64,000 bases of DNA. Source: Nakamurella leprariae. GTDB lineage: Bacteria; Actinomycetota; Actinomycetes; Mycobacteriales; Nakamurellaceae. The DNA lies in NCBI RefSeq assembly GCF_016918035.1, contig NZ_JAERWK010000010.1:124001-188000 (forward strand). Direction: 5' to 3'. Under the pieces are notes generated by a model. The model was not told where the DNA came from and did not search any database. It saw only the letters and a program-made list of their open reading frames with translations. Positions 1-64,000 of this stretch are shown in pieces. A program made the translations under genes and the position numbers. Within the stretch, counting starts at the first letter, position 1; the number at the start of each line of letters is the position of its first letter.

Positions 1-1127
1 ATCTCCGCAAGGAGACCGACGTCCTGAACTACCAGGGCGCCGAATACCAACTCATCATCTTCGACGAGCTGACGCAGTTCACCGAGTTCCAATTCGACTA
101 CATGGCCACCCGAGCCCGAGCCGCTGGCGCGGTCCTCGCCCTGATGCAAGCCGCGGGTGTGTCGTCGCGGATCATCGGGACCACGAACCCCGGCGGCCCG
201 GGACATCACTGGGTCAAAGCCCGCTTCGTCGACCCCGCCCCCTGGGGCGCCACGTTCACCGTCCCGCCGACGAAGGACCAACCGAAACCCCGCACCCGCA
301 GGTTCATCCCGGCGAAGCTCGCGGACAACCCGCACATGGACCCGTCCTACGAGGACACCCTGGACGCGATCCCCGACCCGGACCTGCGCCGCGCCCTCCG
401 CGATGGCGACTGGGATGTCCTGCAGGGGGTGCGGTTCAAGCAGTGGCGCCGCGCCCTGCACGTGGTTGACGCCGGGATGATCGATCTGCCGTTGGTGGAC
501 TACCCGCGGATCGTCGCGGTCGACTGGGGCATCGACGCCCCGTGGTGCGCGCTGTGGATGGGGCTGCTCCCGGACGGGCTGGTCTACGTGTACCGGGAGC
601 TGTACCAGGCTGGGCTCACCAGCGAGGAGCAGTGCCGGGCGATCCTCGCCGCCGAGGCTGAGGGTGAGCGGGCGGAGGGCCGGCCCCTGCCGTTGATCAT
701 GGACCCGGCGATGTGGGCCCGCCAGCACACCAGCGGGTCGGAGAAGCCGCTGGACCCGGACACCCCACCACCCGGGTCCGTTGCGGCGACGTATCGGCGG
801 TTCTTCGGGCCGTCGATGCGGAAGGCGAACAACTCCCGGATCGACGGGTGGGCCGCCATCGACGAGCTGCTCCGCGTCCGCAGGGACGGCTTGCCGCGGC
901 TGCTGGTGTCGGAGTTGTGCCCGAACCTGATCCGCACCCTGCCGGCGTTGCCGAGGTCGACGAAACGACCGGAGGACGTCGACACCGACGCTGAGGATCA
1001 CGCGCCGGATGCGTTGCGGTACGGGGTGATGGAACTGGCGGGTGGTGGGAAGCGGCGGGTGACGACGACGGTGACCAGGAGGGCCGCGCCGCCGGTGACG
1101 GGAAGTCTGGCGTCGACGGCGTTCTGA
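1..1127 (+). CDS. Phage terminase large subunit (5' end outside window)
   Basis: This is the motor-nuclease that packages phage DNA into the procapsid. The frame is already open at base 3, so the Walker A region and true start lie to the left of the window. Visible are a Walker B-type YQLIIFDE (bases 45-68), the GTTNPGGPGHHW segment typical of large terminases, and an RNase H-like nuclease half with acidic residues in IVAVDWGIDAPW, LIMDPAMW and EDHAPDALRYG. About 375 codons are present and the C-terminus looks complete. No small terminase subunit is visible. Family assignment is firm; activity cannot be judged without the N-terminal part. Confidence 0.93.
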   Translation, partial: LRKETDVLNYQGAEYQLIIFDELTQFTEFQFDYMATRARAAGAVLALMQAAGVSSRIIGTTNPGGPGHHWVKARFVDPAPWGATFTVPPTKDQPKPRTRRFIPAKLADNPHMDPSYEDTLDAIPDPDLRRALRDGDWDVLQGVRFKQWRRALHVVDAGMIDLPLVDYPRIVAVDWGIDAPWCALWMGLLPDGLVYVYRELYQAGLTSEEQCRAILAAEAEGERAEGRPLPLIMDPAMWARQHTSGSEKPLDPDTPPPGSVAATYRRFFGPSMRKANNSRIDGWAAIDELLRVRRDGLPRLLVSELCPNLIRTLPALPRSTKRPEDVDTDAEDHAPDALRYGVMELAGGGKRRVTTTVTRRAAPPVTGSLASTAF

Positions 1128-1131
1128 CCCC

Positions 1132-1160
1132 TTGTAAATACCGCGCCGCGCGGTAGTATT
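1132..1160 (+). promoter_or_regulatory. Leaderless promoter with embedded inverted-repeat operator
   Basis: A TTGTAA (1132-1137) and a TAGTAT (1154-1159) are separated by 16 bases, and the ATG of the next gene begins at 1166, only six bases after the -10 box. The transcript would therefore be leaderless or nearly so. The spacer is filled by the 17-base inverted repeat TACCGCGCCGCGCGGTA (1139-1155; 7-base arms, 3-base centre). The identical 17-mer recurs at 20897-20913 at the same distance from an ATG. A repressor or activator site overlapping the promoter is inferred. Confidence 0.6.
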
Positions 1161-1165
1161 GCCGC

Positions 1166-1354
1166 ATGGACACCACCACCAAGGCGCCGACCGGGTGGGT
1201 GGTCACCGCCGACAGCGACCCATGGGTCAGGTCCCACTTCACCGACCCCACCCAGGCCAACGTCTACGCGTCCGACCTCAACACGCGCGGGCACCACGGC
1301 ATCCGCGTCACCCCAACCCAACAGCAGGAGACCGCATGTTCACCGTCGCGTTGA
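1166..1354 (+). CDS. Small phage protein, unknown function
   Basis: A 62-residue soluble protein that I do not recognise. The ATG at 1166 was chosen because it sits six bases after a good -10 box, consistent with leaderless translation; there is no Shine-Dalgarno sequence. The middle (FTDPTQANVYASDLNTRG) resembles short phage accessory proteins but carries no catalytic motif. It is the first gene of a run of small overlapping genes after the terminase, and its end overlaps the next start by 19 bases. The operator in its promoter suggests regulated expression separate from the terminase transcript. Confidence 0.6.
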   Translation: MDTTTKAPTGWVVTADSDPWVRSHFTDPTQANVYASDLNTRGHHGIRVTPTQQQETACSPSR

Positions 1355-1533
1355 TCATCGCCGCCTGGTTCGCGCTGTGCGCCGGGCTCATCGCGCTCGC
1401 TCGGGGGGCGCGTCTGGCCGACGAGATCGAGTTGCAGCAGCAGGATCGTGAGGACGCGGCGTGGTGCGAGGCGCACGCCGTGAACCAGCCGATCCCGTTC
1501 GAGTTGACCGACACCGGCCGGACCGCCGCATGA
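1336..1533 (+). CDS. Small single-span membrane protein
   Basis: A 65-residue protein whose N-terminus (FTVALIIAAWFALCAGLIAL) is one strong membrane segment, followed by a charged, partly coiled tail (LADEIELQQQDREDAAW). The ATG at 1336 is supported by an AGGAG about six bases upstream. It starts inside the preceding gene and its stop overlaps the next ATG as ATGA, so the three are translationally coupled. Function is unknown. Its position beside the terminase rather than the lysins makes a holin role less likely. Confidence 0.6.
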   Translation: MFTVALIIAAWFALCAGLIALARGARLADEIELQQQDREDAAWCEAHAVNQPIPFELTDTGRTAA

Positions 1534-1832
1534 GCGCCATCCTCGACAGCATCGCCCCGGTCATGACCGGTCTCGCCGGCCTGGCGACCGCCACGGTGCT
1601 CCTGTTCATCACCCGTCGCCAGGACCGCCAGATCAGCGAGCTGCGCGACGAGATCACCGCGGTTCGCCAGGGCGACCACCACCGGGTCGACGGCACCGAG
1701 TGCGCCGTCACGTCCCAGATCCACGGCTCGGATCCGTTCGGTCCGTGCTTGCACTGCGGCCACTTCCACCAGATCGACGTGCCGTGCGGCCTGTGCCAGG
1801 CCGAGATCGGTCAACGCCGGCTGTCCTCCTGA
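1530..1832 (+). CDS. Membrane-anchored zinc-ribbon-like small protein
   Basis: A 100-residue protein with an N-terminal membrane segment (VMTGLAGLATATVLLFITRR), a short charged helix (DRQISELRDEITAVR), and a C-terminal cysteine/histidine cluster CLHCGHFHQIDVPCGLC with two CxxC pairs that could bind zinc. The start is the ATG overlapping the upstream TGA. The family is not recognised. A membrane-tethered metal-binding accessory protein is all that can be inferred. Confidence 0.6.
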   Translation: MSAILDSIAPVMTGLAGLATATVLLFITRRQDRQISELRDEITAVRQGDHHRVDGTECAVTSQIHGSDPFGPCLHCGHFHQIDVPCGLCQAEIGQRRLSS

Positions 1833-1985
1833 GACCTGCCGGGTGGGCGTCAACCGCAGCAGCCCCGGGGCCGCGTACACCCGGGCGCTGCACGTATGGC
1901 CGTCGGCGGGTGACCTCCTTTCGGCCCGTGTCATCGACGCGACCAGCGCCCACCCGGCAACCAACCCACCGAGAGGGACCACCCG

Positions 1986-2342
1986 ATGAGCGACAAGCCC
2001 TGCATCTTCTGCGAGATCGTCGCCGGCCGAGAGCCCGCGGACGTCGAAATCGAGTACGCCGCGACGATGGTCATCCGGCCGCTCCGGCCGGTCACCGGCG
2101 GGCACGCCATCGTGATCCCGCGCGAGCACGTCACGGATGCGCTCGCGTCCCCGATCGTCACCGCGCTGGTCGCCGGGGACGCGGCGGTCTACGCCGCCGC
2201 CAGAGCGTTCCGCTGGGACGGCGTCAACCTGATCACCAGCGTCGGCCAGGCCGCGACCCAGACCGTCCGGCACCTGCACGTGCACGTGGTGCCCCGTCGC
2301 ACCGACGACGGACTGCACCTTCCGTGGACCGGGCAGCAGTGA
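1986..2342 (+). CDS. HIT-family (histidine triad) nucleotide hydrolase/transferase
   Basis: HIT proteins hydrolyse or transfer nucleotides from substrates such as AMP-lysine, adenylated tRNA-synthetase intermediates or dinucleoside polyphosphates. The 118-residue protein has the family's N-terminal CIFCEIV metal-ligand signature and the active-site triad HLHVHVVPR near residue 96, with GHAIVIPREHV in between. Length and motif order are normal, so it is probably active. GAGAGGGA precedes the ATG. Its place between terminase and portal is unusual: this is an accessory (moron-type) gene rather than a virion part. The substrate cannot be read from sequence. Confidence 0.85.
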   Translation: MSDKPCIFCEIVAGREPADVEIEYAATMVIRPLRPVTGGHAIVIPREHVTDALASPIVTALVAGDAAVYAAARAFRWDGVNLITSVGQAATQTVRHLHVHVVPRRTDDGLHLPWTGQQ

Positions 2343-2530
2343 CCCGCACGGTGGTGTGCCGGCACAACGTCATCGACTGCCTCGGCCACGGCATGCGCTG
2401 CGCCCTCTGCGGCCGGATGATCAACCGCACCGACGAGCCCGACCCGTGTGTGGTGTTGGGGCACGAGTGGCAGAACGGCGAATGCGTCCACTGCTCGGCA
2501 GCCGTGGGTCAAGAAACTACGGGTCGATAA
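2339..2530 (+). CDS. Small Cys-rich phage protein
   Basis: A 63-residue product read from a GTG that overlaps the stop of the HIT gene. It carries Cys/His clusters (CRHNVIDCLGHGMRCALCG and CVVLGHEWQNGECVHC) spaced like two zinc-binding knuckles. The family is not recognised. The overlap implies co-translation with the HIT protein, but a functional link is only inferred. Similar Cys-rich small proteins recur at 20924-24503. Confidence 0.55.
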   Translation: MTRTVVCRHNVIDCLGHGMRCALCGRMINRTDEPDPCVVLGHEWQNGECVHCSAAVGQETTGR

Positions 2531-2593
2531 CGACCATGTCCATCTTCCTGGTCCTGCTCCAGCAAGGTGCGCGCCGCCTGACACGATCGCCGG

Positions 2594-3202
2594 GTGAACA
2601 ACTGGCTCGTGCCGGCCGCAACAACCGTCGCGGCGATCATCGCGTTGATCGGCGTCCTGATCGTCGGTGACCTGATGACGGCGCGCGGACGTCTTCGGCG
2701 CCGTCTCGACCGAGAGACACAGATCCTCGAACGGCTTCCCGCCTCATCGGAAGCGCGATGGGCACTCGAGATCGTGATCGCCGAGGACTCGTCGCGACTG
2801 GCGATCGTCGTTCTCCACGCGCCGTTACGGCGGCGTCTCCTGCGTCGGCTGTTGATCGGTCTGACGATCCAAGCGGCTGCCGCCGTCTTCATGCTCCGAC
2901 TCGGCCCTCCACGCGAAGCGCCGTTCCTCCTCCTGTGGGTGGGCGGAGTCGTCTACTCGATCGGTGCCTTCATCACCGTCCTCGCCGGGAGGGCCTACCG
3001 CCGGTACCGGTTCAAGTTGAAGCGTCTGGTTGCTGTGGCTGTCGACGACGCCGAGAAGGCGTACGACGACAAGGTGAACGAACGCGCGGCGAGGACGGCG
3101 GACGCGACAGGCCACCGGCCGCCTCCCCCACGGCTCGGACCGCGCCGCCGAAACTCGACCAATGACCGCCCCGCTGCGCCCCGCCGCCGTCCCCACCGGT
3201 GA
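2594..3202 (+). CDS. Membrane protein of unknown function
   Basis: About 202 residues from a GTG start without a clear ribosome site. An N-terminal membrane segment (VPAATTVAAIIALIGVLIVG) is followed by a charged soluble region and two further hydrophobic spans near residues 95-140. The C-terminus is basic and proline-rich and overlaps the portal start by 41 bases, which is unusually long here; the true end or start is therefore less certain. No motif is recognised. It could be an exclusion or anchoring protein, but this is a guess. Confidence 0.5.
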   Translation: MNNWLVPAATTVAAIIALIGVLIVGDLMTARGRLRRRLDRETQILERLPASSEARWALEIVIAEDSSRLAIVVLHAPLRRRLLRRLLIGLTIQAAAAVFMLRLGPPREAPFLLLWVGGVVYSIGAFITVLAGRAYRRYRFKLKRLVAVAVDDAEKAYDDKVNERAARTADATGHRPPPPRLGPRRRNSTNDRPAAPRRRPHR

Positions 3203-4691
3203 ACTCGGCCAGCCCGGCAACCTCCGCGCCCGCACCACCACCCGCGGCCGCACCGAGTACGCCCCCCAACCCGCCGAACAGAACTGGGAACTCACGTTCC
3301 CCCACTCCGTCCGCGTCTACGACCAGATGCGCAAGACCGACGGGCAAGTCGGATCCGCGCTCAACGCCATCGTCCAACCCATCCTCGACGCGCCCTGGGA
3401 CCTCGACACCATCGGCGTGAAGGCCGACGTCGCCCGCTTCGTCCGCGCCGAACTCGGCCTCCCGGGCCCGGGGAAGCCGTTGGAGCGGCGCCGCCGCGGG
3501 CAGGCCGGCATCGTGTGGACCGAACACCTCAAAGAAGCCCTCCTCTGTCTCGCGTGGGGGTTCGCCCCGTTCGAACAGACCTACGAGGTCACGATGCCCG
3601 GCGACCCCGGGCACCCCGACGACACCGACCGGCCGGTGGTGCATCTGCGGAAGCTCGGCGCCCGCCTCCCCTCCACCCTCGACCGCATCGAGGTCGCCCG
3701 TGACGGTGGCCTCGTCGGGATCTGGCAGAAACCGATCGCCGGGGACTGGCAGGCCACCTGGGGCCAAGGCACCCAGCCCGGCCGGGACCAGGCCGGGAAC
3801 GTCCTGATCCCCGTGGACCGGCTCGTCATGTACGTCAACGGCAAGGAGGGCGCCGACTGGACCGGCACCAGCATCCTGCGGAACGCGTACAAGCACTGGC
3901 TGATCGCCGACCAGCTCATCCGAGTCGACGCCCAAACCGTGGAACGCAACGGCATGGGCCTGCCGATTGTCGAGTACCAGGACCCCGCCGACCGCGCGGA
4001 CGCCGAGGACATGGTGCAGCAGATCCGGGCCGGCGCGACTGCCGGGATCGCCTACGAACGGGGCCGGTTCTCCGTGTCGCTGCAGGGCGTGTCCGGGACC
4101 GTCGTCGACGCGCTCCCGAAGATCACCGCCCACCAGCAGGCCATCACCAAGTCCGTCGGCGCGATGTTCCTCGACCTCGGGCACGACGCCGGCGCCCGCT
4201 CCCTCGGGGAGACGTTCGAGCAGTACTTCGTGCGGATCCTGCGGTCGTGGGCGAAGACCGTGATCGCGTCGACCGCGACCGAGCACATCGTGCGGGACCT
4301 CGTCGAACGGAACTGGGGCCCCGACGAGGCGTACCCGCGGATCGTGCCCGGCGACATCAACACCGAGCAGCTGTCCCCGGAGCAGCTCAAGACGCTCACC
4401 GAGGCCGGGTTGTTGGTCGCGGATGATGGGATGAAGCAGCACGTCCGGACCCGCTGGTCCCTCCCCGAGCCCGACCCGGAGGAGGAACAGGACGAGCCGG
4501 CCGCACCAGCGAACCCTTTCCAGCCCGAGCCGGAACCCGTTGACCCGGTCACCGGTGAACCGCTCCCCAACCCAAGTCCGGACGGGCAGCAGCGGAATCC
4601 GTTCCAGCCGGTCGCCGCCGCCCAATACGCCGCCGGGGTCACGACCAGTACGCGGGCGACCCGGCGGCGCGGTTCACCAGCGTCCCGGTGA
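3162..4691 (+). CDS. Phage portal protein (DUF935 / Mu gp29-like), frame-shifted C-terminus suspected
   Basis: The portal is the dodecameric ring at the capsid vertex through which terminase drives DNA. The N-terminal part shows the family pattern VYDQMRKTDGQVGSALNAI with APWDLDTIG, then LAWGFAPFEQTYEV, and a C-terminal half including ALPKITAHQQAI and FLDLGHDAGARSLGETFEQY. Length (509 residues) is normal. The last ~18 residues (VTTSTRATRRRGSPASR) look like out-of-frame translation, and the other frame continues sensibly into the next gene; a one-base change in the GGGG run at 4635-4638 would join them. No capsid gene follows, which is abnormal. Confidence 0.9.
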   Translation: MTAPLRPAAVPTGELGQPGNLRARTTTRGRTEYAPQPAEQNWELTFPHSVRVYDQMRKTDGQVGSALNAIVQPILDAPWDLDTIGVKADVARFVRAELGLPGPGKPLERRRRGQAGIVWTEHLKEALLCLAWGFAPFEQTYEVTMPGDPGHPDDTDRPVVHLRKLGARLPSTLDRIEVARDGGLVGIWQKPIAGDWQATWGQGTQPGRDQAGNVLIPVDRLVMYVNGKEGADWTGTSILRNAYKHWLIADQLIRVDAQTVERNGMGLPIVEYQDPADRADAEDMVQQIRAGATAGIAYERGRFSVSLQGVSGTVVDALPKITAHQQAITKSVGAMFLDLGHDAGARSLGETFEQYFVRILRSWAKTVIASTATEHIVRDLVERNWGPDEAYPRIVPGDINTEQLSPEQLKTLTEAGLLVADDGMKQHVRTRWSLPEPDPEEEQDEPAAPANPFQPEPEPVDPVTGEPLPNPSPDGQQRNPFQPVAAAQYAAGVTTSTRATRRRGSPASR

Positions 4692-4921
4692 ACAAGCTGC
4701 ACCGGCCCGAGGCCGTGCTCACGACGGAGGAGTCGGACGCGTTCGTCGCGCGCGCGAAGGCCGACGCCGCCGGCCGCTCCGGCGGGGACATCGTCATCCA
4801 GCCAGGCGCGATCGTGATCAACGTGCCGCCCGGCACCACCGACCCGACCGCGATCGCGGATGCCGTAGAGGAGGCCGTGATCCGGGTCATGCGGCAAGCA
4901 CGGGAACGGAGCCTGACCTGA
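4688..4921 (+). CDS. Portal C-terminal extension and/or tape-measure C-terminal remnant
   Basis: Read as a separate gene it begins with a GTG overlapping the portal stop and encodes 77 residues. Its frame stays open upstream of the GTG with plausible protein text (YAGDPAARFTSVPVNK), suggesting that it originally continued from the portal. The second half (DIVIQPGAIVINVPPGTTDP followed by an amphipathic helix) resembles the extreme C-terminus of many tape-measure proteins. I infer a deletion junction that removed capsid to tape-measure genes. It could alternatively be an intact small head or tail protein. Confidence 0.5.
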   Translation: MNKLHRPEAVLTTEESDAFVARAKADAAGRSGGDIVIQPGAIVINVPPGTTDPTAIADAVEEAVIRVMRQARERSLT

Positions 4922-5649
4922 TGGTGGACAACCAGGCCGTCGCGGTGCGCAGCAACATCCGGCACGGCTCCCGAGTGGCGATGCTCACCGACGAGCAAGG
5001 CCGCCTGTGGTCGCTGCACATGACCCCGGAAGGCGCGCAGCTCGGCGGGATCGCCCCGATCTTCGGGGAGGCCAGCCGGCAAGGGCTGCAACCGCTGATC
5101 GGCGTGCAGGAGAAGCAGCTGCGGACCCTGTCGTTCCGGCACACCATCACCCACCGCTCCGACGTGTGGGGCGACGGCGTGTCCACGGTCCTGACCGTGC
5201 TGCTGATCGTCGCGAACATGGGCATCAAGCTCCGCCCGCTGAACCTGTCGACGTTCGAGGACCCGGGCGGCTGGTGGTACTGCACCGGCCTGGACATCGA
5301 GATCACCGAGCGGCTCCCTGATCAGCAGCCCAAGCGGGCCACCTTGTCGTGGTCGTTCAAGGAGGCCATCGACGAGCGTCCGGAGATCGCCCGCCCGGCG
5401 CCGCCACCTCCCCCGCCTGCGCCGCCCGCCGCGCCCGCCTCGCCGGCGCCGGTGGGGACGAAGTACACGGTGAAGGCCGGGGACTCGTTGTGGCGGATCG
5501 CGGAGCGCCTGCTGGGTGACGGCACGCGGTGGCGGCAGCTGTACGACCTGAACCGGGAGCGACTGAACCTGAAACCACCGGAGATGTTCAAGGGCTTGCT
5601 GACGGTCTGGATCTACCCCGGCCAGATCCTCGACATCCCGCCGCGGTGA
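4921..5649 (+). CDS. LysM-domain baseplate/tail protein
   Basis: A 242-residue protein of the type encoded just after the tape measure in contractile-tail phages and related injection machines, where it bridges tube and hub (T4 gp53-like role). The first ~150 residues are a beta-rich domain; a proline/alanine linker (ARPAPPPPPPAPPAAPA) leads to a C-terminal LysM module (YTVKAGDSLWRIAERLLGDG, near residues 181-230). The ATG overlaps the preceding stop (TGATG). In tails the LysM is often a structural fold rather than a peptidoglycan anchor. Confidence 0.85.
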   Translation: MVDNQAVAVRSNIRHGSRVAMLTDEQGRLWSLHMTPEGAQLGGIAPIFGEASRQGLQPLIGVQEKQLRTLSFRHTITHRSDVWGDGVSTVLTVLLIVANMGIKLRPLNLSTFEDPGGWWYCTGLDIEITERLPDQQPKRATLSWSFKEAIDERPEIARPAPPPPPPAPPAAPASPAPVGTKYTVKAGDSLWRIAERLLGDGTRWRQLYDLNRERLNLKPPEMFKGLLTVWIYPGQILDIPPR

Positions 5650-5653
5650 CCTG

Positions 5654-7159
5654 ATGGCCTCCGGCGTCTCACAGAACGGGTGGGCTCTCGATCCGGCCAC
5701 CCGCAGTTACCCCGTCCCCGGGGCTGGTGTGTCGCTGACGCTCGTCGCCGACGACGACGCCGCGACGATCCTGCTGTACTGCGCCGCCGCGTTCCACGTG
5801 TCGGTGGCGCCGTTGAAGGCCGCGCAGTGCGGCGGGTACGACAAGCGCCCCATCGGCGGGCTCGGCGGCACCACCAGCAACCACCGGTCCGGCACCGCGG
5901 AGGACCTGGACTACAGCGACTTCCCGCAGGGCGTCCGGCGGATGACCGCGCAGCAGCGCGCCGCGTGCAACGCGATCGAGCGGAACTGCGAAGGCGCGAT
6001 CCGCTGGGGCGGCAACTACGGCGGCTCGTCCCTGGTCGACGAGCAGCACTTCGAGATCAACACCACCGACCGGGCGTTGCTGCGCCGCGTCGCCCAGAAG
6101 GTCGCGTCCGGCGGGGTCGGCGCGGGGGTCGGGTCGGCCCTCGCCCCGGCCGGTGTTCCCCTGTCGATCCCGGCGCTCGCCGGGATCACCCCGCTCGGCG
6201 GAGCCAGCACCAGCGCCGGTGCAGCGGCCGTGGAGAAGCCGCTCCCGCAAGTCGGGCCGGTCACGCCGGTCGCCCTGATCCCGCTCACCGGGGCGCCCCT
6301 GGTCGAGGCGGACAACCGGCTGTCCGAGATCCGCGTCGACGGCGCCGGCCTCACCTCGAACATCACGCGGCGGGTCACCCGCGCTTCGCTGTCCTACTCC
6401 TCGCAGGAGGTCACGCAACTCGCCCTCACGATCCAGGACACGCCGGACGCGGCGATCGTCGCGTCCGGACTGTTCGACCAGGGCGCCAACATCGACTTCG
6501 GTGACCAGCACATGGAAGTGCGGAAGCTGGACATCACCGGCGGCGCGCACGGCCCGGTGCTGGAACTCGCCGCCCGGTCCCGGGTGATCTGCGACCTCAA
6601 GGGGCCGCGGCACTCCGGGGAAGGCACCTGGGGCGAGATGGACATCTCGCAGTGGGTGACCGACCGGGCGCGGGAAGCCGGCGCTGCCGCCCTCGTCCAA
6701 CCCGGCCTCGGCGCGCAGGCGATCACCCGGCAGGCGAAGCAGTCGACGTGGGACGTCATGGCCGACCTGGCGCAGATCGTCGGCGCCTGGTGCTACGAGA
6801 CCGAGCAGACGATCTGCTTCGGGCGGCCGTCGTGGCTGGCGAACCTCCCCGGCCGGCTCGGGTGGGACCTGTGGTGGGAGGCGTGGGACCGGTACTCCCC
6901 TGGCCTGGCCGGCATGCCGGAGTACACGTGGTCCCCGGACAGCGACGAGGAGATCCTGACGGTGCGGCTGCTGTCCGGGGACGCGGACAAGGCCCGCCCC
7001 GGGCAGGTCGTCACCCTCACCGGCCGGCTGGGTCGGGCGAACGGAGCCTGGGTGATGCGGGACGTGCGGCCGCCGTTGACCCGGATCGGGCCGGTGGTCG
7101 TGGTGTGCGGCCGACCCGTCGACCCGGAACCCCGCGGCGGTACGGGGAGCGTGTCGTGA
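5654..7159 (+). CDS. M15 peptidase fused to tail hub (gpD-like) protein
   Basis: A 501-residue fusion. Residues ~50-150 form a D-Ala-D-Ala carboxypeptidase-type M15 domain: SNHRSGTAEDLD supplies the SxHxxGxAxD zinc motif and DEQHFEI the second His/Glu element. An Ala/Gly/Pro linker leads to a phage late-control-D/hub domain (residues ~215-490; TRRVTRASLSYSSQEVTQLA, ITRQAKQSTWDVMADLAQI). The hub caps the tail tube; the peptidase would cut peptidoglycan during DNA entry. Both catalytic elements are intact. It is followed by an overlapping gene. Confidence 0.88.
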   Translation: MASGVSQNGWALDPATRSYPVPGAGVSLTLVADDDAATILLYCAAAFHVSVAPLKAAQCGGYDKRPIGGLGGTTSNHRSGTAEDLDYSDFPQGVRRMTAQQRAACNAIERNCEGAIRWGGNYGGSSLVDEQHFEINTTDRALLRRVAQKVASGGVGAGVGSALAPAGVPLSIPALAGITPLGGASTSAGAAAVEKPLPQVGPVTPVALIPLTGAPLVEADNRLSEIRVDGAGLTSNITRRVTRASLSYSSQEVTQLALTIQDTPDAAIVASGLFDQGANIDFGDQHMEVRKLDITGGAHGPVLELAARSRVICDLKGPRHSGEGTWGEMDISQWVTDRAREAGAAALVQPGLGAQAITRQAKQSTWDVMADLAQIVGAWCYETEQTICFGRPSWLANLPGRLGWDLWWEAWDRYSPGLAGMPEYTWSPDSDEEILTVRLLSGDADKARPGQVVTLTGRLGRANGAWVMRDVRPPLTRIGPVVVVCGRPVDPEPRGGTGSVS

Positions 7160-7533
7160 TGCTGGTGGACATCGTGGAGGCCGCCGCGGCGTGGCGGCGA
7201 TGCACCGTCGCCGCGACGCCGGAGGCCGCGGACTGGGCGTGCCAGGCCGCGGGGTCGTTCACCGGCGTGGACCTGCTGACCCGTCTGCTGCCGGCTGGTG
7301 TCGAGGTCGGGGCGTGGCTGCCCACCTGCGAGCCCTTGTCCGTCGCGGAGGCGTTGACGGCTCGGTGCGCGGTGCTGCAGTTGACGTCGGGACGGTTGGC
7401 GGTGGTGGCCGCGCCCGGTGTCGTGGTCGAACCGGCCGGGCGCCGGTGGGCGGCCGTCACCGGTCCGCCCGCGACCCGCTATGCGTCGGCGTGGTGGCCG
7501 GCGACCGTGACCCGCACCCTGAGGAGCCGCTGA
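7159..7533 (+). CDS. Phage tail-region protein, unknown
   Basis: A 124-residue protein without a recognised family. It starts at the ATG overlapping the hub stop, with GGGGAGC about nine bases upstream; an in-frame GTG three bases earlier is equally possible. It is Ala/Val-rich with no membrane span or catalytic motif. Its position between hub and spike genes suggests a hub-associated or chaperone role, inferred from order only. Its stop overlaps the next ATG. Confidence 0.6.
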   Translation: MLVDIVEAAAAWRRCTVAATPEAADWACQAAGSFTGVDLLTRLLPAGVEVGAWLPTCEPLSVAEALTARCAVLQLTSGRLAVVAAPGVVVEPAGRRWAAVTGPPATRYASAWWPATVTRTLRSR

Positions 7534-7778
7534 TGCTGCCACCGCCGAAACCGCCGCCGCTGCCGACGACCGCGCCCGCGTTCCTGTGGCGCGGCACCGT
7601 CACCCAGTTGGAGCCGTCGCTGACCGTGGCCGCGCCGAAGCTCGCCGGGCACGACCAGGGCGTCCCCGGCTGCGAATCCGCCGTGTTCGACCCGGCGCTG
7701 CAGGTCGGTGACCGGGTGTGGGTCGCCGCCGTCGAAGGCGACCGGATGCGGTTCCTGGTGCTGGCCCGACGCGCCTGA
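7533..7778 (+). CDS. Small spike-like (OB-fold) baseplate protein
   Basis: An 81-residue protein with a proline-rich N-terminus (PPPKPPPLPTTAPAF) followed by a compact beta-rich domain (WRGTVTQLEPSLTV ... LQVGDRVWVAAVEGDRMRFLVL) that reads like the OB domain found in short spike or gpV-type proteins. It lies between hub and gp25-like genes, the usual place of the spike. It lacks the long beta-helix of T4 gp5, so the tip would be short. The assignment rests on pattern and gene order. Confidence 0.6.
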   Translation: MLPPPKPPPLPTTAPAFLWRGTVTQLEPSLTVAAPKLAGHDQGVPGCESAVFDPALQVGDRVWVAAVEGDRMRFLVLARRA

Positions 7779-7805
7779 CCGTCCCACCACACCCCGCGAC
7801 GCGCG

Positions 7806-8123
7806 GTGACCATGCCGGGCATGGCCGACCTCCTCGTGTTGCCGCTGCGCCTCGCCCCAGACGGGGCGTTCCACACCGCGGCGCAGGGCAGCGACGAGCA
7901 GATCACCGACCAGATCGCCGCGACCATCGGCACCGCCATCGGGGAACGCCCCATGTGCTGGCCGTTCGGCATCGCCGACCCCACGTTCGACGAGCTCACC
8001 AAAGCCGACGTGCAGGCCGCCGTGTCCCGCTTCGGCCCGGACGGGGTCGTGATCGACGCGGTCACCACCACGTGGACCGACGCCACGACCGCTGCCGCTG
8101 CCGTCGAATGGTCCCGCACGTGA
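7806..8123 (+). CDS. Baseplate wedge protein, gp25/gpW-like
   Basis: About 105 residues. The family pattern is visible as LVLPLRLAPDGAF, DEQITDQIAATIGTAIGERP and WPFGIADPTF, the conserved section in which gp25/gpW proteins hold their EPR-type helix (here GERP). These proteins start the wedge and seed sheath assembly in contractile tails. Three starts compete (GTG 7806, ATG 7812, ATG 7821), none with a strong ribosome site. Its end overlaps the gpJ-like gene. No sheath gene is present here, so its partner is missing from view. Confidence 0.8.
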   Translation: MTMPGMADLLVLPLRLAPDGAFHTAAQGSDEQITDQIAATIGTAIGERPMCWPFGIADPTFDELTKADVQAAVSRFGPDGVVIDAVTTTWTDATTAAAAVEWSRT

Positions 8124-9262
8124 CCAGCCCGAACCCGGACCTGCCGGCCGCGGTCGATCTCACCCTGCATGACGTGTCCGAGCGGGACCTCGTGCAGGCC
8201 GCGGTCGACGCGATCCGGGTCCGCATCCCCGACTGGGTCCCGCAGGAAGGGCACGTCGAGGTCCTGCTGATCGAGGCGGCCGCGCTGCTGATCGGGCAGT
8301 ACTCGTACGGCCTGAATGAGATCCCCCGCAAGGTCCTGGACGGGGTCATCCAACTCGACGGGGTGTCCCGGCTGCCGGCGATCGCCGCGGGCGGCACCGT
8401 GCAGGTCACCATCGCCTCCACCACCTCGGGGATCAAGCTGCTCCCCTGGGGGTCACGGTTCCGGGTCGCGTTGGGTGATGGGACGAGCATCGACCTGATC
8501 AGCGATGAGCAGGTGCAGATCAACCCGGCGAACGGGCTCACCGCGACCGTGCACGTCACCGCCGAGTACCCTGGCGCCGCCGCGAACGGGGTCCCGGCCG
8601 GGACCGCGGTGCAGACTGTGGATGTCGTGCAGTGGGTCGAGTCGGCGCAGCTCGCGTCGGCCCTGGCTGGTGGCGCGGACGCCGAATCGGACGCGGTGTT
8701 CTACGCGCGGGCGGCGGCGATCCGGCGGCGCCGCACCGACACGCTGGTCACCGCGGAGAATTTCGAGACCGCCGCCTTGGACGTGCCGGGGGTGGGCCGG
8801 GCCAAGGGGTTCTCGCTGTGGGACGGCACCGGCGCCCCCGGGACGGATCTGGGGCATGTCACCGTGGTCGTCGCCGCCCCGGACGGCACCGAGGTCACCG
8901 GTCAGGTCGCCGCCGCCGTGCAATCCACCCTGTCGGGGAAGTCGGTCGCCGGCCTGCAGATCCACGTGATCGACCCGGACTTCCAACCGTTCGGCATCGG
9001 GGTGCAGATCACCCTCGCCCCCGGCTACACCGAGGCCGCCGTCGCCGCCGCCGTCCAAGCAGATCTGCAGGCGTGGTTGGCGCCGGCAGCGCGGCCGTGG
9101 GGTCAGCGGCTGTGGGAGAACGAAGTCGTCGTCCGCGTCGGCCAGGTCCCCGGCGTGGCCCGGGTCGTCGACATCACCGGGCCCGCGATCGCGATCACCG
9201 CGCCGTCGCCGATCATGCTGCCGCAGTCACCGATCCCCGTGACCGTCACGGTCGTGCCCTGA
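8120..9262 (+). CDS. Baseplate J-like protein (wedge, gp6/Mu gp47 family)
   Basis: A 380-residue protein that forms the ring of wedges around the hub. It shows the typical N-terminal dodecin-like region (AVDLTLHDVSERDLVQAAVD), the VPAGTAVQTVD element, and a helical middle domain with the ARAAAIRRRRTDTLVTAENF pattern characteristic of baseplate J proteins, followed by a C-terminal ferredoxin-like part. The start is GTG overlapping the upstream TGA (GTGA). Length is normal, and it is coupled to gp25-like and gpI-like neighbours. Confidence 0.88.
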   Translation: MTSPNPDLPAAVDLTLHDVSERDLVQAAVDAIRVRIPDWVPQEGHVEVLLIEAAALLIGQYSYGLNEIPRKVLDGVIQLDGVSRLPAIAAGGTVQVTIASTTSGIKLLPWGSRFRVALGDGTSIDLISDEQVQINPANGLTATVHVTAEYPGAAANGVPAGTAVQTVDVVQWVESAQLASALAGGADAESDAVFYARAAAIRRRRTDTLVTAENFETAALDVPGVGRAKGFSLWDGTGAPGTDLGHVTVVVAAPDGTEVTGQVAAAVQSTLSGKSVAGLQIHVIDPDFQPFGIGVQITLAPGYTEAAVAAAVQADLQAWLAPAARPWGQRLWENEVVVRVGQVPGVARVVDITGPAIAITAPSPIMLPQSPIPVTVTVVP

Positions 9263-10527
9263 TGGCCGGGTTCGAGCGGACCCCGCCGAACCTGCTCCCG
9301 GTTGACGCGGGCGACGGTGGGCAGGCGGTGATGCGCCGCTGGTTCCGGTTCAGCGACGGGCAGGTCGCGGCGGACAACGGGCAGGGCGGGGTGATGCTCG
9401 GCGAGGACGAAGGCGTGTCGACCTCGCCGATCACCGAGAACGTCGCGCCGCTGCCGATCCCGGTGACGCCGGGCGAGACGTACACGGCCGGGGTGTCGTG
9501 TGACGGGCTCGTGATCATCGCGATGCAGTGGGTCGGTGAGGACGGTACCGTCGCCGCGCGCGTCTTCGGGTGGGGCGTGCGCCGCGCCGCGGTCACCGCG
9601 ACGTGCCCGGCGAACATCACCGGTGTCATCGTCGCCGTGTTCAATCCGACGTTCACCATCACCGCCATCACCGGCGGTGTGTTGACGGTGGACTACTACC
9701 GGCCCCTGCAGTGGCCCGACGCGCCCGCCCTGATCGTGGGGGTCGAACCGCCGGGGCCGATCCTGATCTCCGATCCGGTCCTGGCCCGCACCCAGGTGGA
9801 TCCGGGGCCGGTGCCGCCGACGGTCGCGGACACCAGCTTCGGCGCGTACTGGTGGGCGTCGCTGCCCCGCATGTACCGGGACACCGACGAGGATCGGGTG
9901 CTGCGCCGGTACCTCGCCGGCGTCGGGGCGGCCGCGGACCAGGTCAGCGCGGTGCGGAACCGGCTCGACGCCGGGGACCTCACCAGCCCGGCCGCCGCGG
10001 ACGACGCGTGGGTGCCGTGGCTGGCGCAGGTCGTGGGTGTCCCGGTGTCGACGGCCGCGGAGACCCGCCGCCTCCTGATCGCCCGTGGCCAGTCCCCGGC
10101 CGTCGGGACCCGCCCCGCGCTCGCCGCGCTGGCCCAGACGTACCTGACGGGGACGCGGCAGGTGTCCGTGGTCGCGTCGAGCGAGCCGTGGACGATCCTG
10201 CTCCGCGTCCGCGCTGACGAAGCCGAGTCCGCCGGCGGACCCGAAGGGGTCGTGGCGAAAGTCCTGGCCACGGGGCAGGTCCCGGCTGGGTTCACCGTGC
10301 GCGTGGACACGGCGCAGCAGACGTGGGACCAGATCGACAGTGCCGTGCGCGTCTCGGGTGGGAAGTGGGCCGGCATCGACGGCCCCACGCAACGGTCGTG
10401 GGCGTTCGTCGACTCCCTGGGGTTGCCGTCCGACGGGTCCACCCCACCACCCGACCCAGATCCGGAGCCGGGTGAGTCGAACGGGTACGGCACCGCGCCG
10501 TACGGCACCGGCCCCTACGGAACCTGA
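9262..10527 (+). CDS. Tail protein I-like with N-terminal beta-sandwich extension
   Basis: A 421-residue protein. The C-terminal ~230 residues match P2 gpI-like tail proteins that connect wedge to fibres (SLPRMYRDTDEDRVLRRYL, DDAWVPWLAQVVGVP, RGQSPAVGTRPALAAL). The first ~170 residues (RTPPNLLPVDAGDGG ... VDYYRPLQWPDAPAL) look like a carbohydrate-binding-type beta-sandwich, absent from plain gpI. The tail ends in the repeat YGTAPYGTGPYGT, common in actinophage gpI proteins. It starts at the ATG overlapping the gpJ stop. Confidence 0.8.
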   Translation: MAGFERTPPNLLPVDAGDGGQAVMRRWFRFSDGQVAADNGQGGVMLGEDEGVSTSPITENVAPLPIPVTPGETYTAGVSCDGLVIIAMQWVGEDGTVAARVFGWGVRRAAVTATCPANITGVIVAVFNPTFTITAITGGVLTVDYYRPLQWPDAPALIVGVEPPGPILISDPVLARTQVDPGPVPPTVADTSFGAYWWASLPRMYRDTDEDRVLRRYLAGVGAAADQVSAVRNRLDAGDLTSPAAADDAWVPWLAQVVGVPVSTAAETRRLLIARGQSPAVGTRPALAALAQTYLTGTRQVSVVASSEPWTILLRVRADEAESAGGPEGVVAKVLATGQVPAGFTVRVDTAQQTWDQIDSAVRVSGGKWAGIDGPTQRSWAFVDSLGLPSDGSTPPPDPDPEPGESNGYGTAPYGTGPYGT

Positions 10528-10538
10528 GGAGCAGCACC

Positions 10539-11771
10539 GTGACCGGTCCCCTGACCTACACCCCGCCCGCCGTGTCCACCGAACCCGGCGAGGACAAGTG
10601 GGGCGTCGCGGTCAACGCGATCTTCCTGGCCATCAAGGCCGCGGTGAACGAGCAGGACGACGACGTTGCCGCCGCCCTGGCCGCTGCGCTCGCCGCCCAA
10701 GCCGGCGTCGGTCTGCGCATCACCGAGCGGTCCACCTCAGGCACCCTGGACCCGCAGGTGGACGGGGACATCGTGCTGTGCACGAATACCGGCCCGATCA
10801 CCCTGATCGTGCCGGACGACTGGCCGGCCGCGTCGGCGCTGGAAGTCATCGCCCGCGGCACCGGGACGGTCACCATCGCCGGTGAATCAGGCATGGCGAT
10901 CACGGCCGAACCGGCCGCGGCGGCGCTGACCACGGATCACCGCAACCAACGCCTGCACCTGCTGCGCCTCCCCGGCCTGACGGTGGATGAGGTGCCGGGG
11001 ACGGTGCTGGCCGAGTGGTGGGCCGATGACGTCGCCTCCACCACCCCGAACGCCGCGATCGCGTCGGTGCCGTCCGGGAACGGTGTCCCGGCGTTGACCG
11101 GCGCGTCCGGAACGCAGCCGACCCTCGTGCTCGACGCAGGCGGCACCGGCCGGAAGGCGCTGTACTTCAACGGGTCCAGTCAGTTCCTGTCGTTGAGCGG
11201 CGCCGCGTTGGACATGCTGCGGGCCCGCGCGAAGGTCACGCTGATGGTCGTCGTGCGGTACCCGTTCACGCCGGCCGCCTCCGGCGCCCGGGCCCTGTTG
11301 GAGATCTCGACTGCCGATCAGACGAAGTCCCGCCTGTACTGGCACGCGCGGGGCACCGACGGGAACGTGCAGGCCGGTGGCCGCCGCGACGACGCCCAGA
11401 CCTCGGCCAGCGGCGTCGTCGGGTCTGCTGGGCCGTCGACGGCGGGGATCTACGCGTACACGCTGGAGTTGGACTTCACTGCGGCCGCCGCGGACGGGTA
11501 CGTCAACGGCACCAAGGTGCTGGATGCGGCGTTCTCCACCGCGGGGGCGGCGACGTCGGACACCCGGTCGGCGCGGGGCAACATCGGCGCGAACCTGGCC
11601 GGCACCGCCGCGTTCTGGCAGGGCGAGTGGTTCGGGATGGCCGCCGTCGCCGGGGTCGGTGACGATCAGCGGAAGTTGCTGCACACCCTGGCCAAGCAGC
11701 GGTTCGGCGCGGCCACCGTGGACGCGCTGCCCGGTGCGGAGACGCTGGTCACTGGTGGGGCCGTCGCGTGA
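10539..11771 (+). CDS. Tail fibre with LamG/concanavalin-A-like domain
   Basis: A 410-residue protein starting at GTG 10539 with GAGGAGC upstream. The N-terminus (YTPPAVSTEPGEDKWGVAVN) is the attachment type seen in phage fibres, followed by an Ala-rich helical stretch and a small beta domain (LCTNTGPITLIVPDDWPA). From about residue 165 a LamG-like jelly-roll appears (LEWWADD-type start AEWWADDVAST, YFNGSSQFLSL, and GYVNGTKVLDAAFSTAG). It probably binds host glycans. The end overlaps the next GTG. Confidence 0.75.
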   Translation: MTGPLTYTPPAVSTEPGEDKWGVAVNAIFLAIKAAVNEQDDDVAAALAAALAAQAGVGLRITERSTSGTLDPQVDGDIVLCTNTGPITLIVPDDWPAASALEVIARGTGTVTIAGESGMAITAEPAAAALTTDHRNQRLHLLRLPGLTVDEVPGTVLAEWWADDVASTTPNAAIASVPSGNGVPALTGASGTQPTLVLDAGGTGRKALYFNGSSQFLSLSGAALDMLRARAKVTLMVVVRYPFTPAASGARALLEISTADQTKSRLYWHARGTDGNVQAGGRRDDAQTSASGVVGSAGPSTAGIYAYTLELDFTAAAADGYVNGTKVLDAAFSTAGAATSDTRSARGNIGANLAGTAAFWQGEWFGMAAVAGVGDDQRKLLHTLAKQRFGAATVDALPGAETLVTGGAVA

Positions 11772-12721
11772 AGCGTGGCGTGGCCCTGTCCCGACGCTCG
11801 TCCGGGTTGTACGTCCCGGCCGGGAGCGGGAGCGTCACCCCGCCGCCGGGGCCGGCGGGGCCGAACGCGTACAACGCGCAGGGCGTGTGGGTCGGCGACC
11901 AGATGCCGGGCGGCCCGCCGCCTGGGTATCAGACGGTGTTCGCGGACGACTTCACCGGTCCCCGCACCGGGTTGAACCGTCCGGAGTACGCGAACTACCT
12001 GGGCACGTACAACAACTCGTTCTCCGGCGCGAACCCGGACTCGTCGTGGTGGGACGGGTCTCTGGTCGAGGTCGTCGACGGGGTGCTGCGGCACTCGCAG
12101 ATCGTGCGCACCCGCGCCCACAAGGACGGCAAGGTTGACCGGCGTATCGAGTCGGGCACTTCCACCCTGTGGGGGATGCCGCCGACGGCGTTCCCGCAGG
12201 TCACGATGCTCGCCCGCACCTACGGGCCGTTCGCGTTGGAAGGGATCGTCGGGACGGTCCTGATGCTGTGGCCGTACGGCGACAACTGGCCCGCCGGCAC
12301 CGAAATCGACTACCTCGAAGAGTCCGCGCTGGGCCGGGGCCGGTCGAACTTCCACTGGGGCGCCGACTGGCCCAACCACCAGCAGACGGGGTTCCGGGAG
12401 TGGGCGATCCCGAACACCGGCACCCGCACCGCCTACAACCTGTTCGCGGCGCGGATCCTGCCGTCGGGGCATCCGAGTAGCCCGTTCCTGACCGAGGTGT
12501 GGTGCAACGGCGTCCGGGTCACCACGTGGCTGCCGCCGGTCGACTTCCGGCAGACGTGGCCGATGCTGGGGATCAACCAGACCGAGGGGTACATCGCGGA
12601 CAACGCGAACCCCACCTGGTTGGGCCCGACCGGCACGCAGGTCATGGACAGTTTGGAGCCGCACGGCAAGCAGCCGTTCTTCGACATCAAGTGGATGCGG
12701 GTGGACAAGCCGGCGGCGTGA
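11768..12721 (+). CDS. Tail-associated GH16-like glycosidase
   Basis: A 317-residue protein. A short proline/glycine N-terminus leads to a glycoside hydrolase family 16-like jelly-roll: TVFADDFTG at the start, then LMLWPYGDNWPAGTEIDYLE, where EIDYLE near residue 180 fits the ExDxxE catalytic motif (nucleophile and acid/base glutamates). Two further Trp-rich strands follow. It would cut cell-wall or capsular beta-glucan/galactan during adsorption. It overlaps the fibre gene by four bases. The secreted product at 19359-20405 carries the same fold. Confidence 0.75.
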   Translation: MKRGVALSRRSSGLYVPAGSGSVTPPPGPAGPNAYNAQGVWVGDQMPGGPPPGYQTVFADDFTGPRTGLNRPEYANYLGTYNNSFSGANPDSSWWDGSLVEVVDGVLRHSQIVRTRAHKDGKVDRRIESGTSTLWGMPPTAFPQVTMLARTYGPFALEGIVGTVLMLWPYGDNWPAGTEIDYLEESALGRGRSNFHWGADWPNHQQTGFREWAIPNTGTRTAYNLFAARILPSGHPSSPFLTEVWCNGVRVTTWLPPVDFRQTWPMLGINQTEGYIADNANPTWLGPTGTQVMDSLEPHGKQPFFDIKWMRVDKPAA

Positions 12722-12786
12722 TCACGGAGCGACGACACCCCGGCGGGTCCCACCAGCGGTCCGGGGTGGCCCGCACGGTGTGACCC

Positions 12787-13503
12787 GTGACGACCACCTC
12801 TTCGCCCCGGTGGGGCTTCCCCATGGCCACCGCGGGGTCCGATCCGTGGCCGGAACGCCAAGGGTGGATGGACAAGGTCCTCAAGCCCCTGGAGGAGCTC
12901 GGCGCGCAGATCGTCATCGGCACCACCGCGCAGCGCCCGCAGGCCGGGGTTGGGAAGCGGTTCTACTTCGACACCAGCACGCAGCGGCTGTACCTGGACA
13001 CTGGGTCGGCGTGGGTTGAGATGTCCCCGGTCGGGTCGAACACCGACCCCGCCGCCCTGGAGTACGGCGCCGCGGTGAAACGCGGGAGCAGCCGCACCGC
13101 GGCACGTGGCGATCACACGCACTTCATCCCGTCGACGGTGGTCTCGCACGAGCTGGTGATCGCCGGCACGCCGCCTCCGTCGGTTGGGCGGCTGCGGTGG
13201 GCGTTCTTCCATCGGATCGTGCAGGCGGGAGGCGGCGGGGGCGGAGTGCTCGGCGACCTGAACCCGTTCGGGGAGTTCTCCCTGCCCACGCCGTTCACCA
13301 ACGGTGTCGTGCACGCACGGGCGGAGTCCATCGACCCGGACTCCGCAGGCGGCGCCATCTACGTGTCCCGCGCCGGCACGGAAGCCAACTGGACCACCGG
13401 CAGTCCCGGCTACGTGCGGTTCCGGGCGTTCCAGCGGGGCAACCCGAACCAGCCCGAGGCAGTGGGCCCGATGCGGCTGCAGCTCGCCGTCTGCGGCTGG
13501 TGA
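12787..13503 (+). CDS. Tail fibre/appendage protein
   Basis: A 238-residue protein of structural character. The N-terminus contains RFYFDTSTQRLYLDTGSAW, a pattern common in phage fibre connectors. The middle has ARGDHTHFIP, resembling the metal-binding HxH fibre motif, and the C-terminus is beta-rich with a Gly run (AGGGGGGVLG). There is no enzyme motif. The GTG start lies 65 bases after the previous stop. A receptor-facing role is inferred from order. Confidence 0.6.
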   Translation: MTTTSSPRWGFPMATAGSDPWPERQGWMDKVLKPLEELGAQIVIGTTAQRPQAGVGKRFYFDTSTQRLYLDTGSAWVEMSPVGSNTDPAALEYGAAVKRGSSRTAARGDHTHFIPSTVVSHELVIAGTPPPSVGRLRWAFFHRIVQAGGGGGGVLGDLNPFGEFSLPTPFTNGVVHARAESIDPDSAGGAIYVSRAGTEANWTTGSPGYVRFRAFQRGNPNQPEAVGPMRLQLAVCGW

Positions 13504-13949
13504 CCGTCGTGGTGTCCACCCAACCCGGGCCATCGAAGATCCTGCGCTGCATCACGCTGCTGGCGATCACCGCGATCTACGCCCGCGTCGCCCTGCTGTA
13601 CGCGCCGGGCGCCGAGACCCGCCTGACGAACCCGCTACCCGCGGCGCTGCGGGACGTGTCCGGGCCGGTCCCCCTGAGCGTGTACGCAGGGCTGTGGTTG
13701 TGCTCGGCTGTCGTCGTCGCGGTCCTCGCCGTCCGACCGGTAACGCCATGGACGGGGAAGCGGATCACGGCCGCGCTGCTGGGCGCGGTGACGATGCCGG
13801 TGGCGTGGGCTTGGTTCTACCTGATCGGCTGGGGGATCTCGGGATTCGGATCGACCGAATGGAACTCGGCCGTGCTCTACGGGGGGTTGGCTGTGGTCAC
13901 CGGGTGCGTCCTAATCGGATGGCCAGCCGCGGCGGGGAGTCGACGATGA
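13500..13949 (+). CDS. Multi-span small membrane protein
   Basis: A 149-residue protein with about four hydrophobic segments (ILRCITLLAITAIYARVALL; VYAGLWLCSAVVVAVLAV; ITAALLGAVTMPVAWAWFYL; LYGGLAVVTGCVLIGW). It starts at a GTG overlapping the upstream stop and ends in an ATGA overlap. It lies at the head of a run of small membrane proteins preceding the lysins, so a holin or antiholin-like role is possible, but no family is recognised. Confidence 0.6.
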   Translation: MTVVVSTQPGPSKILRCITLLAITAIYARVALLYAPGAETRLTNPLPAALRDVSGPVPLSVYAGLWLCSAVVVAVLAVRPVTPWTGKRITAALLGAVTMPVAWAWFYLIGWGISGFGSTEWNSAVLYGGLAVVTGCVLIGWPAAAGSRR

Positions 13950-14257
13950 CGGACACCGCGTTCCTGTCAGCGGTGCTGGGTGTGCTGGTCACGCTTGGCG
14001 GGATCGTGTGGGCCGGCGTGAGGTTCAAGTCGGCCGACTACGGCAACCTGCAGAAGGACATCGAATCGCTCCGCGACAGGCTGCACGAAGTCGAGACGGA
14101 GATGCGCGCCAACGAGGTCCGGCACCGCATCGAGATCAATCACCTCGACACCGAGGTCCTCGAGCTCCGCCGCGGCATCGAAGCCGGCACCATCCCGCCG
14201 TTGCCGCCGCGGAAGCCGTGGCCTGCGCTGCCCAGTGCGCCGGCGGCCGCGTCGTGA
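13946..14257 (+). CDS. Membrane-anchored coiled-coil protein (possible spanin/lysis accessory)
   Basis: A 103-residue protein with one N-terminal membrane span (FLSAVLGVLVTLGGIVWAGV), then a heptad-like coiled coil (LQKDIESLRDRLHEVETEM and onward to about residue 80), and a proline-rich end. This layout is found in small phage proteins beside lysis genes. The start ATG overlaps the preceding TGA. No lipoprotein partner is visible, and actinobacteria lack a standard Gram-negative outer membrane, so a spanin role is tentative. Confidence 0.6.
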   Translation: MTDTAFLSAVLGVLVTLGGIVWAGVRFKSADYGNLQKDIESLRDRLHEVETEMRANEVRHRIEINHLDTEVLELRRGIEAGTIPPLPPRKPWPALPSAPAAAS

Positions 14258-14574
14258 CCGGGTATGAGACCACGCTGCGGGTGGTCCTGCTGGCCGCGTC
14301 TGGGGTCGCGTTCGTCCTCACCGCGGTGGTGACCGCGCCGCGGCTGCGCAAGACCCATCCCGCCCGCCTGCCGCGCAGTGAGGTCCTGGGCCGCGGTGGA
14401 CTGCTCGCCGTGATCTTCGGTGTCGGTTTGGGCGCGTTCAGCGTGCTGCAGGACTGGCCGGACGTCATCCGCTTGGGCGTGCTGCTCACCGGGACGGCGT
14501 GGGTGATCGCGGCGGCCGTGTTCGCGTGGGTTGACCGCAGCGACACCGGACGCGTCCCACCGTCGAAGCGGTGA
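14254..14574 (+). CDS. Small three-span membrane protein (holin-like)
   Basis: A 106-residue protein with three hydrophobic spans (VVLLAASGVAFVLTAVVTA; GGLLAVIFGVGLGAFSVL; VLLTGTAWVIAAAVFAWV) and a basic C-terminus. It starts at GTG in a GTGA overlap. Size, topology and position before the amidase fit a holin or holin partner, but a clearer r1t-type holin lies at 16472, so this one may be an antiholin or unrelated. Confidence 0.6.
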   Translation: MTGYETTLRVVLLAASGVAFVLTAVVTAPRLRKTHPARLPRSEVLGRGGLLAVIFGVGLGAFSVLQDWPDVIRLGVLLTGTAWVIAAAVFAWVDRSDTGRVPPSKR

Positions 14575-14592
14575 CCGCGGTCCCCTCAGTGC

Positions 14593-14787
14593 ATGGCTGA
14601 CGTGCTGCACACCGACGACCCGACTGCTGAGGTCGTCATGCCCGACGGGCGGGTGATCCGCAACCTCACCGCCGAGGAGTACCAGGCGTCGCTCGCGGAA
14701 GCGGCTGCCGCCGACGATGGCTCCCACCCGCACGGCCCGCCGCCGGACGTGATCGCGGCCGCGCTGGCTCGTCTCGGCGAGGACTGA
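14593..14787 (+). CDS. Small acidic phage protein
   Basis: A 64-residue soluble, acidic protein (VVMPDGRVIRNLTAEEYQAS) of unknown role, located four bases before the amidase gene. The ATG lies 18 bases after the previous stop. Such short proteins with a DGR/LTAEEYQ pattern occur near phage lysins, but no function is known to me. Confidence 0.5.
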   Translation: MADVLHTDDPTAEVVMPDGRVIRNLTAEEYQASLAEAAAADDGSHPHGPPPDVIAAALARLGED

Positions 14788-14790
14788 CCG

Positions 14791-15471
14791 GTGCCGATCG
14801 AGAAGCTGCACACCGACCTCACCGGCACGCTCAAGGGCAAGACCTGGCCGACTGGGCGACCGCGGGTTGGGTTCGTGCACTGCCTGCAGGCCCCTCCGAA
14901 GAAGGGTCTGGGCCGGGAGCTGGTGCAGTGGGCCAAGAGCGAGGGCGTTTCGCCGCATTGGGTGTCCGACCCGGGCGGGGCGTACCTGTGGCTGCCGACC
15001 ACGCAGCAGGGTGCGCACGTCGGCGGCGGCAACCCGTACGGCGTCGGGTACGAGGTCACCGGGTACGCGGAGTGGGATCGGTCGACGTGGCTCGCGCAGG
15101 GCATGGACGGGCTTCGCTGGCAGGCGTATTGCATGGCCGTCGACTCCGAGCGGTGGGGTCTGCAGCTTGAGTGGGGGTCGCTGGCCGAGCTGGCGCGGGC
15201 TGTGCCGAAGTTCTATACGCATAACGACTCTCGTCTGGTGTTCAAGGGGACCACGCACTACGACCCGTCCACGGGCTATCCGTACGACGTCGTCATGAAG
15301 ATGGCCAACGAGTGGCGGTACGGCGCGGGCGTGAAGGTGCCCAACCCCACCCCGCAGGCGCCGATCGGTTCCGGCTCGGGTGGTGCGGAGCCGGCGACGT
15401 GGTGGCAGCGGGCTGCTGCGTCGTACGGGTCGCTGGCCGACGCGATCGTCGAGGCAGTGCGGGCGGCGTGA
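14791..15471 (+). CDS. Endolysin, N-acetylmuramoyl-L-alanine amidase-type (Amidase_2/PGRP)
   Basis: A 226-residue lysin that would cleave the amide bond between muramic acid and L-Ala. The amidase_2 layout is readable: a first ligand His in RVGFVHCLQ, EGVSPHWVSDPGGAYLWLP, GAHVGGGNPYGVGYEVTGY and later YDPSTGYPYDV. The C-terminal ~40 residues form a short linker and an amphipathic helix (WWQRAAASYGSLADAI). No signal peptide is present, so export depends on a holin. The start is GTG 14791; its stop overlaps the next lysin start. Confidence 0.8.
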   Translation: MPIEKLHTDLTGTLKGKTWPTGRPRVGFVHCLQAPPKKGLGRELVQWAKSEGVSPHWVSDPGGAYLWLPTTQQGAHVGGGNPYGVGYEVTGYAEWDRSTWLAQGMDGLRWQAYCMAVDSERWGLQLEWGSLAELARAVPKFYTHNDSRLVFKGTTHYDPSTGYPYDVVMKMANEWRYGAGVKVPNPTPQAPIGSGSGGAEPATWWQRAAASYGSLADAIVEAVRAA

Positions 15472-16475
15472 TGCCGACTCTCGACGAGGCGCAGGTCCGG
15501 AACTTCCGGGCCGCGATGGCCACTACGTACGCGTGGGCAGCCGAGCGCGGCCAGGACCCGGTCCAGCTCGCCGAACGCGTCGCGTTCGGGATGTGGACCG
15601 AGGGCCGCGGCTGGAACTGGGCGAACGACGGCCGCAACACCAGCCGCAGCCCCGGTGTCACCCCAGCGGTGGCGGCGATCCTGCGGCGGTCCCTGGACCT
15701 GCCGCACGACAAGGTCGGCAGCAACGGTCGATCGACGGGCCCGCTGCAGCAGTTGTCGTCCGATGTGGGCGGCGGCTGGGGCGACATGGCCGGAACGATG
15801 GACATTGCCACATCGGTCCGCCGGTTCCTCGCCGCGCTCAAGGTGACCGACACCCCGGTCTATGCCGGGACGCTCGTCACCCCGACCGGCAGTCGCCGCG
15901 TCGAGATCCGCCTGTCCAGTCCGGTCGCAGCGGACGTGCTGCGTGTTCAGCAGCCTCTCGCGGACGAGGCGGAGTCCAGCAACTACAGCGCCGCGCAGGT
16001 CGCGGTCGCGCAGCAGATCGCGGCGGCATACCGGCCGACCGACCTCACCAGGAAGAAGGGGCTCATCGTGGCCGAGTACACCAAGGAAGAGTTCGAGCAG
16101 GCGATCGACTCCATCGCCGGCAAGAGCCGAGACGCGACGTGGCGCGCGAGTGTCGGCAAGGGCTTCGCCGCGGAGGACTACCTGGTGTCGGCGGCGGTCG
16201 CCGCGCAGAGCAGCGACGCCAAGCTCGATCAGGTCCTCGCGGCACTCGCCGGACAGCGGGACTTCCTGTCGGACCTCGTGACCGGTTCCGTGGTCGTTCG
16301 TTTCGGTCACGGCGGCGGCATCGCCCGCGTCGACATGGGCACGAAGCGGTGGCGCGGGTACGGCTCGATGGACGAGCTGTGGGCCGACGAGAAGGCCGTC
16401 GTCGATGCCGGCGGCACGGTCATCGCGATCGGCCAGGTCGAGGACCCGGCGGCCCGCGGGTGGGTGTCCGAATGA
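15471..16475 (+). CDS. Second cell-wall lysin-like protein
   Basis: A 334-residue protein. Residues ~1-125 resemble the lysozyme/peptidase-type domains of actinophage lysins: RVAFGMWTEGRGWNW, NGRSTGPLQQLSSDVGGGWG and SVRRFLAAL match the pattern in which a GPxQQ loop and WG pair shape the substrate groove. The rest is helical (KEEFEQAIDSIAGKSRDATW) and ends in a small beta domain. The exact bond cut cannot be read. The ATG overlaps the amidase stop, and the protein ends overlapping the holin gene. It could instead be virion-associated. Confidence 0.65.
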   Translation: MPTLDEAQVRNFRAAMATTYAWAAERGQDPVQLAERVAFGMWTEGRGWNWANDGRNTSRSPGVTPAVAAILRRSLDLPHDKVGSNGRSTGPLQQLSSDVGGGWGDMAGTMDIATSVRRFLAALKVTDTPVYAGTLVTPTGSRRVEIRLSSPVAADVLRVQQPLADEAESSNYSAAQVAVAQQIAAAYRPTDLTRKKGLIVAEYTKEEFEQAIDSIAGKSRDATWRASVGKGFAAEDYLVSAAVAAQSSDAKLDQVLAALAGQRDFLSDLVTGSVVVRFGHGGGIARVDMGTKRWRGYGSMDELWADEKAVVDAGGTVIAIGQVEDPAARGWVSE

Positions 16476-16735
16476 GCATCTTCACCCGGGTGTTCTGGAA
16501 GGACGCCGTCGAGCGGTCGTTGCGGACCGGCGCGCAGAACATCGCCGCAACGTGGTCGGCCGCCGGGGTCGGCTCGCTCATAGGTGTGGACTGGAAGGCC
16601 GCGGCCAGCATCGCCGGCTTCGGGATCCTCTACTCGCTCGTGACGTCCGTGGCTGCAGGCGCACTGACCAACACCGAGGGTGCGTCGCTGGTGGTCGAGG
16701 CGGTCGACCCGCCCGGCAAGCACGCCGCCGACTGA
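16472..16735 (+). CDS. Holin (r1t/LLH-type)
   Basis: An 87-residue small membrane protein with the family signature FTRVFWKDAVERSLRTGAQ, a first span around AATWSAAGVGSLIG, the DWKAAASIAGFGILYSLVTS motif forming the second span, and a short C-terminal tail. Such holins form the membrane lesion that releases the lysins encoded just upstream. The start ATG overlaps the preceding stop (ATGA). Length and pattern are normal. Confidence 0.85.
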   Translation: MSIFTRVFWKDAVERSLRTGAQNIAATWSAAGVGSLIGVDWKAAASIAGFGILYSLVTSVAAGALTNTEGASLVVEAVDPPGKHAAD

Positions 16736-16769
16736 CCACCCTGCTCTGATCCCTTGGAGGTTCCGCGTC

Positions 16770-18302
16770 GTGACTCAGCCGCCCATCGTCGGTGACCAGC
16801 TCCAGCCCGCCACGGTCCCCCAGCTCATCACGGACCCGGTGACGGGCGAGTTGGTGTTCCCGGACGAGTACGCGCCGCGGTCGGTCAAGGCCGACGCGGA
16901 GTCGATCGCGGTCGCGCGGCAGGTCATTACCGACAAGGCCGCGCAGGTGGTGGCGGCGGCCGACGAGGCTGTGGAGGCGCGGGATCAGGCGGTCGCGGCC
17001 GCGGATCAGGCGACGGCACCGGCGGCGGCGATGGTCGCGGCGGCCGTTGCTGCTGAGGACATCCCGGCGAAGGTGGTCGCGGCGGTCGCTGCGGCGCCGA
17101 CCGCCGCGCACGCAGCGGCGGAGGCGGTGAACTGGGCACTGGGGCAGGCGAACGTCCCACGCGGCGAGATCCGCCCGGACGACGTCTGGGGTGTCCGGTT
17201 CGGTGACGGCAGCTACTTCATCGAGGCCGACGAGGCCCGCGGCATCTACTCGCAGATCACCCACCAACCGGACTCGGTGCCGGTCGGTGCGGTGGCGTTC
17301 ATGGTGGAGCTGCCCGACGAGCTCGGCATGGACTGGGCGCTGCTCACCCAGGACAACCCGGCGCGGATCATCGAGGCGCGGTGGCGCGATGGCCGCACCT
17401 ACCCGGAGTCCGGCGGTGGGCCGGAGCCGGAGACCGACCTGGCGCCGCTGATCTTCGTGGGCGACTCCCTCACGGCCAACTGGGGGTCCGCGGCGGGGGC
17501 GGGCGCCTCGGCGGCGCTGGCCACCAGCCTGGGGCGGGCGTCGGTGAACATCGGCATCGGCGGCCAGACCAGTCCCCAGATCGCCGCCCGCCAGGGCGGG
17601 GTCCCCGCGCTGTGCACGGTGTCCGGTGGGGTGATCCCCGCGTCCGGCAGTGTGTCGGTGACGGCGTGGTCGACGAACCTCGCGCAGCTCACCAGCGCCG
17701 GGTCCCGGTCCTTCGTCGGCACTCTCGCCGGGGTCCCCGGGACGCTCACCGGCACCCGCGACTCGGGCGGCACCTACACCTACACGTTCACCCGCACTAC
17801 GCCGGGGATCGCGGTGCCGTGCCCGGCCGGCACCCCGTTCCAGACCGGCTACCAGTGGCGCGACCGCGTCCCGATCGTGTGCGTGGGCCGGAACAACTTC
17901 AAGGCCGGCCAGGACGAGCCGGCCGTCATCGTCGGCCACGCTCGTTCGATCCTGGACTGGTCCCGCCGTGGCGCCGATGGCCTGGTCCTGTCCGTCCCGC
18001 CATGGGAGGGCGAGTCCGTCAGCGGCGAGTTCGCGTCAACCCGCGCCCGGCTGGACGCGCTGAACGCTGCGCTGCTGGCCGCGTTCCCCACCCGCTTCAT
18101 CGACACCGCCGCCTATCTGCGGTCGGCGGCCGTCCTGCAGTCGCAGGGCATCACCCCAACCGCGACCGACCTGCAGAACATCACCGATGGCATCACCCCT
18201 GAGTCGTTCCGGTCGGACGCCGGCCACTACAACGCCGCGGCCTACGCCGCGATCAACGCCCTGCTGACGCAGGCTTTCACTGCGAGAGGACCGGTGGCCT
18301 GA
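16770..18302 (+). CDS. Tail protein with SGNH/GDSL esterase domain
   Basis: A 510-residue protein beginning at GTG 16770 after a clear TTGGAGG. The first ~200 residues are a fibre stem with an Ala-rich coiled coil. From about residue 225 an SGNH hydrolase is seen: block I IFVGDSLTANWG (nucleophile Ser), block II NIGIGGQTSPQIAARQGG, block III VCVGRNN, and block V SDAGHYN (Asp-x-x-His) near residue 480. All catalytic residues are present. It would de-O-acetylate a surface polysaccharide during adsorption. An insertion separates blocks II and III. Confidence 0.85.
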   Translation: MTQPPIVGDQLQPATVPQLITDPVTGELVFPDEYAPRSVKADAESIAVARQVITDKAAQVVAAADEAVEARDQAVAAADQATAPAAAMVAAAVAAEDIPAKVVAAVAAAPTAAHAAAEAVNWALGQANVPRGEIRPDDVWGVRFGDGSYFIEADEARGIYSQITHQPDSVPVGAVAFMVELPDELGMDWALLTQDNPARIIEARWRDGRTYPESGGGPEPETDLAPLIFVGDSLTANWGSAAGAGASAALATSLGRASVNIGIGGQTSPQIAARQGGVPALCTVSGGVIPASGSVSVTAWSTNLAQLTSAGSRSFVGTLAGVPGTLTGTRDSGGTYTYTFTRTTPGIAVPCPAGTPFQTGYQWRDRVPIVCVGRNNFKAGQDEPAVIVGHARSILDWSRRGADGLVLSVPPWEGESVSGEFASTRARLDALNAALLAAFPTRFIDTAAYLRSAAVLQSQGITPTATDLQNITDGITPESFRSDAGHYNAAAYAAINALLTQAFTARGPVA

Positions 18303-18973
18303 TGCCCGGCTTCGGAATCGTGATCCCCCGCACCGGCGGCAGCGGGCCCGTCCTGCCGTACGCGATCGGCAAGGCCGGCTACCTGCACCGCTGGGACCCG
18401 AACCTGTGGACCGAGAACGGCGACGTGCCCGACGTGCTGGAGGACCTCGGCAGCGCCGGCGTCGACATGGCCCCGAACGCAACGGCCGGCCTGACCGCCG
18501 CATCGGCCACTGGCATCGGCCGGCACCTCGCCTCGACCAGCACCAGCCGCTTCCTCACCCCGGCGGCCGTCCCGAACACTCCGGGCGTCTCGCTGGTCAC
18601 GGTGGCCAAGACGGACCGGCTCGGCGCGGACTTCTTCCGCGCCCGGGGCCTGGCGATCCGCCGCGCCACGAACGGCCAATGGCAGGTCGCCGGCTCCGGC
18701 GGCAACGTCCTGGGCGCCAGCGTCGCCGGTTGGTGCTGCGTCATCGCCACCCGAGCCGCGGACGGCACCACCAGCCTGTACGTCAACGGCGTCGAGACCA
18801 CCGGCACCATCACCACGCCGCAGGTCGAGGCCGTCGCCTTCCTGGGCTCGTCCAGCTCCGGCCCCAACGAGATCGACGCCGGGGTCGGCGTCGTCTACGG
18901 CGACGTCCTGACCGACGCCGAGGCCGCCGCCATCCGCGAGTCGCTGAAGCAGCGGTACCCCGCCCTGCCGTAG
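18302..18973 (+). CDS. LamG-like tail appendage
   Basis: A 223-residue protein overlapping the SGNH gene stop. It has a jelly-roll pattern: LHRWDPNLW, repeated small strands, TTSLYVNGVETTGTITTP, and a C-terminal helix LTDAEAAAIRESLKQRYP typical of LamG-like phage and secreted proteins. It is probably a glycan-binding module carried on the tail beside the esterase. There is no catalytic glutamate motif. It is the last gene of the long rightward tail/lysis run. Confidence 0.65.
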   Translation: MPGFGIVIPRTGGSGPVLPYAIGKAGYLHRWDPNLWTENGDVPDVLEDLGSAGVDMAPNATAGLTAASATGIGRHLASTSTSRFLTPAAVPNTPGVSLVTVAKTDRLGADFFRARGLAIRRATNGQWQVAGSGGNVLGASVAGWCCVIATRAADGTTSLYVNGVETTGTITTPQVEAVAFLGSSSSGPNEIDAGVGVVYGDVLTDAEAAAIRESLKQRYPALP

Positions 18974-18976
18974 CGC

Positions 18977-19237
18977 TCACCGTCGTCGGGTCCGGCTACC
19001 CCTCGCGGCCGGACCCGGACGGCATCGGCACTTCTCCGGGTCGTCGGCCAGATGCAGCGCCTCCTCTGCCACGGCGTCGGCCTGCAGCGGCCGGTTGGCC
19101 GGGTCCTGGTTGAGCCGGTTCCGGGCCTCGCCGATCATCCCGGCCCAGCACACGCCGGTGTGCTCTGCGGGTCGGGTCCGGGCGTAGATGCCGCGGAGGC
19201 CGTCGCCGGCCTGCGGGTCTCCCGCGAAGTGCGTCAC
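18977..19237 (-). CDS. Small reverse-strand phage protein
   Basis: An 86-residue product from a GTG, convergent with the LamG gene. The protein text is regular rather than shadow-like (VCWAGMIGEARNRLNQDPAN; DAVAEEALHLADDPEKC), with a Cys pair near the basic C-terminus. No family is recognised. Its 3' end overlaps the hairpin that probably terminates the rightward tail operon, which lowers confidence slightly. Confidence 0.45.
   Translation of the reverse strand: MTHFAGDPQAGDGLRGIYARTRPAEHTGVCWAGMIGEARNRLNQDPANRPLQADAVAEEALHLADDPEKCRCRPGPAARGSRTRRR
18987..19017 (+). terminator. Hairpin after the tail/lysis operon
   Basis: CGGGTCCGGC (18987-18996) pairs perfectly with GCCGGACCCG (19008-19017) across an 11-base loop, 13 bases after the stop of the LamG gene. 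There is no T-tract, as is common in high-GC actinobacteria. A terminator or 3'-end-stabilising role is inferred. It also lies inside the 3' end of the reverse gene at 18977-19237. Confidence 0.5.
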
Positions 19238-19358
19238 GCGGTCGAGTGTGCCTTGTGGTCCGACACCGTTCCCGTCCCACCGTGTCCCGGCCGGGCGTCG
19301 TCCTCTGACGGGTGACGCGGCCACCCGGCCGAGTGACCTGGGAGTGAGGGGCGCTGCT

Positions 19359-20405
19359 GTGAGGACTGCTCGGGCTGTGCTGGCCGCGGTGGCGGCGTTG
19401 ACGATCGCTGGGGCGACGGTGGTATCCGCTGCGCCGGTGCCCAGGCCGGATCCGTGTGACAGCGTGCGGTCGACGCAGGCGGGGCCGGGGTCGTGGCTGG
19501 ACTGCCGCCTGGACCGCTTGGAGGGGTTGGCGCCGCCGGCCGCGACGGTGACGAGCACCGTGACGGGCCCGGCAAGGACGGTCACGTCGACGGTGACGGC
19601 GCCCCCGAGGACCGTGACGTCCACGGTGACCGCTCCCACGGTGACGGTGACCGCGCAGCCGCCGACCAGCACCCCACCCACCAGCACCTCGACGAGTACG
19701 CCGCCGCCGGTCGCTGGGAAGTGGCGGGACGTCTACTTCGAGGGCTTCGACCGCGAGGCGCCGCTCGGTCAGGTCGGCCAGGTGTACGGCGGCGCGATGC
19801 GCGGGTACGCCGACGGCGCCCGCGACACCAGCAAGCGGGGCCTGTACGACCCGGACCGGGTCCTGTCGGTCAAGGGCGGTGTCCTGGACTGGTGGGTCCG
19901 CACCATCAACGGACAGCCCTTGGTCGCGACGCCGGTGCCGGCGGACTACCTGGGGCAGACGTACGGCCGGTACGAGGTGCGGTTCCGCGCCGACCCGGTG
20001 CCGGGGTTCAAGACGGCGTTCCTGCTGTGGCCGTCGGACACCGCGGCCGGACCGGGCGACTGGAACGACGGCGAGATCGACTTCCCCGAGGGCAACCTCA
20101 ACGGCTCGATCTTCGGCTACTCCCACGACCGGCTCGGCGACATCGAGGACAACGCGTTCTGGGTCTCCACGGGCAAGGGGTACGGGGCGTGGCAGACCGC
20201 GGTCATCGAGTGGGAACCGAACCGGCTCGCGTTCTACCTGGACGGCCGGCTGCTCGGCGAGACCAGTGACCCGGCGGCGATCCCGATCGTCGACATGCGC
20301 CTGACGTTGCAGGTGGAGACGGGGACCGGTGGTGAGGCGATCCCGGCCTCGGCGCAGGGTCACGTCCAGGTCGACTCCGTCAGGATCCAGGCATACACCG
20401 GCTGA
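19359..20405 (+). CDS. Secreted GH16-like glycosidase with Thr/Pro repeat linker
   Basis: A 348-residue exported protein. GTG 19359 follows GAGGGG and starts a signal peptide (RTARAVLAAVAALTIAGATV, cut near SAAP). Next comes a low-complexity stalk built from repeats of TVTSTVTAPP and then TSTPPTSTST-type runs. The C-terminal ~225 residues are a GH16-like jelly-roll with LLWPSDTAAGPGDWNDGEID, where EIDFPE near residue 238 gives the ExDxxE motif. It stands alone after the tail operon, so it is more likely expressed from the lysogen or late as a free enzyme than built into the virion. Confidence 0.75.
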   Translation: MRTARAVLAAVAALTIAGATVVSAAPVPRPDPCDSVRSTQAGPGSWLDCRLDRLEGLAPPAATVTSTVTGPARTVTSTVTAPPRTVTSTVTAPTVTVTAQPPTSTPPTSTSTSTPPPVAGKWRDVYFEGFDREAPLGQVGQVYGGAMRGYADGARDTSKRGLYDPDRVLSVKGGVLDWWVRTINGQPLVATPVPADYLGQTYGRYEVRFRADPVPGFKTAFLLWPSDTAAGPGDWNDGEIDFPEGNLNGSIFGYSHDRLGDIEDNAFWVSTGKGYGAWQTAVIEWEPNRLAFYLDGRLLGETSDPAAIPIVDMRLTLQVETGTGGEAIPASAQGHVQVDSVRIQAYTG

Positions 20406-20412
20406 ATGGGCG

Positions 20413-20766
20413 TCAGGGGGTCCGCCGATCCAGCTTCCAGCGCTGGTCCGGCCCAGTGAACTCGTGGCCGTGCGCGGCGCTCAGCCCGGCGCAGTGGGTG
20501 ATGACGGCGGCGCTGAGCTCGTCGCCGTCGGGATAGGAGCGCGGCCACAGCTTGCTGGCCCGTTCCCAGATCTCTTCTTGGCGGTCGACTTCCCAGGAAT
20601 CCACGATCCGTGCGGTCGGCCACGATCCGTGCTCGATCAGGCCGAGCCAGCGTTGCGGGCCCTTGCCGTCGATGAAGAACGGCAGCACGTAGAGGACAGC
20701 GCTGTCCCATTGAGTTGTGACCGGCATGGGGTCCGGTTCGGGCTGCTGCTTCTCGGTCTCGGTCAT
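20413..20766 (-). CDS. Phage protein of unknown function (reverse strand)
   Basis: A 117-residue soluble protein (TQWDSAVLYVLPFFIDG; WEVDRQEEIWERASKLW; AAHGHEFTGPDQRW). The ATG at 20766 is preceded by AAGGGG at good spacing. It is transcribed away from the Cys-rich cluster, sharing the 157-base region that contains the inverted-repeat operator. No DNA-binding motif is visible, so it is not obviously a repressor. The family is not recognised. Confidence 0.55.
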   Translation of the reverse strand: MTETEKQQPEPDPMPVTTQWDSAVLYVLPFFIDGKGPQRWLGLIEHGSWPTARIVDSWEVDRQEEIWERASKLWPRSYPDGDELSAAVITHCAGLSAAHGHEFTGPDQRWKLDRRTP

Positions 20767-20888
20767 CGGTGGCCCCTTCGTCTCGGTTGGTGTGGTGGTC
20801 GGAGGGTACGAGCGGGCCACGGTCGATGTCCCCCGGTGATGGGTGCGTGGTTGGTGTGCTTGTTGTGTGAGTGTTGCCGCCGGACCCC

Positions 20889-20917
20889 TAGTCTATTACC
20901 GCGCCGCGCGGTATATT
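20889..20917 (+). promoter_or_regulatory. Second copy of the inverted-repeat operator with leaderless promoter
   Basis: The 17-base inverted repeat TACCGCGCCGCGCGGTA occupies 20897-20913 and ends in the -10 box TATATT (20912-20917); the ATG follows at 20924. The spacing from repeat to -10 to ATG is the same as at 1139-1166, although the surrounding bases differ. The -35 region (AGTCTA) is weak, so activation rather than repression is possible here. On the other strand a TAGACT follows the repeat, which may serve the reverse gene. Confidence 0.6.
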
Positions 20918-20923
20918 GGTGGC

Positions 20924-21184
20924 ATGACGACCACCGTTGCCGCGCCGCCCGAGCAGGGCACGGAACCGCGACACCAACCACGCACCAAGCCCTGCCGGCT
21001 GTGCGGTCACGCATACGACCAGCACGACCACTACCGCGTCGGCCTCGACTGCTCCGCCGGTCACTGCTACTGCCCCCGCTATCGGCGCCCGGATCTCCTC
21101 GGCCGGGCGTTGGACTGGTTGGTGGAGCGGTCGACCGTGCCGGAGGCCGCGTACACGGATAGCCCGCTGGGTGTGATCCGGTGA
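20924..21184 (+). CDS. Small zinc-ribbon-like phage protein
   Basis: An 86-residue protein with CRLCGHAYDQHDHYRVG followed by CSAGHCYCPRY, a Cys/His arrangement likely to bind zinc. The ATG at 20924 was chosen over an upstream in-frame start because the promoter -10 box lies six bases before it. It is first in a seven-gene rightward cluster with overlapping junctions. Function is unknown; regulation by the adjacent inverted repeat is inferred. Confidence 0.6.
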   Translation: MTTTVAAPPEQGTEPRHQPRTKPCRLCGHAYDQHDHYRVGLDCSAGHCYCPRYRRPDLLGRALDWLVERSTVPEAAYTDSPLGVIR

Positions 21185-22005
21185 CCGGCCCGAGCGAGTT
21201 GACCGCTCAGGAGCGGGCGATGCGCGCGGTGACCTCATGCGCTGACCGCGGCCCCGCACCCGCCCCGGAGGGCATGTTGGTCGAGGAGCGTGAGCGGTCC
21301 CTGGCGAGCATCCGGCAGCGGGCGGAGCGGTGGCGCCGGATCGCGGGCACCGGGATGGCGACGATCGCGCAGGACGACGCGCTGTTCCTCCTGGCCGAGC
21401 TGGACGCCGTAACCGCCGAACGGGACGACGCGCGGCGCCTGTCGGTCGGGTACCGCACCGAGGCCCGCGCGAAGGCGGCCACGGTCAAGACGGTCGCCGC
21501 CAACCTGGACCGCATCCGGCGCGTCTACGACGCTGCGGTGACGTACATCGGATGGCGGTCGACGGACACACTGCACGCCCTCGAAGCCGCGGTGAACGTG
21601 GACGCTGCCCGCGCGTCGGTGCCCGTCACCGAGCCCGCCCCGGCGGCAGATGCCGTGGAGCGGGTCGCTCGGATCATCGCCCGCGAGAGCCTGGACGTGC
21701 ACGGCGTTGACGAGGCCACGCAGCAGGCGATCAACGACCGCCGGTGGCCGAACTACGCGGACGTGGCGGCCACCATTGTCGCCGCACTGGACGACCCCGC
21801 CCCGGCGTCCGAGCCGATCGGGTACGTCGCGGTCGAGCGGCTCACCGGCTACGTGATGGTCCTCCCGACCGACGCCGACACCGCACCGATCCCGGCCGCG
21901 TTCAGCAGCTACTCGGCGGACCTGCTCGCCCGCCCGCGCCTGGACGTCCGGCCCGTCGTCTGCGCTCTGGTGCCCGTCACCGACCAGGAGGCCGACCGTG
22001 GGTGA
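21181..22005 (+). CDS. Modular phage protein with coiled-coil N-terminus and shared C-terminal module
   Basis: A 274-residue protein starting at GTG 21181 (GTGA overlap). Residues 1-130 are helical and charged (RERSLASIRQRAERWRRIAG). A SVPVTEPAPAAD linker leads to a ~60-residue domain, then PAPASEPIGYVAVERLTG begins a C-terminal module that is also found at the end of the next gene, finishing in VPVTDQEADRG. No enzyme motif is recognised. The repeated junction sequences suggest assembly from interchangeable modules. Confidence 0.6.
   Translation: MTGPSELTAQERAMRAVTSCADRGPAPAPEGMLVEERERSLASIRQRAERWRRIAGTGMATIAQDDALFLLAELDAVTAERDDARRLSVGYRTEARAKAATVKTVAANLDRIRRVYDAAVTYIGWRSTDTLHALEAAVNVDAARASVPVTEPAPAADAVERVARIIARESLDVHGVDEATQQAINDRRWPNYADVAATIVAALDDPAPASEPIGYVAVERLTGYVMVLPTDADTAPIPAAFSSYSADLLARPRLDVRPVVCALVPVTDQEADRG
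21618..21643 (+). repeat. Junction repeat, internal copy 1
   Basis: GGTGCCCGTCACC followed by GAGCCCGCCCCGG, in frame as SVPVTEPAPA between two domains. It is identical over 26 bases to 22600-22625. GGTG and CACC can pair around a five-base loop. Confidence 0.7.
21969..21997 (+). repeat. Junction repeat, start-associated copy 1
   Basis: GGTGCCCGTCACC plus GACCAGGAGGCCGACC, ending directly at the GTG start of the next gene (21998). The AGGAGG within it is that gene's ribosome site, and the same bases encode VPVTDQEADR at the end of the upstream gene. Confidence 0.75.
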
Positions 22006-23017
22006 CCCGACGAACTTCGTGGAGGCGAACGCCCTGCTGGCCGCGCAGGCCGAGGACTACGACGAGGCCCGCCGGATCATCGGCGCGATGCTGCCGGGCG
22101 AGCGGAGCGAGCTGGCCCACGCGGCTCGCTACGTGGCCGCCCTCTGCCTGCGCGAGAACGACCGCGCCGGCTGGGCCGCGGCCAATCCGTCGATGGGGCA
22201 CAACCCCGGCTTCACCGCCGTCATCGAGCCGTCCGACCCGATGACGTGGTCGGTGCCCGTCACCGAGCCCGAGCCGCCGGCCTGGTCGTTCGCCGAGCAC
22301 CTACAGCGCCAGTCCGACTTCTCGCAGCGCACGTTCGGGCCGGGTCTGCGGACGGCTGGGCTCATCGACCACATCACCAAGGAGCTGGCCGAGCTGGCCG
22401 CCGAGCCCGAGGACATGTCGGAGCGGATCGATCTGGTCATCCTCGCGCTGGACGGCGCACTGCGACTGGCGCACTACCGCGGCGACCCGGTGACCGCGGT
22501 GATCGACGCCCTGGTCGCGAAGCAGGAGCGGAACGAGGCGCGGACCTGGCCGGATTGGCGCACGGCGCCCGAAGGCAAGGCGATCGAGCACGACCGGTCG
22601 GTGCCCGTCACCGAGCCCGCCCCGGTCATCACCCCGGGCGCGACGCCATGGTCGATCTGCTGCTGCTTCCACTGCGGACCGCCGTGGCGAAAGGACCCGC
22701 TGTGGGAGTCGGACAACCACCCGCGCGGTTCGTGGATGGCGCTGTGCCCGACGTGCGGCAGCAAGCGGTGTCGGGGTGCGTCCGACCATCGCACCGGCTG
22801 CGACGCGGTCGAGCAACAGGAAGAGGCCGCACTGCTCGATCTCACCAAGCCCGCCCCGGCGGCCGAGCCGATCGGGTGGGTCGTGGTCGACAGGGATCTA
22901 GACCTGGTCTACGGCAACATCTTCACCGACCTGGATCGTGCGCGCGATCACGCCGATGAACCCGGCTACCGCCTCTACACGCTGGTGCCCCTCACTGACC
23001 AGGAGGCCGACCGATGA
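21998..23017 (+). CDS. Modular protein with DUF550 (dATP/dGTP pyrophosphohydrolase-type) and zinc-knuckle domains
   Basis: A 339-residue protein in four parts. Residues 1-80 are an uncharacterised helical domain. Residues ~97-190 match DUF550, the MazG-like dNTP pyrophosphohydrolase family: FAEHLQRQSDFSQRTFGPG, HITKELAELAAEPEDM, ERIDLVILALDGALR (acidic metal-binding helices) and ARTWPDW. Then come a Cys-rich part (ICCCFHCGPPW, LCPTCGSKRC) and the shared C-terminal module. SVPVTEP linkers separate the parts. It would lower specific dNTPs or cleanse modified ones, adjusting pools for phage replication. The ribosome site lies in the repeat. Confidence 0.75.
   Translation: MGDPTNFVEANALLAAQAEDYDEARRIIGAMLPGERSELAHAARYVAALCLRENDRAGWAAANPSMGHNPGFTAVIEPSDPMTWSVPVTEPEPPAWSFAEHLQRQSDFSQRTFGPGLRTAGLIDHITKELAELAAEPEDMSERIDLVILALDGALRLAHYRGDPVTAVIDALVAKQERNEARTWPDWRTAPEGKAIEHDRSVPVTEPAPVITPGATPWSICCCFHCGPPWRKDPLWESDNHPRGSWMALCPTCGSKRCRGASDHRTGCDAVEQQEEAALLDLTKPAPAAEPIGWVVVDRDLDLVYGNIFTDLDRARDHADEPGYRLYTLVPLTDQEADR
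22252..22271 (+). repeat. Junction repeat, internal copy 2
   Basis: GGTGCCCGTCACC plus GAGCCCG, in frame as SVPVTEPEP immediately before the DUF550 domain. Confidence 0.65.
22600..22625 (+). repeat. Junction repeat, internal copy 3
   Basis: GGTGCCCGTCACC plus GAGCCCGCCCCGG, in frame as SVPVTEPAP between the DUF550 and zinc-knuckle domains; identical to 21618-21643. Confidence 0.7.
22984..23013 (+). repeat. Junction repeat, start-associated copy 2 (variant)
   Basis: GGTGCCCCTCACT plus GACCAGGAGGCCGACCG, ending directly at ATG 23014. Two changes in the first half weaken the GGTG/CACC pairing, while the ribosome-site half is unchanged. Confidence 0.7.
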
Positions 23018-23421
23018 GCGACCACGCCGTGACGTTCGATCACTCCGACTGCGAGCACGACGAGGGCGACTGCTCGCCGTACCCGACGTTCGTCTGCACC
23101 GCACCGGTGGACGCCGACTGCCGCACCACCTGCCAGCCTGCCAACCCCCGGGACTACTGCGACTGGTGGACCCGTTGCGAGACCTGCGACGGCTACGGCC
23201 ACCCGCCGATCACCGGCCCGCACTGCACCGAGGGCCACCCGCTGGTCTCGGGCCAGTGCAACGCCGTCGAGTGGTTCATGTACGACGACTGGCAGGCAGC
23301 CAGCGACGAGGGCCACCCTACGCAGGTCTGGCCCGACGGCCCGATCGACATTGAGTACACCGGCGACTCCTACGCCTGGTCTTTCGCGGTGCCCGTCACC
23401 GACCAGGAGGCCGACCGATGA
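23014..23421 (+). CDS. Cys-rich phage protein ending in the shared tail
   Basis: A 135-residue acidic protein rich in Cys (FDHSDCEHDEGDC; CRTTCQPANPRDYCDWW; CETCDGYGHPP) and ending in VPVTDQEADR. The C-terminal half has WFMYDDWQAASDEG. It could bind one or two metal ions. Start ATG and ribosome site are supplied by the junction repeat. The family is not recognised. Confidence 0.6.
   Translation: MSDHAVTFDHSDCEHDEGDCSPYPTFVCTAPVDADCRTTCQPANPRDYCDWWTRCETCDGYGHPPITGPHCTEGHPLVSGQCNAVEWFMYDDWQAASDEGHPTQVWPDGPIDIEYTGDSYAWSFAVPVTDQEADR
23388..23417 (+). repeat. Junction repeat, start-associated copy 3
   Basis: GGTGCCCGTCACC plus GACCAGGAGGCCGACCG, ending directly at ATG 23418. It matches the copy at 21969 base for base over the shared 29 positions. 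Confidence 0.75.
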
Positions 23422-23669
23422 GCACGCAGACGCGCGTCCGCACGGCCCGCAAGCTGCACCGCTGCGACCGGTGGTGCGACGAGTGCACCCGATGGGTCGA
23501 GCCCGGCGACCGCTACGTCGAGCACACCGAGTTCCCCAGTGGGGATGCCGCGCTCGCCACGAACGGACGTCCGGTGCACCTGGCCGAGTGCCGGCCCTGC
23601 GCTGAGCACTCCGGCCGAGGCGACCTGTTCGTGCCCGTCACCGAAGGGACCGAGACCCATGCCCAGTGA
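23418..23669 (+). CDS. Small zinc-ribbon-like phage protein
   Basis: An 83-residue protein with RKLHRCDRWCDECTRWVEPG and later ECRPCAEHSG, a pattern of two CxxC-like pairs that suggests one zinc site; similar short proteins with a YVEHTEFP-like core are frequent in actinophages. It overlaps the next gene by 11 bases. The ribosome site is within the junction repeat. Role unknown. Confidence 0.6.
   Translation: MSTQTRVRTARKLHRCDRWCDECTRWVEPGDRYVEHTEFPSGDAALATNGRPVHLAECRPCAEHSGRGDLFVPVTEGTETHAQ
23630..23658 (+). repeat. Junction repeat, start-associated copy 4 (degenerate second half)
   Basis: CGTGCCCGTCACCGA followed by AGGGACCGAGACCC, ending directly at ATG 23659. The first half is conserved, while the ribosome-site half has changed to AAGGGAC. 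Confidence 0.65.
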
Positions 23670-24087
23670 CGACCAGGCCGTCGACCCGCGCATCGACGCG
23701 GTGGCGGCGCTCCTGTGGCTCCGTGACTACGGCGACGACTCGTGGTGGCAGCTCATCGCGGGCGATGTCACCGTGGCCGAGCGCCTGCAGCCCGACGACG
23801 ATCTCCGCCCCCGTTCGCCTGAGGAGTGGATGGAGCGCGAGGTCCACTACTACCGGCAGGGCGCCGCGTTCTTGCTGACCCGGGCTGACGCCGTCGACCC
23901 GTTGCGACAGCTCGTCACGGCCCCCACGGACGAGCAGGTCGAGCGGATCACCCGACGCATCCTCGGCCCCCGCCCGGCTCGCCCGACTCTCGGGCAGGCG
24001 TGGCGGCACGACGACGAGATGCCGGCCACGGTCCGCGCTGTCCTGGCTGCTGTGGCCGCCGAGACCAGCACCGGCGGTGACCAGTGA
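23659..24087 (+). CDS. Phage protein, unknown function
   Basis: A 142-residue soluble, helical protein (RIDAVAALLWLRDYGDDSWW; QLVTAPTDEQVERITRRIL; RHDDEMPATVRAVLAAVAAE). No Cys cluster or catalytic motif is seen. It starts at ATG 23659 just after a junction-repeat copy, and its stop overlaps the next GTG (GTGA). Possibly a regulatory or replication accessory protein, inferred from location only. Confidence 0.6.
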   Translation: MPSDDQAVDPRIDAVAALLWLRDYGDDSWWQLIAGDVTVAERLQPDDDLRPRSPEEWMEREVHYYRQGAAFLLTRADAVDPLRQLVTAPTDEQVERITRRILGPRPARPTLGQAWRHDDEMPATVRAVLAAVAAETSTGGDQ

Positions 24088-24503
24088 CCTGGAAGCCGAC
24101 CAACCTCCGAGAGCTCATCCCGCTGGACCCGACGTGGACGCTGGAGATCGCGATCCGTGAGGAGTGCGACCGACGCGGCCACCCGCCCCGCACCGTGAAC
24201 CCGACGTGGGCCGAGCCCGGCCGGCCGATGGGGCCAGTCACGTTCTGCCGATGCGGCGCCCACCGACAGGTCGGCGTGCACACCACCGTCGGGCACCCGT
24301 GCCACCAGTGCTTCGTCGAGTGGCACGACCAGTGCAGCGGGCGGCCGCACCCGGCTGATCCCGGCGACCCAGACCGGGGGCGCCCGCCGATGCCGGCCGG
24401 TGTCTCCGGCTGCAACTGCGAGCACCATGCGCCGCCGATCGAACCGGCGCCGTGCGACCTCCCCACTATGACGCTGTTCGACCTGCCCGGGGGTGCGGCA
24501 TGA
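24084..24503 (+). CDS. Cys/His-rich phage protein
   Basis: A 139-residue protein with a helical N-terminus (NLRELIPLDPTWTLEIAIRE) and three Cys/His clusters: FCRCGAHRQVG, HPCHQCFVEWHDQCSG, and CNCEHHAPP. One or two zinc sites are likely. It starts at a GTG overlapping the upstream stop and overlaps the following ATG. The family is not recognised. Confidence 0.6.
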   Translation: MTWKPTNLRELIPLDPTWTLEIAIREECDRRGHPPRTVNPTWAEPGRPMGPVTFCRCGAHRQVGVHTTVGHPCHQCFVEWHDQCSGRPHPADPGDPDRGRPPMPAGVSGCNCEHHAPPIEPAPCDLPTMTLFDLPGGAA

Positions 24504-25024
24504 CCGAGACGCCCCGCGTCGTGCTCCCGGAGCCGGTGGAGTCGGTGATGCCGTGGCGTGGCCCGTGCGGGCTGTGTGGTGGCCCGGACGCCCGGCACCG
24601 GGTGCTCGACGCGATCCAGGCCGACGCCCGCTGGCCGGGGAGCCCGGAGTTCACCGCGGAGACCTACGACCTGCCCGTCGCCGTCGTGGAGTTCATCGCG
24701 GAGCACTGGCGGTCGGAGACCGAGACGTGGTCGGTGCCGGCTGGCGACCGGGCGGTGAAGCGTCGTCGGCGTCGTGAGACCGTGGGTCGCGTGAGCAAAC
24801 GCCGCCGCGTGTACCTGTCGGAGAAGGACATCGCTGCCCGGGTCGGGTTGCAGGCCGGGACGGTGCGGAAGTACCACTCTGAGGGGCGGTTGCCGGAGCC
24901 TGCGGTGTCGATCGGTTTGGATGAGGCGACGCAGGTCGATGGGTGGACTGTGGAGCAGGTGGATGCGTGGCAGGCGGGACGCCCGGGGAAACCTGGCCGG
25001 CCACGGAAGAGCCCGGACGCGTGA
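24500..25024 (+). CDS. DNA-binding protein with MerR/AlpA-like HTH and C-terminal AT-hook
   Basis: A 174-residue protein. The N-terminus has a CGLCGG pair; the C-terminal half carries VYLSEKDIAARVGLQAGTVR, a helix-turn-helix like that of excisionases and AlpA/MerR-type regulators, then YHSEGRLPEP and WTVEQVDAWQAGR, and ends in KPGRPRKS, an AT-hook core (GRPRK). It ends the phage early-type cluster and is the best candidate for an excisionase or transcription regulator in this window. No integrase lies beside it. Confidence 0.7.
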   Translation: MTETPRVVLPEPVESVMPWRGPCGLCGGPDARHRVLDAIQADARWPGSPEFTAETYDLPVAVVEFIAEHWRSETETWSVPAGDRAVKRRRRRETVGRVSKRRRVYLSEKDIAARVGLQAGTVRKYHSEGRLPEPAVSIGLDEATQVDGWTVEQVDAWQAGRPGKPGRPRKSPDA

Positions 25025-25111
25025 CGTTACGGGTTGGTCACGACGGGTAGGCAGGTTCGTGCGAGGCGCATTATCGTGCCGCCGTACCCGAACCGGACGA
25101 AAGGGCCACCG

Positions 25112-26059
25112 ATGCGCCGATCGATCAGAGCGTTCGGCGTCGCCGTCGCCGTGCTGGTGACCGTCCTGACCGGCTGCTCCAGCAGTGACGACGCCGCGAC
25201 CACGGTAACCGTGACCGCCGAGACGACCGGTGGCCCAGCGCCGCAGTCAGTGGATGCGTGCCGCACCTTCTCCAACGCTTCGGCCGGCGCGGATCCGGTG
25301 ATCGAGATGTGGGCGAGCGACCCGATCGCCGAGACCGCCCCCACCGCGCACCTCAGTTGGGTGCTCATCAGGAACAACATGGACGAGATGCCCGCCGACT
25401 TCGCCTTGGATGCTGAGCCGGAGGTGTCGGCGCCGCTGCGGAAGTTCAAGGATGCCGCGGACGCCGAGCCGCTGCTGGTGAAGGACTACGAGGCGTGGAT
25501 CCCATGGGTGTCGGACACCTATCGGGAGGCGAAGACGGCGTGCCAGGCGATCGGCATCGAGACGCTTCCGTCTGCCGATGTGGATCCGACGGCGTTGTCC
25601 TTGTCGGCGGAGGCTGCGATGTCGTCAGCGCAGGAAGGTCTTGAGCGGTGGGCCGCGGAGCAGGAAGCCGCTCGGGTGGCCGCTGAGCAGGAGGCGGCGC
25701 GGATCGCTGCAGAGCAGGCCGCGGCTGAGGCGGCCGCGGAGGCACAACGCCAGGCGGAAGCCGAAGCCGTTGCCGAGGCGCAGCGCCAGGCCGACGAGGA
25801 AGCAGCTGCGGCCGAGGAAGCAGAGCGCCGGTCACAGGAGGACGCCGGCAGCATCGGCCCCCAGATCGTCATGACGAGCCCGCGCGGGTATAGCTGCTAT
25901 GACGACGACGTCTGTCGCTGGCCGGACGGGTCACAGGTGCCGAACTACCAGCGCTGCGGACTCGCGTGCGGTGAACCTCCCACGTCGGGTGATCTGCAGA
26001 GCCAGTACATGGAGGAGCAGGCCGGGCAGGAGTGGCAGGAACCGAACTACGGCGAGTGA
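25112..26059 (+). CDS. Lipoprotein with long Ala/Glu coiled coil
   Basis: A 315-residue exported protein. ATG 25112 follows AAAGGG; the signal peptide ends in a lipobox (VLVTVLTGC, lipidated Cys near residue 19). Residues ~35-165 form a helical domain (NASAGADPVIEMWASDPIAE). Residues ~175-245 are a TolA-like coiled coil with EAARVAAEQEAARIAAEQAA-type repeats. The C-terminus has CYDDDVCRWPDGSQVPNYQR with four Cys, probably disulfide-bonded outside the cell. As the last gene before the pilus operon it may be a lysogenic-conversion or exclusion gene, or a host gene. Confidence 0.7.
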   Translation: MRRSIRAFGVAVAVLVTVLTGCSSSDDAATTVTVTAETTGGPAPQSVDACRTFSNASAGADPVIEMWASDPIAETAPTAHLSWVLIRNNMDEMPADFALDAEPEVSAPLRKFKDAADAEPLLVKDYEAWIPWVSDTYREAKTACQAIGIETLPSADVDPTALSLSAEAAMSSAQEGLERWAAEQEAARVAAEQEAARIAAEQAAAEAAAEAQRQAEAEAVAEAQRQADEEAAAAEEAERRSQEDAGSIGPQIVMTSPRGYSCYDDDVCRWPDGSQVPNYQRCGLACGEPPTSGDLQSQYMEEQAGQEWQEPNYGE

Positions 26060-26252
26060 ACTGCCGTAGTTGATCATCGTCCGTCTGCTCTGCGTCTGCT
26101 GCGGTGGTGCACGCAACCCGCCCACCTGCACAGATGACAACAGATGAACGGCACGCCGGGGACGCCGTGAACCCCCTCTCACCTGCAGGAATGCGTGAGA
26201 CCCGTCTGTAGGTCCGGATCGGCCGGCTGCCCGAGGACCGTCGGGTGCTCCG

Positions 26253-27182
26253 ATGACCGGGTCCACACTCATCGGCGCCCTGGTCGGTGGCCTGGCCGCC
26301 GCCGGACTGCTGCTTTCCGCCCTGGCCACGCCGCCGGCCCGCCGGATCACGCTGGCCGATCGGATCGCCCCGGCCCTGCGGGAACGGGACCGGCCGTCGC
26401 AGCTGCTGTCCGGTCCGGACGGGCGCGGCGCGGGCGGCGTGCTCGCACCGCTGCTGCACCGGCTCTCACGGCTGGCCGACCGGCTGCTCGGCGGGCAGGC
26501 GTCAGTCCGGCGGCGACTCGCCGCCCTGGGTTCGCCGCTCACCGTGGAGCAGTTCCGCACCGAGCAGGTGCTCTGGGGCGCGGCCGGCTGCGCGATCGGC
26601 ATCGGGCTCAGCCTGGTGGCCGTCGTGGTCGGGCAGAGCAGTCCCGTGGTGCTGCTGGTATTGCTCGGGGTGTGCGTCCTGGCCGGGGCGCTGGGCCGCG
26701 ACTGGTGGCTCAGCCAGCGCGTCGCCCAGCAGGAGACGGAGGCGATCGCCGAGTTCCCGGTGATCGCCGAGATGCTGGCCCTGGCCGTGACCGCCGGCGA
26801 AGGTCCGCTGGGCGCGATCGACCGGGTGACTCGCCTGGCCCACGGTGAACTGGTGCGCCAGCTGGGCGCGATCGTGGCCGACACCCGATCCGGCGTCCCG
26901 CTCATCGTGGCCGTCACCGCGCTGCGCGACCGGACCCGGCTGGAACCGCTGGCCCGCTTCCTGGACGGGATGGCCGTGGCCATCGACCGCGGGACCCCGC
27001 TGGCCGACGTGCTGCGCGCACAGGCGGCCGACGTCCGGGCGCTCAGCAAGCGCCGGCTGCTGGAGAGCGGTGGCCGCAAGGAGATCGCGATGATGGTCCC
27101 GGTGGTGTTCCTCGTCCTGCCGATCACCATCGTCTTCGCCATGTTCCCGGGCCTCATCGCCATCACCACGGTGGCCGGATGA
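26253..27182 (+). CDS. tadC: TadC-like pilus assembly inner-membrane protein (T2SS F family)
   Basis: A 309-residue protein that forms the membrane platform of the Tad/Flp pilus with TadB. It has N-terminal membrane spans (TLIGALVGGLAAAGLLLSAL; two spans near residues 108-150), the cytoplasmic T2SSF domain (EFPVIAEMLALAVTAGEGPL, LDGMAVAIDRGTPLADVL) and a last span (MMVPVVFLVLPITIVFAM). The ATG overlaps a TGA in the frame expected for a lost upstream gene. tadA and tadB are not present. The stop overlaps an ATG (ATGA) that opens a non-genuine frame over flp. Confidence 0.85.
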   Translation: MTGSTLIGALVGGLAAAGLLLSALATPPARRITLADRIAPALRERDRPSQLLSGPDGRGAGGVLAPLLHRLSRLADRLLGGQASVRRRLAALGSPLTVEQFRTEQVLWGAAGCAIGIGLSLVAVVVGQSSPVVLLVLLGVCVLAGALGRDWWLSQRVAQQETEAIAEFPVIAEMLALAVTAGEGPLGAIDRVTRLAHGELVRQLGAIVADTRSGVPLIVAVTALRDRTRLEPLARFLDGMAVAIDRGTPLADVLRAQAADVRALSKRRLLESGGRKEIAMMVPVVFLVLPITIVFAMFPGLIAITTVAG

Positions 27183-27386
27183 CCGTCGACCGTCGCCGAG
27201 CCCGACCGCGCTCGGGCCACCCGCCCGATCCGCCCACGGGGCCACGTCCGGGCGGCGCGATCCGCGACCGCCCCGTCGCCGCCGACCCCACGGCCGCACC
27301 TCACGTCGCCGCCATCGCCTGCTCGCCCGCCGCCGCCCGGCCCGACCCGTCCGGGTCGGACCCGAACCACCCTGGAGCGTGTCGCT

Positions 27387-27644
27387 GTGCTGTCCCGCCT
27401 GTTCCGTCCCGGCCTGCTGCTGCTGAGTGCCGTGGCCGGCCTGATCGCCATGATCTCCGTGTCGTCGTCCCGCCACGGCGAGTCCCCCACCGAGGACGAC
27501 CGCGACCGCGGCGACGTCCCGGGCTGGGTGATGATCACCGTCATGACGGCGATCGTGGTGATCGCCCTGCTCGCCGTGTTCCGCGAGCAGGTGCTCACCG
27601 CCGTCCAGAACGCGTTCAGCTCGGTCACCGGCAGCGGCGGCTGA
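27387..27644 (+). CDS. Flp-type pilin-like small membrane protein
   Basis: An 85-residue protein with a first span (GLLLLSAVAGLIAMISV), a charged spacer (SPTEDDRDRGDVPGW) and a second hydrophobic helix (MITVMTAIVVIALLAVF) ending in FSSVTGSGG. The GDVPGWV-helix pattern is that of actinobacterial Flp/pilin genes between tadC and tadE; the mature pilin would begin near the spacer after prepilin processing. GTG 27387 has a GGAG upstream. A hairpin follows 10 bases after the stop. Confidence 0.75.
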   Translation: MLSRLFRPGLLLLSAVAGLIAMISVSSSRHGESPTEDDRDRGDVPGWVMITVMTAIVVIALLAVFREQVLTAVQNAFSSVTGSGG

Positions 27645-28045
27645 CCTCGTCGGACGGACGGGCCGACCGCCCGTCCGACGCCGGCTCGTCGATCGCCGAG
27701 TTCGCGATGGTGCTGGTGCTGCTGGTCATGCTGTTCCTGGCGCTGGTCTCGGTCGCGCTGTGGGGCTACAGCCGCACGGTGCTGACCTCGGCCGCGGCCG
27801 ACGCCGCTCGCTGGGCGGCCAACGCCGACGTGCCCGACGAGGCCGCCACCCGGCGGGCCGGAGAGCTGCTCGGCGACGGTGTCATCGGGTCGACCCGGCC
27901 AGGTCTGGTCTGCTCGACCGCGGCGGCCGGACTGGTCGTCGCCGTCACCTGCACCATGCCGGCCCCCGGCGTGGTGACGCTGCTCGACGGTGTGCTGCCG
28001 GACATCACCGTGACCGGACACGCAGCGCGCGAGGGCCTCTCGTGA
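27641..28045 (+). CDS. TadE-like pseudopilin (non-canonical start)
   Basis: About 134 residues. The TadE signature is clear: SSIAEFAMVLVLLVMLFLAL, then YSRTVLTSAAADAARWAA, and a Cys-containing periplasmic domain (CSTAAAGLVVAVTC). The natural start would be right after flp, but the frame has no ATG or GTG there; CTG 27641 overlapping the flp stop is the best position, and the next in-frame ATG (27707) would cut into the signal helix. TadE helps assemble the pilus. The end overlaps the next GTG. Confidence 0.7.
   Translation: MTSSDGRADRPSDAGSSIAEFAMVLVLLVMLFLALVSVALWGYSRTVLTSAAADAARWAANADVPDEAATRRAGELLGDGVIGSTRPGLVCSTAAAGLVVAVTCTMPAPGVVTLLDGVLPDITVTGHAAREGLS
27655..27677 (+). terminator. Hairpin at the flp/tadE junction
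   Basis: CGGACGGGC (27655-27663) and GCCCGTCCG (27669-27677) form a perfect 9-bp stem with a CGACC loop, starting 10 bases after the flp stop. It may protect or attenuate the transcript so that pilin is made in excess over the minor components. It lies in the early tadE coding sequence. Confidence 0.5.
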
Positions 28046-28581
28046 GGCGGGTCCGGATCGGGGCCCGGCCCGGGCACCGACGCCCACCCGAGCAGGCCCG
28101 GGGCACCGGCCCGACCGTCGACGGGCGGGACGACCGGGACGCCGGCCGGGCCGTCATCGAGGTGGTGGTGCTCGCCGTCCTGGTGCTGCTGCCGGTGGCG
28201 TACCTGCTGCTGGCGGTGCTGCGCATCCAGGCCGCGTCGTTCGCGGTCGGCCAGGCGGCGCGGGACGCCGCCCGGCTGCTGGACGCGGCCCCGACCGTCC
28301 AGGTCGGCCTGGACCGGGCTCGGGAGGTCGCCGCGCTGGCCCTGTCGGACCAGCGGGTGCAGCCGCGCGACCTGCAGCTGCGGTTCGTCGCGCCAGGTGG
28401 CGACTGCGCGACCGGTCAGCAGGTCAGCCCGACCCTGGCGCCGGGCGAGGTGCTCGACGTGTGCGTCATCGCGGTCATCGACGTGCCCGGCATCCCGTCC
28501 GTGCTCAGCGGCGACCGCAACACGGTGACCGGCGTGTTCACCCTGCACGTCGGCGAGTTCCGCGCCGCCCCGGTCACCTGA
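28042..28581 (+). CDS. TadE/TadF-like pilus assembly protein
   Basis: A 179-residue pseudopilin. GTG 28042 overlaps the upstream stop. After a basic, disordered N-terminus (residues 1-35) comes AVIEVVVLAVLVLLPVAYLL and AASFAVGQAARDAARLLDAA, the TadE/F-type anchor, then a periplasmic domain with a Cys pair (GGDCATGQ, LDVCVIAVIDVP). It is the last gene of the visible pilus operon. It is probably a minor subunit acting with the neighbour upstream. Confidence 0.75.
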   Translation: MRRVRIGARPGHRRPPEQARGTGPTVDGRDDRDAGRAVIEVVVLAVLVLLPVAYLLLAVLRIQAASFAVGQAARDAARLLDAAPTVQVGLDRAREVAALALSDQRVQPRDLQLRFVAPGGDCATGQQVSPTLAPGEVLDVCVIAVIDVPGIPSVLSGDRNTVTGVFTLHVGEFRAAPVT

Positions 28582-28704
28582 GCCGGCGACCGCGGCCCGA
28601 CCTGGCGCGCCGCAGCGGCCGGACGGCCGGCGCGGGACACTCGGTGAGCCGGATGGTCCGGAACCCGACGGCCCCCGACGAGCACCACCGGCGGGGAGGT
28701 CGAC

Positions 28705-29112
28705 ATGAGCAACGAGCGGGCCGCGTCCACGGTCCGGGCCGGCGGACCGCGGCGCGTGCAACTGCATCGGACCCGTGGGTGGCGGAAGCCGCCCGGCGTG
28801 GTCGTGGTGGCGAGACCCTCGCGATGGGGGAACCCGTTCCGCCTGTCGGGGCCGGACCGGGTGGTGGACACGCTCGGCGATGAACCGGTGGTCATCACCT
28901 GCTCGCGCGGCGCGTCCCGCGCTACAGCGGTGGCGATGTTCCGCGCGGCGCTACGGGACGGCGAGCTGCCGTTCGACGGCGCCACGGTGGTGGCCGAGCT
29001 GTCCGGGCACGACCTGGCCTGCTGGTGTCCGCTCCTGGACGCCGACGGCGCGCCGGTGCCCTGTCACGCGGACGTCCTGCTCGAGGTGGCCAACGCCGGC
29101 CGACCACGCTGA
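28705..29112 (+). CDS. DUF4326 family protein
   Basis: A 135-residue protein with the family pattern RVQLHRTRGWRKPPG, ARPSRWGNPFRL, GHDLACWCPLLD and PCHADVLLEVAN. The Cys/His residues in CWCP and CHAD are invariant in this family and may form a metal or catalytic site. The function of DUF4326 is not established; it occurs in both phages and bacterial genomes. GGGGAGG precedes the ATG. It stands alone, convergent with recD. Confidence 0.8.
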   Translation: MSNERAASTVRAGGPRRVQLHRTRGWRKPPGVVVVARPSRWGNPFRLSGPDRVVDTLGDEPVVITCSRGASRATAVAMFRAALRDGELPFDGATVVAELSGHDLACWCPLLDADGAPVPCHADVLLEVANAGRPR

Positions 29113-29149
29113 CCGCCCGGACCCTCCCCACGATCCCGGGCCCGCCGGG

Positions 29150-31315
29150 TCAACCCGCCGCGGGCCGGAGTCGCTCGGCCAACCCGGTGGCCCGCTGTGC
29201 GCGCCGCTGCACGGCAGCCCGGACGGTCGCTTCGTCGCCGATCACCCGCACGGCGTCGCGGGTACGGGTCAGCGCGGTGTACAGCAGTTCCCGGGTCAGC
29301 AACGGCGACTCGGGCGGCGGCAGGATCAGCGCCACACGCTGGTACTGGCTGCCCTGACTGCGGTGCACGGTGAGCGCGTGCATGGTCTGCACATGCGTCA
29401 GCCGGCTGGGCGCGAACCCGATCGCCGCCACACCGGCGTCGCCCGCCGGGCCCGCAGCGTGATCGGCAGCGTGATCGGCAGCGGGATCGGCACTGCCACC
29501 GGTGGTGAACACCGCCCGCAGCGATCCGTCGGCCAGCCGCACCACCACACCGGTCTCGCCGTTGAACAGCTTGAGGCTGTAGTCGTTCTCGGTCACCAGC
29601 AGCGGTCGACCGGGATACCAGGGTGTGCCCGGACCGGCGGCGGTCCGCGCTCCCCCACTGCCGGCGGGGACCAGGTCGGTGGCCAGCCAGCGCTCGATGA
29701 TGCGGCTCCACCCGGTGACGCCGAACGGACCGCTGCGGTGGGCGCACAGCACCCGGTGGTCGTTCAGCCGTTCCAGCGCGGTGGGCACGTCGCCGGCCGT
29801 CGCGGCCTCGCGGACCGCGCGGGCGGCCCGGACCACGTCGCCGCGGAGCACGGGGTCGGCCGCGGCCGCCCGGCGGGTGGGGTCCTCGAGCTCCAGGAAG
29901 CTCACCTCGGGTCCGCCGCCGCGCAGGATGGCCAGGGTGCTGTCGGCATCGCCGGTCCGGACGGCGGTGGCCAGCTGGGCGACCGCCCCGCCGAAGCGCC
30001 AGGTCCGGGTGAGCAGCACCACCCCACGCGCCGCGGCGACCGGTGCCGCGGGCTGCGAAGTCTCGGGAGTCGGTGGCGCGGCGGTCTGTGGCGCGGCGGT
30101 CTGTGGCGCGGCAGTCGGTGGCGCGGCAGTCTGTGGCGCGGCAGTCGGAGCCGGGCGGGCGGACCCGGATGCCGACGACGGGTCGGACAGTCCGGCGACC
30201 AGGTCGGGCAACACCGATCCGGCCTCGACCGAGGCCAGCTGGTCGGGATCACCGACCAGCACCAGCCGGGTGCGCGGGGACAGCGCCTCGACCAGCCGGG
30301 CGGTCAGGGTCAGCGACACCATGGACGTCTCGTCCACCACCACCACGTCGAACGGCAGCGGATTGCTCCGGTCGTGCCGGAACCGGGTCGAGCCGGGCCG
30401 CCAACCGAGCAGGCGGTGCAGCGTCGACGCCGGCAGGGCCCGGAGCATCGCGCGTTCGGCGTCGGTGAACCCGATGTCGGGCGTGGCCGCCACCTCGCCC
30501 ACCGCTTCCTGCAACCGCGTCGCGGCCTTGCCGGTCGGCGCGGCCAAGGCGATCCGCGGCGGCGGGCCCGGCTGGTCGGCCAGCACGGCCAGCAGCCGGC
30601 CGATGGTGGTCGTCTTGCCGGTGCCCGGCCCACCACCGAGCACCGTGGTCCACCGGGTGGTGGCGGACCGGGCGGCGGCGCGGGCCTCGGGCACGTCGGG
30701 GGCGAACAACCGGTCGATGGCGGCGTCCAACCGTGCGGCGTCCACGACCGGTGGCGCCGCGCCCTCGCGGCGCAGCAGGTCGGCCGCGACCTGCTGTTCC
30801 TCGCGCCAGTACCGCTCGAGGTAGAGCAGGGTGCCGTCCAGCCAGAGCGGTCGCCCCGACCCGACCAGCGGGCTGGCCCGCAGCGCCGCCGGCCACTCGT
30901 CGGCGGCCGGCCACGCCAACTGCGGCGCCACCTCGCCGGGCGAGCGCAGATCCAGGCACACCGAGCCGAGCCGGACCCCGCGGACGGCGAGGGCGGCGGC
31001 GAGCAGCACCCGTTCGTCGGTCTCGCCGCCCAGCCGCCCCAGCCGGTCGGCCACGTGCACGTCCGCCGCGGTCAGCACACCGGCGAGGTTGGCCTCGCGC
31101 AGCACACCGGTGGCGTTCCGCGCGATGGCCACGTCCCAGGGGTCGGTCGGGTCCCGCTCGTCATCCCCGGCCACGATCGCGGCGACGACCGCGGCGGCGG
31201 CCGGGACCGGCGCCACACCGGGCATGCCGACCGGCCCCCCGCGTCCGCCGCCGACCGGACCGATCGGGGTGACCGGGACATGCCCCATCCCGCTGCGCAG
31301 CTCGGCGGTCACCAC
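29150..31315 (-). CDS. recD: RecD, exodeoxyribonuclease V alpha subunit (5'-3' helicase)
   Basis: A 721-residue SF1B helicase, the fast motor on the 5' strand in the RecBCD end-processing complex. Motifs visible: Walker A GGGPGTGKTTTIGRLLA, DVVVVDETSMVSL, VGDPDQLASVEAGSVLPDL, LTVHRSQGSQYQRVALI and YTALTRTRDAVRV. Between motifs III and IV an acquired Thr-Ala-Ala-Pro repeat (bases 30072-30146) forms a flexible insert. It starts at GTG 31315, seven bases inside the recB end, and is the last gene of recCBD. Confidence 0.92.
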   Translation of the reverse strand: MVTAELRSGMGHVPVTPIGPVGGGRGGPVGMPGVAPVPAAAAVVAAIVAGDDERDPTDPWDVAIARNATGVLREANLAGVLTAADVHVADRLGRLGGETDERVLLAAALAVRGVRLGSVCLDLRSPGEVAPQLAWPAADEWPAALRASPLVGSGRPLWLDGTLLYLERYWREEQQVAADLLRREGAAPPVVDAARLDAAIDRLFAPDVPEARAAARSATTRWTTVLGGGPGTGKTTTIGRLLAVLADQPGPPPRIALAAPTGKAATRLQEAVGEVAATPDIGFTDAERAMLRALPASTLHRLLGWRPGSTRFRHDRSNPLPFDVVVVDETSMVSLTLTARLVEALSPRTRLVLVGDPDQLASVEAGSVLPDLVAGLSDPSSASGSARPAPTAAPQTAAPPTAAPQTAAPQTAAPPTPETSQPAAPVAAARGVVLLTRTWRFGGAVAQLATAVRTGDADSTLAILRGGGPEVSFLELEDPTRRAAAADPVLRGDVVRAARAVREAATAGDVPTALERLNDHRVLCAHRSGPFGVTGWSRIIERWLATDLVPAGSGGARTAAGPGTPWYPGRPLLVTENDYSLKLFNGETGVVVRLADGSLRAVFTTGGSADPAADHAADHAAGPAGDAGVAAIGFAPSRLTHVQTMHALTVHRSQGSQYQRVALILPPPESPLLTRELLYTALTRTRDAVRVIGDEATVRAAVQRRAQRATGLAERLRPAAG
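30072..30146. repeat. Five tandem 15-bp units inside recD
   Basis: Five direct 15-base units of the type TGTGGCGCGGCGGTC, differing at two positions, encode a TAAPP/TAAPQ pentapeptide array on the reverse strand. Being in frame, copy-number change would alter only linker length. Confidence 0.85.
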
Positions 31316-34300
31316 AAACCCGCCGCATCCGCACCCCGGGCGTCACCGGAGGACTGCTGGCCGGCCGGTTCCGGCGACCCCGTCACCGCCGACCCGCCGG
31401 ACGGCGGTCCGGTCGCGGCGCCGTCCAACGCGTCGGACAGTTCGACGACCATCGCCGACGGCGGCCGCCAGCCGAACACCCCGTGCGGGGTGCCGTCGGC
31501 GCGGGGCGTGTCCGGACCGCACATGCCGCGGACGAACAGGTACAGCACCCCTCCGAGGTGCTGCTCCGGCCGATACCCGGGCTGCCGCCACCGCAGGAAC
31601 CGGTGCAGCGCCACCGAGTAGATCAGTGCCTGCAGCGGATAGTCGGAGTGCAGCATCGCCGCCGTCATCGCCTCCGGCCGGTAGTGCCACGCCGAGAGAC
31701 GCGGCGCGGTCGGCGATCCCGTGTCCGCGTCCGGATCACTGAGCCAGTTGGTCTTGTAGTCGGCCACGACGTACCGCGGACCGGGCAGCCGGACGACCAG
31801 GTCGAGACTCCCGGTCAGGAAGCCGCGCATCGGTTGCGCACCCAGCGCCGGATCGGCGAGCCGGTCGGCGTACCCGGCGAGCGGATCGTCGGCGGCCAGG
31901 TGCCGGCGCACGATCGGCGCCAGATCGCCGACCACCACCGGCCCGCGTGGGCGGTCCCCACCCGCCAGCGGCATCTCGAAGTCCAGTTCGCACAACCGGT
32001 CCCGGCCGCCGATGTCCGCCAGCCGGCGGTCGTCGGCCAGCGGCCCCAGCGGGGTCAGCAACGTGGGCAGCAACGCCTCGGCCAGCGCGTCCGGGTGCAC
32101 GCCCACCGGTCGGCGGGCGACCGCCGTGGCACTCACCTCGCGCAGCCGTGGCAGCAGGTCGCCGTCGGTCGGATCGATCTCCTCGAACACGGCGTGCACG
32201 ACGGTGCCGAACGCGGCGCCCATCGGCAGGTCCGCCATCGGCGAGGGCAGGTCCGCCCCGGGACGATCGGATCCGGAGCCGCGGGCACGTCCATCGCCGG
32301 TCCCGGTGCCGGTGAACGGATCCTCGGAACCGGGCGGCGCGAACGCTCCCAGGTCCTCGTCGTCCCGTTCGCCCCGCTCCGGTTCGCTGCCCACGGACCC
32401 CGGCCCGGCTCCCGCCGCGACACCGTCGCTCCCACCGGCGGTCTCGACCGCCCCCGCGCCGGTTCCGGCATCGGCGGCCGCCGCGGCCAGCGAGCTGTAC
32501 GAGCTGCGCCGCCAGGCCAGGTCCAGTCGGCGGTGGAAGGGACGCGCGGTCAGCGAACCCACCGGGGCCGCCGGCGGCGGCGTCTCGACCGGGACGACGT
32601 CCCCGACGGTCTCCAGGGCGAACGCGCCGGCCTCGGCCCAGCGCCGCAGGCGCCCACCGGCGTCCTCGTCGTGCGGAACCGGCACCTGGTCGGGGACCAC
32701 ACCGCTGTCCGGCAGGTCCCGACGGTCCGGGTCCCGGCCGAACAGCACCCGGTGCAGACTCGCGCACCGCGCGTTGGTGGCCGGCGCCCACCACAGCACC
32801 AGCTGGGACTGGGCCCGGGTGGCGCCGACGTAGAACAGGCGGAGGCTCTCCCCCGCCTCCTCGACGGCCATCCGGTCGGCCCGCCCGGTCCAGCCGTCGG
32901 TGTTCGGGCCGCCGACGTCGAGCACCCGGTGACCGGCGTCGTCGTGCAGCCGGAGCACCGACAGCTTCTCCCGGTCGGGCACGTAGCGGTCGAAGGCGAA
33001 CGGCAGGTACACCACCGGATACTGCAGGCCCTTGCTGGCGTGCAGGGTGATGACCTGCACGGCGGCGGCGTCGCTGTCCAGCCGCCGGGTGCGCTCACCG
33101 GAGGTGTCGGTGGCGGCCTCGTCCCGCCGGCGGCGCAACCACTCCAGCAGGGCGACCAGGCCGAGCCCGTCCTGCACCGCCGCGGCGTGCAGGTTCTGGG
33201 CGATGTGCCGCAGGTCGGTGAGCAGCCGCTCGCCGTTCTCCCGGCCGAGCAGCCGGCGGGCCAGGTGCTGCTCGACGACGGCCGCCTCGAGCACCGCGGC
33301 CACCCCCCGCTCGGCCAGCACCGCGGCCCAGCCCCGGACCCAGCTGCCGAGCCGGTCGGTGAGCTCGTCCCCGCCGGTGTCCAGGTCGGCTGCGGACCGG
33401 CCGAAGAACGCCGTCAGCGCCGCCGCGTGCACCCGGCCGGCGCGGTGCGGCTGCTCCATCGCCTCGAGCAGGGTGAGCCAGTCGTCGCAGGCCACCGTGG
33501 CGTAGACGCTCCCGGCGGCGGCGACCACGGCCGGGATGCCGGCGCCGTCCAGCGACTGCTGCACCAGCCGGGCCAGGTCGTGCTTGTGCACCAGCACGGC
33601 CACGTCACCGGCAACCAGCGGGCGTCCGTCGAAGGTGGCCCCGGAGGCCAGCAACCGGCCCACGTCCGCGGCCAGGTCGGCCGCGATCCGGGGACGCACC
33701 TGGTCCATCCGCAGCGCGCCGGACCGGCGGTCCGAGGTGTCGCGTTCCAGCCGCCGCAGCCGCACCGGTGCCGGGCTGGGGCTGCCGGCCAGCCGGCTGC
33801 CCGCGCGGGCGGCCCGGACGGGCCGGACCCGGATCTCGGGATCGCCCAGCGCCGCGCCGCCCAGCAGCACCTGCAGCGCGTCGACCAGCGGGGCGTCGCT
33901 GCGGTGGTTCTCGGCCAGCGTCGCCCGCCGGGACGCGGTGCGCGCGGCCGCCAGGTAGGTGGTGACGTCGCCGCCGCGGAAGGCGTAGATGGCCTGCTTC
34001 GGGTCACCGATGAGCACCACCGTGGCATGGCCGGAGAACGCCCGGTCCAGCACCAGCCACTGGACCGGGTCGGTGTCCTGGAACTCGTCGACCAGTACCA
34101 CGGACCAGCGGGCGCGCATCCGGTCCCGGGCCGGGGCGTCGGCGGCGGCGAGCGCGTCGGCGACCCGGCTGAGCAGGTCGTCGAAGCCGACCACCCCCGC
34201 CGCCCGCTTGCGCCGGTCGAGCTCCTCGCGGACCACGGTTGCGAAGCGCACCCGCCGCGCGGCCACGGTCCCGGACGCCGCCGTCACCGGCTCGATCCGG

Positions 34301-34947
34301 GCGTGCGGGTCGGCGACGGCCGCACGCGCCAGCGCCAGCGCCTCGGAGCGGGAGAACTCGGGACGACCGGCCGTGCGCGCGCCGTAGGCCCGCACGTAGA
34401 GGTCATCGACCACTTGGACCACCAGGTCGTCCAGGTCCTCGACCAGTTCCACGGCCGGATCCGAGTCGCCCGCGGCGCCCAGGCCGGTCAGCACCTGCTG
34501 GCAGAACTGATGGGTGGTCGCGATCGTCGCCGCGTCGAAGTCGGCCAGGGCCGCGGCGAGGCGGCGCCGGCGCACCGCCACCTCCGCGTCGGGGACGTCG
34601 GCCAGCGCGGCCACGACCACGTCGGTGCCGGCCCGTGCGGCGGCCGGGTCGGCCAGCGCCTGTTCGGCGCCGACCAGATGGGCGCGCACCCGCTCGCGCA
34701 GTTCCTGGCTGGCCGCCCGCCCGAACGTGACCACCAGCAGCTGGTCCAGGGGCACCCCGCGTTCGGCGACGAACCGGGTCACCAGCGCCCCGACGGTGTG
34801 GGTCTTGCCCGTGCCCGCGCTGGCCTCCAGCACCGTGGTGCCGACCGGCAGCGGGCCGGTGAGCGAGAACGGTTCCGGCGTCGGAGCCCGGTCCTCGACG
34901 GCCGGGGCGCCGTCGGTGGTCCCGGGGCGCGTCGGTGCGGCGGTCAC
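31309..34947 (-). CDS. recB: RecB, exodeoxyribonuclease V beta subunit (helicase-nuclease)
   Basis: A 1212-residue UvrD-type 3'-5' helicase joined to the RecB nuclease. Walker A ASAGTGKTHTVGALV near residue 44, LVVTFGRAASQELRERV, VVLVDEFQDTDPVQW, VVLIGDPKQAIYAFRGGD and VITLHASKGLQYPVVYLPF are the helicase motifs. The nuclease domain has GSLDLVVRL and VVADYKTNWL with its catalytic Asp and Lys. A long acidic/Ala-rich stretch before the nuclease is a linker. It starts at a GTG overlapping the recC stop. Length is normal, and all key residues seem present. Confidence 0.93.
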   Translation of the reverse strand: MTAAPTRPGTTDGAPAVEDRAPTPEPFSLTGPLPVGTTVLEASAGTGKTHTVGALVTRFVAERGVPLDQLLVVTFGRAASQELRERVRAHLVGAEQALADPAAARAGTDVVVAALADVPDAEVAVRRRRLAAALADFDAATIATTHQFCQQVLTGLGAAGDSDPAVELVEDLDDLVVQVVDDLYVRAYGARTAGRPEFSRSEALALARAAVADPHARIEPVTAASGTVAARRVRFATVVREELDRRKRAAGVVGFDDLLSRVADALAAADAPARDRMRARWSVVLVDEFQDTDPVQWLVLDRAFSGHATVVLIGDPKQAIYAFRGGDVTTYLAAARTASRRATLAENHRSDAPLVDALQVLLGGAALGDPEIRVRPVRAARAGSRLAGSPSPAPVRLRRLERDTSDRRSGALRMDQVRPRIAADLAADVGRLLASGATFDGRPLVAGDVAVLVHKHDLARLVQQSLDGAGIPAVVAAAGSVYATVACDDWLTLLEAMEQPHRAGRVHAAALTAFFGRSAADLDTGGDELTDRLGSWVRGWAAVLAERGVAAVLEAAVVEQHLARRLLGRENGERLLTDLRHIAQNLHAAAVQDGLGLVALLEWLRRRRDEAATDTSGERTRRLDSDAAAVQVITLHASKGLQYPVVYLPFAFDRYVPDREKLSVLRLHDDAGHRVLDVGGPNTDGWTGRADRMAVEEAGESLRLFYVGATRAQSQLVLWWAPATNARCASLHRVLFGRDPDRRDLPDSGVVPDQVPVPHDEDAGGRLRRWAEAGAFALETVGDVVPVETPPPAAPVGSLTARPFHRRLDLAWRRSSYSSLAAAAADAGTGAGAVETAGGSDGVAAGAGPGSVGSEPERGERDDEDLGAFAPPGSEDPFTGTGTGDGRARGSGSDRPGADLPSPMADLPMGAAFGTVVHAVFEEIDPTDGDLLPRLREVSATAVARRPVGVHPDALAEALLPTLLTPLGPLADDRRLADIGGRDRLCELDFEMPLAGGDRPRGPVVVGDLAPIVRRHLAADDPLAGYADRLADPALGAQPMRGFLTGSLDLVVRLPGPRYVVADYKTNWLSDPDADTGSPTAPRLSAWHYRPEAMTAAMLHSDYPLQALIYSVALHRFLRWRQPGYRPEQHLGGVLYLFVRGMCGPDTPRADGTPHGVFGWRPPSAMVVELSDALDGAATGPPSGGSAVTGSPEPAGQQSSGDARGADAAGLW

Positions 34948-37900
34948 AGCGGCACGATCCGTTCGTGGGCCAGCAGCGGCGCCCAGAGCCGCAGGGCCAG
35001 CTCACCGAACCGGGTGCGCTCCCCGGCCCAGTGCTCGTCGGGCGCCGGCTCGGGGGCGGTCACCGTCTCGAACAGCGCGCCCGCCCCCCACACCACCACG
35101 TGGGCGGCGTCGGACTGCTCGCCGGGGAACTTGTCGTCGTTCCACTGGCCGGCCGCCTGCACCGAGCAGCTGAGCTCGTCCTCGGAGCGGCGCCGCGCGT
35201 CGGCGTACGCCTCGGACGCCTTGAACGGCAACGGCAGCGGCTCACGCCGGGCACGATCGGCGAGATCGGCCAGGGCGGTGAGGGTCTCGACGGCTGCGTC
35301 GGCTCCCACGGGGTCCAGCACGGCCTGCCGGGCTCCGCCCCGCCCACGCCCCACGGTCACCGCCGTCCATCCCCGGTCGGGGTGCGCGGCGGACAGCGCC
35401 AGCAGATCGATCCAGCTCCGCATCCGGTGCTTGCCGGAGAGCCGGCCGAACTCGACGCCGACGAGCCGGTCGCCCCACACCCGGTCGACCACGCCGCGCA
35501 GTTCCCGCCCGTCGGCGAGCGCCACGACCAAGTCCTGCCGATCGGCCGTGCCGGTCCGCAGCGGGGCGGTCCGGTCGACCAGGATGTCGACCTCGTCGAG
35601 GATCTCGGTCAGCACACGGTTGCCCAGCGGCCCGACCGGCAGTTCACCGCGGCGCCACTCCAACTGGCGGCACGTCTCCTCGTCGACACCCCGCAGACGC
35701 TGGCGCAGCAGTCGATCGCCGATGGCCCACCGCTGCAGGCCGGTCAGCTCGACGCTGAGCTCGTCGGCCGCCTCGGTCTCGTCGGCGCGGACCGCGACGT
35801 CCAGCCGCTGCCGCAGGAATCCGCGGACGGGGTGCAGGAGCAGATCGCGCAGCGGCTGGAGTTCCACCACCGGCGCCGGCCGCGCGGGCAGCGGTGACGA
35901 CACGAACGGCGCCGCGGACCGCCGGGGTCTCTGGCCGGCGCGGGCGGCGGCCAGTGCACTGGTGTCCGCACTGAACGGCCCGGTGACGCCCAGCGCTCCC
36001 TCCGTGAAGTTGCGGGCGTCGTACGGCTGCAACGGATGTCGGACGAGGATCTGGTCGCGGACCGGCCGGCCGTCGGTGGTCTCCCCGGTGAGGTCGAGCG
36101 CGTCCAGGATCTCGCCGAGCGGCACGGCCGGCGGTCGCCGCGCCCCGGTGCGCTCGTCCGCCCCGGTGTAGGTGATCACCAAGTGCTGTTCCGCCGCCAG
36201 CACCGCGTCCAGCAGCAGTTGACGGTCCTCACCGCGGATGTCCCGTTCGCCGGTCACCTGGTCCCGGGCCAGCACGTCGTCGCCGTCCACCCCGGGGCTG
36301 CGCGGGAACGATCCGTCGTCCAGCCCGACCAGGCACACCACTCGGTGCGGTACGGACCGCATCGGCAGCATGGTGCACACGGTCAGGGTGCCGGTGCGGA
36401 AGTTGGCCCGGGTCGGTCGTCCGCGGAGCCGCCGGTCCAGCAGCGACCGCAGATCGGCCGTGCCCAGTTCGAGGTGATCGGCCAGCGGGCCGGCCTGCTC
36501 GCCGGTCTCACCCAGCTCGCGGAGCAGTTCGGTCTGTTGCCACAGGTCCTCGGCGGGCACCGCGGCCAGGCTCAGCACTCCGTCGCGCAGCGCCGTCACC
36601 CACCCCGACAGCGGCTGCCGGCCGTCCAGGGCGGCCACCACCGCCGAGACCCGGGCGACGAACTCGGCGAGCCGTCCGGCGAGGGCGACGTCGGCGCTGC
36701 CGATGTCGTCCAGCGGCAGCGCCAGGCCGAGCCAGTTCTGGTCCTGCTCAGCCATCGTCGCGCCGAGCAGGATGCGGTCCAGTCCGGCCGCCCAGGTGTT
36801 CTGCCCGAAGGCGTCCAGTCCGTAGGTGGCCCGGTGCCCGGCGTCCAGACCCCAGCGCACCCCCGCCCGGGTCACCCAGGTGGAAAGTTGTTCCAGGTCG
36901 TCGTCGTCGAGCCGGAAGCGCCGGCGCACCGCGGGCAGCCCGGCCAGGTCGAGCAGTTGGGAGGCGCCGGCGCGGGACCCCGCCAGGTCGAGCAGCCGGG
37001 CGGCCACCCCGAGCAACGGGTTGGTCTGCCGCAGCGCCCGGTCGGCCAGCCGGACCCGGAGCCGGTGGGCCGGGTGTCCCTCACCGGTGACGTCGGCCAG
37101 GCCGAACGCCGCCGACACCAACGGGGCATAGGTCTCGATGTCCGGACACAGCACCACGACGTCCCGTGGTTCCAGGGTCGGGTCGTCGGCGAGCAGGCCG
37201 ACCAGGACCTCACGCAGCACCTCGATCTGCCGGGCCGGCCCATGGCAGGCGTGCACCTGCACACTGCGGTCGTCCGCGGCGACCGGGCCGGGCCGGGCCG
37301 GTCGGTGGTCGTCCTGGACGTCGCGCTGCAGCCGGCCGAGCAGGGTGGACGGCCGTGCGGGCGCCCCCACGTGCCGGTCGACGGACGGGAACGCCGACAG
37401 CGTCAGCTGCAGCTCCCGGGCGTCCCGGCCCAGTGACGTCAGCAACGGGTGCTCCCCGCACAGCGCGGAGTCGTCCTCGGACCGCCGGCGGGGTCCGGTC
37501 GGACCCGAGGCGGCCACCCGGTCCCACAACCGTGCGGACGGATGGGTGACCCACAGGTGCACGTCACGGACCTCGGCCAGGGCGGCCAGCACCTCGGCCT
37601 GCGCCCGGGGCAGCCGGGTGACGCCGAACACGGACACCCGCGCCGGCAGGTCGAGATCGGATGGGTCACTGCGCAACCGGGCGAGGCGTTCGGCGCGGCG
37701 GAGCACCGGGTCGGTCACCCCGTCGGCCGCCATCCGGGCGCACCACCGCCGCCACAGCTCGGGCTGCCAGACCAGATCGGCCGGGACGACGCCGCCCAGG
37801 CCGTTCCCGTCGGCGCCGGAGGACCAGTCCTGCAGCATGGCCGGCCGGTAGGCCGCGTACTCGTCGAACAGCCCGGCCAGACGGCGTGCCACCGCGTACC

Positions 37901-38435
37901 TCCGGCCGCGGCGTTCCCGGGCCACGGCCGGCGGGAGCGCACCGTCGGCGCTGGCACCCAGGTGTTCGGCCAGGGTCCGGCCCCACGCCGGCGGCGCCCC
38001 GCCGCCGACCGCGACGTCTTGGACCGCGACGTCTTGGACCGCGGTGTCCCGGACCGCTGCGCCACCGGCGGCGACGGTCCGTCCGGCAGCCAGCACGTCC
38101 CGGTCGATGAGATCCAGCAACGGCCACACCGATCGGTCCGGTACCCACGGGTCGTCGTCCGCAGCGGACCCGCCGCCGACCGTCGCGTCGACGCCCAGCG
38201 CGGTGGCCACCAACTGTCGCGGCGACGGGAACTCGACGGCGGCACAGATGCCGTCCCGGTCCGGCCCGGCCCCGAGCTGCGTCGAGAGTCGTTGCGTCAG
38301 CCAGCGTTCGACGCCCCGAGTGGGGACCGCCACGATCTCACCGGCGAACGGATCAGCCGGCGGGACGGCGAGGACCTCGGCCAGCCCGTCGGCCAACAGG
38401 TCGGACCGCTCAGCGCGATGCACGAACAGCGGCAT
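34944..38435 (-). CDS. recC: RecC, exodeoxyribonuclease V gamma subunit
   Basis: A 1163-residue protein that splits the duplex and reads recombination hotspots in RecBCD. Family features are PLFVHRAERSDLLADGLAEV, VPTRGVERWLTQRLS, YAAYRPAMLQDW, HACHGPARQIEVLREVLVG, DVVVLCPDIETYAPLVSAAF and VVCLVGLDDGSFPR. The ATG at 38435 was chosen because GGAGGAGG lies just upstream; an in-frame GTG at 38462 has no such site. It is first in the recCBD operon, an order different from E. coli, where ptrA lies between recC and recB. Confidence 0.92.
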   Translation of the reverse strand: MPLFVHRAERSDLLADGLAEVLAVPPADPFAGEIVAVPTRGVERWLTQRLSTQLGAGPDRDGICAAVEFPSPRQLVATALGVDATVGGGSAADDDPWVPDRSVWPLLDLIDRDVLAAGRTVAAGGAAVRDTAVQDVAVQDVAVGGGAPPAWGRTLAEHLGASADGALPPAVARERRGRRYAVARRLAGLFDEYAAYRPAMLQDWSSGADGNGLGGVVPADLVWQPELWRRWCARMAADGVTDPVLRRAERLARLRSDPSDLDLPARVSVFGVTRLPRAQAEVLAALAEVRDVHLWVTHPSARLWDRVAASGPTGPRRRSEDDSALCGEHPLLTSLGRDARELQLTLSAFPSVDRHVGAPARPSTLLGRLQRDVQDDHRPARPGPVAADDRSVQVHACHGPARQIEVLREVLVGLLADDPTLEPRDVVVLCPDIETYAPLVSAAFGLADVTGEGHPAHRLRVRLADRALRQTNPLLGVAARLLDLAGSRAGASQLLDLAGLPAVRRRFRLDDDDLEQLSTWVTRAGVRWGLDAGHRATYGLDAFGQNTWAAGLDRILLGATMAEQDQNWLGLALPLDDIGSADVALAGRLAEFVARVSAVVAALDGRQPLSGWVTALRDGVLSLAAVPAEDLWQQTELLRELGETGEQAGPLADHLELGTADLRSLLDRRLRGRPTRANFRTGTLTVCTMLPMRSVPHRVVCLVGLDDGSFPRSPGVDGDDVLARDQVTGERDIRGEDRQLLLDAVLAAEQHLVITYTGADERTGARRPPAVPLGEILDALDLTGETTDGRPVRDQILVRHPLQPYDARNFTEGALGVTGPFSADTSALAAARAGQRPRRSAAPFVSSPLPARPAPVVELQPLRDLLLHPVRGFLRQRLDVAVRADETEAADELSVELTGLQRWAIGDRLLRQRLRGVDEETCRQLEWRRGELPVGPLGNRVLTEILDEVDILVDRTAPLRTGTADRQDLVVALADGRELRGVVDRVWGDRLVGVEFGRLSGKHRMRSWIDLLALSAAHPDRGWTAVTVGRGRGGARQAVLDPVGADAAVETLTALADLADRARREPLPLPFKASEAYADARRRSEDELSCSVQAAGQWNDDKFPGEQSDAAHVVVWGAGALFETVTAPEPAPDEHWAGERTRFGELALRLWAPLLAHERIVPL

Positions 38436-38557
38436 CCGCGCCTCCTCCCCACCGGGCCGCACCGGCCTGACGCGGTGGGCAGGGACACGGTAAGGCAGCG
38501 CACCGACAGGACCCTCCGAGCGGCGCGCGCCGTCCGGGCCTCCGGACCCGGGAACAC

Positions 38558-38593
38558 ATCAGGCCCTGACCGGTCTCCCGGTCAGGGCCTGAT
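38558..38593 (-). terminator. Strong hairpin downstream of tRNA-Met
   Basis: A perfect 16-bp inverted repeat (ATCAGGCCCTGACCGG, 38558-38573, and its complement 38578-38593) with a TCTC loop lies seven bases beyond the tRNA 3' end. It would end leftward tRNA transcription ahead of recC. The T-tract is weak (GTGTT), as is usual at high GC. Confidence 0.75.
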
Positions 38594-38600
38594 CACCAAG

Positions 38601-38677
38601 TGGTAGCGGGGACAGGATTCGAACCTGTGACCTCTGGGTTATGAGCCCAGCGAGCTACCGAGCTGCTCCACCCCGCG
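38601..38677 (-). tRNA. Initiator tRNA-fMet (CAT anticodon)
   Basis: The reverse strand folds as a full cloverleaf: acceptor CGCGGGG/CCCCGCT with an unpaired first position (C1 against U72), D stem GAGC/GCTC with A11:U24, anticodon loop CTCATAA, T arm ACAGG-TTCGAAT-CCTGT, and an encoded CCA. The 1:72 mismatch, A11:U24, and the three G:C pairs GGG/CCC flanking the anticodon loop are the features that mark an initiator rather than an elongator tRNA-Met. Confidence 0.95.
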
Positions 38678-38841
38678 TCGTTGTGGTGACACCACTGTAA
38701 CAAGCTCCGGCGCCGCATCCAAATCGCGCCCGATCCGCGGGCGGCGGTCCCGGCCGCTGGGCCCCGGAACGCCGGAAGGGCGGCGTCACCGATGATCTCA
38801 TCGACGTCACCGCCCCTCCGGGTCGGACACTGCCCGGTCGG

Positions 38842-41775
38842 TCAGCCGCCCGCGGGCGCCTGTTCCGTCGTCGTCTCGGACGGCGTGGTGCCGGGGTTCG
38901 ACAGCTGCGTCCTCTCCACCACCTGCAGGTAGTTCTTCACCGCCTGCTCGAGCTGCTCGGTCGCCGTTCCGATCCGGCCGAGGTCACCGGACTGGCGGGC
39001 CTGGTCCATCGCGGCCACGGCGTCGGTGAGGTCCTGCTGGGCCTCGGCCGCGTCCGCCGGCAGCGGCACCTGGGTCGACGGCGACGTGGGCGGCGTCGAC
39101 TCCGTGCCGGTGCCCGGCTGGCCGCCGTTGCCGGTGTCGCCCTCGACCGGAACGATCGAGGACTCGGCAGCGTCCTCCAGCGCCAGGCGCAGCGTGGTCC
39201 CGACGCCGACTCGGCCGCCGTACCAGACCAGCACCCAGTTCAACTGCGGGAACGACGTGCGGGACGCCGTCTGGATGTAGAACGGCTCCACGTAGAGCAG
39301 GCCGTCGTTCACCGGCAGGGTCAGCAGGTTGCCGAAGATGACCTGCGATCCGTTGGTCTGGGTCGACAGGGTGACGCGCTCACTGACCTGCTGGGTGGAA
39401 CGGAACAACTGTTGCACCTGTTGCGGACCCGGCGTCTGCGTGCTGTCGGGCAATCGGAGCACGGTGAGCTTGCCGTAGTCCGCCGGGTCGGAGTTCGCGC
39501 TGAGGTAGGCGCTCATGAACTCGCGCTGGAAGCCGAGCAGCACGCTGGTCAGCTCGAACTGCGCCGTCTCCTGGCCGGGGATCTGCACCTGCAGGTAGTA
39601 CGGCGGCTGCACGCCGGCCGTCGACTCGTTCACGGTCGGGTCGTTGGGCACCCGCCAGAAGCCGGACGACTGGAAGAACTGCACCGCGGCGTCCGGCCCG
39701 GTCAGGTGGTACTCCTGCAGCAGGTACCGCTGCACCTCGAACAGGTCCTGCGGGTACCGGAAGTGCGCCCGCAGGTCGTCGCTCACCGCACTGTTGGGCT
39801 GCACCAGGTCCGGGAAGATGCCTCGCCAGGCCTGCAGCACCGGATCGGACTCGTCCACCGCGTAGAGCGTCACCGTGCCGTCGTAGGCGTCGACGGTGGC
39901 CTTCACCGAGTTGCGGATGTAGGACACCTGCTCGGCCACCTGACCCTGGGCCCCACGAGCCTGCACCAACGAGCTCTGGGTGGCGTCGGACAGCGTGACG
40001 TTCTGCGAGTACGGGTAGTTCGTCGCCGTGGTGTAGGCGTCGACGATCCAGACGATGCGCCCACCGACCACCGCCGGGTACGGCTTGGTGTCGGTGGTCA
40101 GGAAGGGCGCCGCCGACTCCACCCGGTCCGCCGGGTCCCGGTTGTACATGATCTTGGAGTTGCCGTTGATCTCCGACGAGAACAGGAAGTTCGCCTCGCC
40201 GTACTGGGTCGCGAAGACCAAGCGCTGGAACAGGTTGCCCAGGTGCACGCCACCCTGGCCGGTGTAGGTGTAGTTCGACTGGCGGGTGTCGTACTCGCGG
40301 GGCGCGCCGCCCTCCTCCGCGCCGACGATGGCGTAGTCGGTGGTCAGCTGCCCGTAGTAGGTGCGGGGCTGGTCGACCGGGATGTCGCCCTGCTGGAACA
40401 GGTCGGACACCGTGTACTCCGGGTACCCGTTCTGCACCGTGTTGGCGGGCGCGGCCACGAATCCGTTGCCGTGGGTGAACACCATGTGCTCGTTGATCCA
40501 GTTGCGCTGGTTCTCGGCCAGACCGCCGGCGTTCAGCTCGCGGGCCGCGACGACGTAGTCCTGGACCGTGCCGTCGACGTTGTACCGGTCCACCGACAGC
40601 TGCGCCGGGAAGCCGTAGAAGTTCTCCAGCTGCTGCTGCTGGGTGAACGTCGGGTTCAGCACGTTCGGGTCCAGCAGTCGGGCGTTCGGGATCGTCTGCT
40701 CGTCCTCGGCCACGTCCAGCGGGTTGCCGGAGATGGTGCCCGGGTAGTCGATGTACTCGATGTCGTCCATCCCGTACGCGGCCTTGGTCGCGTCCAGGTT
40801 CCGCTGGATGTACGGAGGTTCGCGGGAGATCCCGTTGGGGTTCACCACGACCTGCTGCAGCACCAGCGGCCAGACACCGCCGATGAGCACGCTGGCCAGC
40901 ACGAGCAGGCCGAGCGCGATGGCGGGCAGCTTCACCGAGCGCAGGAAGGCGCCGACGATGAAACCGACGGCACAGATGGCCGCGATCACCATCAGGATGA
41001 TCTTGGCCGGCAGCACCGCGTTGACGTCGGTGTAGGAGGCGCCGGTGAAGGATCCGCCGCGGTTGGAGAACAACAGGCTGTACCGGTCGAACCAGTACTG
41101 CACCGCCTTGAGCAGCACGAAGGCGCCGATCAGCAGGGACAGCTGCAGGGTCGCCGCGGTGGTGATGCGCCGCCCCGGCCCGGACAGCCGGATGCCGCCG
41201 AACAGGTAGTGGGTGACCAGCGCGGCCACGAAGCCGATGACCGTGGCCACGAACAGCCAGCTCAGGATCATCTGGATGAACGGCAGCTTGAACACGTAGA
41301 AGCCGACGTCGTGCTGGAACTGGGCATCCGAGGTGCCGAACGACCCGCCGTGCATGAACAGCTGCACGGTGTCCCACTCGGACTGGGCCGACAGCCCGGC
41401 CACCAGCCCGACCACGCCGGACAGCACCAGCGTGATCAACCGGGGACGCCCGGTCACCAGCGCCCGGTACGGGGCGAGCGGATCGGCCTCACCGGTCGGC
41501 ACGAACACCGGCCGGCTCCGGTAGGCCATCAGGATGCACAGGAAGACGACCGCGGCGGCACCGAGGCCGGCGATCAGGAAGAGCACCACCCGGGTCAGCA
41601 CCTGGGTGGTGAAGACCTCGCGGAACCCGACTTCCCCGAACCACAACCAGTTCACGTAGACGCCGACGAACTGGAACCACAGCACACCCAGCACGCCCAG
41701 CGACACCAGGGCGATCAGCACCCGTTTGGTCCGCTTGGACATGGTGGGCACACCGGCATTCGGCCGCATGGCCAC
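38842..41775 (-). CDS. UPF0182 family large membrane protein
   Basis: A 977-residue protein conserved in actinobacteria and some cyanobacteria, function unknown. The first ~320 residues hold seven membrane spans (RVLIALVSLGVLGVLWFQF; VVLFLIAGLGAAAVVFLCIL; ending LGLLVLASVLIGGVWPLVL); the rest is a large extracytoplasmic domain with NLDATKAAYGMDDIEY, NWINEHMVFTHGNGFVA and VHLGNLFQRLVFATQYGE. The C-terminus is an acidic, helical tail. GTG 41775 has AGGAG upstream; an in-frame ATG lies six bases on. It heads the conserved block shared with mycobacteria. Confidence 0.9.
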   Translation of the reverse strand: MAMRPNAGVPTMSKRTKRVLIALVSLGVLGVLWFQFVGVYVNWLWFGEVGFREVFTTQVLTRVVLFLIAGLGAAAVVFLCILMAYRSRPVFVPTGEADPLAPYRALVTGRPRLITLVLSGVVGLVAGLSAQSEWDTVQLFMHGGSFGTSDAQFQHDVGFYVFKLPFIQMILSWLFVATVIGFVAALVTHYLFGGIRLSGPGRRITTAATLQLSLLIGAFVLLKAVQYWFDRYSLLFSNRGGSFTGASYTDVNAVLPAKIILMVIAAICAVGFIVGAFLRSVKLPAIALGLLVLASVLIGGVWPLVLQQVVVNPNGISREPPYIQRNLDATKAAYGMDDIEYIDYPGTISGNPLDVAEDEQTIPNARLLDPNVLNPTFTQQQQLENFYGFPAQLSVDRYNVDGTVQDYVVAARELNAGGLAENQRNWINEHMVFTHGNGFVAAPANTVQNGYPEYTVSDLFQQGDIPVDQPRTYYGQLTTDYAIVGAEEGGAPREYDTRQSNYTYTGQGGVHLGNLFQRLVFATQYGEANFLFSSEINGNSKIMYNRDPADRVESAAPFLTTDTKPYPAVVGGRIVWIVDAYTTATNYPYSQNVTLSDATQSSLVQARGAQGQVAEQVSYIRNSVKATVDAYDGTVTLYAVDESDPVLQAWRGIFPDLVQPNSAVSDDLRAHFRYPQDLFEVQRYLLQEYHLTGPDAAVQFFQSSGFWRVPNDPTVNESTAGVQPPYYLQVQIPGQETAQFELTSVLLGFQREFMSAYLSANSDPADYGKLTVLRLPDSTQTPGPQQVQQLFRSTQQVSERVTLSTQTNGSQVIFGNLLTLPVNDGLLYVEPFYIQTASRTSFPQLNWVLVWYGGRVGVGTTLRLALEDAAESSIVPVEGDTGNGGQPGTGTESTPPTSPSTQVPLPADAAEAQQDLTDAVAAMDQARQSGDLGRIGTATEQLEQAVKNYLQVVERTQLSNPGTTPSETTTEQAPAGG

Positions 41776-42144
41776 GGTGGAACTCCTCGGATCGTCGGGC
41801 GGCGGAGCACCGTGGCCGCCCCGCCGCCCGACCGCCTGGGCAGGCGGCGACCGGAGACGCGAGCACGGTCGGACATTCGTGTCCGTGGCGGCCGCCGCAC
41901 CCGGCGTCCCACCACCGGAGCCGGAGCGCGATCGATGGACCGCGGCTGACGGACCGCGGCTGGCGGCGAACCAGCTCCGACGGGCAGGACGAACCGGTGA
42001 GACCGACCGCGTCGGGACACCAGAGCGTCAACTGTAGGCCCCGGGCATTGGTTCCCCACCGGTCCGGCGCGGCGTCGCCCCGCACCGGGCCGACCCCGGA
42101 GCGGCCGGGCGGGCGCTGTCGGTCGTCCGTGGCACGATCGCCGG
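41776..42144. other. Divergent intergenic region without a gene
   Basis: These 369 bases separate the leftward UPF0182 gene from the rightward PPA1309 gene and must contain both promoters. On the reverse strand a TTGACG (42026-42031) would make a good -35, but no matching -10 lies at 16-18 bases. Apart from a short CCGCCTGGGCAGGCGG inverted repeat near 41831 I see no convincing site. Confidence 0.4.
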
Positions 42145-42756
42145 GTGATCGAGGACGGCGCGCAGACCCCGCAGGACGATCCGGCCCGCTGGCTGGAGGA
42201 CCCCGACCTGGCCGTCGCCGTGGCCGAGGTCGACGAGTTCGTCGGGGCGGCCGGCTGGGACCAGGCGCCGCAGCTCTTCGCGCTGGTCCGCACCGAGGAA
42301 CTGCTGCGGGCGCAGCCGTCCCTGGCTGATCAGCTCGCCGGCGCCGCGACGTACACCCCGATCGCCCAGGAGGCGCTGCCGGGCGGCGCCGAGGCGGGCG
42401 GCGCGACGACCGACCTGGAGGCCGCGCTGGCCGCGGTGTCCTGGCCGCAGGAGGTGGCTGGCTGCGTGGTGGTGCAGGAGATCGTGGTGCTGCCGCCGTC
42501 GGCCGCGGCGTCGCTGCCCGCCGAGCCGGACCGGGCCACCGCCGAGGCCGCCGATCATCCTGATCGCACCGAGGCCCGGCTCACCGCCGGGGTGCTGCGC
42601 GGCCGGCCGGGCGGCGCCTGTCTGCTCCGGGTCCGTCCCGCCCCGGCCGCCGGCCCGGTCGGGCCGATCGAGCCCGAACCAGGCCCGGAGCCGCTGCGGG
42701 GCGGCGACCTGGCACCCAATCTGGTGGCGGCGCTGCACGCCACGTTCGAGGACTGA
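42145..42756 (+). CDS. PPA1309 family protein
   Basis: A 203-residue actinobacterial protein of unknown function. Recognisable sections are LAVAVAEVDEFVGAAGWDQA, PQLFALVRTEELLRAQPSLA, WPQEVAGCVVVQEIVVLPP, TAGVLRGRPGGACLLRVR and the C-terminal GGDLAPNLVAALHATFE. It is cytosolic, with no membrane span. GTG 42145 lacks a strong ribosome site. Its fixed position between UPF0182 and the PDZ protease across actinobacteria suggests a shared envelope-related process, which is inference. Confidence 0.85.
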   Translation: MIEDGAQTPQDDPARWLEDPDLAVAVAEVDEFVGAAGWDQAPQLFALVRTEELLRAQPSLADQLAGAATYTPIAQEALPGGAEAGGATTDLEAALAAVSWPQEVAGCVVVQEIVVLPPSAAASLPAEPDRATAEAADHPDRTEARLTAGVLRGRPGGACLLRVRPAPAAGPVGPIEPEPGPEPLRGGDLAPNLVAALHATFED

Positions 42757-42792
42757 GCCGGCACGCCCGGCCGGCGGGACCAGGCCGGCGGC

Positions 42793-43944
42793 TCAGCAGC
42801 CGACCGGCGTCCGGCCCGCCCGCAGGTCGTCCAGCGCGGTCATGGCCTGCTGCAGCGACCCGACCCTGACCAGCTCCAGACCGTCCGGCACCTGGGTCAG
42901 CGCCTCGGCGCAGTTGCCCTCGGGCACCAGGAACACGGTGGCGCCGGCGTCCCGAGCGGCGATCATCTTGAGCAGCACGCCACCGATGGCGCCGACCGAG
43001 GTCTCGTCCCCCGACACCTCCATGGTCCCGGTGCCGGCGATGAACCGGCCGCCGGTGAGATCGCCCGGCGTCAGGCCGTCGATGATCCCGAGCGTGAACA
43101 TCAGGCCGGCCGACGGGCCGCCGATGTTCTCCAGCGCGATGTGGATGTCGAACGGCGCGTCGGGCAGCTCGGCGAACTCGATGCCCAGCGATCCCTGCGG
43201 CCCCAGGTCCGGGTTGCTGGTCAGGGTCACCGTCCGCTCCTGCACCGGGGCCGTGTCGACGGTGCTGTCGGTGCTGTCGGTGCTGTCGGTGCTGTCGGTG
43301 CCGCCTTCGGGCGCGGACGCCGCACTGTCCTCCTCGTACGGTTCGACGCCCAGGGTCACGGTCTGACCCGGGGAGGTGTCGGCCATGACCGAGCGCAGCG
43401 AGTCGGCGTCCGTGACGGCCCGGCCGTCGACCGACACCACCCGGTCCCCCAGCGCGAGCACGCCGGCGCTCGGGCTGTCGTCCGGCACCCGCGAGACGAC
43501 CACCACCTCGGGGTAGTCGAGGTACCGCAGGGCGGCGATCTCGGCGGCGGTCTCGGAGGCGGTGAACTGCGCGGCGTTCTGCTCGTTGACCTGCTCGACG
43601 GTCCGCTCGGGCGGATAGATCTCCTCGCGCGGGACGAGCGCGTAGCGGCCGGAGGCCCACAGGCTCAGCGCCTCGACCAACGGCACGTCGTCGGTCACCG
43701 AGATGGTCGTCATGTTCAGGTGCCCGGCGTCGGGTGCGGCCTGTTCGGCCTCGAGCTCGCCGACCGACGCCGGGACGTCCGGGCCGGTCATGGTGATGAC
43801 CGGCGCGCCGTCCACCGACCCGAGCGTGTTCACGGTGACGCCCGGGCCGAGGGCGACGTAGGGCACGGGCACGAAGACGGCGACGGCCAGCAGGACCAGC
43901 GTCGCCGCCGTCCCGATCGCCACCGTGCGGCCACGACGGGACAT
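42793..43944 (-). CDS. Membrane-anchored PDZ/Lon-like (S16) protease, YlbL family
   Basis: A 383-residue protein with one N-terminal span (VAIGTAATLVLLAVAVFVPV), then YVALGPGVTVNTLG typical of YlbL, a PDZ domain (AGVLALGDRVVSVDGRAV) and a C-terminal Lon-type protease: Ser in GGPSAGLMFTLG and Lys in VGAIGGVLLKM form the dyad. A TDSTDSTDSTDS linker joins PDZ and protease. ATG 43944 gives the usual short N-terminus; GTG 44004 in frame would add 20 residues. It faces the outside of the membrane and is divergent from a second protease gene. Confidence 0.87.
   Translation of the reverse strand: MSRRGRTVAIGTAATLVLLAVAVFVPVPYVALGPGVTVNTLGSVDGAPVITMTGPDVPASVGELEAEQAAPDAGHLNMTTISVTDDVPLVEALSLWASGRYALVPREEIYPPERTVEQVNEQNAAQFTASETAAEIAALRYLDYPEVVVVSRVPDDSPSAGVLALGDRVVSVDGRAVTDADSLRSVMADTSPGQTVTLGVEPYEEDSAASAPEGGTDSTDSTDSTDSTVDTAPVQERTVTLTSNPDLGPQGSLGIEFAELPDAPFDIHIALENIGGPSAGLMFTLGIIDGLTPGDLTGGRFIAGTGTMEVSGDETSVGAIGGVLLKMIAARDAGATVFLVPEGNCAEALTQVPDGLELVRVGSLQQAMTALDDLRAGRTPVGC
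43261..43299. repeat. 9-bp tandem repeat in the PDZ protease linker
   Basis: About four direct copies of GGTGCTGTC encode the Thr-Asp-Ser repeats of the linker on the reverse strand. In frame, so copy-number variation would change linker length only. Confidence 0.75.
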
Positions 43945-44107
43945 CCGGGAGAACCACGACACGATCGCCCAGCCTAGCCATCGGCCGGCCCGCCGTCGGG
44001 ACACCGCCGGGACGCCGAGGGCGGTGGTCCTCGACTACCCAGGACTGTCCGCTCCCGGCGTGACGAGACCCGGAACGGGGAAGCAGCCGATTCAGTACCG
44101 TGGAGCC

Positions 44108-45469
44108 ATGACGAACCTGCCGTTCGGTTTTGGCCCTCCTGGTGACGACGACGAGAGCGCCGGCCGATCGGGCCAGGGCCCCGGGCACGGACCGGCGGGG
44201 TTCGATCTCGGTCAGCTCGGCTCGATGCTGTCCCAGCTCGGCCAGATGATGTCCCAGGCGGGCGCGTCCGGACAGTCGGGTCCGGTCAACTACGAGCTGG
44301 CCCGGCGCATGGCCACCTCCCAGCTGCCCGCGACCCACCCGGCGTCGTCGATCGACGTCAAGCTGGTGACCGACGCCGTCGCCCTGGCCGAGGTCTGGCT
44401 GGACGGTGCCACTTCGCTGCCCAGCGGGGTGCGGACCACGACCGCGTGGACGCCCCGGCAGTGGGTGGACGCCACCATGCCGATGTGGGAGAAGCTCTGC
44501 TCGCCGATCGCCGAGCGCGTCTCCACCGCCTGGATCGAGGGCCTGCCTGAACAGGCGCGGGCCCAGGCCGGTCCGCTGCTCGCCATGATGGGCTCGATGG
44601 GCGGGATGGCCTTCGGGTCGCAGCTCGGTCAGGGCCTGTCGCAACTGGCCAACGAGGTGCTCACCTCGACCGACGTCGGCTTCCCGCTCGGCCCGGACGG
44701 CACCGCCGCCCTGATGCCGCGGTCGGTCGCCGAGTTCGCCGGCGGGCTCGACCTCCCCGAGGACCAGGTGCGGCTGTACCTGGCCGCGCGCGAGGCGGCG
44801 CACCACCGCCTGTACGGGCACGTGCCGTGGCTGCGCGACCGGGTGCTGTCCCTCATCGCCGAGTACGCCGGGGCCATCTCGGTGGACTTCTCCGCCGTCG
44901 AGGAACTGGCGTCGTCGATCGATCCGCGGGACCCGGCCAGCATCGAGGCCGCCCTGGGCCAGGGCATGTTCGAGCCGAAGATCACCGCCGCGCAGAAACA
45001 CGCCATGGCCGGCCTGGAGACCCTGCTCGCGCTGGTCGAGGGCTGGGTCGACACGGTCGTCGCGGACGCGGTGGGTGACCGGCTGCCCGGAGCCGCGGCG
45101 CTGCGCGAGACGCTGCGCCGGCGCCGGGCCACCGGTGGTCCGGCCGAGCAGACGTTCGCCACGCTGATCGGTCTGGAGCTCCGCCCGCGCCGGTTGCGCG
45201 CGGCGGCCGACCTGTGGCGCGCCCTCACTGACAGTCGTGGGACCGAGGGCCGGGACGCGCTGTGGGGACATCCGGACCTGCTGCCGTCCTCCGCCGACCT
45301 GGACGACCCCACCGGGTTCGTGCACCGCGACCAGGAGTTCAACGAGCTGCTGGCCGGCTTCGAGCAGGACATCGCCGGCCTCGGTGCGCAGCCCGACGAC
45401 CAGGATCCGGACGGCCCCGCCACCGGTCGTGACGCGGACGGACCGGACGCGCCGCCTCGCTCCGTGTGA
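44108..45469 (+). CDS. Zinc-dependent metalloprotease (DUF2342 family)
   Basis: A 453-residue actinobacterial protein (Rv3195-like). A Gly/Pro-rich N-terminus with FDLGQLGSMLSQLGQMMSQ precedes the helical core; the conserved metal site is in AAREAAHHRLYGHVPWLRD, followed by LIAEYAGAISVDFSAVEEL and HAMAGLETLLALVEGWVD. The C-terminal ~70 residues are acidic and disordered. ATG 44108 was chosen for fit with the family; GGAGCC lies upstream. No signal peptide is seen, so it probably acts in the cytoplasm. Confidence 0.85.
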   Translation: MTNLPFGFGPPGDDDESAGRSGQGPGHGPAGFDLGQLGSMLSQLGQMMSQAGASGQSGPVNYELARRMATSQLPATHPASSIDVKLVTDAVALAEVWLDGATSLPSGVRTTTAWTPRQWVDATMPMWEKLCSPIAERVSTAWIEGLPEQARAQAGPLLAMMGSMGGMAFGSQLGQGLSQLANEVLTSTDVGFPLGPDGTAALMPRSVAEFAGGLDLPEDQVRLYLAAREAAHHRLYGHVPWLRDRVLSLIAEYAGAISVDFSAVEELASSIDPRDPASIEAALGQGMFEPKITAAQKHAMAGLETLLALVEGWVDTVVADAVGDRLPGAAALRETLRRRRATGGPAEQTFATLIGLELRPRRLRAAADLWRALTDSRGTEGRDALWGHPDLLPSSADLDDPTGFVHRDQEFNELLAGFEQDIAGLGAQPDDQDPDGPATGRDADGPDAPPRSV

Positions 45470-45645
45470 CGCTCGGCGTGTCGCGCACGTCCGCCATTCC
45501 CGGAAAGCGGTGCCCACCCGGGTACGGTGAGTCACACTGCGGCGACGGCCGGTCGGACGTGAGTCCCGATCGCGCGGTCGCCGACCGCTCGCGGTGGTGA
45601 TCCCAGGCCACCGCCGCGCCACCGCCGTGGAGAGGACACCCGAGA

Positions 45646-45798
45646 GTGAGCACCGAGACCTACAACGGTTACTGCGTGAAGTGCAAGGAGAAGCGCGACT
45701 TCGAGGGGGAGGTCGCGGAGACCAACGGCCGTCGGATGGCCAAGGGCACCTGCCCCGTGTGCGGCACCAAGATGAACCGCATCCTGGGCAAGGCCTGA
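45646..45798 (+). CDS. DUF5679 small zinc-ribbon protein
   Basis: A 50-residue protein read from GTG 45646 after GGAGAGGAC. The sequence has YCVKCKEKRDFEGE and GTCPVCGTKMNRILGKA, i.e. two CxxC pairs 24 residues apart, the pattern of the actinobacterial DUF5679 family. It is very short but clearly conserved in type. Its role is unknown; many such ribbons associate with ribosomes or RNA polymerase, which remains speculation here. Confidence 0.85.
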   Translation: MSTETYNGYCVKCKEKRDFEGEVAETNGRRMAKGTCPVCGTKMNRILGKA

Positions 45799-45938
45799 CC
45801 TTCCGGACTCCTGGCGTCCCGGCCGGTCGGGACGCCAGGGGTCGGGCCCGCTGATCGTTCGACACCGTCGGATCGGCGCTGAGCTGCGGGTTGTGGACAA
45901 CCCGCCCAGGGCCGCCGCCGGTCGGCCACCCTCATCGG

Positions 45939-47000
45939 GTGCTCACCGCCGCGGCCGCCGTCGCCGCTCGCCGTCGTCCCGCCGTCCCGACCGACCGACC
46001 GGCCGAGCCCGCCCTGCCGTACCGGTTGGCCGACGGTGTCGCGGTCGTCGACCGGGGCGACGGCAGTCTGCAGATCGGCACGGAGCCCCCACGGTGCCTC
46101 GTGCTGCACCATCCACCCCGGGACGCCCCGGCGGTGTTCGCCCGGTTGGCCGGGCGGGACACCGACCGACCGGCGTCGGTGGCACCGTCCGGGTTCGCCA
46201 CAGCGATCGACCTCGGTCCGTGGTGGCCGGTCCTGGACGACCTGCTCGACGCGGGGCTGCTGGTCGCCACCGACGAGCCGGTTCCGGCCCCGCCCGCCGA
46301 CGGGCCATGGGTCCCGGCGGAACGGACCGCGCTGGCCCATCACCACGGGACGGGTGACGCCGACCGCGCCCTGCAGGCCCGCGCGGACGCCGTCGTCGCG
46401 ATCCACGGCACCGGCAGCCTGGCCGGCGGCATCGCCGCCCTGTTGGCTGCGGCCGGGATCGGGCGGGTCCACCGGGGCGCGGCCGGCGTCGGCGACCCCG
46501 TCGTCCCAGAGCTCTCGGTCGACCGCCCGGAGACCACTCGCGGAGCGGAGGCGCTGCGCTCGCACGCGCCGGCCGCGCGTCTGGCGGCGTCCATCACGGT
46601 GCTCGCCGCGCACCCACCGGTCGACCCGGCCGAGACCGCGGTGCTGACCTGGCGGGCGTTGCCGCACCTCGTCGTCCAGGTCTCCCCCACCAGTGCCGTG
46701 GTGGGACCGCTGGTCCTGCCCGGGCGCACCAGCTGTCTGGCGTGCACCCACCGGCACCGCAGCGATCGCGATCCGGCGTGGCCCGCGCTCTGGCAGGCCG
46801 CCCGACGGGCGGCCCGGCCGGCTCCGGCGCTGGTCGTGCAGGCCGCCGCCACCCTCGCCGCCCGGGAGGTGCTGGTCCTGGTCGACAACCTGGACCGGCC
46901 GGTCACGCTCGACGGCACGCTGGAGTGGACGCTGCGCGATCTGGCGCCGCGTCGTCGGTCGTGGACGCCGCATCCCGAGTGCGGGTGCCGGCCGGCGTGA
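45939..47000 (+). CDS. ThiF/E1-like protein with C-terminal zinc site
   Basis: About 353 residues. The Rossmann-type nucleotide loop is AIHGTGSLAGGIAALLAAAG near residue 150, and the zinc clamp is CLACTHRHRSDRDPAW with the terminal ECGC, as in E1/ThiF-type adenylating enzymes. The N-terminal ~140 residues resemble a peptide-binding (winged helix-like) domain seen in RiPP cyclodehydratase partners. GTG 45939 is preferred over TTG 45891. It corresponds by position to Rv3196; its substrate is not known. Confidence 0.75.
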   Translation: MLTAAAAVAARRRPAVPTDRPAEPALPYRLADGVAVVDRGDGSLQIGTEPPRCLVLHHPPRDAPAVFARLAGRDTDRPASVAPSGFATAIDLGPWWPVLDDLLDAGLLVATDEPVPAPPADGPWVPAERTALAHHHGTGDADRALQARADAVVAIHGTGSLAGGIAALLAAAGIGRVHRGAAGVGDPVVPELSVDRPETTRGAEALRSHAPAARLAASITVLAAHPPVDPAETAVLTWRALPHLVVQVSPTSAVVGPLVLPGRTSCLACTHRHRSDRDPAWPALWQAARRAARPAPALVVQAAATLAAREVLVLVDNLDRPVTLDGTLEWTLRDLAPRRRSWTPHPECGCRPA

Positions 47001-47070
47001 GCCCGATCGTCCGGAGCGCTCAGCGCACCGTGATCGGCCGACCGAACGGTGGCTGGGCCACAATGGACCC

Positions 47071-48414
47071 ATGGCCGACATCCCGCGGAACGCGCTGAGC
47101 CGGACGGCGCGGTTGGCCGGACTGCCGTTGTCGGCGGCCGGACGTGCGACGGTCGGGCTCGGACAACGCCTGGCCGGCGGCGACCGCGACGCGATCACCG
47201 CCCGGATGCAGCAGCGGACCGCTGAGCAACTGTTCCAGGTGCTCGGCACGCTCAAGGGTGGGGCGATGAAGTTCGGCCAGGCGCTGAGCGTCTACGAGGC
47301 CGGCATCCCCGAGGAGTACGCCGCTCCGTACCGCGAGGCGTTGACCAGGCTGCAGAACGCGGCCCCACCGATGGCGCCGCGGGTGGTCGACAAGGTGATG
47401 GTCGAGCAGCTGGGTCGCGGCTGGCGGAGCCGGTTCGCCGAGTTCGACGACACGGCCGCTGCCGCCGCCAGCATCGGGCAGGTCCACCGCGCGGTGTGGA
47501 AGGACGGTCGCGAGGTCGCCGTCAAGATCCAGTACCCGGGCGCCGGCGCCGCCCTCAAGGCCGACCTGGACCAGGTGGCGCGGATGGCCCCGCTGCTCGG
47601 GTTGGTCATGCCGGGCGTGGAGTTCCGGCCGCTGCTCACCGAGCTGCGGGCGCGGATCATGGAGGAGATCGACTACGTCGCCGAGGCCGACAACCAACGG
47701 GCGTTCGCGCTCGGCTACGCCGAGGATCCCGAGATCCTGGTGCCACGCGTGGTGGCCAGTGCGCCGAAGGTGATCGTCTCGGAATGGGTGTCGGGCACCC
47801 CGCTGTCCGCCGTCATCCGGTCCGGCAGCCGGGAGCAGCGTGATCTGGCAGGACGCCTGATGACCGAGCTGCACTTCTCAGCCCCGCAGCGGATCGGGCT
47901 GCTGCACGCCGATCCGCATCCGGGCAACTACCAGCTGACCGACGACGGTCGCCTGGCCGTCATCGACTTCGGTGCCGTGGCCCGCGTCGCCGACGGCACG
48001 CCCCGCATCCTCGGTCAGGCCAGCCGGTTGGCGTTGGCGGGCCGGCACGACGAGGTGCTGGCCGCCCTGCGGCACGAGGGGTTCATCCCGGCCGGATTCG
48101 ATCCGGATCCCCGGATGCTGGTCGAGTACCTGATCCCGTTCATCGAGCCGTTGCGGACGCCGACGTTCCATTTCTCTCGCGAGTGGATGCAGCGGCAGGC
48201 GAACCGGATGGGCGACTTCTCCAGCGACGAGTTCAAGATCGCCCGCCGGCTCAACCTCCCGCCGTCGTACCTGATGATCCACCGGGTCACGTTCGGCTCG
48301 ATCGGCGTGCTGTGCCAGTTGGACGCCACCGCTCCGTTCCGCGGCATCGTGGATCGATGGCTGCCCGGCTTCGCGACGGACGACGACGAGGTCGGGGACG
48401 GCCGTAGCGCCTGA
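47071..48414 (+). CDS. AarF/ABC1/UbiB-family atypical kinase
   Basis: A 447-residue protein with the full family set: KFGQALSVYE (KxGQ), the Ala-rich nucleotide loop AAAASIGQVHRAV, AVKIQYPG, EEIDYVAEADNQ, VIVSEWVSGTPL, LLHADPHPGNYQL and AVIDFGAVARV. UbiB-type proteins are ATPases that act on lipid or quinone metabolism at membranes. There is no C-terminal membrane span here. ATG 47071 agrees with family length. It is co-directional with the ThiF-like gene 70 bases upstream; whiB7 lies convergent downstream. Confidence 0.9.
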   Translation: MADIPRNALSRTARLAGLPLSAAGRATVGLGQRLAGGDRDAITARMQQRTAEQLFQVLGTLKGGAMKFGQALSVYEAGIPEEYAAPYREALTRLQNAAPPMAPRVVDKVMVEQLGRGWRSRFAEFDDTAAAAASIGQVHRAVWKDGREVAVKIQYPGAGAALKADLDQVARMAPLLGLVMPGVEFRPLLTELRARIMEEIDYVAEADNQRAFALGYAEDPEILVPRVVASAPKVIVSEWVSGTPLSAVIRSGSREQRDLAGRLMTELHFSAPQRIGLLHADPHPGNYQLTDDGRLAVIDFGAVARVADGTPRILGQASRLALAGRHDEVLAALRHEGFIPAGFDPDPRMLVEYLIPFIEPLRTPTFHFSREWMQRQANRMGDFSSDEFKIARRLNLPPSYLMIHRVTFGSIGVLCQLDATAPFRGIVDRWLPGFATDDDEVGDGRSA

Positions 48415-48464
48415 CCGGACCTGCCGCCCGGATTGCCACCCCACCGGGCCGGCGGAACGGATCG

Positions 48465-48707
48465 CTACCAGGAGCCGCCGGGCAGCCGGGACTCGATGTC
48501 CCGCAGGTGCGCTCGGGAGCAGGACGGGCACCACCGGTTCCCGGTGGCCGGCTCCATGGTCCAGCCGAGCACCGTCCCGGCCGGATCGCCGGCGCCGCAC
48601 GCGGCGCACCGGGTCAGGAGTTCGTGTCGCGGCGCTGCACGCCCCTGCTCGGGCAGGGGGACCGGACCGTCGACGGGCGAGACGTGGCGCCGTTCGGAGG
48701 TCGTCAT
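48465..48707 (-). CDS. Small zinc-ribbon protein
   Basis: An 80-residue protein with CAACGAGDPAGTVLGW, RWCPSCSRAHLRDIESRLP: two CxxC pairs that probably bind zinc. ATG 48707 was preferred over a start 14 codons upstream; no strong ribosome site helps. A comparable short protein is often found beside whiB7 in actinobacteria. Function unknown. Confidence 0.65.
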   Translation of the reverse strand: MTTSERRHVSPVDGPVPLPEQGRAAPRHELLTRCAACGAGDPAGTVLGWTMEPATGNRWCPSCSRAHLRDIESRLPGGSW

Positions 48708-48836
48708 GTCAGGAGCGTAGGAGGCGGACCGGACGAACGGGGCTGCCACGCCGTGAACAATTGTTGCCGCTTCGTGACCGGCCCCCGCGGCGGAGCGGCC
48801 GGGCGTCTCCGGTCCCGGGACGGGACCGGAGACCGT

Positions 48837-49202
48837 TCAGGCGGCCACCTTGCGCGGCCGGCCGCGGGCGCGCTTGCGCGCGATGATCACACCCTGGTCG
48901 AAGATCTCGCCGCCCCACACGCCCCACGGCTCGCTCCGGTCCAACGCGGCGGCCAGGCAGGCGGCGCGGGCCGGGCACGGACCGCAGACCGCCTTGGCCC
49001 GCTCCAGGTCGTCCGGACGCTCGGCGAAGAACAGGTCGGGATCGGCCTGCGCACACGGCAGCGCCGATCCGACGTCGATCGACGAGTTCGAGACATGCTG
49101 CGGCGCACCAGCGATGAATTCCGTGGTCGGTGCCGCGGCGCCGGCCACGGACGGGACGGTGGACATCGACGCGGTGCGATGCGTCGAGACGGTCGACTGC
49201 AT
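48837..49202 (-). CDS. whiB7: WhiB7-type iron-sulfur transcription regulator
   Basis: A 121-residue WhiB protein that turns on intrinsic drug-resistance genes with the primary sigma factor. Four cluster Cys are present (LPCAQADPDLFF and VCGPCPARAAC), then GVWGGEIFD and the C-terminal AT-hook RARGRPRKVA that marks WhiB7. ATG 49202 follows CGGAGGC; the N-terminal ~45 residues before the first Cys are longer and less conserved than usual. It is downstream of uvrD2 as in mycobacteria. Expression is probably controlled through the long leader (see 49203-49802). Confidence 0.92.
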   Translation of the reverse strand: MQSTVSTHRTASMSTVPSVAGAAAPTTEFIAGAPQHVSNSSIDVGSALPCAQADPDLFFAERPDDLERAKAVCGPCPARAACLAAALDRSEPWGVWGGEIFDQGVIIARKRARGRPRKVAA

Positions 49203-49802
49203 GAGGAGTTGCCTCCGATGTCGGGTCACCCGGACCTGCCGGCGACACGGGCGCCGACCTCGAAGCCCGACGGGGGCGGGCGCGGTCGACGGCGTCGGAC
49301 TCAGCGGGAAGGGATGGGCGAGCGGGAGATCCGGTCACGTGACCGGGTCGGGGACGAGCGCTGCGGTGTGCGGCTGGGCCTCACGGCTGACCGGACGTCC
49401 GTCCGGTCGGAGCACGCCGTCCGAGCGGCGATCGTCCTGCTGGACCGATCGACCGCCGGTGACCTCCGGTGGGAGATCAGACGGTGGTGCCCTCGCCGTC
49501 GTGCCCGGCCGGTTCCTGTGGTCGCAACCGCCGCGCCGCCGGAATGGCGACGTCCGTGGCGGTGCCGACCGGGAACGCAGCGGTCCACAGGTGCCCCAGG
49601 ACCAGCTGCCGGCCGCAGAATGCGTTCGCCGTCAGCTTCATCGGGCACCTCCCTGCACTCGGCACCCATCAGGGCGCCGTCCTCGACACACTCCGGATCC
49701 ACCGGCACGAACGGCCCGGCGGCGCTGCCGGTGATCGGACCGACCACACAGACAGCTGAGCCACCGTACGACCCGGCGCGATCGGGTCGCAACGGAATAT
49801 CC
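49203..49802 (-). promoter_or_regulatory. whiB7 promoter and long attenuator-type leader
   Basis: Reverse strand. A -35 TTGCGA (49787-49792) and -10 TACGGT (49763-49768) are 18 bases apart, and AT-rich GGATATTCC (49794-49802) abuts the -35, where the WhiB7 AT-hook binds in known family promoters. The transcript would carry ~550 bases before whiB7, including an upstream ORF (49477-49641) and hairpins at 49389-49408 (GACCGGAC/GTCCGGTC) and 49331-49346 (perfect palindrome CCGGTCACGTGACCGG). Ribosome-dependent antitermination, as known for whiB7, is inferred. Confidence 0.65.
49477..49641 (-). CDS. whiB7 leader peptide (upstream ORF)
   Basis: A 54-residue ORF with a strong GGGAGG seven bases before its ATG, inside the whiB7 leader and ending 274 bases before whiB7. 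The peptide (MKLTANAFCGRQLVL...) has no domain. In characterised whiB7 loci translation of such an ORF lets a terminator form, and antibiotic-stalled ribosomes prevent it. That role is inferred from position and ribosome site. Confidence 0.65.
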   Translation of the reverse strand: MKLTANAFCGRQLVLGHLWTAAFPVGTATDVAIPAARRLRPQEPAGHDGEGTTV

Positions 49803-49860
49803 GAAGATGTTCCGACGGGTGGTTCCCGAGTCGTTCCGGCGCGCACCGCCGCGCGCCCGG

Positions 49861-52041
49861 TCAGCCGCTGGCGGGAGCTGCCCCGGACGGCACGGGCGCA
49901 TCGGCGTCCGCCGCGCCCACGAGGTCGAACACGTCCTGGCCGTAGGTGTCCAACTTGCTCCGACCGATGCCCGGGATGGCCAGGAGCGCGGCCGCGTCGG
50001 TGGGCCGGCGCTCGGCGATGGCCAGCAGGGTGGCGTCGGAGAAGACCACGAACGCCGGGACCGACGCCGCCGTCGACCGCTCCTTGCGCCAGGCCCGCAG
50101 CGCCTCGACCAATCCCGGGTCGGCGGTGGTCGGGCAGGACGCGCAGCGTCCGGCCTTCTGCTCGGCCGGCTCCTGTAGACGGCCGCCGCAGATCCGGCAC
50201 CGAGCGGCCGGAGCGGTGCGGGCCGCGCGCGGTGACTCGGGCGCCAGGCCGGTGAGGAACCGGCTGCGGCGGCGGGAACGCCGACCGTGCTCGGTCCGGG
50301 AGAGGGCCCAGGACAGGGTCAGCCGGCGGCGGGCCCGGGTGACGCCGACGTAGAACAGCCGCCGCTCCTCCTCGATCTCGTCGGCCGACTCCGCGTGCTG
50401 GATCGGCAGCGTGCCGTCGGCCAGCCCGACCAGGCACACGGCGTCCCACTCCAGACCCTTGGCGGCGTGCAGGGAGGCCAGGGTGACGCCCTCCGCGGTC
50501 GGCGCGTGCTGCTCCTCGGCGCGCCGCTCCAACTCGGCGACGAACGCCGGCAGGGTCGCGGGCGCGCCGCCGGTGGTGGCCGCAGCGGCCAGTTCCTCGG
50601 CCATCCCGACCAGCAGGAGCAGGGCGTCCCAGCGCTCGCGCAGCGCTCCGGCCGGCGGCGGCTCCGCCGACAGCCCCTGCGGAGCCAGCAGCGCCCGCAC
50701 CGTCGGCACCAGGTCGGTGCTTCCCGCTGCGTCGCCGTCGCCATCTGGGTCGCCCCCGCGGTCGCCGTCGGACTGCCGACCGGCCGCAGTGCGCAGCGCC
50801 CCGATCGCGGCCCGGACCTCGGCGCGGGCGAAGAACCGTTCGCCGCCCCGGACCACGTACGGCACACCGGCCTTGGTGAGCGCCTGCTCGTAGGCCTCGG
50901 CCTGCGCGTTGATCCGGTAGAGCACGGCGATCTCGGAGACCGGATGCCCGGCGCCGACCCAGCCGGCGATCTGCTCGGCCACCGCCCGGGCCTCGGTCGG
51001 CTCGTCCGGGTACTCGGTGAAGGTGGCCGGCGGCCCGTCGGGCAGCACGGCCTGCAGGGTCAACCGCAGCCGGCTGGCCTCGCCCTGAGCGCCGGCCATG
51101 ATGCGATTGGCCAGGGTGACCACCTGCGGGGTGGAGCGGTAGTCCCGCTGCAGCCGGACCACCTCGGCGTTCGGGAAGCGGTCGGTGAACTGCAACAGGT
51201 AGCGCGGCGAGGCGCCGGCGAAGGAGTAGATCGTCTGGTTGGCGTCGCCCACGACGGTGAGCTGGTCCCGTTCCCCCAGCCAGGCGTCGAGCAGCCGCTG
51301 CTGCAGCGGGGTGACGTCCTGGTACTCGTCGACCACGAAACAGCGGTACCGACTGCGGAACTCGCGGGCCACCGCGTCGTCGTCCTCGAGGATCGCGCTG
51401 GTGTGCAGCAGCAGGTCGTCGAAGTCGAGCTGCTCGGCCTGCCGCTTGCCCTGCTCGTAGGCGTCGAACACCTTGGCCACGGTCTCGGCCGCGGTGGGGG
51501 TGTCGCGCCGGGCCTTCGCCACCGCGGCGACGTAGTCGCCGGGAGCGATGAGGGAGCCCTTGGCCCACTCGATCTCGCTGGCCAGGTCACGGAGCATGGC
51601 CGTGTCGGTGAGCGAGGCGCCGGGCGCCCGGTCGTGGTTCCCGACGCGCCGGGCGGCCAGGGTGACCAGGCGCATCTTGTGCTCGACCAGGGGCCAGAGC
51701 TGACCGCCCACCGACCGCGGCCAGAAGTACCGCAGCTGCCGGAGCGCCGCGGAATGGAACGTCCTCGCCTGGATGGACGGCACTCCCAGGGCGCGCAGCC
51801 GCAGCCGCATCTCCCCGGCCGCACGGGTGGTGAAGGTGACGGCCAGGATCTCCGAGGCCGTGTGGCGGTCGGTGGCGACCAGGTGCGCGATGCGATGGGT
51901 GATGGTGCGGGTCTTGCCCGTCCCGGCGCCGGCCAGCACGCAGACCGGACCGCTGGGGGCCTCGACCGCCGCCCGCTGACCGTCGTCCAAGCCTGCCAGC
52001 AGATCCACGCCCATACCGGCCATGGTCGCACGTGTGTCCAC
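49861..52041 (-). CDS. uvrD2: UvrD2-type DNA helicase with tetracysteine and HRDC domains
   Basis: A 726-residue SF1A 3'-5' helicase of actinobacteria, essential in M. tuberculosis. Motifs: LAGAGTGKTRTITHRI, FTTRAAGEMRLRL, CFVVDEYQDVTPLQQRL, VVGDANQTIYSFAGA, LASLHAAKGLEWDAVCLVG and YVGVTRARRRLTL. The C-terminal part carries CRICGGRLQ...GRCASC (zinc) and an HRDC domain (VEALRAWRKERSTAASVPAF ... IPGIGRSKLDTYG). Starts at GTG 52041 or ATG 52023; the latter fits relatives better. It lies 64 bases after nudC. Confidence 0.92.
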   Translation of the reverse strand: MDTRATMAGMGVDLLAGLDDGQRAAVEAPSGPVCVLAGAGTGKTRTITHRIAHLVATDRHTASEILAVTFTTRAAGEMRLRLRALGVPSIQARTFHSAALRQLRYFWPRSVGGQLWPLVEHKMRLVTLAARRVGNHDRAPGASLTDTAMLRDLASEIEWAKGSLIAPGDYVAAVAKARRDTPTAAETVAKVFDAYEQGKRQAEQLDFDDLLLHTSAILEDDDAVAREFRSRYRCFVVDEYQDVTPLQQRLLDAWLGERDQLTVVGDANQTIYSFAGASPRYLLQFTDRFPNAEVVRLQRDYRSTPQVVTLANRIMAGAQGEASRLRLTLQAVLPDGPPATFTEYPDEPTEARAVAEQIAGWVGAGHPVSEIAVLYRINAQAEAYEQALTKAGVPYVVRGGERFFARAEVRAAIGALRTAAGRQSDGDRGGDPDGDGDAAGSTDLVPTVRALLAPQGLSAEPPPAGALRERWDALLLLVGMAEELAAAATTGGAPATLPAFVAELERRAEEQHAPTAEGVTLASLHAAKGLEWDAVCLVGLADGTLPIQHAESADEIEEERRLFYVGVTRARRRLTLSWALSRTEHGRRSRRRSRFLTGLAPESPRAARTAPAARCRICGGRLQEPAEQKAGRCASCPTTADPGLVEALRAWRKERSTAASVPAFVVFSDATLLAIAERRPTDAAALLAIPGIGRSKLDTYGQDVFDLVGAADADAPVPSGAAPASG

Positions 52042-52105
52042 GTGCTCGGGCCGATGTCCACAGCCGTGTCGTACCGCAGCGACACGGCTGTGGACAGCGG
52101 GCTAC

Positions 52106-53155
52106 TCAGTCCAGGGCTGCCCAGCCCTCGATCAACTTGCGGGCGATGGAGACGGCGCCGGGCAGCATCTTGCGCTGGGTCGACCCGGCCGGCTGCGCGG
52201 TCATGTCCATGGCTTCCTCGCCGAGCATGCGCCGCACCTCCTCGCGCGTCACCCAGTGCGCCTGCTCGATCTCACCCTCGCGGGGGTGCAGCGGCTGGTC
52301 CGGATCAGCGCGGGCGGCGAAGCCGAGCATGAGCGACCGCGGCGCCGGCCACGGCTGGGAGGTCAGGTAGGTGATCTGGTCGACGTCGAGGCCGACCTCC
52401 TCCTTGATCTCCCGGGCCACCGTCATCTCCAGCGACTCACCGGCCTCGACGAAGCCGGCCAGCACCGACACCCACCCCGGCGGCCAGATCGGTTGCCGGG
52501 CCAGCACCATCCGGTCGGCACCGTCGTGGACCAGCACGATGACCGCGGGATCGGTGCGCGGGAACTCCTCGTGACCCTGCTCGCACACCCTCGCCCAACC
52601 GGCCGGGCTGGCCGTGCTCGGGGTGCCGCACCGTGGGCAGAAGGCACCGCGCTGATGCCAGTTGAGCAGCGCGGTCGCGGTGGCCAACAGCCCGGCGTCG
52701 TCGTCGGACAGCAGCGCACCGATCTGCAGCAGGTGCATGCGGGTGACACCGGAGGTCTCCCCCGGCACCAGCACGCCGTCCGGCGCGCCGCTCTGCTCCG
52801 GAGCGGGCACCGGAACCGCCCAGTGATCCACCCCGCCGACCGCGCCGAGCAGGATGGCGTCGGCCGGCGGCTCCGCCCCGAATCTGTCGGTGGGCACGGT
52901 GACCAGACGCGGCCGCGACCCGGTGGCGTCGTACTCGACGCGACCCATCGGGTCGACGGTGATCACCCGGGCGGTCGGCCAGCCGGCCCTCATCCGCTCG
53001 GGCGCCCGCAGGTCCTCGGACCGGTCGATCTCGCCGCGGGCGAGGGTCGGCCGTTCGACCGGGAACCAACCGGCCGGGGTGGGCGCCGGGACGGCCGACG
53101 GCGCCGGGTGCAGCGTCGGCGTGGTCGGCGCCGAGCCCGTGCTGGGGATGGTCAT
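52106..53155 (-). CDS. nudC: NudC-type NAD+ diphosphatase / RNA de-NADding NUDIX hydrolase
   Basis: A 349-residue enzyme that cleaves NAD(H) and NAD-capped RNA. The Nudix box GFVEAGESLEMTVAREIKEE is complete, followed after ~15 residues by the NudC-specific SQPWPAPRS. The zinc ribbon has FCPRCGTPS and then VCEQGHEEFPRTDPAVI: the second pair is C-x3-H instead of CxxC. ATG overlaps the stop of the upstream M16 gene. The N-terminal ~40 residues are Pro-rich and variable. Its position beside uvrD2 matches Rv3199c. Confidence 0.9.
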   Translation of the reverse strand: MTIPSTGSAPTTPTLHPAPSAVPAPTPAGWFPVERPTLARGEIDRSEDLRAPERMRAGWPTARVITVDPMGRVEYDATGSRPRLVTVPTDRFGAEPPADAILLGAVGGVDHWAVPVPAPEQSGAPDGVLVPGETSGVTRMHLLQIGALLSDDDAGLLATATALLNWHQRGAFCPRCGTPSTASPAGWARVCEQGHEEFPRTDPAVIVLVHDGADRMVLARQPIWPPGWVSVLAGFVEAGESLEMTVAREIKEEVGLDVDQITYLTSQPWPAPRSLMLGFAARADPDQPLHPREGEIEQAHWVTREEVRRMLGEEAMDMTAQPAGSTQRKMLPGAVSIARKLIEGWAALD

Positions 53156-54819
53156 GGCAGCATCACACCACCCAGGCTCTGCATCCCTGCAGCCAGCACC
53201 TCCAGATCGCCGACCACCACGCCGGTGACGGCCGTGGGGGCGAACAGCGTCGCCGCCGCCTCGGCGACCTGATCGACCGTCACCTCGGCCAGACGTCGCG
53301 GGTGCTCGCGCAACCAGGACGGGTCCAGCCCGGACTCGGCGATCCAGGACAACGTCGAGGCGTACCCGCGCTGCGTGGCCAGCGAGTTGGCCAGCGTCCC
53401 CAGCGCGTAGTTGCGCGCCGACTCGACCTCGTTCGCAGCCGGAGCGACCAGACTGATCCGGCCGAGCTCGTACCGGGTCTCCAGCAGGGCCGCCGCGGTG
53501 ACCGCGGTGGCCGTGTCGAACGCGATGGTGGTGGCCGCACGCCCGGGCCAGAACTCCAGCGACGAGTGGGCGCTGTACGTGTAGCCCTTGCTCTCCCGGA
53601 TGTTCTCCACCAGCCGCGACGAGAAGTAGCCGCCGAACACCAGGTTGGCCAACTGGGCCGCCGGGTACCCGGGATCGGCCCGCTCCAGGGCCGCGGTGGA
53701 CAACCGGACCTGCGACTGCACGGCCCCCGGGCGCTGGTGCGCGGTCAGGGCCGAGCCGATCACCGGCGGCGGCGGGGCGAGCAGCCGGCCGACCGGCCCA
53801 CCCGGACTGCCCCAGCCGGACAGTGCATCGGTGACCGCGGCCAGCGCGCGCGCCGGGGACAGGTCGCCGACCAGGACGAGGGTGGCCCCGCCGGGGATCA
53901 CCGCGCGTTGGTGCAGGGTGCGCACCGACGCCGGGGTGACGGCGGCGACCTCGCCGGCGTCGGGCATCTCGTGCGCCGCCGGGTGGTCGCCGAACCGCTG
54001 CTGCTGCAAGAGCATCCGGGCCACGGTGGACGGCTGCGCCGAGGAGATGGCCAGCAGTTCCACCAACCGGTCCCGTTCGCCGGTCACGTCCCGGGCGCGG
54101 TAGGCGGCGTCGGTCAGCGAGTCCGCCAGCACCTCCAGCAGCACCGGCAGTCCGGTCGAGAGCACCGACCCGGACACCGAGAGCCGCTGCGGATCGACCG
54201 CCGCGTCGAGTACGCCACCCACGGTGGCCAGATCGGCGTCGACGTCCTCGCGGGTTCGCCGCCCGGTGCCCAGCATGATGGTCGCGGCCAGCAACTCCGC
54301 CCGCGCCGCGAAGCGGGACCCGGCGGCGGCGAACGGGATCCGGAGCCGCAGCTCGATCACCGGGGCCCCGGGCTTGCGGGCAGCCAGCACCCGCAGTCCG
54401 TTGTCCAGCACGGCGGCGGAGACGGTGGGCTCGCGCAGTCGGCCGACCGGATGCAGCTCGGGCACCGGCCGCGGCCCACGCTGGGTGCGGCCGATCTGCT
54501 CCGCTGTGCGTCTGGCCGGGACGGCGCTGCGCCGGGACGCCGCCCGCGCCGACGTCGTGGCCGAAGCCTGGCGCGGCGCGGACCGCCGGGTCGCGGGCTT
54601 CCGGGACGCGGCCTGCTCGGTCGCAGGCTGCTCCGTCGCGGCCTTGCGAGGCGCGACCTTACCGGTCGCGGCCTGGCCGGTCGCCGATGTCCGGGTCGAC
54701 CGACGCCGGCGCGGCGGCGCATCGGACGGGTCCTGCGTCACGGTCGCCGCCGTGTCCGCGTCCGACCGGTCGTCCTCGGCGACGCGGGGCGTCGCCGTCC
54801 TCCTGGTGCGGCCCGTCAT
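53152..54819 (-). CDS. M16-family peptidase-like protein, non-catalytic partner
   Basis: A 555-residue protein. Residues ~130-550 have the M16 fold (AAVLDNGLRVLAARKPGAPV; LANLVFGGYFSSRLVENIRE; SKGYTYSAHSSLEFWP, the conserved R/Y pair), but the zinc motif HxxEH is replaced by RAELLAATIMLG, so it cannot hydrolyse peptides alone. The first ~115 residues are an Ala/Lys/Arg/Thr-rich disordered tail (GQAATGKVAPRKAATEQPAT) unusual for the family. ATG 54819 overlaps the stop of the catalytic partner, with a strong purine-rich ribosome site. They probably form a heterodimer. Confidence 0.85.
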   Translation of the reverse strand: MTGRTRRTATPRVAEDDRSDADTAATVTQDPSDAPPRRRRSTRTSATGQAATGKVAPRKAATEQPATEQAASRKPATRRSAPRQASATTSARAASRRSAVPARRTAEQIGRTQRGPRPVPELHPVGRLREPTVSAAVLDNGLRVLAARKPGAPVIELRLRIPFAAAGSRFAARAELLAATIMLGTGRRTREDVDADLATVGGVLDAAVDPQRLSVSGSVLSTGLPVLLEVLADSLTDAAYRARDVTGERDRLVELLAISSAQPSTVARMLLQQQRFGDHPAAHEMPDAGEVAAVTPASVRTLHQRAVIPGGATLVLVGDLSPARALAAVTDALSGWGSPGGPVGRLLAPPPPVIGSALTAHQRPGAVQSQVRLSTAALERADPGYPAAQLANLVFGGYFSSRLVENIRESKGYTYSAHSSLEFWPGRAATTIAFDTATAVTAAALLETRYELGRISLVAPAANEVESARNYALGTLANSLATQRGYASTLSWIAESGLDPSWLREHPRRLAEVTVDQVAEAAATLFAPTAVTGVVVGDLEVLAAGMQSLGGVMLP

Positions 54820-56252
54820 CGGGTCCCCTCCCCGTCCTGCGCGCCCGGTGTCCGACCGTCCTGGCCCTCGTCGCCGCCCGGCACCACGCGCAGCACGGCG
54901 CACCGATCCGGATCGAGAGAGCGCGCCGCGGCGGCGATGTCGTCCGGCGTCACGGCAGCGAGCAGCGCGGGGAGCTCACCGAGCAGCTCGGCCCGCCCGT
55001 GCAGCAGCTCGAAGGCGCCGAGCGAGCGGGTGCGGGACGAGATGCTGTCGTTGTCGCGGTAGAGCCCGGCGATGTACCGGGCGACGGCGCGCTCCAGCTC
55101 CGCCGGCGCCGGCGGTCCGTCGACCAGCCGGGCGATCTGCTCCACCGAGGCGTCGATCACCGTGTCCGCGTCGACCTGGGCGTGGTGGATCGCGCCGAGC
55201 ACGAACACGTCCGGGTCACGGGCGTCGAGCGGGCCGCCGACCAGGCCTGGCCCGGCCCAGATCTCGGTGGCCAGACCGGCGTCGGCGACGACCGTCGACT
55301 GCAGCCGGGACGCCTCGCCGTCGGAGAGCACGCTGCCCAGCAGCATCGAGGCGAGGTACCCGTGCAGGTCGTCCACCGGGTCCGGCACCCGCCAACCGAC
55401 GGCCACGGCCGGGGTGGGCGCGTGCGCGTCGACGTGCTCCTGCTCGGCCCGGGCGGTCGGCCACGGCTCGGCGAACGACGGCCGGACCGGCGCGGGACGG
55501 CCGGGCACGTCACCGAAGTGGGCAGCGACGAGGTCGGCGGCGATGTCCGGATCGAAGCCGCCACACACGGTCAGCACGGCGTTGGCCGGCGTGTAGTAGG
55601 TCTCGAAGAAGTCGGCGCAGTCCTCCACCGTGGCCGCCTGCAGGTCGACGAAGTCGCCGTACCCGTTGTGCGCGTTGGCGAACGTCGAGAACAGCACCGG
55701 CGGCAACAGGATCCACGGGAACCCGCCGTACGGCCGGTTCAGCACGTTGAGCCGGATCTCCTCGCTCACCACATCGACCTGGTTGGCCAGGTTCTCGGCG
55801 GTGATCATGGGCGCGCGCATGCGGTCGGCCTCGAGGAACAGCCCGCGCTCGAGCGCAGCCGACGGCAGCACCTCGTAGTAGTCGGTGTAGTCGGTGTGCG
55901 TGGAGCCGTTGAACACCCCACCCGAGGACTGCACCAGGCGGAAGTGCTCCAGCTTGGGCAACGACTCGCTGCCCTGGAACATCAGGTGCTCGAACAGATG
56001 CGCGAACCCGGTCCGCCCCTTGGGTTCTGATCTGAAGCCGACGTCGTAGTGCACCGAGACGCCCACCACCGGGGTGCTGCGATCCGGGGCCAGCACCACC
56101 CGCAGGCCGTTGTCCAACGTCATCCGGGTGACCGGGTAGTCGGCGGTGGGCAGGGGCCGACGCCGACCGCGAGCCGGAGCTGTGCCCGGCGAGGAGGGTT
56201 CCGCGGTGGCCGGCGCTCGTCCGCGCCGACGCGCGGTGGCTCGTTCGCTCAC
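54816..56252 (-). CDS. M16-family zinc metallopeptidase, catalytic subunit
   Basis: A 478-residue pitrilysin/processing-peptidase-like enzyme. Zinc motif HLFEH lies in GRTGFAHLFEHLMFQGS near residue 85, with the distal Glu in NQVDVVSEEIRLN, and substrate-binding NGYGDFVDLQAATVED. There is no signal peptide; the N-terminal ~35 residues are basic and disordered. It is first of an M16-M16-nudC-uvrD2 run. It degrades peptides in the cytoplasm by family knowledge; its natural substrates are unknown. Confidence 0.88.
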   Translation of the reverse strand: MSERATARRRGRAPATAEPSSPGTAPARGRRRPLPTADYPVTRMTLDNGLRVVLAPDRSTPVVGVSVHYDVGFRSEPKGRTGFAHLFEHLMFQGSESLPKLEHFRLVQSSGGVFNGSTHTDYTDYYEVLPSAALERGLFLEADRMRAPMITAENLANQVDVVSEEIRLNVLNRPYGGFPWILLPPVLFSTFANAHNGYGDFVDLQAATVEDCADFFETYYTPANAVLTVCGGFDPDIAADLVAAHFGDVPGRPAPVRPSFAEPWPTARAEQEHVDAHAPTPAVAVGWRVPDPVDDLHGYLASMLLGSVLSDGEASRLQSTVVADAGLATEIWAGPGLVGGPLDARDPDVFVLGAIHHAQVDADTVIDASVEQIARLVDGPPAPAELERAVARYIAGLYRDNDSISSRTRSLGAFELLHGRAELLGELPALLAAVTPDDIAAAARSLDPDRCAVLRVVPGGDEGQDGRTPGAQDGEGTR

Positions 56253-56261
56253 CGGCCCACC

Positions 56262-56810
56262 CTATCCGCGCGCCGGAACCACCTCGGTCGACCCGCCGGA
56301 CCGGCCCGGACGGGGGTGAGGACGGCGGTGAGGACGGGGACGCGTTCGGGCATGCGGACCGCGGGCACCCGGCACCACCGCGGCGCCGGCGGCGACGGCC
56401 AGGACGGCGGCGCCCGCGGCGGTCAACGGCAGCGCCATGCTCCACGCCGCGGTGCCGCCGACCGAGGTGCCGGCCACCCGGACCCGGGTCGGCTCGTCGC
56501 GGCGGTGTTCCACCGCCAGCCGGTCACCGACCTGGTGACCGCAGGCGCTCAACTCGGCACGGACCGGGCCGGACGCGGTGGTGACCTGCACGGTGGTCGA
56601 CCCGCCGGCCTGGGTGCAGGGCGCGGACGCCAGCACGACCGCGAAGGCGGGGACCGGGTCGTCGCCGACCGGATCGGCCGAGGTCGACCACCGCCCGGTC
56701 ACCAGCAGCAGTACACCGATCAGGACGACGACGCCGCCGAGTGCGCCGAGCACGGCCGGCCACGAGACCCGGCGCTGCGACGGCCGGCGGTGCTTGCCCA
56801 CGGGCTGCAC
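56262..56810 (-). CDS. Membrane protein with small extracytoplasmic domain
   Basis: A 182-residue protein with an N-terminal span (VLGALGGVVVLIGVLLLVTG), an extracytoplasmic region holding two Cys (ASAPCTQAGG; ELSACGHQVGDRL) that may form a disulfide, a second span (LPLTAAGAAVLAVAAGAAVV) and a basic Arg/His/Pro-rich tail. GTG 56810 start. The family is not recognised. It sits alone between era and the peptidase pair. Confidence 0.6.
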   Translation of the reverse strand: MQPVGKHRRPSQRRVSWPAVLGALGGVVVLIGVLLLVTGRWSTSADPVGDDPVPAFAVVLASAPCTQAGGSTTVQVTTASGPVRAELSACGHQVGDRLAVEHRRDEPTRVRVAGTSVGGTAAWSMALPLTAAGAAVLAVAAGAAVVPGARGPHARTRPRPHRRPHPRPGRSGGSTEVVPARG

Positions 56811-56910
56811 CCTGGCACGACGCCGTCACCGGGCCCGGCACGCCGCGCCGTCCGGGTCGGGTGATCAGCGTGGTCGGCACCTGGTCGGCACGCGTGATCG
56901 GTCGTGATGA

Positions 56911-57870
56911 TCAGTCGAAGCCGAGACGGCGCAACTGTTTCGGGTCGCGTTGCCACTCCTTGGCCACCGTGACGTGCAGGTCGAGGTACACCTTGGTCCC
57001 GACGAGCGCCTCGATGCCCGGGCGGGCGCGGGTGCCGATCCGGGACAGCCGGGAGCCCTTGCTGCCGAGGATGATCGCCTTCTGCGAGTCCCGCTCGACG
57101 AAGATGGTGGCGTAGACGTCGGTGAGCGGTGGCCGGCCCGGTTCCCGCTCCCGCGGTCCCATCTCGTCGACGACCACGGCCACCGAATGGGGCAGCTCCT
57201 CGCGCACGCCGTCCAGCGCCGCCTCGCGGACGAGCTCGGCGATGAGCGTCTCGACGGGTTCGTCGGTGAGCTCGGCGTCGGGGTAGAACCGCGGACCCGG
57301 CGGCAGGCAGTCGATGAGCAGGTCGGTCACCACGTCGACCTGGGTGCCGGCGGTGGCCGACACCGGCACCACGTGGGCGAACTCGCGCAGCTGCGCGAGC
57401 GCCTGCAGCTGGGCGGCCACCTGCTCGGGGCGGGCCCGATCGGTCTTGGTCACGATGCCGACGACCGGGCTGCGCGGCGCCTCCTTGGTCAGGTCGGCCG
57501 CGATGCGCCGGTCCCCCGGGCCGATCGGCTCGTCCGCCGGGACGCAGAAGCCGACCACGTCGACGTCGCTCCACACCGAGCGGATCAGATCGCCGAGGCG
57601 CTCGCCGAGCAGGGTCCGCGGCTTGTGCATGCCCGGCGTGTCCACGATGACCAGCTGGGCGTCGGGGCGAGTGACGATGCCGCGGATGGCCCGCCGGGTG
57701 GTCTGCGGCTTGTCCGAGGTGATGGCGATCTTGCTGCCCACCACCGCGTTCAGCAGCGTCGACTTGCCCACGTTCGGCCGGCCGACGAAACACGCGAAGC
57801 CGGAGCGGTGCTCGGGGCCGGGCGGGGGCAGCGGCTGTCGCGGAGCCGGGCTCTCGGGGCCGGTGGTCAC
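56911..57870 (-). CDS. era: Era, ribosome-assembly GTPase
   Basis: A 319-residue GTPase that binds the 3' end of 16S rRNA during 30S maturation. G1 GRPNVGKSTLLNAV near residue 31, G2/switch KPQTTRRAIRG, G3 DTPGMHKP, G4 in TKTD (family usually NKxD), G5 VSATAGTQV, then a KH domain with ATIFVERDSQKAIILGSKGS and the C-terminal KVYLDLHVTVAKEW. Start GTG 57870 overlaps the upstream stop. Last gene of the phoH-ybeY-hemolysin operon. Confidence 0.95.
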   Translation of the reverse strand: MTTGPESPAPRQPLPPPGPEHRSGFACFVGRPNVGKSTLLNAVVGSKIAITSDKPQTTRRAIRGIVTRPDAQLVIVDTPGMHKPRTLLGERLGDLIRSVWSDVDVVGFCVPADEPIGPGDRRIAADLTKEAPRSPVVGIVTKTDRARPEQVAAQLQALAQLREFAHVVPVSATAGTQVDVVTDLLIDCLPPGPRFYPDAELTDEPVETLIAELVREAALDGVREELPHSVAVVVDEMGPREREPGRPPLTDVYATIFVERDSQKAIILGSKGSRLSRIGTRARPGIEALVGTKVYLDLHVTVAKEWQRDPKQLRRLGFD

Positions 57871-58274
57871 GGGGTCACCTGCCGCAGCACGGACCCGGAC
57901 GGATCCACCGTGATCAGCAGCGCGGCGCCGAGTTCGGCCACCGCGGCCCGCCCGATCGGCACGTCCCCAGCCTGGGCACCACGGTCGGCGTCGGTGTCGT
58001 CCGACCCGTCGGTGACCACGACGGCCGCCTCCAACCGACGGGCGCCGGAGGACACGGCCGCGGCCACGGCCGCCTGCAGCGCGGACAGTCCCAGCGAAGC
58101 GAGCCGGACGTCGCCGGCGGCGTAGGTCCGGCCGTCGTCGTCGCGCACCGCCGCCCCGGTCGGGGTCCCGGCGCGGCCCCGGGCGCCACGGGCCAGCACG
58201 ACCAGCTTGGCGTCCTCGGGATCGGTCACGGCCTCGTCGGACGGGCCGGCGGACGGCGTGGCTGGGTCGGTCAT
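57867..58274 (-). CDS. Cytidine deaminase-like protein lacking the zinc site
   Basis: A 135-residue protein between the CBS-domain gene and era, the place held in actinobacteria by a cytidine deaminase-fold protein (Rv2365c). The fold pattern is GAAVRDDDGRTYAAGDVRLA, LGLSALQAAVAAAVSSGARR and LGAALLITVDPSG, but the catalytic HAE/CAE and PCxxC residues are absent, so deamination is not expected. It overlaps both neighbours by four bases. Its role may be structural or regulatory in the era operon. Confidence 0.7.
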   Translation of the reverse strand: MTDPATPSAGPSDEAVTDPEDAKLVVLARGARGRAGTPTGAAVRDDDGRTYAAGDVRLASLGLSALQAAVAAAVSSGARRLEAAVVVTDGSDDTDADRGAQAGDVPIGRAAVAELGAALLITVDPSGSVLRQVTP

Positions 58275-60259
58275 CGCTGCACCTGTTCCTCGGAGCTGGG
58301 TCGGGTCGTGCCAGGGCCGGTCGCGCCGGCTCGGGTCGCAGTGGGTCCGGTCGCAGTGGGTCCGGTCGCAGTGGGTCCGGTCGCAGTGGGTCCGGTCGCA
58401 GTGCCGTCCGGATCGGCCGAACGTGGCCGGTCGACACCGACGGTCGGGAGGACGGTCGGGGGGACGGTCAGGTTCGGCCGAACGGTTCCGTCCGGCCGAT
58501 CGTCGGTCGACCCGCCGCCGGGCGCTGGGGCTGCCGCATCCACTGGTGCTGCCACATCCGCTGCAGCTGGCTCATCCGGAGCGGCGTCCGACGCGGCCGT
58601 CCGGTCGGTGGCGGCCCGTTCCGCCGCCCGGCGGGCGGCCTTGCGGGCGGCCTTGGCCGCCTTGCGGGCGCGGCGCCGTTCGTCGTCGTCGGACGAGGCA
58701 CTGTCCGGGGCCGGGTCCGACCCGGTGGACTCCGGCCGGGCGGAGGCCTCGTCCACGGTGTCGACGGACCCGTCCGGCTCGTCGGTGGTGTCGGCCGTCC
58801 GGTCGGTGTCGGCCCGGTCGGCCGGCTCGTCACGGAGCAGCGCCTCCTCGCGCTCGCGGCGTTCGCGCTCCTGCCGTTCCCGGTCCTCGTCCTGCTGACG
58901 GCGCCGCTCCGCGAGTTCGGCCGGGGTGAGTCGGCGCACGGTCACGGCCAGAACCCGTGGGCGACCGCGTCGGTCCCGTCCGTCCTCGCCGACCAGCTGC
59001 AGGCCCTCGATCTCGGCCACCGATCCGGGCAGCGGCACCCGGCCCAGCAGCTGGGCGAGCAGGCCGCCGACGGTCTCGACCTCCTCGGCCGGCAGGTCGA
59101 TGCCGAACAGGTCGCCGAGATCCTCGACGGCCAGTCGGGCGGACACCCGCACCCGGCCGTCGTCCAGGTGCTCGATCGGTGGCGGCGCGTCCGCGTCGTA
59201 CTCGTCGGTGATCTCACCGACGATCTCCTCGAGCACGTCCTCGATGGTGACGATGCCGGCCACGCCGCCGTACTCGTCGATCACGACGGTGAAGTGGCTG
59301 TGGCTGAGCTGCATCTCGCGCAGCAACTCGTCCGCCCGCTTGGAGTCCGGCACGAAGACCGCCGGTCGCATCACGGCCGAGACCGACGGTCCGCTGACGT
59401 CGACCGGACCTCGCCCGGCGTCCGGGCCGTCCGGCGCCGGGTCGTCGATCTCGACCAGCAGCGCGGCGATCAGGTCCTTGACGTAGGCGACCCCGACCAC
59501 ATCGTCGATGTCCTCGCCGATCACCGGGATGCGGGACATGCCGGAGCGACTGGCCAACTGCAGCGCCTGACGGGTCGAGCGGTCCGCCTCGATCCAGATC
59601 ATCTCGGTGCGCGGCACCATCACCTCGCGGGCGATGGTGTCGCCCAGCTCGAACACGCTCTGCAGCATCTCGCGCTCGGTCTCCTCGACCAGGCCGCGGC
59701 GGCCGGCGATGTCGACCAGCTCACGCAGCTCGATGTCGGAGGTGAACGGGCCCTCGCGGAACCCCTTGCCCGGGGTGATGGCGTTGCCCAGCAGGATGAG
59801 CAGGGACGCGACCGGCGAGAGCACCTTGGCCAGACCGCGGGTCGCGGTGGCCAGGGCCAGACCGACCCGGTACGGGTGCTGGCGACCGATGGTCCGCGGC
59901 AGCACGCCGACCACCACGTAACAGACGACGATCATGACCAGGACGGCGATGAGGCCGATCCACCACCGGAAGCCCCAGGTGCTGAAGACGACCGCGGACA
60001 GCACCACGGTCGCGGTCAGTTCGGTGCTGAGCCGGAGCAACAGCAACAGGTTCGTGTACCGCGGTCGGTCCGAGACGATCCGCAGCAGCGACGCCGCCCC
60101 GCGGCGTCCCTCGCGGTGCAACTCCTCGACCCGCGCCGGGGAGGCCATCGCGATGGCCGCGTCGGCGGCGGCCAGCAGCCCGGCCACCGGCAGCAGCACG
60201 GCCGCGGCCACGACCAGCAGGACGTCGAGGGCGTCGAAGGGGGTCATCGGCCGTCCCAC
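58271..60259 (-). CDS. CNNM/CBS-domain membrane protein (hemolysin C/CorC family)
   Basis: A 662-residue protein. Residues ~1-190 are the DUF21/CNNM membrane domain (LVVAAAVLLPVAGLLAAADA; GLIAVLVMIVVCYVVVGVLP); two CBS motifs follow (REVMVPRTEMIWIEADRSTR and VSAVMRPAVFVPDSKRADEL), then the CorC/HlyC domain to about residue 455. Relatives transport or sense Mg2+/Co2+. Beyond it is an unusual ~200-residue disordered tail: a charged helix rich in R/E, RKAAKAARKAARRAAERAA, and a GPTAT repeat. It belongs to the phoH-era operon. Confidence 0.87.
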   Translation of the reverse strand: MGRPMTPFDALDVLLVVAAAVLLPVAGLLAAADAAIAMASPARVEELHREGRRGAASLLRIVSDRPRYTNLLLLLRLSTELTATVVLSAVVFSTWGFRWWIGLIAVLVMIVVCYVVVGVLPRTIGRQHPYRVGLALATATRGLAKVLSPVASLLILLGNAITPGKGFREGPFTSDIELRELVDIAGRRGLVEETEREMLQSVFELGDTIAREVMVPRTEMIWIEADRSTRQALQLASRSGMSRIPVIGEDIDDVVGVAYVKDLIAALLVEIDDPAPDGPDAGRGPVDVSGPSVSAVMRPAVFVPDSKRADELLREMQLSHSHFTVVIDEYGGVAGIVTIEDVLEEIVGEITDEYDADAPPPIEHLDDGRVRVSARLAVEDLGDLFGIDLPAEEVETVGGLLAQLLGRVPLPGSVAEIEGLQLVGEDGRDRRGRPRVLAVTVRRLTPAELAERRRQQDEDRERQERERREREEALLRDEPADRADTDRTADTTDEPDGSVDTVDEASARPESTGSDPAPDSASSDDDERRRARKAAKAARKAARRAAERAATDRTAASDAAPDEPAAADVAAPVDAAAPAPGGGSTDDRPDGTVRPNLTVPPTVLPTVGVDRPRSADPDGTATGPTATGPTATGPTATGPTATRAGATGPGTTRPSSEEQVQR
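58338..58402. repeat. 15-bp tandem repeat at the 3' end of the CBS-domain gene
   Basis: Four full direct copies of a 15-base unit (GCAGTGGGTCCGGTC phase) plus a partial copy encode the GPTAT pentapeptide array on the reverse strand. Copies are identical, so the array is recent. Confidence 0.85.
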
Positions 60260-60365
60260 CCGTCATCGACGCGGCCGGCGCCGGAGTGCAGGGACCCGCC
60301 CCGGCCGGCGCGCAGCGGGTCCACCGCCGGCGGGTGGGGCGGGCCGGGTCTGTCGCCGCCCGCGG

Positions 60366-60839
60366 TCACCGCGGGTTCCCGGCGCGCTGGTCCCACCAGC
60401 CGTCGAGCAGTTCGTTCTGCAGCCGGAACATCTCGCGTTCCTCGTCCGGTTCGGCGTGGTCGAAACCCAGCAGGTGCAGGATGCCGTGCACGGTCAGCAG
60501 TTGCAGCTCGTCGTCCAGCGAGTGCCCGCCGGTGCGGGCCTGCTCGGTGGCCACCTCCGGGCACAGGACGACGTCCCCGAGCAGGGCGGGACCGGGGCCG
60601 GTCTCGTTGGGCCGGCGCGCGGTGTCCAGCTCGTCCATCGGGAAGCTCATCACGTCGGTCGGACCGGGCTCGTCCATCCACTTGACGTGCAGCTCGGTCA
60701 TCGCCTCGACGTCCACGAGCAGCACCGACAGCTCGGCGAGCTCGTCGATGCCCATCTGCCCGAGCACGAAGCGGGAGACCTCGACGAGCGCCGGCTCATC
60801 GACACCGACCCCGGACTCGTTGGCCACCTCAACGGTCAT
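60366..60839 (-). CDS. ybeY: YbeY endoribonuclease / 16S rRNA maturation factor
   Basis: A 157-residue zinc enzyme with the diagnostic [11 protein letters not shown] motif (three His ligands) near residue 114, plus [20 protein letters not shown]. YbeY takes part in 16S rRNA 3'-end processing and ribosome quality control, acting with Era, encoded in the same operon. ATG 60839 overlaps the phoH stop. Length is normal. Confidence 0.95.
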
Positions 60840-62185
60840 CGGTCCCGGTCCCATCGCTGCTCGCCGGCGGGCCGGCCGCCCTGCTCACGACCGTGCTGGG
60901 CGGGGCCGGTGTGCGCGCGTCCGGTGTGCCGGCTCCGCGCCGGGTTGCGGTCCTGCCGGTCGGGGGAAGGATCGGTGTTCGCCGCGTCCCACCGCTCGTA
61001 GGCGTCGACGATGTCGCCGACCAGGCGGTGCCGGACCACGTCCGACGAGGTCAGCGTGGGGAACTCGACGTCGTCGACGTGCCGCAGGATGTCCCGCACG
61101 ACGGACAGGCCGGAGCGCTGCCCCCCGGGCAGGTCGACCTGGGTGACGTCGCCGGTGACCACGATCTTCGAGCCGAACCCGAGCCGGGTCAGGAACATCT
61201 TCATCTGCTCGGGCGTGGTGTTCTGCGCCTCGTCGAGGATGATGAACGCGTCGTTCAGCGTCCGTCCCCGCATGTACGCCAGCGGCGCCACCTCGATCGT
61301 CCCGGCCGCCATGAGGCGCGGGATCGACTCCGGGTCGAGCATGTCGTGCAGCGCGTCGTACAGCGGGCGCAGGTACGGGTCGATCTTGTCCGACAGGGTG
61401 CCGGGCAGGAAGCCGAGCCGTTCGCCGGCCTCCACCGCCGGCCGGGTCAGGATGATCCGGTTGACCTGCTTGGCCTGCAGCGCCTGCACCGCCTTGGCCA
61501 TGGCCAGGTAGGTCTTGCCGGTCCCGGCCGGGCCGATGCCGAAGACGATGGTGTTGGCGTCGATGGCATCGACGTACCGCTTCTGGTTCAGCGTCTTGGG
61601 CCGGATGGTGCGGCCCCGGCGGGAGATGATGTTCAGCCCCAGCACCGCCGCGGGGCTCTCCGGACCGCCGGCGGCGGTCGGGCCCGCGTCCGGTGACGCG
61701 GCCGTCGCGGCGTCGGTCAGCATCCCCACCGTGCGGCGCACGGTGTCCGGAGTGATGACCGATCCCTGCTCCTGCAGCGTCAACAGTTCGCGGACGGACC
61801 GCTCGGCCAGGGCGACGTCCTCGGGCGCGCCGCGCAGGGTGATCCGGTTGCCCCGCACGTGGATGTCGGCTGCCAGGGACTGCTCGAGCTGGCGCAGCAG
61901 CACGTCACCCGAGCCGAGCAGGCCGACCATCGCCCGTTCGTCCGCGACCACCAGCACCGAGGTGGCGCTGCGGTCGGCATCCGGACCGGCCGCGGCCCGG
62001 GCCGACGCAACCGCCGAGGTCGGGACCGGATGGACCCGGTCCGGCTCGGCGCCTCGAAGGACCGGATCGGGGTCCGCGTCCCGCCCGGCTGACTGACCGG
62101 TGGTCCGTGCGGCGGGGTCGCTGGGGGGAACGCGCCGCCCGGTCGGAGGAGTGTTCCGATCGGAGGCCGAGGTGGGGTCCGGCAC
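60836..62185 (-). CDS. phoH: PhoH-family ATPase (KH-like plus PhoH domain)
   Basis: A 449-residue protein. An N-terminal disordered extension (~60 residues) precedes a KH-like RNA-binding region ([20 protein letters not shown]) and the PhoH P-loop: [57 protein letters not shown] and [14 protein letters not shown]. The C-terminal ~45 residues are basic and low complexity. PhoH is an RNA-linked helicase-like ATPase by family. GTG 62185 opens the phoH-ybeY-hemolysin-deaminase-like-era operon. Confidence 0.93.
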
Positions 62186-62275
62186 CGGCTGAGTTTCGCC
62201 TACTTCCGCTGAGTGGGGGACTGGCTGCCTGACGAGCTGCTGGTGGCGACGGGCGACGGCCGCACCTGGGTCTCG

Positions 62276-62304
62276 ATGCTACCGTCGCCGACCCGGTTGA
62301 TCGA
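62276..62304 (-). promoter_or_regulatory. Candidate promoter of the phoH-era operon
   Basis: On the reverse strand TAGCAT (62276-62281) is a good -10 box, with TCGATC 17 bases upstream as a weak -35. It lies about 90 bases before the phoH start in the 166-base gap after the exporter permease. Assignment is by eye only. Confidence 0.35.
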
Positions 62305-62351
62305 CGACCGACCGGACGCACCCGGCCTCCCGGCCGGGCCACCCGTTCCGG

Positions 62352-63155
62352 TCACCGGGCGGCCACCCGCTGGTACTTGCGGATGGAGAGCGGGACGAAG
62401 ACCAGCAGCAGCCCGAGCATCCACAGCCCGCTGTAGAGCACGGGGTGCTGCAGCGGCCAGACGTCCGGCGGCGGCAGTTGCGGGCTGGTGTTGCCCCACA
62501 GCTCGCGGACCGCCTGGACCAGCGCGGAGATGGGGTTCCACTCCGCGACCACCTTGAGGACGGTCGGGAAGTTGTTGGTCGGCACGAAGGTGTTGGCGAT
62601 GAAGGTGATCGGGAAGATGACGATGAACGAGGCGTTGTTGAACACCTCCGGCGACCGGACGCTGAGACCGATCAGCGCCATCAGCCAGGACACCGAGTAG
62701 GCGAACAGCAGCAGCAGCCCGAATCCGGCCAGGGCCTCCAGCACCGTGCCGTTGATCCGCCACCCGACCAGCAGCCCGGTGATGACCATGACCACCATGC
62801 TCACCACGTTGATGCCGACGTCGGCGAAGGTGCGCCCGACCAGGACCGCCGACCGGGCCATCGGCAGCGAGCGGAACCGGTCGATGAGGCCCTTGGTCAT
62901 GTCCTCGGCCAGCGAGGTCCCGGTGAAGCTGCTGCCGAACACCACCGTCTGCGCGAAGATCCCGGCCATGAGGAAGTCGACGTAGTCGACGCCCGGCAGC
63001 GGGATCGCGCTGCCGAAGATGTACGTGAAGAGCAGCACGAACATGATCGGCGACAACGTCGAGAAGACCAGCACGTCCGGCACACGCCTGATCTTGAGCA
63101 GGTTGCGCTTGGTGACCACCAGGCCGTCCGCGACGGCCATGCCCACGGAGCTCAT
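62352..63155 (-). CDS. ABC-2 type exporter permease (DrrB-like)
   Basis: A 267-residue permease with six membrane spans, e.g. LSPIMFVLLFTYIFGSAIPL, VVSMVVMVITGLLVGW, LAGFGLLLLFAYSVSWLMAL, FIVIFPITFIANTFVP and LWMLGLLLVFVPLSI. RRVPDVLVFS at the front and EWNPISALVQAVRELWGN near the end are typical of DrrB-like drug exporters. Its ATG overlaps the ATPase stop (ATGA), so the two form a pair. Substrate is unknown; the DrrAB name comes from daunorubicin export. Confidence 0.88.
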   Translation of the reverse strand: MSSVGMAVADGLVVTKRNLLKIRRVPDVLVFSTLSPIMFVLLFTYIFGSAIPLPGVDYVDFLMAGIFAQTVVFGSSFTGTSLAEDMTKGLIDRFRSLPMARSAVLVGRTFADVGINVVSMVVMVITGLLVGWRINGTVLEALAGFGLLLLFAYSVSWLMALIGLSVRSPEVFNNASFIVIFPITFIANTFVPTNNFPTVLKVVAEWNPISALVQAVRELWGNTSPQLPPPDVWPLQHPVLYSGLWMLGLLLVFVPLSIRKYQRVAAR

Positions 63156-64000
63156 CGGGTGACCTCCGCCCGGTCCCGGGCCGGCCGCTCGTCGGGCTTC
63201 CCGTCCGGCTGGACCTCGGCGGCCCGGCCGGTCAGGGTCAGGAAGACATCGTCCAGATCCGGACGGCGCAGACCGACGTCGATCACGGTGACCCGGTCGG
63301 CCACCCGGTCCAGCGCCTCGCGCAGCACGCCGGCACCGCCGCTGACCGGCATGCTGAACGTGCGGTTGGCCTCGTCCAGGTTGGGCCGGTCGAGTCCGAG
63401 CCCGGAGAGTGCGTCGGCCAGCACCGGCAGGTCGGCGGCGTCGGTGACGGTGAACTCGAGCCGCTCCCCACCGACCTGGGCCTTGAGCTCGTCGGCGGTG
63501 CCCCGGGCGATGATCCGCCCGTGATCCACCACGGCGATGCCGTCGGCCAGCCGGTCGGCCTCCTCCAGGTACTGGGTGGTCAGCAGGATGGTGGTGCCCT
63601 CGCCGACCAGCGCGGCGATGAACTCCCACATCGTGATGCGGCTGCGCGGATCCAGCCCGGTCGTCGGCTCGTCCAGGAACAGCACCCGTGGCCGGGCGAT
63701 GAGCGATGCGGCGATGTCCAGCCGCCGACGCATCCCGCCCGAGTAGGTCTTGCTGATCCGGTCGCCCGCGTCGGCCAGGTCGAACTGCTCGAGCAGGGAG
63801 CGGGCCCGGCTCCGGACCTCGGCGCGCGGCAGGTGGTAGAGCCGTCCGGCCATCTCCAGGTTCTCGAAGCCGGTGAGGTACTCGTCGACCGCCGCGTACT
63901 GCCCCGTCACACCGATCACCGCGCGGACCCGGTCGGCGTCCCGCAGCACGTCCAGACCCAGCACCGTGGCCCGCCCGGCGTCCGGCTTGAGCAGCGTGGT
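63152..64000 (-). CDS. ABC transporter ATPase (DrrA-like), 5' end outside window
   Basis: The frame continues to the right edge, so the N-terminus is missing and the Walker A motif lies just outside. Visible are the Q-loop IGVTGQYAAVDEYLTGFENL, the signature YSGGMRRRLDIAASL, Walker B VLFLDEPTTGLDP and the H-loop-like TTQYLEEADRLA (Gln in place of the switch His, as is usual in DrrA). The C-terminal ~90 residues form the family's regulatory domain (DDVFLTLTGR). It powers the adjacent permease. Confidence 0.9.
   Translation of the reverse strand, partial: TTLLKPDAGRATVLGLDVLRDADRVRAVIGVTGQYAAVDEYLTGFENLEMAGRLYHLPRAEVRSRARSLLEQFDLADAGDRISKTYSGGMRRRLDIAASLIARPRVLFLDEPTTGLDPRSRITMWEFIAALVGEGTTILLTTQYLEEADRLADGIAVVDHGRIIARGTADELKAQVGGERLEFTVTDAADLPVLADALSGLGLDRPNLDEANRTFSMPVSGGAGVLREALDRVADRVTVIDVGLRRPDLDDVFLTLTGRAAEVQPDGKPDERPARDRAEVTR

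Follow-up and report, generated by a model that had tools for sequence, protein, structure and literature searches.

The repeat described here lies in a prophage of Nakamurella leprariae, within a stretch of 64,000 nucleotides (the window) and in DNA whose GC content, over the 104 kb covered, is about 72%. The prophage encodes a RecE-like exonuclease and RecT, which together with a DnaB-like helicase are found at the integrase end, opposite the repeat cluster. The cluster itself lies behind the tail genes, near the right end of the prophage, and the name of early-type cluster given to it in the original prediction is therefore a loose one. A search for prophage attachment repeats gave several 12-bp matches, and a search with the integrase gave no match.

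The genes concerned, g1 to g5, are all on the plus strand. The first of them, g1 (21181..22005, 274 amino acids), is a modular gene of unassigned function with one copy of the repeat in mid-gene and a gene-end copy at its C-terminus. In g2 (21998..23017, 339 amino acids) the order is an N-module, a copy, a PF04447 dATP/dGTP pyrophosphohydrolase domain, a copy, a Cys-rich module, a B module and a gene-end copy. The PF04447 (DUF550) domain occupies 22307..22594 (residues 104-199, E = 1e-20) and scores 74.2 bits, above the curated cut-off of 23; g2 also matches phrog_4826 (E = 3.7e-43). The Cys-rich g3 (23014..23421, 135 amino acids) has VPVTDQEADR at its C-terminus, g4 (23418..23669, 83 amino acids) is phrog_30261-like over residues 6-67 and continues with VPVTEGTETHAQ, and g5 (23659..24087, 142 amino acids) has the seventh copy before its start. 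The B modules of g1 and g2 are each opened by a second repeated linker, PAPASEPIG... in g1 (21796..21836) and PAPAAEPIG... in g2 (22850..22890), the two being 90% identical. In an AlphaFold model of g2 made with no alignment (mean pLDDT 44.6), the usable part was the C-terminal B module only (residues 291-330, block means 73-88), and this is predicted to fold as beta-beta-alpha-beta with the last strand ending directly before VPLT.

The 13-mer GGTGCCCGTCACC has five exact copies in the window: within g1 (copy 1, 21618..21630), at the 3' end of g1 (copy 2, 21969..21981), within g2 at the left and right borders of the PF04447 module (copies 3 and 4, 22252..22264 and 22600..22612) and at the 3' end of g3 (copy 6, 23388..23400). 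Two variant copies, at the 3' ends of g2 (copy 5, 22984..22996, two mismatches) and g4 (copy 7, 23630..23642, one mismatch), bring the total to the seven in 2 kb that had been predicted, from 21618 to 23642. The expected number of exact copies was 0.01, and five or more were seen in none of 100 shuffles of the whole window. When up to two mismatches were allowed the window had 26 matches against 10.4 expected and a highest shuffle count of 18 (100 shuffles). Nineteen of these 26 matches are outside the cluster, scattered over both strands and more numerous than the shuffle mean. A search of the assembly for the exact 15-mer found no occurrence besides this cluster.

All seven copies are on the plus strand and in a single codon register, in which they read VP(V/L)T(E/D); the peptide is VPVT[E/D], or VPLTD in the copy at 22984. 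Four are at the ends of consecutive genes and three, confirmed as in-frame SVPVTEP, are inside g1 and g2. The in-frame core common to the gene ends of g1 to g4 and the three internal sites is the 14-nt sequence GTGCCCGTCACCGA, with two changes in one copy, and two of the internal sites are the borders of the PF04447 module. For the most part this core is joined to either of two tails. Tail 1, CCAGGAGGCCGACCG, contains the last codons of the upstream gene and the Shine-Dalgarno hexamer and continues into the downstream gene, whose start overlaps the upstream one. With tail 2 (GCCC..., an EP-rich linker) the same polypeptide goes on. The linker-type unit TCGGTGCCCGTCACCGAGCCC has three exact occurrences, all plus (21616..21636, 22250..22270 and 22598..22618), where 0.01 were expected within three mismatches. 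The extended gene-end unit GTGCCCGTCACCGACCAGGAGGCCGACCG occurs three times within three mismatches, against 0.00 expected. Gene-end cassettes are found on the plus strand at 21970..21998, which has the VPVTDQEADR codons with AGGAGG and ends on the G that opens the g2 start GTG, and at 22985..23013 and 23389..23417, which abut the ATG starts of g3 and g4 in ATGA overlaps.

The four gene-end copies had been described as ending exactly at a start codon. They do precede starts (21998, 23014, 23418 and 23659), but the 13-mer itself ends 16-17 nt short of them. In three cases the intervening sequence is GACCAGGAGGCCGACC(G) and supplies the AGGAGG ribosome site that had been noted there; the seventh copy is without AGGAGG. 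The overlap of the genes and the presence of AGGAGG suggest that the gene-end cassette couples the translation of adjacent genes. Pairing of GGTG with CACC, also part of the original prediction, is possible, but the resulting hairpin has only 4 bp, with an energy of -2.4 kcal/mol for each of the five exact copies and of -0.7 and -0.2 kcal/mol for the two variants. Since this stem is weak and compensatory changes are absent across the seven copies, the idea of an RNA hairpin was dropped.

The codons themselves proved informative. All four VPVT codons are identical in six of the seven copies, whereas at least six alike sets arose in only 4 of 300,000 random draws from local codon usage, and the codon identity of the copies therefore exceeds what codon usage would give. 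GTG, GTC and ACC are common codons locally, while CCC is the second-ranked codon for proline (0.29). The likeness suggests recent shared descent of the copies, spread by homology-directed exchange, although selection on the nucleotides could also account for alike codons. Among 66 pairs of modules compared, g1B/g2B was the sole outstanding one (Z 9.4, the next being 2.9). Because the modules between copies are otherwise unrelated, a single recent tandem duplication is excluded as the source of the similarity. In a survey of in-frame gene-end repeats, codon-aligned repeats were found in 20 of 29,953 within-source pairs and 2 of 54,351 between-source pairs. The between-locus null of the start-anchored survey (958/200,000) was driven up by near-identical viral loci and has not been used as a probability.

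The original prediction placed the copies at gene and domain junctions. This holds for the gene ends and for the borders of PF04447; two modules have known families, so that borders were tested at three of the seven copies. In an alignment of eight PF04447 sequences H198 of g2 is the last of the invariant positions, copy 4 (VPVT) beginning at residue 202. Of the best 40 alignments from the full-length search, which had 174 records, 34 end at g2 residues 198-201 and six extend to 219-256. On the other side, three short relatives (Pat3 gp109, BENtherdunthat gp65 and Ohgeesy gp61) have start codons that fall opposite g2 residues 92-93 in the alignment, a little past VPVT at 86-89. The residues following IEH were readable at 75 of 80 viral loci and fell into 38 distinct contexts. 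Of these, 11 come to an end within 11 residues, 17 have one related 64-residue tail, and the others continue for 87-445 residues. For PF04447, content beyond the 3' border of the module thus differs among relatives. A border with varying content is also suggested at g4, where the family match stops at residue 67 and copy 7 begins at residue 72. The VPVT peptide is not kept beside the PF04447 module in the seven aligned relatives or the 38 contexts. Some phage protein records with PF04447/DUF550 are labelled EaA-like or host nuclease inhibitor.

Searches for relatives of the cassette used exact or degenerate patterns, by which diverged copies could be missed. The exact gene-end pattern had no locus in the viral contigs and two, in unrelated frames, in the genome contigs. 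The degenerate gene-end pattern had four viral loci and the linker pattern one, all in chance-like contexts. The cassette was in no other phage or genome searched, and no donor was found among these. In 16 congeners the exact 15-mer has six single occurrences, in five genomes and unrelated stretches; the frame looks coding in at least four of these, and VPVT[E/D] spelled in this way is therefore nothing unusual for the genus. P0001 and P0002 had no relative in the viral contigs; against the phage collection P0001 had no match and P0003 only matches of E >= 0.4. P0001 had a best match of E = 0.0013 besides its own genome among 394 genomes of the class, and P0002 matched only its own genome, G010 and G154 among 298 genomes of the order. 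DNA of the block gave matches in 284 of 397 genomes of the order. Almost all of the matches listed were short and GC-rich, and only the stretch of PF04447, matched in G010 and G154, is meaningful. Homologue searches with g1A, g1B, g2B and the Cys-rich module gave nothing usable. A weak match of g4 was seen in genome G006 (29%, E = 0.015).

In a sister species (G011) there is a distantly related prophage that has recE, terL and portal in common with this one (49-52% identity) as well as tail genes. In 80,000 of the 92,891 bases of its contig, nothing matched g1-g8 at E 0.05. It has instead its own gene-end repeat (AEGG) with a ribosome site, at consecutive genes. Part of this repeat is a Shine-Dalgarno stretch, copies of the linker type are absent, and the start-anchored survey did not flag the repeat (best pair 19/30). 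The proposed search of relatives for the motif therefore found a different repeat and not the same cassette. Lack of copies in relatives and lack of content variation, with one recent tandem duplication behind the similarity, had been named together as evidence against the prediction; the first was seen, yet content does vary at the testable border and such a duplication fails to account for the arrangement.

The resemblance to the start-associated sequences (SAS) of cluster K mycobacteriophages was not upheld as a class assignment. Their consensus, GGGATAGGAGCCC, had two window matches within two mismatches against 1.84 expected, which is chance level, and nine against 0.90 in the first 50,000 bases of TM4 as a positive control. 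SAS are 13 bp long, at the position of the ribosome site and typically 3-7 bp before starts (PMC3203893), whereas the core here is of another sequence, is 16-17 nt from four starts and remote from them in three copies, and belongs to upstream coding sequence, recurring within genes. With SAS/ESAS and the SAS-like motif reported for Microbacterium phages of cluster EF (PMC3203893, PMC7302621) the repeat has in common the successive gene starts, the non-structural genes, an almost invariably single orientation and an AGGAG-type ribosome site; all seven copies are plus and past the recognised tail genes. The start-upstream motifs of Microbacterium clusters EC, EI and EG similarly have one repeat per junction with a sequence differing by phage group, but as reported in PMC7302621 they are intergenic, and the prophage repeat is translated. 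Phage boundary sequences, too, are short homologies repeated at the borders of modules, and they have been proposed to allow shuffling by general recombination (PMC3029335). Pattern scans, which diverged copies could escape, did not find the present sequence in different module-exchanging phages. Known boundary sequences are common to several phages at one given border, whereas this prophage reuses one sequence at many borders, in coding DNA, in frame and at domain borders too. Modular DUF550/PF04447 phage proteins have the same pyrophosphohydrolase module with varying fusion partners, but no other locus in the 13-mer survey had a comparable dispersed repeat. Rickettsia palindromic elements are also inserted in frame; they are much longer and have no link to borders, and the likeness was set aside. 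The repeat is best placed with phage boundary sequences and start-associated repeats, as a variant of its own, and not with the cluster K SAS.

We think it somewhat probable that the repeat is a recombination-spread junction cassette in an accessory block of a RecE/RecT-encoding prophage. Its copies would have spread by homology-directed exchange, probably by the prophage's own RecE/RecT, while unrelated modules came or went. Since all copies are codon-aligned, a crossover between any pair would keep the frame, and a gene end could therefore turn into a domain linker and vice versa. The gene-end cassette would bring with it the Shine-Dalgarno site and the start of the following gene, and the in-frame core would double as a domain linker. 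Phage Rad52-like recombinases, RecT among them, are active on short, diverged homologies according to PMC3945230, although these were about 100-700 bp and the repeat homology here is 14-29 nt. No relative with content exchanged precisely at a copy was found, and hence the exchange is inferred. A more specific proposal, that the core is an interchangeable gene-end/domain-linker joint through which the prophage's RecE/RecT recombines cassette types and converts genes to domains and back, with a lineage-specific joint sequence (VPVT here, AEGG in the G011 prophage), is possible but doubtful.

Other explanations were considered. VPVTEP and VPVTDQEADR might be a short linear protein motif, such as a docking peptide, degradation tag or cleavable linker, with the DNA likeness secondary, and the common frame of every copy and the C-terminal position of four, where such tags act, would fit this. 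However, such a motif has no need of identical codons, three copies are internal to proteins and the peptide is not kept beside PF04447 in the relatives seen, and we hold this reading to be unlikely. It is rather unlikely also that [module + tail] units were duplicated in tandem and the modules then diverged past recognition: g1B and g2B are clearly related and have the second linker in common, but the other modules have no clear residual similarity even though most copies have not drifted at synonymous sites, and PF04447 has its own wide family.

A nucleotide signal for the ribosome, an RNA or a phage protein, SAS/ESAS-like and tolerated within genes, would explain the constant distance to four starts and the AGGAGG at three, and repeats of this sort have been described from actinobacterial phages (PMC3203893, PMC7302621). 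A binding site would not need one codon register and strand in all seven copies, three of which are far from starts, and with the missing AGGAGG of copy 7 and the weak hairpin this makes a regulatory element quite improbable. Chance, combined with coding and ribosome-site constraint in GC-rich DNA, could draw on the locally common codons, the ribosome site required by start-overlapping gene ends and the single congener occurrences; nevertheless the shuffles, the second-ranked CCC, a core upstream of the ribosome site and the rarity of codon-aligned between-source pairs make it very improbable.

That phages so often exchange genes and domains at clean borders has long called for an explanation, and boundary homologies have long been proposed but seldom seen. 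The junction cassette favoured here, with one seam sequence at four successive gene ends and at domain borders in a prophage that has its own recombinase genes, offers a concrete test case. It would give small phage genes a simple way of becoming fused multi-domain proteins, with frame and translation kept.

The repeat that had been predicted from the sequence, seven copies in about 2 kb, is real: the 13-mer has five exact copies, with 0.01 expected by chance, and two near copies inside 2,025 bp (beginning at 21618, 21969, 22252, 22600, 22984, 23388 and 23630), and all five occurrences of the exact 15-mer GGTGCCCGTCACCGA in the whole assembly fall in the g1-g4 cluster. Six-frame translation of 104 kb of the contig gave the peptide [VL]P[VL]T[ED] seven times on the plus strand, these being the seven copies, and once on the minus strand, at 27634. 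Five further sites in the 104 kb lie within two mismatches of the 15-mer, in chance-like places. Outside 21618-23642, sites within two mismatches of the 13-mer are somewhat commoner than in shuffled sequence (19 places; shuffle mean 10.4, largest shuffle 18).

The copies begin at codons 147 and 264 of g1 (21181-22005), 86, 202 and 330 of g2 (21998-23017), 126 of g3 (23014-23421) and 72 of g4 (23418-23669). There are two main contexts for the core GTGCCCGTCACCGA. The linker type, TCG-core-GCCC, is read as S VPVT EP and occurs three times (21618, 22252 and 22600) with no mismatch; the gene-end type, in which the core is followed by CCAGGAGGCCGACCG and the next start, also occurs three times, with at most two mismatches in 29 nt. 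At the starts at 23014 and 23418 the similarity extends through ATGAGC, and the copy at the end of g4 differs in its tail from the other gene-end copies. A second, smaller gene-end repeat is possible in the same prophage, at about 17921 of L024 (the stretch of contig C29 left of the window) and about 1531 of the window, where frames ending ..RTAA* have 16 of 16 in-frame bases in common.

With codons drawn as in 16 ORFs of the window, the probability of GTGCCCGTCACC as the spelling of a random VPVT is 0.039, and at least six of seven copies agreed on all four codons in 4 of 300,000 random draws, which model every copy as VPVT although one is actually VPLT. The likeness of the copies is thus one of DNA, in a single register, and it points to shared recent descent. 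As a counterpoint, the exact 15-mer is also found in 5 of 16 congeners, once or twice each; at least four of these six matches lie in apparently real reading frames of unrelated proteins and none is clustered. One recent tandem duplication, which the original prediction had named as the source of similarity that would count against it, would give related modules between the copies. Of 66 pairs among 12 modules only g1B/g2B is related (Z 9.4), the next-best pair, g1A/g2B, reaching Z 2.9 over a PAPAA match, and simple tandem duplication is therefore insufficient as the source of the layout.

The supposed likeness to the Start-Associated Sequences (SAS) of cluster K mycobacteriophages as a class was not supported. 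As far as the available text goes, SAS measure 13 bp, are non-palindromic and usually lie 3-7 bp ahead of a start (PMC3203893); a survey of them across cluster K mentions a few matches within ORFs (PMC12699233). Their consensus has two matches in the window against 1.84 expected, as compared with nine against 0.90 in phage TM4, the positive control. Further start-associated repeats are reported in Microbacterium phages (PMC7302621), and the accessible parts of these three sources describe no domain-border role for either kind. In the literature searched, with subscription journals thinly covered, we found no description of a repeat serving both gene ends and a domain linker.

A coincidence with domain borders is seen at the PF04447 module of g2 and is suggested for g4. 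The dATP/dGTP pyrophosphohydrolase domain PF04447 occupies residues 104-199 of g2 (E = 1e-20). Its upstream VPVT, at 86-89, sits just before residues 92-93, to which the start codons of the short relatives Pat3 gp109, BENtherdunthat gp65 and Ohgeesy gp61 align, and invariant positions in an alignment of g2 with seven relatives end at H198 (IEH), after which g2 continues DRSVPVTEP. In a search with the full length of g2, 34 of the 40 alignments listed, out of 174 records, stop at residues 198-201 and six extend to 219-256. Among the best 80 of 288 related loci in viral contigs, the sequence after IEH was readable by pattern in 75 (five were unreadable) and falls into 38 distinct contexts, which are the fair count because many loci are near-identical, mostly with a 64-residue tail. 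Eleven contexts stop within 11 residues, 17 have one related 64-residue tail, two a common 137-residue tail, and the remaining eight continue for 87 to 445 residues. In g4, residues 6-67 match phrog_30261 (E = 1.8e-6) and the copy starts at residue 72. AlphaFold gives a poor model of g2 as a whole; the B module within it comes out as a beta-beta-alpha-beta unit (block means 73-88), with the last strand ending at residue 329 and VPLT following from 330. Profile and homologue searches found no family for g1, g3 and the remaining g2 modules.

The source assembly is of 4.47 Mb in 39 contigs, with the window inside contig C29, and the right part of the prophage forms the first 25-26 kb of the window. 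To the left, L024 has an integrase gene (8678-10036, minus strand), RecE-like (YqaJ) and RecT genes (11530-13508) and then a DnaB-like helicase gene. The opening part of the window contains genes that match terminase, portal, endolysin and tail genes, and the repeat-bearing g1-g4 (21181-23669) follow them. T2SSF-domain genes, which we take to be of the Tad pilus type, flank the prophage on both sides (window 26253-27182; L024:7104-8693, or C29:111104-112693), so the prophage may lie between adjacent genes of a pilus locus of the host. A weak candidate for the attachment core is the 12-bp match GGTCCGGATCGG, shared by L024:8666 and window 26211; further 12-bp matches are present. Near the right end, the gene at 24452-25024 resembles phage DNA-binding proteins and excisionases (phrog_597, phrog_66).

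A portal search of 298 genomes of the order gave matches in seven, the best outside the source genome being in a sister species, G011 (E = 1.3e-139). This distantly related prophage and ours have recE (49%), terL and portal (52%) in common, as well as several tail genes; a comparison of g1-g8 with 80,000 of the 92,891 bases of its contig gave no match at E 0.05. Instead of the VPVT motif, for which a search of related phages had been proposed, this prophage has a different gene-end sequence. Shortly before the integrase, at L157:11120-12127 (G011:C261:51120-52127), consecutive open frames end LGEGGADNG, PAEGGANNG, SAEGGA and PAEGGDSNG, and GCCGAGGGTGGTGCCAACAATGG recurs at the junctions three times within two mismatches (0.00 expected within three), plus a shortened fourth copy; this sequence includes the ribosome-site-like GAGGGTGG and the overlapping next start. 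Since G011 has its own gene-end repeat, a cassette at this kind of place is not unique to the N. leprariae prophage, though much of the G011 repeat is the ribosome site itself and it is without linker copies. No dispersed repeat of the gene-end kind was seen in genome G006, and genome G271 has one three-copy array.

In a scan for dispersed 13-mers (copies spaced by 80 bp or more inside 2.5 kb) over 86 sources and 1,008,161 bases, G011, G006 and G271 not among them, six copies were reached only by this prophage and the viral contig L132; all other sources, the TM4 SAS included, have at most three. The L132 copies, of GGTGTCCGGCAAT (9132-9636), form a regular array with 90-108 bp spacing. Among 5,429 start-anchored junction pairs from 91 sources, at least 22 of 30 matches occurred only in this prophage (three junctions), the next best pair in the 22 sources listed having 19. 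A codon-aligned comparison of open-frame ends (14 codons each) gave at least 15 of 16 matches in 20 of 29,953 within-source pairs and 2 of 54,351 between-source pairs, a ratio that is a guide only because the null comes from 11 actinobacterial sources and the within-source count from 93. Five of the 20 belong to this prophage (four from the VPVT cassette), three to G271, two each to G011 and TM4, three to paralogous genes (L106, L125, L140) and one to host DNA. In viral contigs fetched for PF04447 a stretch of gene sequence is present in three related copies (L106:8108, 8735, 9450; L125:2155, 2768, 3488; L069:1218, 1699, 2338; L140:129, 822, 1509), the third Asn-codon-rich and template-repeat-like; these look like retroelements of the diversity-generating type, each with a pair of variable repeats.

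According to the available text of PMC3945230, Rad52-like recombinases of phages, RecT among them, act on homologies that are short (about 100-700 bp) and diverged, and phage genomes are usually without repeated sequences, so that repeats in a RecE/RecT prophage are notable. Alongside what is observed here (the layout, the codon register, the DNA-level identity, the coincidence with the PF04447 border and the presence of RecE/RecT), the best supported reading of the repeat is that it provides homology at junctions, to which we give slightly better than an even chance. Modules would then have been gained and lost by exchange at the copies, and the codon alignment of all copies means that any crossover between them would preserve the reading frame.
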